Shown here: positions 1-34,774 of the stretch, one piece after another
How the letters are laid out: each line of letters begins with the position of its first letter
Numbering within the stretch: the first letter of the stretch is position 1
NCBI GenBank assembly: GCA_030427245.1
Contig: JAUHXA010000072.1
Location: 1 to 34,774 of the forward strand
Length of the DNA: 34,774 nt
Direction: 5' to 3'
DNA from: Bacteroidia bacterium
GTDB lineage: Bacteria > Bacteroidota > Bacteroidia > Chitinophagales > UBA2359
The notes under the pieces: generated by a model
Databases searched by the model: none
The model's input: the letters and a program-made list of their open reading frames with translations, nothing else
Told to the model about the DNA's origin: nothing
Translations under genes and position numbers: made by a program

Positions 1-3
1 ACT

Positions 4-41
4 GTTCCACAATGAAACACCTCACTGTTCCACTCTGAAAC
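4..41 (+). promoter_or_regulatory. Two tandem dyad operator sites (candidate enhancer-binding sites)
   Basis: Two copies of GTTCCA-N3-TGAAAC lie at 4-18 and 27-41, 23 bp apart start to start, so on nearly the same helix face. Each is an imperfect 6-3-6 dyad (consensus GTTYCA-N3-TGRAAC); the shared stretch begins three bases earlier with ACT. They are centred about 120 and 97 bp upstream of the start predicted from the sigma-54 promoter at 105-119. That spacing fits an upstream activating sequence for an NtrC-family activator. The sites are read directly; the regulator and binding are inferred. The window begins at base 1, so more copies could lie outside. Confidence 0.6.
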
Positions 42-104
42 AAAAAAACAATCTCCAATCCCAAAACAAATCGTAAATAAATCAAAATCAACCACTTACT
101 TCAA

Positions 105-119
105 TGGCACAAGCTTTGC
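105..119 (+). promoter_or_regulatory. Sigma-54 (RpoN) -24/-12 promoter
   Basis: TGGCAC-N5-TTGC matches the sigma-54 consensus (TGGCACG-N4-TTGC) at every position except the less conserved G after TGGCAC. The GG of the -24 element and GC of the -12 element are correctly spaced. The predicted start is near base 131, giving a leader of about 95 nt before the permease ATG at 226. With the tandem dyads upstream it forms a complete-looking enhancer-dependent promoter. It should drive the 226 permease and possibly the whole cluster. Confidence 0.7.
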
Positions 120-166
120 CTTTACAATAACACCATCAACATCATTCCATCACAAAAACACAAACC

Positions 167-214
167 CAATTATCAACATAACTTGCCCCGAGACTTCGGG
201 GAACACTTAAACAC
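167..214 (+). repeat. Left arm of a 48-bp inverted repeat
   Basis: Bases 167-214 match the reverse complement of 6141-6188 at 45 of 48 positions. The differences are one G/A and a TT/CC pair. The arm contains a small GC-rich hairpin (186-201, six pairs around a GACT loop) that would fall in the leader 24 nt before the ATG at 226. The two arms enclose the permease-ATPase-permease genes. This may be an intergenic REP-like element present twice, or recombinogenic arms; the sequence does not decide. Confidence 0.85.
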
Positions 215-225
215 AACCAAAAAAG

Positions 226-2670
226 ATGTTTAAAAATTACCTAAAAGTCGCATTTCGGAATCTTGTAAGAGGCAAAATTTACACCTTCATCAATGTGGCG
301 GGATTATCGGTGGGAATCGCTTGTTGCGTATTGATATTGTTGTATGTCAGCGATGAATGGAGTTTTGACCAATTCCATGCGAAGTCCGACAACATCTATC
401 GAGCATGGACAAAAGAACAGATGAACGGCGAAGTGTTTTTCAATACCGTTACGCCTTTTCCATTGGCTGCAATGTTTGAAGAGCATGTTCCAGAAGTAGA
501 GGCGATATGTCAGGTGGTCAACATGAACGATTTGGTGAAAGTGGGTGAGTTTTCAGCTTCCGAAACAGTGCATTTGGTGAGCGATGATTTTTGGGAGATG
601 TTTGATTTTGAAGTCATTGAAGGAACTACTCCAAAAGATTTACACGAAATCGTTGTCACTCCCTCGATTGCCGAAAAATACTTCAAAAGGCAATCTCCTA
701 TCGGTCAAAATTTGGCGATTCGGATGGGCGAAGACTTCCAAAACTTCACCGTTTCGGGCATCGTTGCCGCTCCTCCGAGCAATTCCAGCCTGCAATTCAA
801 TTTATTGATTCCTTTTGACCACGCCAAAACCATTTTTTCACAAAATGCTTTGACCAGTTGGTTCATCATCATTGCCGAAACGTATGTTTTGTTACGTGAC
901 GGGGTGACGGCTGAAATGGTAGAAGCCAAATTGCCCTCTATTATTGACCCAATCATGGCAAAGGATTTTCAGCCTGGTGAATACACAGCAGGGCTGCAAC
1001 CATTGAAGGACATTCACCTCAATACGGACTATCCCGTTGGCATGGTAGCGATTAGCGATGCACGATACAGCTATATTTTATCGGGAATTGCCTTTTTGAT
1101 ACTGCTTTTGGCGTGCATCAATTTTATGAGTTTGTCGATAGGGCGTTCAGTCAGTAGAGCCAAAGAGGTAAGCGTCCGCAAAGTAGTGGGTGCAAAACGT
1201 TGGCACTTGATGCAGCAGTTTTGGAGTGAAGCCATTTTGGTGACTTTCTTTGCTGCAATAGTTGGGTTGTTGTTGGCAGAATTGCTGCTGCCTACCTTCA
1301 ATCAGTTGGCAAACAAAAGTTTAACCTTGCAGTTGTCGCTCGGCAATTTATCTATTTTGGCAGCTTTGACCCTATTCATTGGCATGGTTTCGGGCAGCTA
1401 TCCCGCTTTGGTTTTGTCGGGTTTTTCACCCATTCAAATATTGCGAGGCGTTTTCTCCAAAACAGGCAAGGACAAACACTTGGTTTTGAGGGGAATGATT
1501 GCTTTTCAGTTTGCGCTTTCGGTCGTGCTGATTGTGTGTACGGTGGTCATGCAAAAACAACTCAACCACCTGCAAAACAAAAACTTAGGCTTTGACAAAG
1601 AACAGGTTGTGGTACTGCCATATAGTGCTACTCCAACGCCCGACAAAGGTTTGCTGATGATTATTGAAGAAGGCAAAGAAAAGGCGGAATTGCTGAAAAA
1701 TGAATTGAAGGGAAATCCTGCGATACAAAGCATTACAGCCGCTACCCACTCTTTCGGCAATGGTGATTGGCTGCGATTGGGTTATACGGATGCGAATGAC
1801 GGCAAATTTCGGAGGTTTTCGGTCAATGCAATAACACACAATTATTTCGAAACGATGGGCATCGAGTTGGTCGAAGGACGTTTTTTTGACGAAAGTATGG
1901 CTACCGATGACACAACGGCGGTGATTATCAACGAATCTATGGCAAAAACTTGGGGATGGGAAAATCCGATTGGTCAAACACTGCCCAAGCCTTTTGACAG
2001 TCAGCGCATTATTGGAGTAGTCAAAGATTTTCACTTTTCGTCTTTACATACGCCAATTGGCCCTTTGGCGATGGTCATTAATCCTGCGGTATTATTGCAG
2101 GTGACACATGATTTGACTTTTGAAGACGACCCTGCTCCCGATATTTCCATCAAAATTGCTTCTGAAAATATCCCTGCTGTTTTGGAGGACATCAAAACGG
2201 CTTGGGCAAATGTTGCACCCGAACAATCCTTCAATTATGCCTTTTTAGACGATGCAATTGACCGTCAATACCAACAGGAAAGCCGATTGGGTAATATCTT
2301 GCATATTGCCACACTTTTGGCGATTTTCATTGCTTGCTTGGGTTTGTTTGGCATTGCTACTTTGACGATTGCTCGAAAAACAAAGGAGATTGGCGTTCGC
2401 AAAATTTTGGGTGCTACGGTGAGCAACATTACGCTTTTATTGACCAAAGAATTTGCAGCTTTGGTGCTGATTGCCAACTTGATTGCTTGCCCGATTGCCT
2501 ATTATGTGATGTCGAATTGGCTGCAAAATTTTGCCTATACGACTTCGATTAGTTGGTGGATTTTTGGTTTGGCAGCTACCTTGAGTTTGGTCATTGCGAT
2601 GATAACGGTGAGCTTTCAGGCGGTTCAGGCGGCTTTTGCAAATCCAGTGAAAGCGTTGCGGTATGAGTGA
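226..2670 (+). CDS. MacB/FtsX-type ABC transporter permease (first of three)
   Basis: This is an 814-residue inner-membrane subunit of an ABC transporter of the MacB/FtsX group, whose members use ATP in the cytoplasm to drive work in the periplasm. A first membrane segment at about residues 21-41 is followed by the family signature SFDQFH and a large periplasmic domain. An FtsX-type membrane block begins near residue 285. A second membrane segment near 425-445, a second periplasmic domain and a final membrane block complete a duplicated architecture. The protein ends NPVKALRYE, like the other two permeases here. The ATPase at 3029 is the obvious partner. The sigma-54 promoter at 105-119 lies upstream. 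The leader from the predicted transcript start has no convincing Shine-Dalgarno. The substrate is unknown; family members export peptides, lipoproteins or drugs. Confidence 0.93.
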   Translation: MFKNYLKVAFRNLVRGKIYTFINVAGLSVGIACCVLILLYVSDEWSFDQFHAKSDNIYRAWTKEQMNGEVFFNTVTPFPLAAMFEEHVPEVEAICQVVNMNDLVKVGEFSASETVHLVSDDFWEMFDFEVIEGTTPKDLHEIVVTPSIAEKYFKRQSPIGQNLAIRMGEDFQNFTVSGIVAAPPSNSSLQFNLLIPFDHAKTIFSQNALTSWFIIIAETYVLLRDGVTAEMVEAKLPSIIDPIMAKDFQPGEYTAGLQPLKDIHLNTDYPVGMVAISDARYSYILSGIAFLILLLACINFMSLSIGRSVSRAKEVSVRKVVGAKRWHLMQQFWSEAILVTFFAAIVGLLLAELLLPTFNQLANKSLTLQLSLGNLSILAALTLFIGMVSGSYPALVLSGFSPIQILRGVFSKTGKDKHLVLRGMIAFQFALSVVLIVCTVVMQKQLNHLQNKNLGFDKEQVVVLPYSATPTPDKGLLMIIEEGKEKAELLKNELKGNPAIQSITAATHSFGNGDWLRLGYTDANDGKFRRFSVNAITHNYFETMGIELVEGRFFDESMATDDTTAVIINESMAKTWGWENPIGQTLPKPFDSQRIIGVVKDFHFSSLHTPIGPLAMVINPAVLLQVTHDLTFEDDPAPDISIKIASENIPAVLEDIKTAWANVAPEQSFNYAFLDDAIDRQYQQESRLGNILHIATLLAIFIACLGLFGIATLTIARKTKEIGVRKILGATVSNITLLLTKEFAALVLIANLIACPIAYYVMSNWLQNFAYTTSISWWIFGLAATLSLVIAMITVSFQAVQAAFANPVKALRYE

Positions 2671-3028
2671 ATGATTGTGTTTATGTATGGATGCAATTTT
2701 GAACACGGAGGCACTGAGACACAGAGGTTTTTTGCTCACTTGATTTGGGAAAACTTGTCCTGATACCTCGGGATTGAACGCTGATATTTTCTCTTGTCAT
2801 GCTGAAAGCATCTTGTGGATTGGTACGATAATCTTTGGTGACTTCTACAAAACTTCTGATTATCCATTGATTTTGTGCTAATTGCTAACAGGATTTTTAC
2901 AAAATGACAATAGGGTACTTACCCCTTAGCATAAACACGTACAGACGTTTTAGTAAAACGTCTCTACAAACGCATAAACACAATTACCAACACGAATACA
3001 ACTATCAACATAAACACAAAAAATAAAA
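2671..3028. repeat. Spacer composed of short dispersed repeats
   Basis: This 358-bp spacer has no credible gene. ATTGTGTTTATG at 2674-2685 and its exact reverse complement at 2973-2984 bracket most of it, as in the spacer at 6137-6488. Next to the left end is GCAATTTTGAAC (2693-2704) running into a degenerate GAG/CAC-rich stretch (2701-2727) that recurs at 6222-6246. A small dyad around 2799-2811 and a 14-bp palindrome at 2939-2967 follow. The last 45 bases before the ATPase are A/C-rich and almost free of G. Confidence 0.6.
2939..2967. repeat. Near-perfect 14-bp palindrome
   Basis: Arms of 14 bases (2939-2952 and 2954-2967) pair around one central G with a single mismatch; the core is AGACGTTTTA / TAAAACGTCT. 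It looks like the REP-type GAGACG palindromes scattered in intergenic DNA of many bacteria. It could form a hairpin in the transcript between permease 1 and the ATPase, but no T-run follows, so it is not a typical terminator. Confidence 0.6.
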
Positions 3029-3718
3029 ATGATACGAACAGTCAATTTAACCAAAGTCTATCGGACAGACGAGATAGAAACCACCGCTTTGAATGGCGTG
3101 AACTTCAATATTGCAACAGGCGAATTTGTGGCGGTGATGGGACCTTCGGGTTGCGGAAAATCCACTTTGTTGAACATCATCGGGATGATAGACAATCCGA
3201 CTTCGGGTGAATACAATTTCCTTGACCAAGAAATATCGAAATATTCGGAGCGGCAAAGAGCCGATTTGCGGAAAGCGAATTTGGGCTTTATTTTTCAGAG
3301 CTTCAATTTGATTGACGAATTGACCGTTTTCGAGAATGTCGAATTGCCTTTGATTTACAACAACATCAAATCCTCGGAGCGCAAGAAAATGGTGGAAACG
3401 GTTTTGGAGCGCATGAACATGATGCACCGCAAAAACCATTTCCCTCAACAGCTTTCGGGTGGTCAGCAGCAACGTGTGGCGGTTTCAAGAGCGATTGTGC
3501 ATAAACCAAAATTGATTTTGGCAGATGAGCCGACTGGTAATTTGGACAGCGAAAATGGTGGTGAGGTGATGCAGCTTTTGACCCAACTGAATGAGGAAGG
3601 CACGACGATTATCATGGTGACACACTCTTCAAGGGATGCGGAATATGCTCACCGAATTGTGCGATTGTTGGATGGTCAGATTGTGGCGGAAAATCAATTG
3701 AAGGGGTTTGCAGTTTAA
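3029..3718 (+). CDS. ABC transporter ATP-binding protein (MacB/LolD type)
   Basis: This 229-residue cytoplasmic ATPase powers the neighbouring FtsX-type permeases. All nucleotide-binding motifs are intact: Walker A GPSGCGKST at 38-46, Q-loop Gln90 (FIFQSFNL), signature LSGGQQQ at 142-148, Walker B LILADEP at 162-168 with catalytic Glu167, and switch His199 (VTHS). Length and motif wording fit the LolD/MacB/FtsE class that partners FtsX permeases. It is the only ATPase beside three permeases, so it probably serves several of them. The next gene starts 21 bp after its stop, which suggests co-transcription. A G-poor leader precedes the ATG. No adaptor (HlyD-like) or TolC gene is in the window. 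Confidence 0.95.
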   Translation: MIRTVNLTKVYRTDEIETTALNGVNFNIATGEFVAVMGPSGCGKSTLLNIIGMIDNPTSGEYNFLDQEISKYSERQRADLRKANLGFIFQSFNLIDELTVFENVELPLIYNNIKSSERKKMVETVLERMNMMHRKNHFPQQLSGGQQQRVAVSRAIVHKPKLILADEPTGNLDSENGGEVMQLLTQLNEEGTTIIMVTHSSRDAEYAHRIVRLLDGQIVAENQLKGFAV

Positions 3719-3739
3719 TCAACCTAAATACAACCAAAA

Positions 3740-6136
3740 ATGTATAGAAATTACCTAAAAACAGCACTTCGCAATCTTTGGAGAAACAAAGGCACGACCT
3801 TTATCAATGTGTTTGGAATGTCGGTTGCATTGGCGGTGGGCATCATCATTTTTTTGTATGTCCGAAACGAGTTGCGGCACGACCAATTCCATGTTGAAAA
3901 AGACAGGGTTTACCGAGTGTTGCGAGCCCCCGAACTCAATGCAGGTGAATCTGCCATGCTGACCCCTATGACTTCTGGACCTTATGCGCCGCATTTGCAG
4001 TTGGAGTATGGAGAAGAAGTAGAAGAAGCGGTTAGGGTCAAGTTGTCGTGGTCAGGAGAGTTGGTTGAATATCAAGACGTTTCTTACAAAGAAAAAGGAG
4101 TCGCATTTGTTGATTCGACTTTTTTTCGAGTATTTTCTTATGGATTGAAGGAAGGCAATCCAAACACGGTTTTGAATCTTCCGCAAAACCTGATTTTAAC
4201 CGAAAGGGCAGCTCGAAAGTATTTTGGAACAGAAAATCCAATGGGCAAAACGATGCGGGTGGACGACCGTTGGGATTTTATTGTGGCAGGCATCTTGGAA
4301 GATATTCCCGAATATTCCCACTTAGATTTTGACTTTTTACTCCCTATATCGAATATGTACAGTTTTAGTTGGTTCAATAGGTGGTGGAATAACAACATGT
4401 TTACCTACTTGAAACTTCACCCCAAAGCCGATGCAAAAGCTTTGGAAACCAAATTACCTGCATTTATGGACAGGCACTTTGGAACTGATTTTGAAGAAAT
4501 GGGGCGGCGCATTGAGCTTCAATTGCAGCCTTTGACGCAGGTGTATTTCGACAATTTCACCAAATTCGACAATGCGAAACATGGCGACAAACGCAGCTTG
4601 TATTTGTTCGGTATCATTGCGTTATTCATTATGGGAATTGCCTGTATCAATTTTATGAATTTGGCAACAGCCCGCTCGATGCTTCGTGCGAAAGAGGTAG
4701 GTATCCGCAAAACGGTCGGAGCAAATCGGCAGCAATTGATTGTGCAGTTTTTGGGTGAATCCATGTTGCTCGTATTGGGTGCGGTCGTAATTGGTATGGT
4801 GTTGGTCGAAATGAGTTTACCTTATTTTAATAATTTGTTCGGCTTAGTATTGGCGGTCAATTATTCAACTATTGTTTTGCCTTTGAGCATTTTGACCTTG
4901 GTTGTAGTCGTGGGATTATTGGCGGGAAGTTACCCTGCTTTGTTTTTGTCGAGCTTCCGCCCTGTTCAGACATTGAAGGGAAAAATGGTCGCAAAAACTG
5001 GAACGGTTAGTTTGCGAAAAGCATTGGTCGTCATTCAGTTCAGCTTGTCTATTTTGTTGATTATCGGTACAATTGTAATTTACAATCAACTGCAATTTAT
5101 ACAGCAAAAAAAGTTGGGTTATGACAAAGAACAAGTCCTTCAAATTCCTATTGACAATCGGGATATTGACCAAAATCGAGACCGCTTCAAGGATTTGATT
5201 CTGCAAAATCCCAATGTCGTGCATGTTTCGATGATGTCTGGCATACCTGGTGGTTTTCACGACCAGTACAAACTCAAAATAGAGGGCAAAGAGTCAGAAG
5301 ATTGGGTGACTCGAACGGTGTTTTGTGATGGCGATATGTTGGAAACGCTGGGTTTGGAATTGCTGGCAGGACGAGATTTCGATTTGAAGGCGTATGGAAC
5401 GGATGCTACCGAAGCAGCAATGATTAATGAATCTACTTTGAAAAAATTGGGCTGGACTGCCGAAGAAGCAATCGGCAAATCCTTAGAAATAAACATGCGA
5501 GATACCATGCCTCGCAAGATTGTGGGAATTGTGAAAGACTACAACTTTTTGTCTTTGAAGGAAAAAATCGAACCTTTGGTTTTGTCCACCAATGTTGACT
5601 ACCGACTTTTTGCAGTTAAGCTGAAAACGGACAATGTTCAGGCTACGATTGGCGAGATTGAAGATACTTGGAATAGTTTGGTGACAACTTATCCTTTTGA
5701 GTATCAGTTTTTGGACGATGCTTATCAAAAGTTGTATCAAACGGAACAACAACAACATGCTATGATGCAGTTTTTTGCTTTCCTTGCCATCTTGATTGCT
5801 TGTTTGGGCTTGTTCGCTCTGGCAACTTTCACTACCGAACGACGCACCAAAGAAATTGGGATTCGCAAGGTTTTGGGTGCTTCGGTGTCGGATGTGGTGA
5901 TGTTGTTGTCGAAAGAGTTTGGGGCGTTGATTTTGATTGCTTTTTTAATTGCAATTCCTGTCGCTTATTATGCGATGTCTGAATGGCTCAATGCCTTTGA
6001 ATATCACGTAAATGTGGGAATTGGGACGTTTGTTTTGGCGGGTATTTTGATGCTGATTTTTGCTTGGCTGACGGTGGGTTATCAGAGTGTAAAGGCTGCA
6101 ATTGGAAATCCTGTTCGGGCTTTGAGGTATGAATAA
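3740..6136 (+). CDS. MacB/FtsX-type ABC transporter permease (second of three)
   Basis: This 798-residue integral membrane protein has the same duplicated layout as the 226 and 6489 products. It begins MYRNYLKTALRNLWRNK, with a membrane segment at about 21-41, then HDQFHVEKDRVYRV leading into the first periplasmic domain. An FtsX block starts near residue 285 and contains FMNLATARSMLRAKEVGIRK. A second half repeats the pattern with TKEIGIRKVLGASVSDV, and the protein ends NPVRALRYE. It starts 21 bp after the ATPase stop, so the two are almost certainly co-transcribed and form the clearest transporter pair. Its last 28 coding bases are identical to those of the 6489 gene. The substrate cannot be read from the sequence. 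Confidence 0.93.
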   Translation: MYRNYLKTALRNLWRNKGTTFINVFGMSVALAVGIIIFLYVRNELRHDQFHVEKDRVYRVLRAPELNAGESAMLTPMTSGPYAPHLQLEYGEEVEEAVRVKLSWSGELVEYQDVSYKEKGVAFVDSTFFRVFSYGLKEGNPNTVLNLPQNLILTERAARKYFGTENPMGKTMRVDDRWDFIVAGILEDIPEYSHLDFDFLLPISNMYSFSWFNRWWNNNMFTYLKLHPKADAKALETKLPAFMDRHFGTDFEEMGRRIELQLQPLTQVYFDNFTKFDNAKHGDKRSLYLFGIIALFIMGIACINFMNLATARSMLRAKEVGIRKTVGANRQQLIVQFLGESMLLVLGAVVIGMVLVEMSLPYFNNLFGLVLAVNYSTIVLPLSILTLVVVVGLLAGSYPALFLSSFRPVQTLKGKMVAKTGTVSLRKALVVIQFSLSILLIIGTIVIYNQLQFIQQKKLGYDKEQVLQIPIDNRDIDQNRDRFKDLILQNPNVVHVSMMSGIPGGFHDQYKLKIEGKESEDWVTRTVFCDGDMLETLGLELLAGRDFDLKAYGTDATEAAMINESTLKKLGWTAEEAIGKSLEINMRDTMPRKIVGIVKDYNFLSLKEKIEPLVLSTNVDYRLFAVKLKTDNVQATIGEIEDTWNSLVTTYPFEYQFLDDAYQKLYQTEQQQHAMMQFFAFLAILIACLGLFALATFTTERRTKEIGIRKVLGASVSDVVMLLSKEFGALILIAFLIAIPVAYYAMSEWLNAFEYHVNVGIGTFVLAGILMLIFAWLTVGYQSVKAAIGNPVRALRYE

Positions 6137-6488
6137 TCGAGTGTTTGGGTGTTCCCCGAAGTCTTGGGGCAAGTTATGTTGATAATTGTGTTTATGAGTT
6201 TGCTTGTATTGGCGCAATTTTGAACGCAGAGACGGGAGACGCTGAGGAAATTATTGAAGGAAATGAAAGCCGATAATAAGTGAAAACTTGCCAACACCTT
6301 TATGGTTTGGCAACGTTTGAAATGAGTTTTAAACACAGGTGTTTTTAACTATATTTGTAGCAGTTACAAACAAAATTCCTACGGAATGACAACTCAAAAC
6401 AAGCATCCACAGAATTTACCAAACATATACATAAATTAAAATACATAAAACACAACTATCAACTCAAACACATAAACACAATAAAATC
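6137..6488. repeat. Second spacer composed of short dispersed repeats
   Basis: This 352-bp spacer has no credible gene. It starts with the right arm of the 48-bp inverted repeat. ATTGTGTTTATG (6185-6196) and its exact reverse complement (6471-6482) bracket about 300 bp, as in the 2671-3028 spacer. GCAATTTTGAAC (6214-6225) and a GAG/GAC-rich tract follow. Further dyads are TTGCCAA/TTGGCAA (6288-6294 / 6307-6313), AACACCT/AGGTGTT (6293-6299 / 6337-6343) and ATTCC/GGAAT (6375-6379 / 6383-6387). The last 70 bases are A/C-rich and nearly free of G. The promoter of the third permease is presumably here but I cannot assign it. Confidence 0.6.
6141..6188 (-). repeat. Right arm of the 48-bp inverted repeat
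   Basis: This is the inverted partner of 167-214 (45 of 48 identical). It begins four bases after the stop of the second permease. The GC-rich hairpin core is kept, with a G-U pair replacing one G-C in one strand. As RNA it could form a weak stem at the end of the permease-ATPase-permease transcript, but no T-run follows. Confidence 0.85.
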
Positions 6489-8921
6489 ATGTTTAGAAAT
6501 TACTTCAAAGTAGCGATGCGAAATTTGCTTCGCAATAAAACTTATTCACTTATCAATGTACTGGGTTTGGCGATTGGCATAGCCTGTTGTGTATTGATTA
6601 TGCTGTTCGTAACAGACGAGTTAAGCTACGACCGTTTCCATACCAAAGCTGATAGAATTTACCGTACCGCTTTGGATGCCGAAATGATGGGGCAGAAACT
6701 GCAAGCACCGATTTCTCCCAATCCATTGGCAAAAGCGATGGCAGAAGAACTTCCAGAAGTGGAAAGTACGAGTCGCATCAACCCCTATCGGGCAGAAGCT
6801 TTGGTGACTTGGGGCGAGAAAAAGTTTTATGAAAAGAAAACTTGGGCATGGGTGGATTCGACCTTCTTTGATATTTTTGATTTTGAAGTAGTGGAAGGAG
6901 ATGCGAATACGGCTTTGGACAAACCCAATCAGCTGATTATTAGCGAATCCGCTGCTGAAAAATATTTTGGTCATGAAAAACCGATTGGTCAAATATTGAA
7001 GTTGGACAACGACCGTGATTATTTGGTGGTGGCTTTGATGCGAGATATGCCCAGCAATTCTCACTTTCGTTACGATTTTTTGGCTTCGATGTTTTCTTTG
7101 GAAGACCAAGGTTCAGACAACTGGCTGTCCTCCAATATTTACACCTACGTTCTCTTGAAAGAAGGAGCAACTGAAAGTCAGGTGGAAGCAAAGTTTCCTG
7201 CGCTTTACAAAAGCAAAATGGGACCTCAATTGAAGAAAATGGCAGGAATGGATTTTGATGAATTTTTGGCGGCAGGCAATCGTTTTGAAGCTTACCTTCA
7301 ACCCATTACCGACATTCACTTGGGCGGCAATTTGGATTGGGAATTGCAGACCAACAGCGATGAAAAGTTCATTTACATTTTCAGCATAATTGCCTTTTTG
7401 GTCTTGCTGATTGCGAGCATCAATTTTATGAATTTAGCAACTGCTCGTTCTACAAAAAGGGCGAAAGAAGTGGGCGTGCGGAAAGTGATTGGTGCGCCTC
7501 GAAGTGCGCTGATTGGTCAGTTTTTGGGCGAAGCATTGCTGCAAAGTTTGTTAGCCATGTTTTTGGCAGTGGTTTTTATCGAATTGATTCTGCCTTATTT
7601 CAACAATATTGTCGGCAAAAACATCAGCTTGTTTGGTGGTAAATCCTTCTTGTTTTATGTGTTTTTGAGCAGTATTTTTGTGATTGTAGGTTTGTTTGCA
7701 GGCAGTTATCCTGCTTTCTACCTTTCTGGATTCCGTCCTGCAACGGTTTTGAAGGGAACAGTAGTGAAAGGCAGTAGTGGCGCAAAATTTCGGAAGGCTT
7801 TGGTCGTGACACAATTTGCCATTTCTGTTGCCTTGATTATCGGTGTATTGTTTGTGTCTAAGCAGTTGAGTTATTTCCGCAATGCCGATTTGGGTTTTGA
7901 CAAAGAGCAGTTGGTCATGATTGAAGTGAACAAACGGGAAACGGTGCAACAAATGGAAACGGTGAAATCCGAAATATTGAAGCATCCGAATATTGTAAGC
8001 ATGACCGCAGCGAGTTTTTTACCAAGTAATGGCGACCCAAATCAAAATATGTTTAGTGTAGAAAAAGAGGGAGTAGAACAGCATTATCCTTTGTGGAATA
8101 TGGAAGCTGATTTTGATTTTATCGAAACAATGGGCTTAGAAATCATTGAAGGCAGGGCTTTTGACCGCAATTTAGCGACAGACAGCATTACGGCTTATGT
8201 CCTCAACGAATCGGCGGTAAAAGGTTTTGGGTGGGACAATCCCATCGGAAAAGAAGTGGCGGAAATGGATGTGAATCCTGGGAGCGTGAAGTCAGGGAAA
8301 GTGATTGGAGTAGTCAAAGACTTTCATACAGAGGGTTTTAACAAACAAATCAAACCGATGATTTTGAGTGTCAATCCACGCTATACCTACAATGTGGCGA
8401 TTCGAGTCAGTTCCAACAATATTGCAGAGAGTTTGGCTTACATTGAAGAAACTTGGACGGGTTTTGAGCCTGAATATCCGTTTCACTACGATTTTCTCGA
8501 CCAAAAATTTGCCTCGCTTTACAGTGCCGAAGAACGATTGGGCAAGGTGTTTTTGTATTTCACCTTACTCGCCATATTTATAGCTTGTTTGGGCTTGTTT
8601 GGATTGGCTTCCTACACTGCCGAACAGCGCACCAAAGAAATTGGTATCCGAAAAGTGTTGGGTGCTTCGGTTGGGAATATCACCATGTTGCTGACCAAAG
8701 AGTTTATTTTGTTGGTGTTGATTTCCAATATCATCGCTTGGCCGATTGCTTATTTGATGATGCAAAAGTGGTTGCAAACCTTTGCTTATCCCGCAGATAT
8801 TACTTTTTGGACTTTCGGTTTGGCCAGTATTTTGGGCTTGGTCATTGCCGTTTTGACGGTGAGTTTTCAGGCGATTAAGGCAGCGGTGGGGAATCCTGTT
8901 CGGGCTTTGAGGTATGAATGA
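6489..8921 (+). CDS. MacB/FtsX-type ABC transporter permease (third of three)
   Basis: This 810-residue permease repeats the architecture of its two neighbours. It starts MFRNYFKVAMRNLLRNK, with a membrane segment at about 21-41 and SYDRFHTKADRIYRTA entering the first periplasmic domain. An FtsX block with ATARSTKRAKEVGVRKVIGA follows. The second half has TKEIGIRKVLGASVGNI and ends NPVRALRYE. It lies 352 bp after the second permease and outside the inverted-repeat bracket, so it may be its own transcription unit. Identical terminal coding bases with the second permease show recent duplication or gene conversion. It has no ATPase of its own nearby and probably uses the 3029 product. Confidence 0.93.
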   Translation: MFRNYFKVAMRNLLRNKTYSLINVLGLAIGIACCVLIMLFVTDELSYDRFHTKADRIYRTALDAEMMGQKLQAPISPNPLAKAMAEELPEVESTSRINPYRAEALVTWGEKKFYEKKTWAWVDSTFFDIFDFEVVEGDANTALDKPNQLIISESAAEKYFGHEKPIGQILKLDNDRDYLVVALMRDMPSNSHFRYDFLASMFSLEDQGSDNWLSSNIYTYVLLKEGATESQVEAKFPALYKSKMGPQLKKMAGMDFDEFLAAGNRFEAYLQPITDIHLGGNLDWELQTNSDEKFIYIFSIIAFLVLLIASINFMNLATARSTKRAKEVGVRKVIGAPRSALIGQFLGEALLQSLLAMFLAVVFIELILPYFNNIVGKNISLFGGKSFLFYVFLSSIFVIVGLFAGSYPAFYLSGFRPATVLKGTVVKGSSGAKFRKALVVTQFAISVALIIGVLFVSKQLSYFRNADLGFDKEQLVMIEVNKRETVQQMETVKSEILKHPNIVSMTAASFLPSNGDPNQNMFSVEKEGVEQHYPLWNMEADFDFIETMGLEIIEGRAFDRNLATDSITAYVLNESAVKGFGWDNPIGKEVAEMDVNPGSVKSGKVIGVVKDFHTEGFNKQIKPMILSVNPRYTYNVAIRVSSNNIAESLAYIEETWTGFEPEYPFHYDFLDQKFASLYSAEERLGKVFLYFTLLAIFIACLGLFGLASYTAEQRTKEIGIRKVLGASVGNITMLLTKEFILLVLISNIIAWPIAYLMMQKWLQTFAYPADITFWTFGLASILGLVIAVLTVSFQAIKAAVGNPVRALRYE

Positions 8922-9011
8922 TGTGTTTGGGTGTTTGTGTTGGTAAATGTTTGTGAACATAGGTTAGAAGGATTATGTATACAAATCACCTATGACCAAT
9001 TTTACGAATCA

Positions 9012-10520
9012 CTACTCTTTAACCGACTCCAATACCAATTCATAATAATCTCGCTTTTGCCATTTCGATTGCAGCCAAATAGCATAGTTAATCGTTTCGT
9101 TTGAGCCCAATTCAATCGCTCCATAAGTGGTCAAAAACTGCTGAATTTTAGAAAGAACCCGTTTGTTTTGAAGCGGTTTGGGTTTGAAAGCCAAATCCTG
9201 CAAAATTTGAAGAAATTGTTTTTCCCTTTGATAGTCGGTTTGCTTCAATTCCTTGTTGAAGCGGCGTTTGATGTCCCGTAGGCGGTGGGCAATATATTCA
9301 AAATCTTGGGTTTCGATTCGCAGCATGATTTCGGTAATGCTGATATTGAGCTGCAAATTGACCGCCAGCGTTTTGTACAAATCCGTCACCAGAATCATGG
9401 CCAAATTGCCGAGTGATTTGTTCCACTTTTTTTCGCAGTAATAACTACCCGCCAAATTGAGATATACAAACACATCGTAAAATATATTTCCCTTCAATTT
9501 GGGATTCTGCTCAATTTCCTCCAATAGGTCAATCACCTCTTGATTGCGTCCCAAAAAGGAATAGTTGATAATCAAACTTTGGTGGTAGAGCCAAATATAC
9601 TTGTCGTAGTAGGCCCTATTGTTGTCCAAAATCATCTTGTGGATTTGCTCGGCATACCTCAACGATTGCTCAAATTTTTTGTTTTTCGTAGAAACATTCA
9701 CTATCCAACTCAACATGAATATTTTTTGGGGAAGCTGGGCAAACAATTTTTTCTCTTCAAAATCCTGCAAACTTTGGATAAGATACTGCTCCAATGCCAC
9801 AAAGTTTCGTTTTTGCAGCAATACGTTTTTGACACACGTATGTATTTGATACTGAATAGTAGGGGTATGTAGAAAATCTTTGGTAATCGAAAGTTCCTTC
9901 AATATCTTTTCCAAGGTTTCGATTACATCGTTGTTTTTGGTCGCAAAGTTGGCTTTTTGCAGCTTGTAGGTAATCGTTGCCATCAAAATATTGGCTTTTT
10001 GGCTGGCCTCTTGTTGGGCGACGTTTTGTTGCTTTTTGTCCACATATTTTTGTGGATTGATGGTATAATACACACCACACAAACCAATTATTTCATCGTA
10101 AATAATGTTGAGCAAATCAAAAAAGGATTGTTTGACCGCCATTTTCTCGGCTTTTTTGAGGTAAAAAAACGCCTTTTCATGGTCGGATTTGTAGCTAAAA
10201 ATACGCGCCAATTGCAGCCAATTGAAGATTTTAAAACGCTCGTGCTTTTTGCGGTTGAGCATCAATAAGCTATGTTCAATATCTTCTATCAGCCTATTTT
10301 TGAGGCGGTAATAAGCGTTTTTATTTCCTTTGGGGTATAATCGGCGCAGCAAATCCTCTCCAAACTCATCCAATTTTTCGTTTTGAATTCCTTCAAATAA
10401 AGCCATTATCTTCTTGCCTTCTTCGCTTTGATGGGTGCGTGTGGCATAGATTTTAAAATTGCGTAACTCCTCCTTGTTCAGTGAGTTGATTAATTCGGTC
10501 AAATGGTATTTGGACATCAT
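9012..10520 (-). CDS. Helical-repeat hypothetical protein, relative of the 21518 product
   Basis: I do not recognise this 502-residue cytoplasmic protein as a named family. It has no signal peptide or membrane segment. Composition and spacing (many Leu, Lys, Glu, with aromatic pairs such as KAFFYLKKAEKM) suggest stacked alpha-helical, TPR-like repeats. The N-terminus (helix, EELRNFKIYATRT, then an LFEGI helix and a LLRRLYP motif) lines up with the N-terminus of the 495-residue protein at 21518 (NQISQFGKFICSP, LWEYL, LWSYLFP). Similar length and layout suggest distant paralogues. The start has two adjacent Met codons. It converges on the third permease with a 90-bp gap. A scaffolding or regulatory role is possible but unsupported. 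Confidence 0.82.
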   Translation of the reverse strand: MMSKYHLTELINSLNKEELRNFKIYATRTHQSEEGKKIMALFEGIQNEKLDEFGEDLLRRLYPKGNKNAYYRLKNRLIEDIEHSLLMLNRKKHERFKIFNWLQLARIFSYKSDHEKAFFYLKKAEKMAVKQSFFDLLNIIYDEIIGLCGVYYTINPQKYVDKKQQNVAQQEASQKANILMATITYKLQKANFATKNNDVIETLEKILKELSITKDFLHTPTIQYQIHTCVKNVLLQKRNFVALEQYLIQSLQDFEEKKLFAQLPQKIFMLSWIVNVSTKNKKFEQSLRYAEQIHKMILDNNRAYYDKYIWLYHQSLIINYSFLGRNQEVIDLLEEIEQNPKLKGNIFYDVFVYLNLAGSYYCEKKWNKSLGNLAMILVTDLYKTLAVNLQLNISITEIMLRIETQDFEYIAHRLRDIKRRFNKELKQTDYQREKQFLQILQDLAFKPKPLQNKRVLSKIQQFLTTYGAIELGSNETINYAIWLQSKWQKRDYYELVLESVKE

Positions 10521-10759
10521 TCAGCATTTTGGAGGTGTAAGATTACTGATTTTTTGATTAGTACGGAAAGGAAGCTTGGAGTATTTTTGTGCTATCATCA
10601 AAATCAAATCAATATCGGCAAAAAGCAGTACATTGTTCTTAGGCAAACTAAAATATTAAATCAGCCATTCGTAAAATTCAATATGCTTGTTTCCAAGTAT
10701 TTATTTGAATTTGCTTTTGAGTTTTTCATTTGAGTTTGCCATATTCTCGTTTCACTAAA

Positions 10760-12325
10760 ATGACACAAATGATTTGTTTGCAGCCCTTTGGTAATCCGTT
10801 TCTCACTCGCTTTGTGCTTGGCTTGTTTTGCTCTTTTGCTTCTGTTTTGCTTCAAGCCCAAGAAGCCGAATTGAGTTTGATTCACGTTCAACTCCCTGAT
10901 ACAGTAGTGTTAGGCGATACGATTGTCGTAAGTGCTTACCTCAAAAACAATGCACCAGAAACATATGCCAACGCTAACTTGGATTTGTCTTTTTATGTCA
11001 ATGAAGTGCAGGATGTGGACAAATCTGCTGCAATTCAAAGCACTGCCATTGGAAATGCACTGACCATTCCGACGGGCGATAGTGTGTATATCGAACAAGA
11101 ATTGGTCATTGACAATTTGCTGTTTCAAATCGGTGAAAATCAAAATATTCAAAAAAACATCATCATCGTTTGGCCCGTAGATGACAACTATTCTATTGAT
11201 TATCATCTCCAACCGCTTGTGGTATTGAAGCAGGCGATTCCAACATCGGTTTACAATCCTTCAACTGATTTTGCAAGTACACCCATTACCAATCAAGATT
11301 TGCCCAATAATGTGCTTGAATATATACAAGTCGAATATCCCGCTTTTTCCTTCAATGAAGTCAAACAGCAAAACTTCAATGACGGAAGTCTGCAATTTGA
11401 AGTAGAACTGGAAGACGGTGAGGGTAAAGTGACACTTTATTTTAGCAATGATGGCACTTTGTTATTGACCAAAACCGAATCAGATACATCAATTTTAAGC
11501 TCCAATATCCAAGATTTTATTGCAGTCAATTACTCCGCCTATACCATCGAAAGTGTGTATGTATTGCATTTTCCAGATGGGACTGTTCAATACATTGTCG
11601 AAATAGAAGAAGGGGAAGACAATGAGTTGGATTTGTATTTTGATGAATCGGGAGGCAACATTGAAGCAATAGGAATTGTGCTGGAATTGTATGAAGAACC
11701 CGACATCGAAATTGGAGGAATTACCCTTCCCGCATCTTTGGAGTTGGAAACAGAAGTAAGCATTGAAGGTACGCTAACAAATAACTTATCTGTTCCTTAC
11801 AACGACCTTCCTATCCCGATTAACTATGCTTCCTTGCCTTTTCCTCCCACAATTGACAACCCCAAACTGCGAACCCAAACGACCATAATTGACCTCATCG
11901 CTCCTTCCGAAACGGTTAGTTTTCAACAAGATTTGAGTATTGACCAAGAACTCTTTTATGAAGGCAAAAACATAGTCATCGTTTGGCCTGTCGATTATTT
12001 GACCAAGCTCACCAGCAATTGTATTATTCAGGAAGTGTTTATAGAATTGCCTCAAGATACTGTTGGCATTCAATTGATTCCCGAACTCTCCAACGATATT
12101 GTGATTGCTCCAAACCCAACCCTTCAAAGGTTGAATATCCAAACCCATCAACTACAAATTGAAGCAATTACCATATATGACCTTTCTTCAAAAATCATAG
12201 CCAATTATCCTACGATTCTTCAAGACTCTTTTTCTGCAGACCTCAGCCACTTCAATAAAGGGATGTATCTAATTTACATTCAAACGGATAAGGGAAATGC
12301 GGTTAAGAAGTTGGTGAAATGGTAG
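10760..12325 (+). CDS. T9SS-secreted protein with duplicated beta-sandwich domains flanking two PepSY-like-type modules
   Basis: This is probably an exported surface protein of 521 residues from the ATG at 10760; an in-frame TTG at 10730 is less likely. A hydrophobic signal at about 16-34 ends LLQAQ. Residues 36-155 and 315-430 look like copies of one CARDB-like beta-sandwich; both carry the strand NI[IV]IVWPVD. Between them are two divergent PepSY-like-type modules (about 178-238 and 245-305), readable as DLPNNVLEYIQVEYP and NIQDFIAVNYSAY, each followed by a strand-turn-strand pair such as FEVELEDG. Residues 445-521 form a T9SS type A sorting domain (IAPNPTLQRLNI, IYDLSSKII, GMYLIYI, ending KKLVKW). 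The middle modules resemble the repeats of the 13080 lipoprotein. Domain names are by eye; the function is unknown. Confidence 0.85.
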   Translation: MTQMICLQPFGNPFLTRFVLGLFCSFASVLLQAQEAELSLIHVQLPDTVVLGDTIVVSAYLKNNAPETYANANLDLSFYVNEVQDVDKSAAIQSTAIGNALTIPTGDSVYIEQELVIDNLLFQIGENQNIQKNIIIVWPVDDNYSIDYHLQPLVVLKQAIPTSVYNPSTDFASTPITNQDLPNNVLEYIQVEYPAFSFNEVKQQNFNDGSLQFEVELEDGEGKVTLYFSNDGTLLLTKTESDTSILSSNIQDFIAVNYSAYTIESVYVLHFPDGTVQYIVEIEEGEDNELDLYFDESGGNIEAIGIVLELYEEPDIEIGGITLPASLELETEVSIEGTLTNNLSVPYNDLPIPINYASLPFPPTIDNPKLRTQTTIIDLIAPSETVSFQQDLSIDQELFYEGKNIVIVWPVDYLTKLTSNCIIQEVFIELPQDTVGIQLIPELSNDIVIAPNPTLQRLNIQTHQLQIEAITIYDLSSKIIANYPTILQDSFSADLSHFNKGMYLIYIQTDKGNAVKKLVKW

Positions 12326-12467
12326 GGATTGTGGGATTTAACATCATAAACTAAACTTTAAATGCGTAAGATTTTTACTTTTTAGGTTATTCTTCCGTTG
12401 CCTTTACTGCTATTTTTACGGCAAGAAAGGTAAACAGATATTTCTTCAAACATAAACATTCGTAAAA

Positions 12468-12875
12468 ATGAATCGCAAAGATTTTTTGAACAAATTAGGC
12501 ATTGGTGCAGCATTTGTATTGACTGCAAGCTGCATGAATGCTTGCAGCAAGGCAGACAATATTGGGCCTGTTGATTTCACCTTAGATTTAGACAACCCAA
12601 CTTATTCCAAACTCAAAACCAATGGCAATTATGTAGTTGTAAACAATGCTGTTGTTGCTCGAACCGTTGATGGTGAATATGTAGCAGCTACTGTTATTTG
12701 CAGTCACGAACAAAAAAAGAAGGTAATTTACAAAAAAAGCACCAACGAATTTTTCTGCACTGACCACGATGCAAGGTTTGACTTGAATGGAAATGGTCTA
12801 AACGAAGAAGGTAAGAAAGACTTAACTATTTTCAATACTTCTCTAAATGGGAATATTCTAAGTGTCGTTGGGTAG
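12468..12875 (+). CDS. Small exported Rieske [2Fe-2S] protein
   Basis: This 135-residue protein has both halves of a Rieske cluster site: Cys78-x-His80 (ICSHE) and Cys97-x2-His100 (FCTDH), followed by ARFDLNGNG in place of the usual glycine-rich third loop. The N-terminus NRKDFLNKLGIGAAFVL resembles the twin-arginine-like leaders of Bacteroidota Rieske proteins, although only Arg-Lys is present. TASC and MNAC near 22 and 26 are candidate lipid-attachment cysteines. It is far shorter than ring-hydroxylating or cytochrome bc1 Rieske subunits, and no partner oxidase or cytochrome b is nearby. It is likely periplasmic or outer-surface and may accept electrons. It lies 142 bp after the T9SS gene and 204 bp before the PepSY-like lipoprotein. 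Confidence 0.85.
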   Translation: MNRKDFLNKLGIGAAFVLTASCMNACSKADNIGPVDFTLDLDNPTYSKLKTNGNYVVVNNAVVARTVDGEYVAATVICSHEQKKKVIYKKSTNEFFCTDHDARFDLNGNGLNEEGKKDLTIFNTSLNGNILSVVG

Positions 12876-13079
12876 CTTTTGGACAGGTAAGATTTGGCAA
12901 TATTTGGTTAGCATAGCCCGCTACAACACTTTACCTTTGAAGTACAATAAATAAGGATTACAGCTCTCAATAAACATTCTATTACACAAGCCCAAAGTGC
13001 TTGTAGTTTGTTCCCGTATTCGGCTATCAATGAACGATTAAACAAATTGTATTCACGAATTTTTTAAATCTTTTTACAG

Positions 13080-14084
13080 ATGAAAAAGTACATTTTAATG
13101 TTAGCGATGTTGGTATGTGCAGGTTTTTTTACTGCCTCTTGCGAAAAAGAAAATGCCAACGAAATGAATGAAACTTATGCAGTCGTTCAAGAAGAAACTC
13201 CCAGTACTGACAATACTACTGCAAACAAAAGTATTCCAATCGGAGATTTACCCACTGTTATTACGGACTACATAGCAGCCAATTATCCCGATGCTACTAT
13301 TGTTGAAGCTGAAAGAGAAGAGAACGGTAGTTTTGAAGTCGAATTAGATAATGGTTTGGAAATCAAGTTTGATGCAGAAGGGAACTTCTTGAAGGAAGAA
13401 AGTGATGAACATGATGAAGACCATGATGGTGATAATGACGATGATGATAAGATTGCCATTGAAGATTTACCTACTGTTATAACCGATTATATTGCAGCCA
13501 ATTATCCCGATGCTACTATTGTTGAAGCTGAAAGAGAAGAGAACGGTAGTTTTGAAGTCGAATTAGATAATGGTTTGGAAATCAAGTTTGATGCAGATGG
13601 AAATTTCTTAGAGGAAGAAAGTGATGAACATGATGAAGACCATGATAGTGACGGAGATGGTGATAATGACGATGATGATAAGATTGCCATTGAAGATTTA
13701 CCTGCTGTTATAACCGATTATATTGCAGCCAATTATCCCGATGCTACTATTGTTGAAGCTGAAAGAGAAGAGAACGGTAGTTTTGAAGTCGAATTAGATA
13801 ATGGTTTGGAAATCAAGTTTGATGCAGATGGAAATTTCTTAGAGGAAGAAAGTGATGAACATGATGAAGACCATGATAGTGACGGAGATGGTGATAATGA
13901 CGATGATGATAAGATTGCCATTGAAGATTTACCTGCTGTTATAACCGATTATATTGCAGCCAATTATCCCGATGCTACTATTGTTGAAGCTGAAAAAGAA
14001 GAGGATGGTGGTTTTGAAGTCGAATTAGATAATGGTTTGGAGCTTATCTTTGATGCAGATGGAAATTTTGTAAAAGAAGACTGA
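13080..14084 (+). CDS. Lipoprotein with four PepSY-like-type repeats and Asp-rich linkers
   Basis: This 334-residue protein has a lipoprotein signal (FTASC, Cys21) and a short spacer, then four repeats at 52-124, 125-201, 202-278 and 279-334. Each reads I-[EG]-DLP-[TA]-VITDYIAANYPDAT, then a strand-turn-strand pair EVELDNGLE and FDA[DE]GNF, matching the PepSY-like (DUF2874) pattern. Repeats 1-3 each end in an acidic linker; in repeats 2 and 3 it is SDGDGDNDDDDK, similar to DxDxDG calcium loops, with DEHDEDHD before it. Repeats 2 and 3 differ at one base of 231, and repeat 4 has drifted and lacks the linker. A terminator follows at 14121-14162. Periplasmic or surface metal binding is inferred. 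Confidence 0.9.
   Translation: MKKYILMLAMLVCAGFFTASCEKENANEMNETYAVVQEETPSTDNTTANKSIPIGDLPTVITDYIAANYPDATIVEAEREENGSFEVELDNGLEIKFDAEGNFLKEESDEHDEDHDGDNDDDDKIAIEDLPTVITDYIAANYPDATIVEAEREENGSFEVELDNGLEIKFDADGNFLEEESDEHDEDHDSDGDGDNDDDDKIAIEDLPAVITDYIAANYPDATIVEAEREENGSFEVELDNGLEIKFDADGNFLEEESDEHDEDHDSDGDGDNDDDDKIAIEDLPAVITDYIAANYPDATIVEAEKEEDGGFEVELDNGLELIFDADGNFVKED
13233..14081 (+). repeat. In-gene tandem repeat (219, 231, 231 and 168 bp units)
   Basis: Units are at 13233-13451, 13452-13682, 13683-13913 and 13914-14081. Units 2 and 3 are identical except for one base (ACT/GCT, Thr/Ala at the ninth codon). Unit 1 has a linker shorter by four codons and scattered silent changes. Unit 4 is truncated before the linker and differs in its second half. 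The near identity points to a recent unequal crossover or slippage, so copy number may vary between strains. Confidence 0.95.
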
Positions 14085-14120
14085 TACAAAACATAGTTCA
14101 TTTTTAGTAAATACGGGAAT

Positions 14121-14162
14121 AGAGGCGTTTGGTTAGGGGGCTAACCAGACTGCCTCTTTTTT
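14121..14162 (+). terminator. Rho-independent terminator after the repeat lipoprotein
   Basis: The left arm AGAGGCGTTTGGTTAG pairs with CTAACCAGACTGCCTCT apart from a small internal mismatch. The loop is about four bases, and a run of six T (14157-14162) follows directly. It sits 37 bp after the lipoprotein stop and just before the convergent hydrolase end. Confidence 0.85.
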
Positions 14163-14176
14163 GATTTTTACAAATT

Positions 14177-14947
14177 TTAGCCAATATGCAGTCTCAAATC
14201 CTTGTGCAAATATTGCTGGATTCTATTCGGCTTAAATTTTCGCCAATAGGCTTCAGGCTGCGCCAATCTATCTGCGATACAAAACAACACGACAGGATTG
14301 TGTCCCAAACCACAATGACTGCCACTTACTTCAATATTTTGTGTTTGGTGGTCTTCCTCCAATTCGATACAGCACCGCCAAGATACAACTCCATCACCTT
14401 TGGTATAAATAGCAGTCGTAGGAACAGGAGGAGAATGTCTCATATCTGCAATGAGTTGTGGGTCCATAGTTTCGATTTCATTTTGAGTCACAAACTCATA
14501 TATCCATTTGATATTGTTTCCATGCCCCACATGCTGAAAAGGAGAACCTAAAGTAATCACCTGCCGAATAATGTGTGGATGTCTGCGAGCAACCTCTCGT
14601 GCATAAACACCCCCCAAACTCCAACCGACCAAACTAAGTTTTTGCCCACTTTGGTAAGCGATGTCATGCGCTCGAAGAATCACGTCCTCCAAAAAATCTA
14701 CGCCGCCTAAATTTCGACCCAACTGCCATTTATAGGGTGTAAAATTTTGTTTTTCGAGAAAATGCCGAAGGGGAACAGTTGAGGCATCAGTTGCACCAAA
14801 ACCTGGCAAAACCAATACAGGATGCCCATCTCCTTTGGGAGCAGTATTAAAAAGCGGCATCGAGGCCACATAATTACCTAAACCTATCATCGCCCGCCCC
14901 ATTTCTGTTGCAAACAAGAGCTTTGAAGGTCGTTTAACCTTTTCCAT
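14177..14947 (-). CDS. Alpha/beta hydrolase (lipase/esterase-like)
   Basis: This 256-residue alpha/beta-hydrolase shows the full catalytic set. The nucleophile elbow GWSLGG at 108-113 carries Ser110, Asp185 lies in YTKGDGVVSW, and His211 in SGSHCGLGHNP. LPGFGATD at 47-54 supplies the oxyanion region. The nucleophile-Asp-His layout resembles triacylglycerol-lipase/PGAP1-like esterases. No clear signal peptide is seen, so it is probably cytoplasmic. It converges on the terminator of the repeat lipoprotein and diverges from the penicillin-binding protein gene, with a 257-bp spacer that holds no other feature I can name. The substrate is unknown. Confidence 0.9.
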   Translation of the reverse strand: MEKVKRPSKLLFATEMGRAMIGLGNYVASMPLFNTAPKGDGHPVLVLPGFGATDASTVPLRHFLEKQNFTPYKWQLGRNLGGVDFLEDVILRAHDIAYQSGQKLSLVGWSLGGVYAREVARRHPHIIRQVITLGSPFQHVGHGNNIKWIYEFVTQNEIETMDPQLIADMRHSPPVPTTAIYTKGDGVVSWRCCIELEEDHQTQNIEVSGSHCGLGHNPVVLFCIADRLAQPEAYWRKFKPNRIQQYLHKDLRLHIG

Positions 14948-15204
14948 ATTTTGGGTGTTTTCTTTTCAGTAAAAAATTGTTTGTTAAAAGCAGTTTGTTA
15001 GTGAGCTAAGGGGTTGTGTTTGTAGTATTTTAAGGTTTAGGTGAGGAGGGTTTTAAAAAGTTTGTTTGATTCTTTAGACCTTAAATATAGGAAAGAGTTT
15101 GAAATTTTCCAAACAGCATTTACGTTAGAGAAACTTTCAATCAAACGTTAATTTTAGAAAAAACACATAGGATTTTTGTAATATTGTAGCATAATAATCA
15201 ATTC

Positions 15205-17610
15205 ATGAAAACTAAGGTACTTTTCCCAAATCCCAACCACTCTAATAACAACCCTTCCTCCAATAATAAGTTTAACAAAACCAATAAAGAAAAATGGCTC
15301 AAAGTCGCCATCATTGCGGGGATTGCAGTGGGTTCAGGTCTACTATTAGGGCTGATTTTTTTTCTATCTGTATTATGGGGAGCATTTGGAAAATTGCCCA
15401 GTGAAGCAGAATTGACCGACATCAAAAACCCATTGGCATCAGAAATATATGCCGCAGACGGCAAACTTTTGGGAAAATATTACATCGAAAATCGGAGTTA
15501 TGTCCCCTACAATCTCATTTCAGAAAACATCATCAATGCTTTGATTGCTACGGAAGATGCTCGATATTTCCAGCACAAAGGATTCGATACCAAGAGTTAC
15601 ATTCGAGTTTTGTTTAAGACCATTTTGATGGGCAATAGCAGTTCTGGTGGTGGCAGCACGATTAGTCAGCAATTGATTAAAAACTTGTACGGGAGAGAAA
15701 ACCACGGCATTTTGTCCATTCCCGTCACCAAAGTCAAGGAGGCAATCATTGCAGTTCGGTTGGAGAAACAATATTCCAAACGCGATGTCTTAGCACTCTA
15801 TCTCAATACTGTATCCTTTGGTGAACGGGCTTTTGGGATTGGCACTGCTACCGAGCGTTTTTTTAGTACGACTCCCAAAGACATCAAATTGGAGGAAGCG
15901 GCTACCTTGATAGGAATGTTGAAGGCTACAACGGCTTACAGTCCTCGCCGCAATCCCGAAAAATCAAAAGGTCGCCGAGATGTAGTTTTGGGTTTGATGG
16001 CAAAAGAAGGCTATATCACCGATGCCGAAAAGAAAATTGCCCAAGCCAAACCGCTGGAATTGAAGTACAATCGAATCACCCAAAACGATGGACTCGCTCC
16101 TTATTTCCGAGAATATTTGAAGCAAGAATTGAAGGAATGGTGCAAAACGCAAACCAAAGCAGATGGCACAGCCTACAATCTTTTCACCGATGGTTTGAAA
16201 ATTTACACTTCCATAGACAGCAAAATGCAAGCGTATGCCGAAAAAGCGGTAAACGAACATCTGGCTGACCTTCAAAAAATATTCGACAAACAATGGAAAC
16301 CGCCCTACCCTTGGACTCGAAATCCAAGCATGTTAGACGACTATATCAAACGCTCTGAACGCTACAAAATGCACCAAAAGCTGGGCAGTTCACAGCTAAT
16401 CATTGACCGAGATTTTCGCAAACCTCGTGAAATGCAGGTATTCAGTTGGGAAGGAGAAGTCGAAAAAACCATGAACGCCAAAGATTCGATTTTGTATTAT
16501 TTGCCGTTTTTGCAGGCTGGATTTATGGCCATGGACCCTGTGAATGGAGAGGTAAAGGCTTGGGTAGGAGGCATCAATCACGAATACTTCAAACTCGACC
16601 ACGTGACCAATCCTCGTCAAGTCGGCTCTACCTTTAAGCCCATTGTCTATGCAACTGCGATTGAAAAAGGTGTTTCACCCTGCAATTTTTACCAAAACGA
16701 ACTGCGAACTTATTTGGACTACGACAACTGGACTCCTCGAAATTCGGATGATAAATACGGCGGTTTTTACACCATGAAAGGCGCACTTGCCAACTCTGTC
16801 AATACGGTTTCGGTTCAAGTTTTGCTGCAAATGGGCGTAGATACGGTCATCAATATGGCGCACCGAATGGGCATCGAATCCGAATTGCCTCAATATCCAT
16901 CCATTGCTTTGGGAACACCCGAAATCACCTTGAAAGAAATGGTGAGTGCATACAGCGTTTTCGCCAATGGTGGTTATGAGCGAAAGCCCACCTACCTCGT
17001 CAGCATCAAAGACCGCAACAATCGTCAACTCGAAAAATTCTCCAAACCTTATTATGAGGGTCGAAAACGCGCTATTGAAGCTGAAACGGCTTATGCAATG
17101 GCACATATCATGGAAGGAGTTTTGGACAGTGGTACAGCCAAACGTTTGCGTTGGCAGTTTGGCTTGAAAAATGACATTGCAGGGAAAACGGGTACGACTC
17201 AAGACCAAATAGATGGTTGGTTTATTGGATATACGCCCAAATTGGTGGCTGGAGCTTGGGTTGGAGCTGATGACAGAAGGATTCACTTCAAAAGCATTGA
17301 TGATGGTCAAGGTGCAAGAACTTCTTTACCGATTTGGGGCAAATTTTTCAAAAGCCTGGCAGATGATGAAAACTATAAACACTACTTGGCCAGTTCTTTC
17401 CGCCAACCAAGTGACGAAATGCTTGCCAATCTCGAATGTGAGTTTTTTGTGGATGCGCTGCCAACAGTTGAGCCTCCATTGATAGAACCCAATCCAACAT
17501 CTCCAACGAGCCCGCCAACTTCTCCTCCTATTGTTTCACCGAAACCGAATAAACCTGTCCAACCCGATGGGAAACGCCCAAAAACGAGGACAAGGGTGAG
17601 GATTGATTAA
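15205..17610 (+). CDS. mrcA: Class A penicillin-binding protein (PBP1A-like)
   Basis: This 801-residue bifunctional peptidoglycan synthase polymerises glycan strands and cross-links stem peptides on the periplasmic face. An Asn/Lys-rich cytoplasmic tail (1-32) precedes one membrane segment (33-58). The GT51 glycosyltransferase domain shows TEDARYFQHKG with catalytic Glu117, GGSTISQQLIKN at 149-160 and SPRRNP near 246. The transpeptidase domain has Ser475-T-F-Lys478, Ser531-V-Asn533 and Lys661-T-G-T. The C-terminus (about 750-801) is a Pro/Ser/Thr-rich basic tail ending RTRVRID. Length and order are typical of PBP1A (mrcA/ponA). The downstream deacetylase also concerns polysaccharide but is on the opposite strand. 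Confidence 0.95.
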   Translation: MKTKVLFPNPNHSNNNPSSNNKFNKTNKEKWLKVAIIAGIAVGSGLLLGLIFFLSVLWGAFGKLPSEAELTDIKNPLASEIYAADGKLLGKYYIENRSYVPYNLISENIINALIATEDARYFQHKGFDTKSYIRVLFKTILMGNSSSGGGSTISQQLIKNLYGRENHGILSIPVTKVKEAIIAVRLEKQYSKRDVLALYLNTVSFGERAFGIGTATERFFSTTPKDIKLEEAATLIGMLKATTAYSPRRNPEKSKGRRDVVLGLMAKEGYITDAEKKIAQAKPLELKYNRITQNDGLAPYFREYLKQELKEWCKTQTKADGTAYNLFTDGLKIYTSIDSKMQAYAEKAVNEHLADLQKIFDKQWKPPYPWTRNPSMLDDYIKRSERYKMHQKLGSSQLIIDRDFRKPREMQVFSWEGEVEKTMNAKDSILYYLPFLQAGFMAMDPVNGEVKAWVGGINHEYFKLDHVTNPRQVGSTFKPIVYATAIEKGVSPCNFYQNELRTYLDYDNWTPRNSDDKYGGFYTMKGALANSVNTVSVQVLLQMGVDTVINMAHRMGIESELPQYPSIALGTPEITLKEMVSAYSVFANGGYERKPTYLVSIKDRNNRQLEKFSKPYYEGRKRAIEAETAYAMAHIMEGVLDSGTAKRLRWQFGLKNDIAGKTGTTQDQIDGWFIGYTPKLVAGAWVGADDRRIHFKSIDDGQGARTSLPIWGKFFKSLADDENYKHYLASSFRQPSDEMLANLECEFFVDALPTVEPPLIEPNPTSPTSPPTSPPIVSPKPNKPVQPDGKRPKTRTRVRID

Positions 17611-17636
17611 CTTCTTACATTCAAGAAATAAGAGTA

Positions 17637-17684
17637 AAATGTTGTTAATCAACATTTAAGTGCGCTGTAAAAGTATATTTACAG
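17637..17684. other. Two adjacent AT-rich hairpins after the PBP gene
   Basis: AAATGTTG/CAACATTT (17637-17644 / 17650-17657, five-base loop) and CTGTAAA/TTTACAG (17665-17671 / 17678-17684, six-base loop) lie 27-74 bp past the PBP stop. Neither has a good T-run. They may stabilise or weakly terminate the transcript. Confidence 0.4.
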
Positions 17685-17809
17685 AGTAAAACCTTATAAG
17701 TTTACTTTTTGAAATCTCTTAGAAATTTAACTATATGTAGAAAAACAGAATGAAAAACCTATAAGTTTTAAGCTTCAAATCAATAAAACGCTTTGCCCTG
17801 TACTAAAAA

Positions 17810-18442
17810 TCAAAGCACTTCAAAGACAAAACCCTTTTTCTGCAATGCCTTTAATGCTTTTGGCAGCACATACTCCAATAAACGAAATGCTTTCACGCTA
17901 TCGTGAAACACCACAATATCTCCATCATTGACAAACTTTAATACATTCTCCAAACACTGTTCTTTTGACAAACCTTGGTCAAAATCTCCACTCAAAACCG
18001 ACCACATAACAATCTGATAGCCATCTTGCTTCAATGCTTTCGCTTGCTTTCGTTTGATGCGACCGTAAGGTGGACGAAACAATCTGGTATTCATGACTTC
18101 ACTGCAATTTACCACATTTTGAAGGTAAATCGAAGTCTCCGTTTCCCACCCATTGAAGTGATTGAAGGTGTGGTTTCCGATTCGATGTCCTTTTGTTTCT
18201 ATTTCACGAAAAAGAGAAGGGTGTGTGACCACATTTTTACCAATACAAAAAAAAGTAGCCTTGGCTTGGTATTCTTCCAATTGCTGCAATACCCAATCCG
18301 TAATTTCGGGCGTAGGCCCATCATCGAAGGTAAGGTAAACCGTTTTTTGATTGGCTATTTTTTGCCCACTCCACAGATATTGCGGAAAGAGGAACTTTTT
18401 GACGAAGAAAGGAGTTTTGACCCAATACATATAAAAATTCAA
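17810..18442 (-). CDS. Polysaccharide deacetylase (NodB / CE4 family)
   Basis: This 210-residue single-domain carbohydrate esterase 4 enzyme would remove acetyl groups from N-acetylglucosamine-containing polymers such as peptidoglycan or chitin-like glycans. Motif 1 TFDDGP (38-43) supplies the base and metal-binding Asp. Motif 2 NHTFNH supplies His91 and His95. Motif 3 is RPPYG (123-127), motif 4 is around W147 to D153 (MWSVLSGDFD), and motif 5 is DIVVFHDS with His180. The metal triad is complete, so the enzyme should be active. No signal peptide is evident beyond the short aromatic N-terminus. It converges on the PBP gene and diverges from gltX. Confidence 0.93.
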   Translation of the reverse strand: MNFYMYWVKTPFFVKKFLFPQYLWSGQKIANQKTVYLTFDDGPTPEITDWVLQQLEEYQAKATFFCIGKNVVTHPSLFREIETKGHRIGNHTFNHFNGWETETSIYLQNVVNCSEVMNTRLFRPPYGRIKRKQAKALKQDGYQIVMWSVLSGDFDQGLSKEQCLENVLKFVNDGDIVVFHDSVKAFRLLEYVLPKALKALQKKGFVFEVL

Positions 18443-18606
18443 ATTAAAATAAATTCTTACAAAGAAATATTTCTAACTTCAAGAATAAAAGTTAACTACT
18501 TTAGGGGCTTCAATAAAACAACCCTAAATCAATGCATAGCTATCAATAATACAACAGTTCAACAATATAACCATACAGCCATTCAGCAATCACCACAATC
18601 TTTTAT

Positions 18607-18614
18607 TACTTTTG
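18607..18614 (+). promoter_or_regulatory. Bacteroidota-type -7 box before gltX
   Basis: TACTTTTG matches TAnnTTTG, the -7 element of the primary Bacteroidota sigma factor. It lies 21 bp before the gltX start, implying a leader of roughly 10-15 nt. I do not see a convincing -33 element. Confidence 0.45.
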
Positions 18615-18634
18615 TACCTCAAAAATAATAAAAG

Positions 18635-20173
18635 ATGAGTCAAAAAGTTAGAACACGCTATGCGCCCAGTCCTACGGGATTTCAACACATCGGCGGCATA
18701 CGGACAGCCCTTTACTGCTATCTTTTCACCCGAAAAGTAGGTGGTAGTTTTATTTTGCGGATTGAAGATACCGACCAAAACAGATATGTTCCTGGTGCAG
18801 AAGAATACATTGTGGAATCGTTGAAATGGTGCGGAATCAAATGTGACGAAGGGTCACATGTGGGAGGAGAATATGGTCCCTACCGTCAGTCAGAACGAAA
18901 GGAAACTTATGGCATTTATGCACAGCAAATGCTCGAAAGTGGACACGCTTATTATGCTTTTGATACCTCCGAAGAATTGACTGCAAAACGAAAGGAATAT
19001 GAGGCTCAAAAAAAAGTGTTTAAATATGATCCTTCGACTCGAATGAGTATGCGGAATTCTATCTCTTTGGGCAAAGAAGAAACCGAAGCTCTTTTGGCTG
19101 CAAATACGCCATGGGTGATTCGTTTGAAAATTCCTGCAGATGAAGAAGTAATTGTTGAAGACTTGGTGAGGGGTATGGTAAGAGTGAACAGTAATGAGGT
19201 TGATGACAAAATTCTATTGAAGGGTGACGGAATGCCTACTTACCACCTAGCCAACGTGGTAGATGACCATTTGATGGAAATTACACACGTTATTCGAGGC
19301 GAAGAATGGCTGCCTTCTACCCCACTCCATGTGCTGCTCTACCGTGCTTTGGGCTGGGAAGATACGATGCCAAAATTCGCCCATTTGCCATTAATTCTCA
19401 AACCAACAGGTAAAGGAAAATTGAGTAAACGAGATGGTGACAAAATGGGTTTTCCTGTTTTTCCTTTAGCTTGGCAACACCCTACGAATGAGGAGTCTTC
19501 AACTGGCTATCGTGAAATTGGTTTTTTCCCAGAAGCATTTGTAAATTTATTGGCGTTTTTGGGATGGAATCCTGGTACTACCCAAGAGATTTTTTCGATG
19601 GATGAACTTATAGCAGCTTTTAGCATTGACCGAATTGGAAAATCGGGGGCTCGTTTTGATTGGGACAAAGCCCAGTGGTTCAACCAACAATACATAAAAG
19701 AAGCCGCTGGCTCTACTTTGGCTGAAGCTGCAATCAAAGTTGCTCCTGATGCTTATAAAGGAACCGATCTCGATTTCTTAGCAAGTGCTTGTGAGCTAAT
19801 GAAAGAGCGAATGACTTTTATCAATGATATTTGGGAAAAAGGGTATTTCTTTTTTGAGTCACCCAAAGAATACGATGCAAAAGTGGTTCGCACCAAATGG
19901 AAAGAAGAGCGAGTTCCTTTGTTTCACCAACTCAAAGAGCAGTTTGCTGCTTTAGATAATTTTTCTGCTGCAAATGTGGAAGCAACTGTGAAGGCATTTA
20001 TGCAAGAGCATGGTTTGGGTTTTGGGGATGTCTTGCAGGTATTTCGGGTGATGTTGGCAGGTACAAAGTCTGGTCCTCCGATTTTTGAAATGGCAGAATT
20101 GTTGGGTAAAACAGAAGTGTTGAAACGTATGGAGGAAAGTGCAAAGACATTTGACGAAATGAAGGCGGCTTAA
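18635..20173 (+). CDS. gltX: Glutamate--tRNA ligase
   Basis: This 512-residue class I aminoacyl-tRNA synthetase charges tRNA-Glu in the cytoplasm. The N-terminus RYAPSPTGFQHIGGIRTAL contains the HIGH-class motif as HIGG (18-21), and RIEDTDQNR follows. The second class I signature is KLSKRDG at 262-268 (KMSKS equivalent), a form common in Bacteroidota enzymes. The C-terminal part is the expected helical anticodon-binding domain and the length is normal. The start follows a -7 box by 21 bp. A short hairpin starts 11 bp past the stop. Confidence 0.96.
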   Translation: MSQKVRTRYAPSPTGFQHIGGIRTALYCYLFTRKVGGSFILRIEDTDQNRYVPGAEEYIVESLKWCGIKCDEGSHVGGEYGPYRQSERKETYGIYAQQMLESGHAYYAFDTSEELTAKRKEYEAQKKVFKYDPSTRMSMRNSISLGKEETEALLAANTPWVIRLKIPADEEVIVEDLVRGMVRVNSNEVDDKILLKGDGMPTYHLANVVDDHLMEITHVIRGEEWLPSTPLHVLLYRALGWEDTMPKFAHLPLILKPTGKGKLSKRDGDKMGFPVFPLAWQHPTNEESSTGYREIGFFPEAFVNLLAFLGWNPGTTQEIFSMDELIAAFSIDRIGKSGARFDWDKAQWFNQQYIKEAAGSTLAEAAIKVAPDAYKGTDLDFLASACELMKERMTFINDIWEKGYFFFESPKEYDAKVVRTKWKEERVPLFHQLKEQFAALDNFSAANVEATVKAFMQEHGLGFGDVLQVFRVMLAGTKSGPPIFEMAELLGKTEVLKRMEESAKTFDEMKAA

Positions 20174-20183
20174 AAATGAAGAA

Positions 20184-20211
20184 ACCCCTTTTTGCCGAAA
20201 CAAAAAGGGGT
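20184..20211. terminator. Hairpin just after gltX
   Basis: ACCCCTTTTT (20184-20193) pairs perfectly with AAAAAGGGGT (20202-20211) around an eight-base loop. It starts 11 bp after the gltX stop. No T-run follows on the + strand, so it is a processing or weak termination hairpin rather than a canonical terminator. Confidence 0.55.
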
Positions 20212-20292
20212 ACTTACGTAGGAAATATACAAGCTATTTGTCAGAGAATTGTATTGTTGGCACTGACTTCCTTAATTTTCATTCTTAGAAAA

Positions 20293-20343
20293 GATTCACC
20301 GATTACCAGAGGTAATCAGGTGAATCCCTATGACTTATTTTTT
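20293..20343. terminator. Strong hairpin between convergent genes, probable bidirectional terminator
   Basis: GATTCACCGATTACC (20293-20307) pairs with GGTAATC-A-GGTGAATC (20311-20326): 15 pairs, one bulged A, three-base loop. On the + strand TTATTTTTTAA follows at about 20335-20345; on the - strand the complement of GAAAA (20288-20292) gives a short T-run. It can end both gltX and the Cys-rich T9SS gene at 20355-21296. Confidence 0.65.
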
Positions 20344-20354
20344 AACACAATAAA

Positions 20355-21296
20355 CTATTCTATTTTTAGCATTTTTTGAACCGCCTCGCAGCCATCCTTC
20401 GTTTTTAATCTACTATAATAAACACCTTCATTCCAATTATTTGTCTTTAAAAGATATTGATACTTCCCTTTATCTTGTTTTTTGTTGTTTACCAATCGTT
20501 TCACCTCTCGCCCTTTTGAATCATATACACTAAACTCAACAACTGCCTCATATTGAAGCTCAAAAGAAAGTTGGAGTTCGTCTTTAAAAGGATTCGGATA
20601 CATTCCTTCAATACTGCAAACCTCTTTTGAAGTTAGAGGAATAACTGTTTTATTGTTTTTTAATTTGACACTCTCATTGCAAGCTCGGATTTGGTCTGCA
20701 CAATTTTCACAGTCAATCGGCATTGCACCTGTATCGCCTTTGATATATTTACAACAATCTTCTTTCTCACATATCAAACTACAATCGCACTGTTTGATGC
20801 TCGGTGGTGTTATGATAACCAAACCATTGGTTACAAAATCACAGCACGCATCGCTTTCGCACAAATTATAACAATCACAACTCTCGTAGCCATTTAGAAT
20901 TTCACATTCTTTGAATTTATGATAACATTCATAGCATAAATCTTCAACATCCTCCAGATTGTCAGCTATAACATGAATTATGGCAAAACTGATACTAATC
21001 GAGCCATCCAAACAATGTGTGATGATTTCAAATTGATAAGTACCCCCTTCTATATTATCAATTTGGGTTGAAGTTGTGTTTGAAGTAATCACTTCCGAAT
21101 CAGAAGTCTCCATATTTTCATACTCCACTTCATAATAACTACTACTATTTATATCATCCCAACTGATATTTATGGTATTAAAAGCAATTGTTTCGATATA
21201 CACATTGCTTGGAGAACCACAGGGTTGAGCAATTATTGTGCCTATAGTTGTCAAAAGCAAAAAAACAAGAAAACCAATTTTGGTTATAAAATTCAT
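20355..21296 (-). CDS. T9SS-secreted fibronectin-III-like protein with mirrored Cys-rich region
   Basis: From the ATG at 21296 this is a 313-residue exported protein; longer starts would put 26 non-signal residues in front. The signal peptide is at about 1-24 (cut near IIAQ). Residues 25-112 look like a fibronectin type III-type beta-sandwich (SPSNVYIETIAFNTINISWD). Residues 121-206 hold 16 cysteines in a mirrored order: Cx2Cx6C (121-131), CxCx3Cx4CC (140-152), the same CxCx3Cx4CC (170-182), then Cx2Cx6C (196-206). Residues 228-313 form a T9SS type A sorting domain (MYPNPFKDELQLSFE, YDSKGREV, GVYYSRL, ending KMLKIE). The cysteines probably form disulfides outside the cell, though metal binding is possible. 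I do not recognise the Cys domain as a named family. Confidence 0.88.
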   Translation of the reverse strand: MNFITKIGFLVFLLLTTIGTIIAQPCGSPSNVYIETIAFNTINISWDDINSSSYYEVEYENMETSDSEVITSNTTSTQIDNIEGGTYQFEIITHCLDGSISISFAIIHVIADNLEDVEDLCYECYHKFKECEILNGYESCDCYNLCESDACCDFVTNGLVIITPPSIKQCDCSLICEKEDCCKYIKGDTGAMPIDCENCADQIRACNESVKLKNNKTVIPLTSKEVCSIEGMYPNPFKDELQLSFELQYEAVVEFSVYDSKGREVKRLVNNKKQDKGKYQYLLKTNNWNEGVYYSRLKTKDGCEAVQKMLKIE

Positions 21297-21517
21297 TATA
21301 TTTGGTTTAACTTTATCAAAAGTTCCATAGGCTTCACAAATATACACTAGACATTTATCCATTTCAATTACCATTTTTTCGTGTTGTCGAAATTCACTTA
21401 ACTATTTAAAAAAAGGGATTGTTTTAAAACAACTGATAATCAATCCTTAAAAAACAATATCTGCAATATTGCTGTAAAATTTGTCCAAATGAGTATATTC
21501 ATTTTAAACACCCAAGA

Positions 21518-23005
21518 ATGTCCAATTTTAAGCTATTTGACATATTAAGCGTTTTTTCAGAAAATCAAATCAGTCAATTTGGCAAATTTATCTGTTCGCC
21601 TTATTTCAATCAGAATCAGACACTTATCAGTTTATGGGAGTATTTAAGTACTTTTCACCCCAATTACGATAATCCTTTGCTAGTTTCAGATAAGTTATGG
21701 AGCTACCTTTTCCCTAACCGCTCTTTTGATGATTCCGAAATACGTCGAATACGTTCTAGCTTACTCAAAAAAGTAGAAAAATTCATAGCTATTTCCAGAC
21801 TTGAAGAACAAAAAATCCTTCTTCAAAGCGAGGTAATGCATTTTTATACCGAAAACTTATTAAAAAAACACGCCAAATCTACTTTAGAGACTGCCAAAAA
21901 AGCACTGGATACCTCTCCTCATCAAAATCAACAATACTATCATAACCAATACCTTATCAACTATGCTGCTACTTCTTATCTTAGCCTAGAAGATTATCGT
22001 TCCAAAAAATTTCATGATTTGATGGACGACTATATGGATGCGACTTCTTACAATCTTGATGTATCTTTTTTACTCAAAAAGTTAGAATTGGCTTCCTCTA
22101 TTGCCAGTTATGGCCAGATTTTTGGCATTAGCGATTTCGGAAATTCTATTTTCAAAGATGTCATTGATTTTGTAGAGTATAAAAAAGAAGTTCTAAATGT
22201 TCCAAGTGTTGCTATTTATTATTATGCACTTTTGATGTTTATCCACATAAATAAAGAAACTTCTTATCAAAAATTTAGACAAGTCTTTGACAAAAGTATC
22301 GAAAAAATAAGTACTTCAGAAGCAATAATGTTGTATAATCTTGCTAAAAACTACTGCATTCTAAAAAGCAACGGAGGAGAACCTAAATATTATGAAGAGT
22401 TATTGGACTTGTATGATATGGGCATCAAATCTGGCCTGCTTTACGTTACAGGCTACTTGAGAAGCGCAGATTTCAAAAACATTGTGACACTCGGAACTCG
22501 CTTGGGGAAATTTGAATGGGTAGAACAATTCATTCTAACCAATCAAAATAGGCTAGAAGAAGGTTCTGATGCAGATGTCTTTAGATATTGCACCGCTTAC
22601 CTATATTTTTGTAAAAATGAATACGATGAAGCAAAGATTGTTTTACGAGAATCTACCTTCAAGGATATTTTCTTCAAAGTGGATGTCCGAAAACTTTTGC
22701 TAAAAATCGCTTACGAAGAAAATGAGGTTGCAGTAAGAGATGACTTGATAAATGCTCTTCGGCGATTTATAAGTTCTAAAAAAGGTTTGATTTCGGAAAA
22801 CCATTTGGAAGCCAACAGGAACTTTTTGAATATTCTAAGTGATTTGTGTAAAATTGAAGAAAAAGTAACTATAAAAGCCAAGTCCCCTCTGCAAATTATT
22901 AAGAATATATTGAAGAAAATAAATAGTGCTTCAACTTTAGCAGAAAAAACTTGGCTTCTCGAACAAATTGATTGTCAAAAGAAAAAATACAATATTAATC
23001 TTTAA
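21518..23005 (+). CDS. Helical-repeat hypothetical protein, relative of the 9012 product
   Basis: This 495-residue protein has no signal or membrane segment and looks all-helical. Its N-terminal layout (ENQISQFGKFICSPYFNQNQ, LWEYLSTFHP, LWSYLFP, IRRIRSSLLKKVEKF) parallels the 502-residue protein at 9012-10520. I recognise this arrangement as a recurring hypothetical in such genomes but know no function. The ATG at 21518 follows 221 bp of AT-rich DNA in which I see nothing else. Its last 11 bases overlap the 3' end of the convergent T9SS gene at 22995. Codon use is more AT-rich than in the ABC genes. Confidence 0.83.
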   Translation: MSNFKLFDILSVFSENQISQFGKFICSPYFNQNQTLISLWEYLSTFHPNYDNPLLVSDKLWSYLFPNRSFDDSEIRRIRSSLLKKVEKFIAISRLEEQKILLQSEVMHFYTENLLKKHAKSTLETAKKALDTSPHQNQQYYHNQYLINYAATSYLSLEDYRSKKFHDLMDDYMDATSYNLDVSFLLKKLELASSIASYGQIFGISDFGNSIFKDVIDFVEYKKEVLNVPSVAIYYYALLMFIHINKETSYQKFRQVFDKSIEKISTSEAIMLYNLAKNYCILKSNGGEPKYYEELLDLYDMGIKSGLLYVTGYLRSADFKNIVTLGTRLGKFEWVEQFILTNQNRLEEGSDADVFRYCTAYLYFCKNEYDEAKIVLRESTFKDIFFKVDVRKLLLKIAYEENEVAVRDDLINALRRFISSKKGLISENHLEANRNFLNILSDLCKIEEKVTIKAKSPLQIIKNILKKINSASTLAEKTWLLEQIDCQKKKYNINL

Positions 23006-24509
23006 TTAACTTAGTTGTAACGGTCTTAGAACCATCATTCAATGACATCAGATACATACCTGAAGCCAAAGCAGCAATATCCAATACAAAATTATTTTCT
23101 CCTTCTACAGCATCTAAGCTGCTTTTTAGTATTTCTCGACCCGTGAGATCATACAGAATCAATTCTATATTTTGAGTATTCATTGCAGTAAAACTCAACT
23201 CCACATAATTAATTGCAGGTATGGGCATTAGTCCATTTAAGTCGAAGTTGCGTTCTCCACGTATCAATGAAATTACTTTCGTAGCAGTACTTTTTCCATC
23301 AAAATCGTGCTGTGTCACTCGATAGTAGGACTCCCCACTTGGTGCAGTTCTATCTATATATTGATAAGTTCTTAGAACAAAACTATTTCCTGCTCCATTT
23401 TCTACTCCAATTGTTTCAAAATACACTCCGTCAGTAGAACGCTCAATAGTAAAATACTCATTATCTATTTCACTTGCGGTTGTCCAAGTAAGGCTGTTTC
23501 CTGTTTCCATGATTTCCCCTTCAAAACTCAACCATTCAACCGCATCCTTATCACACTCAATGACATCTTGAATAGAAGCAGGAATTACACAAGTTCCCCC
23601 ACCGACAGCCGTGGCCGCCAAACTCCAAGGACCTTCCGCCACATCTTCAATGACAAAATTCTCGCCTTCTGACACCAAACCATTGAAAATACCCGTAACA
23701 TTATAGGTTGTTCCAGCTCCGCCACCAGATACATTGGCTGTAATCGTAGCTGTACCTGTACTTGTCTCACAATCCACATCTACATTGATACTCACGTTAA
23801 AACCTTCGGTGAAAACAACTGCCAAACCAGATGCCACTACTGTACATTCGTCTCCTAAGACATCGGGAATTCCATTGCCATCACTATCAGGGCCTACCAC
23901 TGATGAAATATAATAGGTGACTCCTGGAATGGCCCCTGCTGCAATCGCATCCTCATAGCTAATGGTTCCATTCTCTATATTTCCTTCCAAACTATTCGTT
24001 GTAACAACTACAAGGATATCTCCTACTTCTTCAGAGGAGTTTGTATGCAGCACATAAATCAATGTAGAACTTGGGTCTTCAGGATTGTTGGCATCTACCA
24101 AAGCATTGAGCGCCACAACACTAATAGAAGTTCCCGAACAAACTGTTTGTTGATCACTCCCTCCACTTGAGGCTTCCACTACATTACCAGCATTGTTGAT
24201 ACACTTACTACAAAATGTCGAACGTGCCAAAGTTGCAGTACATCCTTCTGCATCTGTTACATCTACCAAATACTCTTCGTTGTCTTCAGCTGTGATAATG
24301 AACGTTTCTTCTTCGTAAGCACTGTCACTAAAAGTACCCCCGATATTGTAGGGTGCAGTACCTCCAACCAGTGTAATCTGTACCTCTGCAGTCGTTTCAC
24401 CAGTACAGTTTTCATTAAATTCAATCGTTAGATTACATTGTGCATAGACATCGCTATTGCAGAAAGATGCTACACACATCAGAAAAAACAGTATGATTCT
24501 TTTCATCAC
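22995..24509 (-). CDS. T9SS-secreted protein, short paralogue of the 24660 product
   Basis: This 504-residue exported protein starts with a signal peptide (about 1-23, ending VYAQ); Met1 and Met2 are adjacent and either may start. Residues 24-95 resemble a SprB-type repeat (LVGGTAPYNIGGTF, VTDAEGCTAT). A Cys-flanked segment CSKCINNAGNV leads into a beta-rich region with VVGPDSDGNGIPDV. A module around 325-410 begins AVEWLSFEGEI and holds YFTIERSTDGVYFETI and SGESYYRVTQHDFDG. The T9SS type A sorting domain occupies the last 80 residues (LMPIPAINYVELSF, LYDLTGREI, GMYLMSL, ending KLIKD). The order matches the C-terminal half of the adjacent 1117-residue protein, so the two arose by duplication with domain loss or gain. 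It is probably a surface adhesin. Confidence 0.88.
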   Translation of the reverse strand: MMKRIILFFLMCVASFCNSDVYAQCNLTIEFNENCTGETTAEVQITLVGGTAPYNIGGTFSDSAYEEETFIITAEDNEEYLVDVTDAEGCTATLARSTFCSKCINNAGNVVEASSGGSDQQTVCSGTSISVVALNALVDANNPEDPSSTLIYVLHTNSSEEVGDILVVVTTNSLEGNIENGTISYEDAIAAGAIPGVTYYISSVVGPDSDGNGIPDVLGDECTVVASGLAVVFTEGFNVSINVDVDCETSTGTATITANVSGGGAGTTYNVTGIFNGLVSEGENFVIEDVAEGPWSLAATAVGGGTCVIPASIQDVIECDKDAVEWLSFEGEIMETGNSLTWTTASEIDNEYFTIERSTDGVYFETIGVENGAGNSFVLRTYQYIDRTAPSGESYYRVTQHDFDGKSTATKVISLIRGERNFDLNGLMPIPAINYVELSFTAMNTQNIELILYDLTGREILKSSLDAVEGENNFVLDIAALASGMYLMSLNDGSKTVTTKLIKD

Positions 24510-24556
24510 TTAATAATTTATATATTTAAATCAATATCTTCTATATTAAATTATAA

Positions 24557-24592
24557 AAAGTCCCCAAGCCTTTTTGAAGACTTGGGGACTTT
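24557..24592 (-). terminator. Rho-independent terminator of the 1117-residue T9SS gene
   Basis: A perfect 12-bp stem, AAAGTCCCCAAG (24557-24568) with CTTGGGGACTTT (24581-24592), has a 12-base loop. On the - strand it is followed by a T-rich stretch (complement of 24551-24556). It lies about 68 bp past the stop of the 24660 gene and separates it from the 504-residue paralogue. Confidence 0.85.
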
Positions 24593-24659
24593 ATTATTTA
24601 CATCAGTTGTGTACCTTCAATAAAAATTTATTGTTGATACATTGACATCAAGTTTTGGT

Positions 24660-27600
24660 TTATTCTTTCACCAATCTTTGAGTTGCAACATCTGTGCCAT
24701 TGTTCAATGAAACCATGTAAATACCTGCTGGGTAAGAAGAAATGTCAATTACTTGATTGTTAACACCACTTGTAGCATTAACACTTGCTTTCAACATTAC
24801 TCGACCAGTCAAGTCATATACATTTACTTCTACGCTGCCATTGTTAATTGCAGTGTAAGTAATTTCAACATAATCAACCGCAGGAACAGGACGTACATTT
24901 GTGATATCAAATGAACCTTCTCCACGAGTTAAGCTGATAACGTTTGTAGCATCATTTTGACCGTCAAAGTCAAATTGAGTCACTCTGTAGTAGCTTGTAC
25001 CAGAAGGAGCAGCACGATCCAAGTAGTTGTAACCAGTAGGAACTACTGATTCACCAACAGCTTTTACCGTAGCAATTGTTTCAAAGTTTTTACCATCCAA
25101 AGAACGCTCAACAGCGAAGTATTCGTTGTTTGTTTCAGAAGCTGTCATCCATTGAAGGAAGTTACCAGCAGTTTGAACCTCTCCATCGAAACTCAACCAC
25201 TCTACTGCATCTTCTTTCTGACAAATTACAGGGTCAGAAAGAAGATTGAATGTTCCACATCCACCAACTTCTACAATATTGATTTCATAACTATCTCCAT
25301 CCGCAATACCGCTGAATGAGAAATCATCATCTTCAGTTGCCATATAAGTTCCAGTTACAATGTACATAGTACCAGGAGTACTATTATTTATAGTAACATT
25401 AACCGTTACCAACTCAACATTTTGATCACAATCTTCTTGAACAGTAACATCAAGAGCAGTAGAATCAGCAAAAGTAATAGCCAAAGGATCTGAACCAAAT
25501 GCACATTCATCATTCAAATATAATGGTTCATCTACAAATCCATCTCCATTTGCATCAGGACCAACGATAGTAGTGATATAATAAGTTCCTGCTCCACCAG
25601 CTTCTCCTCTTGTGAAAACGCCTGTACTATTAGTAGAAACTGCGCTACCTATAGGATCAGTAGAATCTGTATGTAAAATAAAGTTTCTAACAGAAGCAGC
25701 TACATCTGGATTCTCAGGATTCGTATCTACAAAACCATCAGATGAAACAGATACACTGATACTTCCATTTTCGCCACAAGCAGTAGTTCCTTCTGCACCA
25801 GCAATAACTGAACCCGCAACGTTTTTACACTTGCTACATACTAGAACTCCTACTACCGTTACTGCTTCACAACCTTCGCTATCTGTTACAGTGACTTCAT
25901 AATCTTCACTATCCGCCACTATAAGAGTGACAACATTTCCATCAACTTCCCCATTAAATGAGCCAGCAGAAGTATAAGGGGCAGTCCCACCTAAAATAGT
26001 AATAGTAACAATACCCCCATCTGAACCAATTGTTGTACATTCTTCTACAACATCCAAAACAATTGGACATACATCTACTTGTTCTTCACAAGGAGCATCG
26101 CCAGAAATAGTTGAAGTTTCGCCAGTTTCATTGTCAGATACTGTGAAAGAATAGTCCGTACCACAAGCAATTGCATCGCTCGTAAAAGTACCATCCATGC
26201 CAATTGTACCACCATCAGCAGAGTAGTTTCCAGAACCGCCAGTAATGCTGAAAGACACTGTATAAGTATCATCACCTACAGAAGTAGAAGCATCAGAAGT
26301 AGCCAATGGATCTAAACATTCTTCTCTTGTAATAGCCACAGCCTCAGTGATGTCATAACAAGCATCTTCGCCAAATGCAGCAATAATATCACCCAAGTTA
26401 CCACCTTGTACGAAAGCAGTGTTTTCGTCATTTTCCCAAGTAACACCGTAAGCATTACAGATACCAAGACCTGCATCATCAAAGTTATTTGAAAACTCGG
26501 TTGTTCCAACTACACCAGGAGTAAGAATTGTACCCGTAGTAGCATCTGTAACAACATAACCATAATTTCCTCCTCCCATATAAGAAGAAGTAAAGTTAAT
26601 CACATCAGGCTCACCGTCAACACAAATAGTCGTTGGGTCCATTGTGCTAATAGTACCAGCATCACCATCGGCAATACCACATTCTACTACTGCACAAGCA
26701 GGATCATCTTCAGCATACCAGATTACTTGAATTGTTTCGGATAATGGCTGACACTCCCAAGTAATGATGGTGCCATCTGGGCCAATATCTTCAATCAAAC
26801 TAAGCGTATACCACAAAGTATCCGCTACACCATCTCCAATCAAATCCAATGGAGGTAAGAAAAGACCACCTGGTGTACCTAAAGGATTGCCCATAGGGTC
26901 TTGTGTATTCTCAATCCAAACAGGAGTAGGATTGTCACCTACCAAACCACCATAATTGATAGTAGCTTCGTTAGGAGCAAATGAAACTACATCATCCAAA
27001 CAAAGTGTAACGCTCAATGACGTACCCTCTGCTAAATCAACATTGGCATCTGTGCAATTATCTCCACAATCGCCTTCTCCATCTGCAAGGAAACACACCT
27101 CAATAGATTCTGTACCGACTGCTTGACAATCAAAGAACAAATAAGAACCAACACCTGTAATCGTAATGGCACTTGTTGGAGTAAGCCAAATACAATCCAG
27201 TCCAAAACCGAAAGGATCTTGTCCGTCAGGGCTGCCATCAAGTTCAAAATCTGTACCTATAAATCCGAGGAAGGATGGATCCAATCTTGGATGTCCACCT
27301 GCTGGATCTTCTGAAGTCATTTGAAAAACAACTTCATAAGTTAACCCAGTTCCGATAGATGCTCCGCCAAAGTTTAAGGTAGCATCATTGATAGCAGGCA
27401 AGAAAGAGTCACCAGTACATAGACTGACAGCTGTTTCTGAACCTTCAGCTAATTCAACATTGGGATCACAAACCCAGTCTGTAACAACAATACAAAACTC
27501 TCCAGCAGAACCAGCAAAACCATCTATCATAATGTGGTATTCAACACCTGCTTCTGTGGCTAAAACCACACCAGCAGGGAAGTTTACATTAAATTCAAAC

Positions 27601-28013
27601 TCAGGCACATGAGGTTCGTCTTCGCTAGAAGCGACCAATTCTAATGCACCACAACCACCTGTGTAAACAGCCATTTGGCTATCTCCGCCATCAATGTAGG
27701 TATCGGTAATTTCGAAGCCAGCGCAAACTGAACTTGTGTAAATGAAGTACGTATTTCCGTCTCCAACAAGAGTATACCACAAAGTGTTCTCTAAGCTTGG
27801 CGTACCCTCACCAAATGCAGCAGGAGCCGCTGGGTCAGATGCTTCGGTAGTTGCATCTGTGTTGTCGTAAGGTCCAAACTGTAAAGGAAAACCAGGAGCA
27901 GCAGCAATCGGCTGTGCACCAGAACACTCATTGTTTGCGGGTTGAGCAAAAACGCTATTGCTCCAACAAACTGTAGTAATAAGAAGAATAAGAGTCAATA
28001 AATTTTTCTTCAT
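24660..28013 (-). CDS. Large T9SS-secreted multidomain surface protein
   Basis: This 1117-residue exported protein has a signal peptide at about 1-23 (ending SVFAQ). Residues 27-180 resemble a PPC-like beta-sandwich (NTLWYTLVGDGNTYF, SQMAVYTGGC). A duplicated unit of about 130 residues follows, with copies starting near 182 (CDPNVELAEG, ATLNFGG) and 320 (CTDANVDLAEG, ATINYGG). SprB-type repeats come next (ILGGTAPYTSAGSF, VTDSEGCEAV), then CSKCKNVAGSV and VGPDANGDGFVDEP. The last 160 residues are a module starting AVEWLSFDGEV and a T9SS type A domain (VRPVPAVDYVEITY, VYDLTGRVMLK, GIYMVSL, ending RLVKE). Its C-terminal half is paralogous to the 22995 product. An adhesin or matrix role is likely; no enzyme motif was seen. 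Confidence 0.9.
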   Translation of the reverse strand: MKKNLLTLILLITTVCWSNSVFAQPANNECSGAQPIAAAPGFPLQFGPYDNTDATTEASDPAAPAAFGEGTPSLENTLWYTLVGDGNTYFIYTSSVCAGFEITDTYIDGGDSQMAVYTGGCGALELVASSEDEPHVPEFEFNVNFPAGVVLATEAGVEYHIMIDGFAGSAGEFCIVVTDWVCDPNVELAEGSETAVSLCTGDSFLPAINDATLNFGGASIGTGLTYEVVFQMTSEDPAGGHPRLDPSFLGFIGTDFELDGSPDGQDPFGFGLDCIWLTPTSAITITGVGSYLFFDCQAVGTESIEVCFLADGEGDCGDNCTDANVDLAEGTSLSVTLCLDDVVSFAPNEATINYGGLVGDNPTPVWIENTQDPMGNPLGTPGGLFLPPLDLIGDGVADTLWYTLSLIEDIGPDGTIITWECQPLSETIQVIWYAEDDPACAVVECGIADGDAGTISTMDPTTICVDGEPDVINFTSSYMGGGNYGYVVTDATTGTILTPGVVGTTEFSNNFDDAGLGICNAYGVTWENDENTAFVQGGNLGDIIAAFGEDACYDITEAVAITREECLDPLATSDASTSVGDDTYTVSFSITGGSGNYSADGGTIGMDGTFTSDAIACGTDYSFTVSDNETGETSTISGDAPCEEQVDVCPIVLDVVEECTTIGSDGGIVTITILGGTAPYTSAGSFNGEVDGNVVTLIVADSEDYEVTVTDSEGCEAVTVVGVLVCSKCKNVAGSVIAGAEGTTACGENGSISVSVSSDGFVDTNPENPDVAASVRNFILHTDSTDPIGSAVSTNSTGVFTRGEAGGAGTYYITTIVGPDANGDGFVDEPLYLNDECAFGSDPLAITFADSTALDVTVQEDCDQNVELVTVNVTINNSTPGTMYIVTGTYMATEDDDFSFSGIADGDSYEINIVEVGGCGTFNLLSDPVICQKEDAVEWLSFDGEVQTAGNFLQWMTASETNNEYFAVERSLDGKNFETIATVKAVGESVVPTGYNYLDRAAPSGTSYYRVTQFDFDGQNDATNVISLTRGEGSFDITNVRPVPAVDYVEITYTAINNGSVEVNVYDLTGRVMLKASVNATSGVNNQVIDISSYPAGIYMVSLNNGTDVATQRLVKE

Positions 28014-28228
28014 AATGTGCTATTTTATTTAAAAGTTTAATTGGAATTAAAATAATTATTTTAGTATTGAAAACATTATGGGTAAAGTTAGTTATTTACC
28101 TCCAAGAATTAAAAAAGCCGAGCCAAAAATATTAAAATTTGGTCAATAAACTAAATCAAACTGCTTTTTTTACTTTTTTCAAACATATAAAAAGAGCTAA
28201 ATTCTTCAAAAAAAGACGATTATCCTTC

Positions 28229-31135
28229 TCAAATAGTTTCTTCAGTTTGATAAGTTTCCACAGGTGGGCAACTGCAAATCAAGTTTCTATCTCCATAAGA
28301 ATTACTAATTCGTGCCGTTTTCACCCAAAACTTATGATCCTTTAAATAAGGTAGTGGATAAGCTGCTTTTTCTCGGCTGTAATCATGTTTCCATTCATTT
28401 GCAGTCAATTCCTGCAAAGTATGAGGCGCATTTTTCAACACGTTATCCTCTTTGTCTGTCTCTCCTAAGATAATTTCCTCCATTTCTTGTCGAATCGAAA
28501 TCATTGCCTCACAAAATCGATCAATTTCTTCTTTCGACTCACTTTCTGTAGGTTCTATCATAATTGTACCCGATACTGGGAATGAAACAGTAGGCGCATG
28601 GAATCCATAATCCATCAATCGCTTGGCGATGTCGTCTACTTCAATACCATGACTCCGCTTGAAGGGACGCAAATCCAATATCAATTCATGTGCTACCCTC
28701 CCTCGTTCTCCTACATACAAAACGTCATACTGTTCTGTTAAACGGTTTTTAATGTAGTTTGCATTTAAAATAGCGTACTTTGTAGCCTGTGTGACACCTT
28801 TCGTACCCAATAACTTAATGTAGGCATACGAAATCAACAATATACTAGCACTACTCCAAGGTGCAGATGCAACAGCCTTGATTCCTTTTGAAGAATTTTG
28901 AGACTTAAAAGGATGTGTAGGTAAAAAATCTTTTAGGTGTTCGGCAACACAAATAGGCCCCATCCCTGGACCTCCGCCGCCATGTGGAATACTGAATGTT
29001 TTGTGAAGGTTGAGGTGACAAACATCTGCGCCAATCATTGCAGGATTGGTTAATCCAACCTGAGCATTCATATTTGCACCATCCATATAAACTTGCCCGC
29101 CATTCTCATGAATCGTTTCACAAATTTCTTTGATAGCCGTTTCAAACACACCATGTGTTGAAGGATACGTCACCAAAAGCGCTGCCAAGTTTTCGCTGTA
29201 TTTTTGAGCTTTAAGCTTTAAGTCTGCCACATCAATATTCCCGTTGTCATCACATTTCACAATCACCACTTTCATGCCTGCCATCACAGCACTTGCAGGA
29301 TTTGTACCATGTGCCGAAGAAGGAATCAAAGCAATATTTCGGTGTGCCTCTCCCCTATCGTGGTGAAATGCTCGAATCACCATCAAACCTGTATACTCAC
29401 CTTGCGCTCCCGAATTGGGCTGCAATGAGCAAGCTGCAAAGCCTGTAATTGTAGATAAATCTCGCTCCAATTCTTCAAAAACTTGCTGATAACCTGCCGC
29501 TTGCTCAACCGGCACAAATGGATGTAACTGTGAAAACTCGGGAAAACTAACAGGTATCAATTGAGCAGCAGCATTCAATTTCATCGTACACGAACCCAAT
29601 GGAATCATGGAGTGAGTTAAGGACAAATCTTTGTTTTCGAGGCTTTTGATATAGCGCATCAACTTCGTTTCAGATTGATGCCTATTGAAGATAGGATGGG
29701 TCAAAAATGCACTTTTCCTTTGAAGGTCGTTGGGAATCATTGAAGAAACGTCTGTATGTTTTTGCCCATTTTCAGAAAAAGCAATATCATTCGCTTCTGC
29801 AAAAACACGTACAATACGTTGGACATCTTCAATACTACAAGTCTCATCCAGTGAAACACTAATTAAGTCACAAGAATCGTCCAAATAATGAAAGTTAACC
29901 TCCTCCAATTCCGTCACTCTTTTTACACGTAACCCAGAAGTTGAAGTATGATTTCGGAGGTCTATTAATAAAGTATCGAAAAAATGCTCGTTTACCTGTG
30001 TGTAGCCAAGTTGCTGCAATTTCGTATTCAATAGACAGGTCAATTGATGTACTTTTCCTGCAATATTTTTCAAACCTTCCGCACCATGATAGACCGCATA
30101 CATTCCCGCCATAATTGCTAGCAAGGCCTGTGCGGTGCAAATATTGGAGGTAGCTTTATCTCGTCGAATGTGCTGTTCTCTGGTCTGCAGAGCCATTCGG
30201 TAAGCAGGATTTTCATTGTTGTCTACCGAAACTCCAATGATGCGCCCAGGAATTTGACGAGCATACTCTTCTTTCACTGCAAAATAGGCGGCATGTGGAC
30301 CACCATAACCCATCGGCACTCCAAAACGCTGTGTATTACCGACCACTACATCTGCGCCCCATTCTCCAGGAGGAGTCAACAAGCTCAAACTCAACAAATC
30401 AGCTGCTACCAACACCATTGCATCTGCCGATTGTGCTTTATTTACGATTGCAGTATAATCGTTCACGCTGCCATTTTGAGTTGGGTATTGAAGCAAACAA
30501 GCAAAAGTTTTGTCTGTAAACTCATAACTTCTAAAATCACCAACAACTACTTCCATCTCTAAAGGAATCGCCCTTGCTTTCACCACTTCAATGGTTTGCA
30601 GCAAACATCCCTCATCCACAAAAATTATATTGGCTACATTGTCTCCTTTACTACGCTTGTTTTTGATACGGTAAGCCATAATCATCGCCTCCGCAGCTGC
30701 CGTTCCTTCGTCCAGCAAAGAAGCGTTGGCAAGTTCCATACCTGTCAAATCCGCTACCATTGTCTGGAAATTCAACAAAGCTTCTAGTCGCCCCTGTGCA
30801 ATCTCCGCTTGATAGGGTGTATATTGAGTGTACCAACCTGGATTTTCAAATATATTTCGCTGAATAGCAGGAGGGGTCACTGTTCCATAATAGCCCATAC
30901 CAATGTAAGACTTCCAAAGTTTGTTCTTAGAAGCGACTCCTCGTATGTGTTGTAAGAATTGGTATTCACTCAACGGTTCGTCAAGCTTTAGAGGTTCGGG
31001 AAGACGGATAGAATCGGGAATTGTGTCTTCTATTAACTGATCGAGGGAGTTGGCTTTAACAGCTTCTAACATTTCTTTGACTTCCGCATCATTGGGTCCG
31101 AGATGTCGAAGAGAAAAACGATCAAAGTGAGTCAT
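28229..31135 (-). CDS. gcvP: Glycine dehydrogenase (aminomethyl-transferring), P protein
   Basis: This 968-residue PLP enzyme of the glycine cleavage system decarboxylates glycine and passes the aminomethyl group to lipoylated GcvH. The N-terminus ([14 protein letters not shown]) and [12 protein letters not shown] are family signatures. In the second half [18 protein letters not shown] holds the PLP lysine at about residue 712. Both aminotransferase-like halves are present in one chain, as in the long bacterial form rather than the split gcvPA/gcvPB form. gcvT and gcvH are not in the window. The gene starts 109 bp after the 31245 gene. No glycine riboswitch is recognisable in that gap. Confidence 0.97.
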
Positions 31136-31244
31136 ATCAAATATTCATTTTTGAGGCTGTAAAGGTAAATCTTTTCCGCTTATTTACCCCCAAAACTTCA
31201 AAAACGAATTAAGGTTCAAAGAAGATTTGGTATAGGCACACTTA

Positions 31245-33875
31245 TCAATCATTCACCTTATACGCAAACACATTGTTCGCTATGCCTCCTGCAATCAAAA
31301 TATTATCGCCAATCCCAAACAAATCTGTAATCACAAAAGGCGTTCGGGCTTGAATTGGAAAATCAGGGTGAATCTGTCCATAGTTTTTGAGGAGATAGAT
31401 CTCATTGGCACTTTGACTGAACACACCTATGCTTTTAGTATCCTTGTCAGTCAATTGAACCGTGAAAATATCGGACATTCGCACTTCATCCGAAAAATTG
31501 TAGTCAAACAATTTTTCTTTGTTATTGAAAACGTACACTTTGTTTTGGGTCAAGAATACATTTTCTTGCTGCGAACTACCCAACACATTTGTAGTCAAAA
31601 AATCACTTGTTCGACTCAACTGCACAAATTCCTTGCTCCACTTTTTGCCTTCCATATTGATGAAATGTGTACGATCGTCCGCTGTCGTTACTACAATGAC
31701 GGTTCCTTCCTCTGTTTGATCAATTTGTGGAGAGGCAATCGGGCGACTTCCCAAACTGATTTTGTGAACCAATTCACCTTCAAAATTGAGCAAATACACA
31801 TTGCCGTTTTCGTTGGCTGCCAAAATATAATCTTTCTCTGCTTCAATGAAATGCTCCAAAGGAAAGACCACCAATGCTAAATAATCTCTTGGATCCCAAT
31901 GCGTCATTGGACGGCCACTATATTCATAGCCATAGACCTTGTTGTTTCCGCAGGGAATAAAGAAATGGTATTCCCTTTGACGGTCAAACTGCGCCACTCC
32001 CATGCCTGTATTAGCCGCCGTACTAAGGCGTTTCGGGTATTCGTAAATGTCTTTCCCTTCTCTATCTACCAAGAAAATTTCGCTTTTGGTATTAAACATG
32101 TATTGCAGCTCACCATTATTCAAAAAATCAACTTGGTGAATTTCACCCAATATTTCTCGCTCCAAAGGTCGCTTCCACAAAATCGAACCTCTATCCGAAA
32201 TCAAATATAAGTTGTAATTTTCATCTTGAACAATTACCTCTTTTCCATTATTCAAATGATTTTTGACCACTTGTGGAGTAATGATTGCAGGTGCTTCCAA
32301 CTGCACATTCCAAATCAAAGTCGTTTGGTCAATTCCCTGTTTGTCATAGCCGATGATACCATTTGTTGTTACTTTTCCACCCGACTTGTCCATTTGAACG
32401 GCTACAGGACCAAGACGCTTATAATAATTGTATTTGGTCTCCAATAGCTTAGAAAAACTCTTCGAGGCGTTTACACTCATCAATTGTTTGATGCGAAGTG
32501 GATGTAAATACACGACCATATTACTACTTGCGTCCAACGTTTGTGCAAATTGAATATAACCTTCTTCTTTGTTCAGCGTCTGTTCTGCAATGTATTTTTG
32601 CACGAATACCTTGACCTGCTCCACATTAGGAGCAAAAATGGCATAATTGTCAATCACTGAAAACCACGCATTTTCAAAATGTTCTGCAATACGATTACCA
32701 AACAAATGTTGGGCAATGGGTTTGGCATTGGCAGGTGCAATGCTGTATCCCTGAAATAAAAAGGGGGCATCGTCTTGACGGGGATTGTCCTCAAAAAGCT
32801 TGCTCATTTGAATCCGAGCCAGTTCCTTGTCTGTCACTTCTGCTACAATAAAACTCTCCTTGTGGTGATCTCTCCCCAAAGGTTCGGTGAAACCATACGC
32901 CCACTCATTGCCCATCCATTCGGAGAAATACTTGTCAAAAGTTGGTTTCAATTCGCTACTCAATTTGCGATTGAGGCTGTTGAATTTTTTGACTCTTGCG
33001 TGAATCAAAAAAGCTGTATTGAAGGGCAAAACGACTGGTAAATCTGCTTTTGAAGCCGAACTTTGTCCTGTCAAAGCAGAGACAATTCTATCATTGTCGT
33101 TGAATTCTGTCTTGCCATCCACTACTATTTGTCGTTTTTGAAAATCAAAACCCACCTGCGACCACTTCAATAAGTCTCGCAATTGGTCAAAAACAGAATT
33201 TTGGATGGTTTCCCGCAAGAAGACAGTAGATAAAAAAGGCACATTTTGATAGTTGATGTGCATCAGAGCATCGTGATTTGCATCGTTTACGCCTGAAGGT
33301 CTGTCCAAACCTCCCCAAAGCGCACTGTTTTGACTCAATGATTCTTCGACTAAAATGGGTTGAAGACTGCAAATCACCAGCTTTCCGTCATTGGCTATAG
33401 TAAAAGTCTGACTGGAGTTGGGCAATTCTAAATCATAGACTTGTGTGGATTTGAAGTTTCGTTGCGAAACCTTGACTCCTTTTTGCTGCAAAGCTGCAAT
33501 GAGTTTTTCCAAGCTCGTACCCAATGCTGAGCGATTCAAGTACAATATAAAATCGTAATCATCTGCTTTGGAGAGATGTAAAGAGGCGACCAAGCGATTG
33601 GCTCGGTCGGCTGTTTTGTACAAAAACAAGGTATCTAACAATTTGTAGGTAGATTCCATTTTATGAACCAATTCGATATTCTGCATATCGAGCCAATAAT
33701 TGGATTCTATCAGTTTTTTGTGGGTTTGCTGAATGTCGTCCACCTCTAATATCATTATGGCATTTTGAGGGATAGCATCAAAGTACATTTGTTTTGAACC
33801 AATAATACCTAAATAGCTCAACAAGAACCACAAGCCAATAACTACTGCAACTATGAGAAACAATTTACGCTTCAT
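31245..33875 (-). CDS. Membrane-anchored protein with DUF3352-like N-terminus and propeller-like C-terminus
   Basis: This 876-residue protein has one N-terminal membrane segment (about 4-26) and a long extracytoplasmic part. After the membrane segment, FDAIPQNAIMILEVDD begins a stretch reminiscent of DUF3352-type proteins (tentative). From about 540 onwards short repeats with a strand and an acidic-Gly turn appear: LYLISDRGSILWKRPL, IFLVDREGKDIYEYP, VYGYEYSGRPMTHW, VYLLNFEGELVHKISL and HFINMEGKKWSKEF. This is the pattern of PQQ-like or WD-like beta-propeller blades. No catalytic motif is seen. It may aid envelope assembly or scaffolding. It diverges from the DUF423 gene across 100 bp holding a dyad. 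Confidence 0.8.
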   Translation of the reverse strand: MKRKLFLIVAVVIGLWFLLSYLGIIGSKQMYFDAIPQNAIMILEVDDIQQTHKKLIESNYWLDMQNIELVHKMESTYKLLDTLFLYKTADRANRLVASLHLSKADDYDFILYLNRSALGTSLEKLIAALQQKGVKVSQRNFKSTQVYDLELPNSSQTFTIANDGKLVICSLQPILVEESLSQNSALWGGLDRPSGVNDANHDALMHINYQNVPFLSTVFLRETIQNSVFDQLRDLLKWSQVGFDFQKRQIVVDGKTEFNDNDRIVSALTGQSSASKADLPVVLPFNTAFLIHARVKKFNSLNRKLSSELKPTFDKYFSEWMGNEWAYGFTEPLGRDHHKESFIVAEVTDKELARIQMSKLFEDNPRQDDAPFLFQGYSIAPANAKPIAQHLFGNRIAEHFENAWFSVIDNYAIFAPNVEQVKVFVQKYIAEQTLNKEEGYIQFAQTLDASSNMVVYLHPLRIKQLMSVNASKSFSKLLETKYNYYKRLGPVAVQMDKSGGKVTTNGIIGYDKQGIDQTTLIWNVQLEAPAIITPQVVKNHLNNGKEVIVQDENYNLYLISDRGSILWKRPLEREILGEIHQVDFLNNGELQYMFNTKSEIFLVDREGKDIYEYPKRLSTAANTGMGVAQFDRQREYHFFIPCGNNKVYGYEYSGRPMTHWDPRDYLALVVFPLEHFIEAEKDYILAANENGNVYLLNFEGELVHKISLGSRPIASPQIDQTEEGTVIVVTTADDRTHFINMEGKKWSKEFVQLSRTSDFLTTNVLGSSQQENVFLTQNKVYVFNNKEKLFDYNFSDEVRMSDIFTVQLTDKDTKSIGVFSQSANEIYLLKNYGQIHPDFPIQARTPFVITDLFGIGDNILIAGGIANNVFAYKVND

Positions 33876-33912
33876 TAGCTAAGATTTGCTTAATTTTATG
33901 ACCTTAAATTTT

Positions 33913-33945
33913 AGTTATCGGATACTTTGAAGGTATCTGATAACT
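33913..33945. promoter_or_regulatory. 13-bp inverted repeat between divergent genes
   Basis: AGTTATCGGATAC (33913-33925) and GTATCTGATAACT (33933-33945) form 12 of 13 pairs around a seven-base centre. It sits 38 bp upstream of one divergent start (33875) and 31 bp upstream of the other (33976). The position suits an operator serving both promoters; an RNA hairpin in the leader of the DUF423 gene is the alternative. Confidence 0.5.
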
Positions 33946-33975
33946 GTTACCTGTATTCTAAATATTATTCAAAAA

Positions 33976-34365
33976 ATGCAAAAAAACTTATTAATAATTG
34001 GGTGTTTTTTGGCTGCCCTTGCAGTGGTCTTGGGTGCATTTGGAGCGCACGGATTGAAGGCAAGGATAACACCCGAGCATTTACAGATTTTTGAAACGGG
34101 CGTAAAATACCAGTTTTATCACACTTTTGCTATTATAATGACAGCTTTATTGTTGGAAAAGTTCAATCATGCTTTCACGACTTATGCAGCTTTTTCCTTT
34201 ATTCTTGGGATTCTGCTTTTTTCGGGTTCGCTTTATTTGTTGGCGACTCGAACTTTGTTGGGTATCGAAAATCTTTCATTGATTGGACCGCTTACTCCGA
34301 TTGGAGGGGTGTTTTTTATAGTGGGATGGGTATTATTGGCGGTGAGCGTGATGAAGCATGGGTGA
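33976..34365 (+). CDS. DUF423 family small membrane protein (YgdD-like)
   Basis: This 129-residue integral membrane protein has four predicted membrane helices (about 5-24, 48-64, 72-91, 102-124). The family signature GAFGAHGL lies at about 20-27, followed by YQFYHTFAI near 46 and GGVFFIVGWVLL at the end. It matches the length and layout of YgdD-type DUF423 proteins, whose function is unknown. Its stop overlaps the possible small gene at 34358 by 8 bp. Confidence 0.92.
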   Translation: MQKNLLIIGCFLAALAVVLGAFGAHGLKARITPEHLQIFETGVKYQFYHTFAIIMTALLLEKFNHAFTTYAAFSFILGILLFSGSLYLLATRTLLGIENLSLIGPLTPIGGVFFIVGWVLLAVSVMKHG

Positions 34366-34525
34366 TGTCATAAAAATCACATTGTGTACTTTCTGCAATA
34401 TAAAATACCGACTAAAACGAGCAGATTTTTACAAAACTCTTATCGAATTGCTCCCTATTATTGCAGTTGGTATTTTAATTTTTTATCATTACAATTACAT
34501 AACTAAGCCCTACTTCAACGGCTAA
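34358..34525 (+). CDS. Possible 55-residue single-span membrane protein
   Basis: An open frame from ATG at 34358 to TAA at 34523-34525 encodes 55 residues. It overlaps the DUF423 stop by 8 bases, a usual arrangement for translational coupling. A basic N-terminal half (KYRLKRADFYK) precedes one hydrophobic segment (about 31-43, LLPIIAVGILIFY) and a short tail ending KPYFNG. It fills most of the gap before the M32 carboxypeptidase gene. Against it: no homologue is known to me, codon use includes CTA and CGA, and this length can occur by chance. Confidence 0.35.
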   Translation: MGDVIKITLCTFCNIKYRLKRADFYKTLIELLPIIAVGILIFYHYNYITKPYFNG

Positions 34526-34542
34526 ATAATTCAAATAATAAG

Positions 34543-34774
34543 ATGAACAACAAATACAAACAATACCTCAAAACCCTTCAAAAAGCGGCAGACATTGACA
34601 GTTCGATTGCTGTATTGAGTTGGGATCAAGAGACGCAACTCCCTGCAAAAGGAGCGAAACACCGAGCGCAGCAAATCGCAACCTTGAGTGGTTTGGCGCA
34701 TGAAATCAAGGTTTCACCAAAATTGGGTGAGCTATTGCAGGAATTGTCAGAAGGCAATAGTTTGTCTCCCAAAC
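34543..34774 (+). CDS. M32 family metallo-carboxypeptidase (Taq type), 5' part only
   Basis: The first 77 codons are present and the gene runs off the window. The sequence begins MNNKYKQYLKTLQKAADI and contains the family-typical LSWDQETQLPAKGAKHRAQQ at about 25-44, then LSGLAHEI. M32 enzymes are zinc carboxypeptidases of about 500 residues that trim C-terminal amino acids in the cytoplasm. The zinc site HEXXH lies beyond the window, so activity cannot be judged. The start ATG follows AATAATAAG with no strong Shine-Dalgarno. Confidence 0.85.
   Translation, partial: MNNKYKQYLKTLQKAADIDSSIAVLSWDQETQLPAKGAKHRAQQIATLSGLAHEIKVSPKLGELLQELSEGNSLSPK

Follow-up and report, generated by a model that had tools for sequence, protein, structure and literature searches.

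The locus studied here raises the question of which regulator, encoded where in the genome, switches on the FtsX-type exporter genes that begin at its left end. The window, by which we mean the whole analysed stretch of 34,774 nucleotides, is an entire contig (C179) of a Bacteroidia bacterium assembly of 7.58 Mb in 187 contigs. NtrC-type enhancer-promoters combine tandem dyads about 100-120 bp upstream, a -24/-12 promoter, and an activator of receiver, AAA+ and helix-turn-helix (HTH) parts with its kinase. The first-pass annotation had read the left end of the window in this way, and we found both of its elements where it had put them: TGGCAC-N5-TTGC lies exactly at 105-119 of the plus strand without a mismatch, and the two dyads, 23 bp apart, extend beyond the inner cores to 17-mers (Table 1). 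The extended form common to both dyads is TGTTYCA-N3-TGRAACA with a start-to-start spacing of 23 bp, and TGGCAC begins 79 bp after the start of the second. If transcription starts near 131, as presumed, the centres of the dyads are some 120 and 97 bp before it, reproducing the distances first proposed and falling within the 80-150 bp upstream of a sigma-54 enhancer-promoter's activator dyads. The gap between promoter and first exporter gene also contains a GC-rich hairpin in the leader (185-203; region 131-240, z -3.1) that has no T run.

Table 1. Coordinates of the promoter elements, exporter genes and candidate regulatory genes (window positions unless a locus is named).
Feature	Position	Strand	Basis or remark
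-24/-12 sigma-54 promoter TGGCAC-N5-TTGC, TGGCACAAGCTTTGC	105-119	+	exact, no mismatch
Upstream activator dyad 1 (putative), TGTTCCACAATGAAACA, 17 bp	3-19	.	sequence match; inner core GTTCCACAATGAAAC at 4-18
Upstream activator dyad 2 (putative), TGTTCCACTCTGAAACA, 17 bp	26-42	.	inner core GTTCCACTCTGAAAC at 27-41
FtsX/MacB-type permease, 814 aa, first gene after promoter	226-2670	+	PF12704, PF02687
ABC ATPase, 229 aa	3029-3718	+	domain match
FtsX/MacB-type permease, 798 aa	3740-6136	+	MacB_PCD/FtsX domains
FtsX/MacB-type permease, 810 aa	6489-8921	+	MacB_PCD/FtsX domains; presumed to share the promoter
Sigma-54 regulator	L014:9078-10454	-	contact loop of GAFTDA/GSFTDA type, with relatives
Kinase beside regulator	L014:7736-9085	-	hydropathy

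Neither element is remarkable by itself in the window. The -24/-12 pattern with at most one mismatch occurs five times where 2.81 are expected (16 of 100 shuffles reach five), and the dyad with at most two mismatches occurs six times against 5.27 expected, which is the chance level. A second exact TGGCAC-N5-TTGC at 24685-24699 of the minus strand sits within a coding frame, without a dyad pair, and is probably fortuitous. Across the genome the exact promoter pattern is listed 14 times, against a base-composition figure of 7.6 and one occurrence of the reversed pattern; the end common to C61 and C179 reduces the 14 to 13 distinct sites. Eight of the 14 are inside open reading frames of at least 100 aa, and among the five distinct matches (of 13) outside such frames two have dyads. 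Positions 1-127 of the window are identical to the last 127 bases of C61, and therefore the dyad pairs on these two contigs represent one promoter. The core GTTYCA-N3-TGRAAC is listed at eight places, six paired and two single, while the perfect extended dyad is found at six places in the genome, all of them as 23-bp pairs and at two distinct promoters only, at each of which TGGCAC-N5-TTGC follows the second dyad at 79 or 80 bp and FtsX genes lie downstream. A base-composition model expects 0.2 single perfect dyads and, for pairs of one given spacing, about 5e-9. The combination of dyad pair and promoter is beyond chance, and the annotation's own caution that the dyad might recur at random through the genome is answered by the perfect form, which is always paired. 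A chance match would fit the near-chance counts of each single element in the window, but given that the pair is restricted to two promoters and that its layout is conserved in relatives (see below) we assign that reading a negligible probability.

The single dyads on C83 and C186 we take as chance, and likewise a one-mismatch dyad on C13 that lies within a coding frame and has no partner. This survey at one and two mismatches covered about 50 of the 180 two-mismatch sites genome-wide. A scan of the loci extracted from this genome gave no further good dyad pair, and no full element appeared in the stretches scanned at the large FtsX genes on C38 and C88, the former with fewer than 300 bases upstream to the contig end.

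Downstream of the promoter, domain searches identified the FtsX/MacB-type permeases and ABC ATPase of the exporter cluster that had been predicted there. With the regulator-adjacent ABC genes at two same-family loci (L064 and L066) the ATPase shares 64 and 67% identity. Its best NCBIfam model is DarD (283.9, below the curated cut-off of 375), and the first permease gives a sub-threshold match to ADOP, then DarB in second place (135.7, curated cut-off 700); with scores this far below the curated cut-offs, we do not assign the genes to the darobactin exporter DarBCD. In the interval that separates the first exporter gene from the second, scans for a terminator or a further promoter remained at shuffle level. 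The 358-base gap from the first permease to the ATPase (2671-3028) looks repeat-derived. The genome's other perfect-pair promoter, on C19, has the dyad pair, then TGGCACAGCCTTTGC at 80 bp, then genes for an ABC ATPase, an HlyD-type fusion protein and an FtsX/MacB permease. The C19 operon thus encodes a membrane-fusion protein (MFP), and the window cluster is without one. The idea of a promoter dedicated to one exporter had to be given up, as the same dyad pair precedes this second FtsX operon.

What, then, might activate these two promoters? The first-pass annotation had made its reading depend on the presence of rpoN, and the genome has one Sigma54_DBD match (PF04552, E 4.2e-54, contig C79). 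None of its 11 PF00158 matches, five of them strong, lies on C179 or on C61, which adjoins the window on the left through the 127-base end overlap, and we reject the idea of a regulator encoded just left of the window. An HTH_8 domain was scored by Pfam in just three of the five strong matches, those on C18, C65 and C35: the C18 protein is NtrX/AtoC-like, the C65 protein has no receiver, and the C35 regulator combines a receiver (PF00072), PF00158 and a Fis-type HTH (PF02954), the domain set of the NtrC class, with a histidine kinase gene adjoining. Elsewhere, at C55:52829-54785 (L015), two proteins with a sigma-54 activator domain and no HTH match are encoded amid receiver- and ATPase-domain proteins. 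The best candidate for the activator is the C35 response regulator-kinase pair, which in this assembly is unlinked to both exporter operons. A two-component or ligand-sensing activator had been expected, perhaps to the left of the window; with an NtrC-type two-component regulator as best candidate the expected type was probably right, but its place, with the candidate on C35, wrong.

One feature of the C35 regulator departs from the NtrC class. Its sigma-54 contact loop reads GAFTDA and not GAFTGA, a motif called invariant in the part of PMC12316311 available to us, and because of this difference we say that the protein would work like an NtrC-class activator. Within the best 80 of 454 relatives the loop is GAFTDA or GSFTDA in 71/77, GAFTGA or GSFTGA in three, and unread in three. 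Since the variant loop is shared by 71 of these 77 relatives and stands beside -24/-12-like sites, it is probably functional with sigma-54.

Four genomes of the same family contain relatives of the C35 regulator that are 48-51% identical to it. At L064 and L066 the orthologue is divergent from an MFP-ABC-FtsX operon; at L065 the divergent gene encodes an MFP and lies where the contig ends, and at L063 no exporter lies within the 6.4 kb of the locus. Pairs of 17-bp dyads with a 23-bp spacing and the core TGTAAA precede the exporters at L065 and L066, with a -24-like TGGCAY 80 bp after the second dyad; the dyads of L063 and L064 are 16 bp long and of GTTCG type. Among these relatives the layout is kept and the letters change. 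The exact dyad pair is absent from 394 other genomes of the phylum and from 59 relatives, an absence that says little for the relatives because the exact pattern misses degraded pairs such as that of L103; and because it is so strict, the layout emerged only through the search by regulator.

For this wider set, genome contigs were searched with the receiver domain and the best 80 of 454 relatives were kept, with FtsX genes in 66 of the 80 loci. Setting aside 13 loci with a same-strand upstream gene and six without a usable regulator frame or upstream gene left 61 divergent regions, and in these an unbiased count of spacings between 17-bp dyads (range 18-41) peaks at 22 bp (9/61), followed by 21 bp with four and all others with three or fewer. 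We then counted as a pair two dyads 21-23 bp apart that both begin with TGT, at least one of them ending in ACA, with 10 or more of the 14 arm positions paired. A TGT-N11-ACA dyad pair of this description is present in 34/61 divergent regions (from the best 80 of 454) and in 4/634 control upstream regions of other reading frames at the same loci; the remaining 27/61 have none by these criteria. In 32 of the 34 pair regions the best -24/-12-like site is 69-83 bp downstream, L109 being an exception and L134 a tie with a farther site. Under a fixed promoter rule (a score of at least 10.9 of 15, at 66-85 bp), pair and promoter occur together in 32/61 regions, against none in 40 shuffle rounds and 3/634 other upstream regions, and some of the control matches may be genuine second sites, because L080 and L118 carry elements outside the regulator's own region.

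These counts also bear on a different reading, in which a repressor or some other dimeric regulator occupies the dyads and the -24/-12 match is coincidental. Palindromes of this length would suit many dimeric regulators and the -24/-12 pattern by itself is not rare, but in this genome TGGCAC-N5-TTGC stands at 79/80 bp in each of the two loci with a dyad pair, and the 32 regions of relatives with pair and promoter at 66-85 bp lie beside a sigma-54-type regulator; we consider such a coincidence very improbable. A scan of 1.82 Mb of extracted DNA listed 52 elements (including the window twice, via C61, one overlapping pair at L151, and mirror readings at L114 and L156), most of them before OEP/TolC-sized, MFP, ABC or FtsX genes, and the three unlabelled 450-aa genes that we examined are OEP (TolC-type) proteins. 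From these comparisons the window switch looks like part of a conserved Bacteroidota circuit whose layout recurs, with altered letters, before similar exporters of many members of the phylum. Sigma-54 regulators of a second, related group (L067-L072 and L079; identity about 40%), with short-looped kinases, stand at the end of MFP-ABC-FtsX-FtsX operons, in the same direction.

We compared recognition helix and operator at 80 loci, this genome being entered as a test pair of window operator and C35 helix (GRTTLYRK). Operators were sorted by the best-fitting model regardless of protein, and helices by sequence; 49 loci were assigned, 30 fitted no operator class, and one had no readable helix. We found N/S/K-type helices with 38 A-type operators (TGTMWAA), GR..LYRK helices with three TTCCA operators, YRR helices with six TTCG operators (16 bp), and SRTTLYLK helices with two TTCRG operators, so that helix and operator class agree at 49/49 assigned loci, with operator models drawn up after part of the same loci had been seen, and with 0/20,000 permutations as good when kinship is ignored. 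By operator and helix this genome joins L103 and L133 in the TTCCA/GR..LYRK class, and the near copies L093 and L097 have one TTCCA dyad each; L144 has a helix of the GR..LYRK class, yet no TTCCA operator. In a first tree the TTC-type regulators are on one side of a branch (support 87/88). A tree built without the HTH, from which L122, the C18 row and the last 45 residues were omitted, with 42 operator labels transcribed by hand, gives four changes each for operator and helix classes, and because the classes changed only about four times the figure of 49/49 overstates the independence of the loci. TTCCA and GR..LYRK are found together in 2/2 independent pairs, in two separate parts of the tree; a single clade for GR..LYRK is rejected (p-AU 0.028) by a test chosen after the tree had been seen, and a sign test on independent pairs cannot reach significance. 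The pairing probably arose twice, which we take as suggestive and nothing further. Across the assigned loci operator core and recognition helix change together, with few independent events.

This distribution is also what distinguishes the C35 regulator from the other HTH-bearing activators as a reader of the dyads. Both the receiver-less C65 protein and the NtrX/AtoC-like C18 protein have HTH_8 and sigma-54 domains, and C65 has the canonical GAFTGA loop as well as a helix, SERTLYRK, that has LYRK in common with the GRTTLYRK of C35. C65-type proteins, however, are present in 57/60 relatives with ERTLYRK in 10/10 helices read (nine SERTLYRK, one AERTLYRK), and the C18-type helices are conserved in the five seen (IQRSHLYNK in four relatives, IQRSHLHNK here). 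A widely conserved helix should mean a widely conserved operator, and this is not seen, because the exact operator pair is in 0/59 relatives and 0/394 other phylum genomes (by a strict pattern that misses L103), whereas TTCCA-class operators do stand beside C35-type regulators as pairs at L103 and L133 and singly at L093 and L097. Among the genomes compared the C35 helix is lineage-specific, like the operator. Binding by C65 or C18 is for these reasons an unlikely alternative, if a less remote one than a repressor. In the available part of the source on Flavobacterium psychrophilum, a C65-type activator is beside an LptE-like region.

Taken together, these observations make it very probable that window positions 3-119 form a sigma-54 enhancer-promoter, most likely driven by the C35 response regulator and its adjoining kinase, and that the C19 operon would be driven by the same pair. 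We infer a chain that runs from binding and phosphorylation to transcription start, co-transcription and regulation. The C35 regulator would be phosphorylated by the kinase encoded beside it, and as an NtrC-type response regulator would bind the two 17-bp dyads, 23 bp apart on one face of the helix. Through DNA looping its AAA+ ATPase would then drive the sigma-54 polymerase waiting at the promoter into an open complex and so induce the exporter genes of the window (FtsX-ABC-FtsX-FtsX). Regulator and kinase would likewise act on the ABC-MFP-FtsX operon of C19, such that both sets would be made together and C19 would supply the fusion protein.

The scheme resembles NtrC-type systems in its dyads, -24/-12 element, domain order of the C35 regulator and kinase partner; it differs in that the operator core is unlike the NtrC box, the loop is GAFTDA and the targets are FtsX exporters. 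Likewise it shares with the Bce-type modules of Firmicutes an FtsX-type exporter linked to a two-component system and a two-helix kinase with a short loop. BceR is an OmpR-class regulator, and because the regulator here has NtrC-class sigma-54 domains the system is not a Bce-type member; moreover, its permeases are of MacB/ADOP type, often with MFP and OEP/TolC genes. The C35 kinase has predicted membrane helices at residues 10-26 and 33-49 with about six residues between them, the two-helix, very-short-loop form of Bce-type kinases. By hydropathy only, and in a comparison confined to kinases of FtsX-linked groups, 65/74 kinases of the set have two membrane helices and a loop of at most 15 residues, and six kinases of the sister FtsX-linked group look similar. 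A cytoplasmic stretch precedes the catalytic part of the C35 kinase, in which Pfam scored no PAS domain, and this stretch might sense a ligand. Intramembrane-sensing kinases of Bce type, which it resembles, receive the signal from a transporter of FtsX type.

Sigma-54 promoters before FtsX-like permeases have been predicted from sequence, and COG0577 was found enriched in Bacteroidia and two other classes, in a 2025 study whose available text calls this the first evidence of the link (PMC12316311). The promoter class is the same as ours; the strings 'upstream activat' and 'palindrom' do not occur in its main text, where we saw no activator assignment, and what is added here is the pairing of operators, with its spacing, and a candidate family of activators. 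In Flavobacterium psychrophilum, also of the Bacteroidota, -24/-12 starts were mapped and three PF00158 proteins were reported, with a sigma-54 regulon that, in the accessible portion of that paper, comprises chaperones, proteases, gliding genes and exported proteins and does not name FtsX exporters (PMC9723704). The part of PMC3162934 available mentions neither Bacteroides, Bacteroidetes nor FtsX. The open-access literature covered, in part as excerpts, gave us neither the paired operator nor its activator nor the helix-operator covariation, which does not prove that none has been described.

More tentatively, and with odds that we would put well below even, Bacteroidota may own a sigma-54-run, exporter-coupled module in which a kinase nearly devoid of extracellular sequence senses, in place of a ligand, the state of the FtsX exporter itself; a GAFTDA regulator would then fire the two-dyad enhancer to give more exporter. 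Operator and helix would then drift together, to the point that the switches of sister lineages (TGTAAA/TGTCTAA, TTCCA, TTCG and TTCRG classes) became mutually unreadable, and in this genome the regulator would have parted from two exporter operons that it still controls. Whether Bacteroidota also use the transporter as a sensor is the question raised by the short-looped kinases beside FtsX exporters. With this analysis a promoter match that stood alone becomes a regulatory family open to test, in which it can be asked which activator acts, where, and which of its residues read which bases; in our impression, and not by count, few sigma-54 circuits of the phylum have a named activator and operator. 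That sigma-54 promoters apparently work next to a GAFTDA loop is of interest for the strictness of the GAFTGA rule, and the natural helix-operator pairs offer ready material for decoding how Fis-type HTH activators read DNA.
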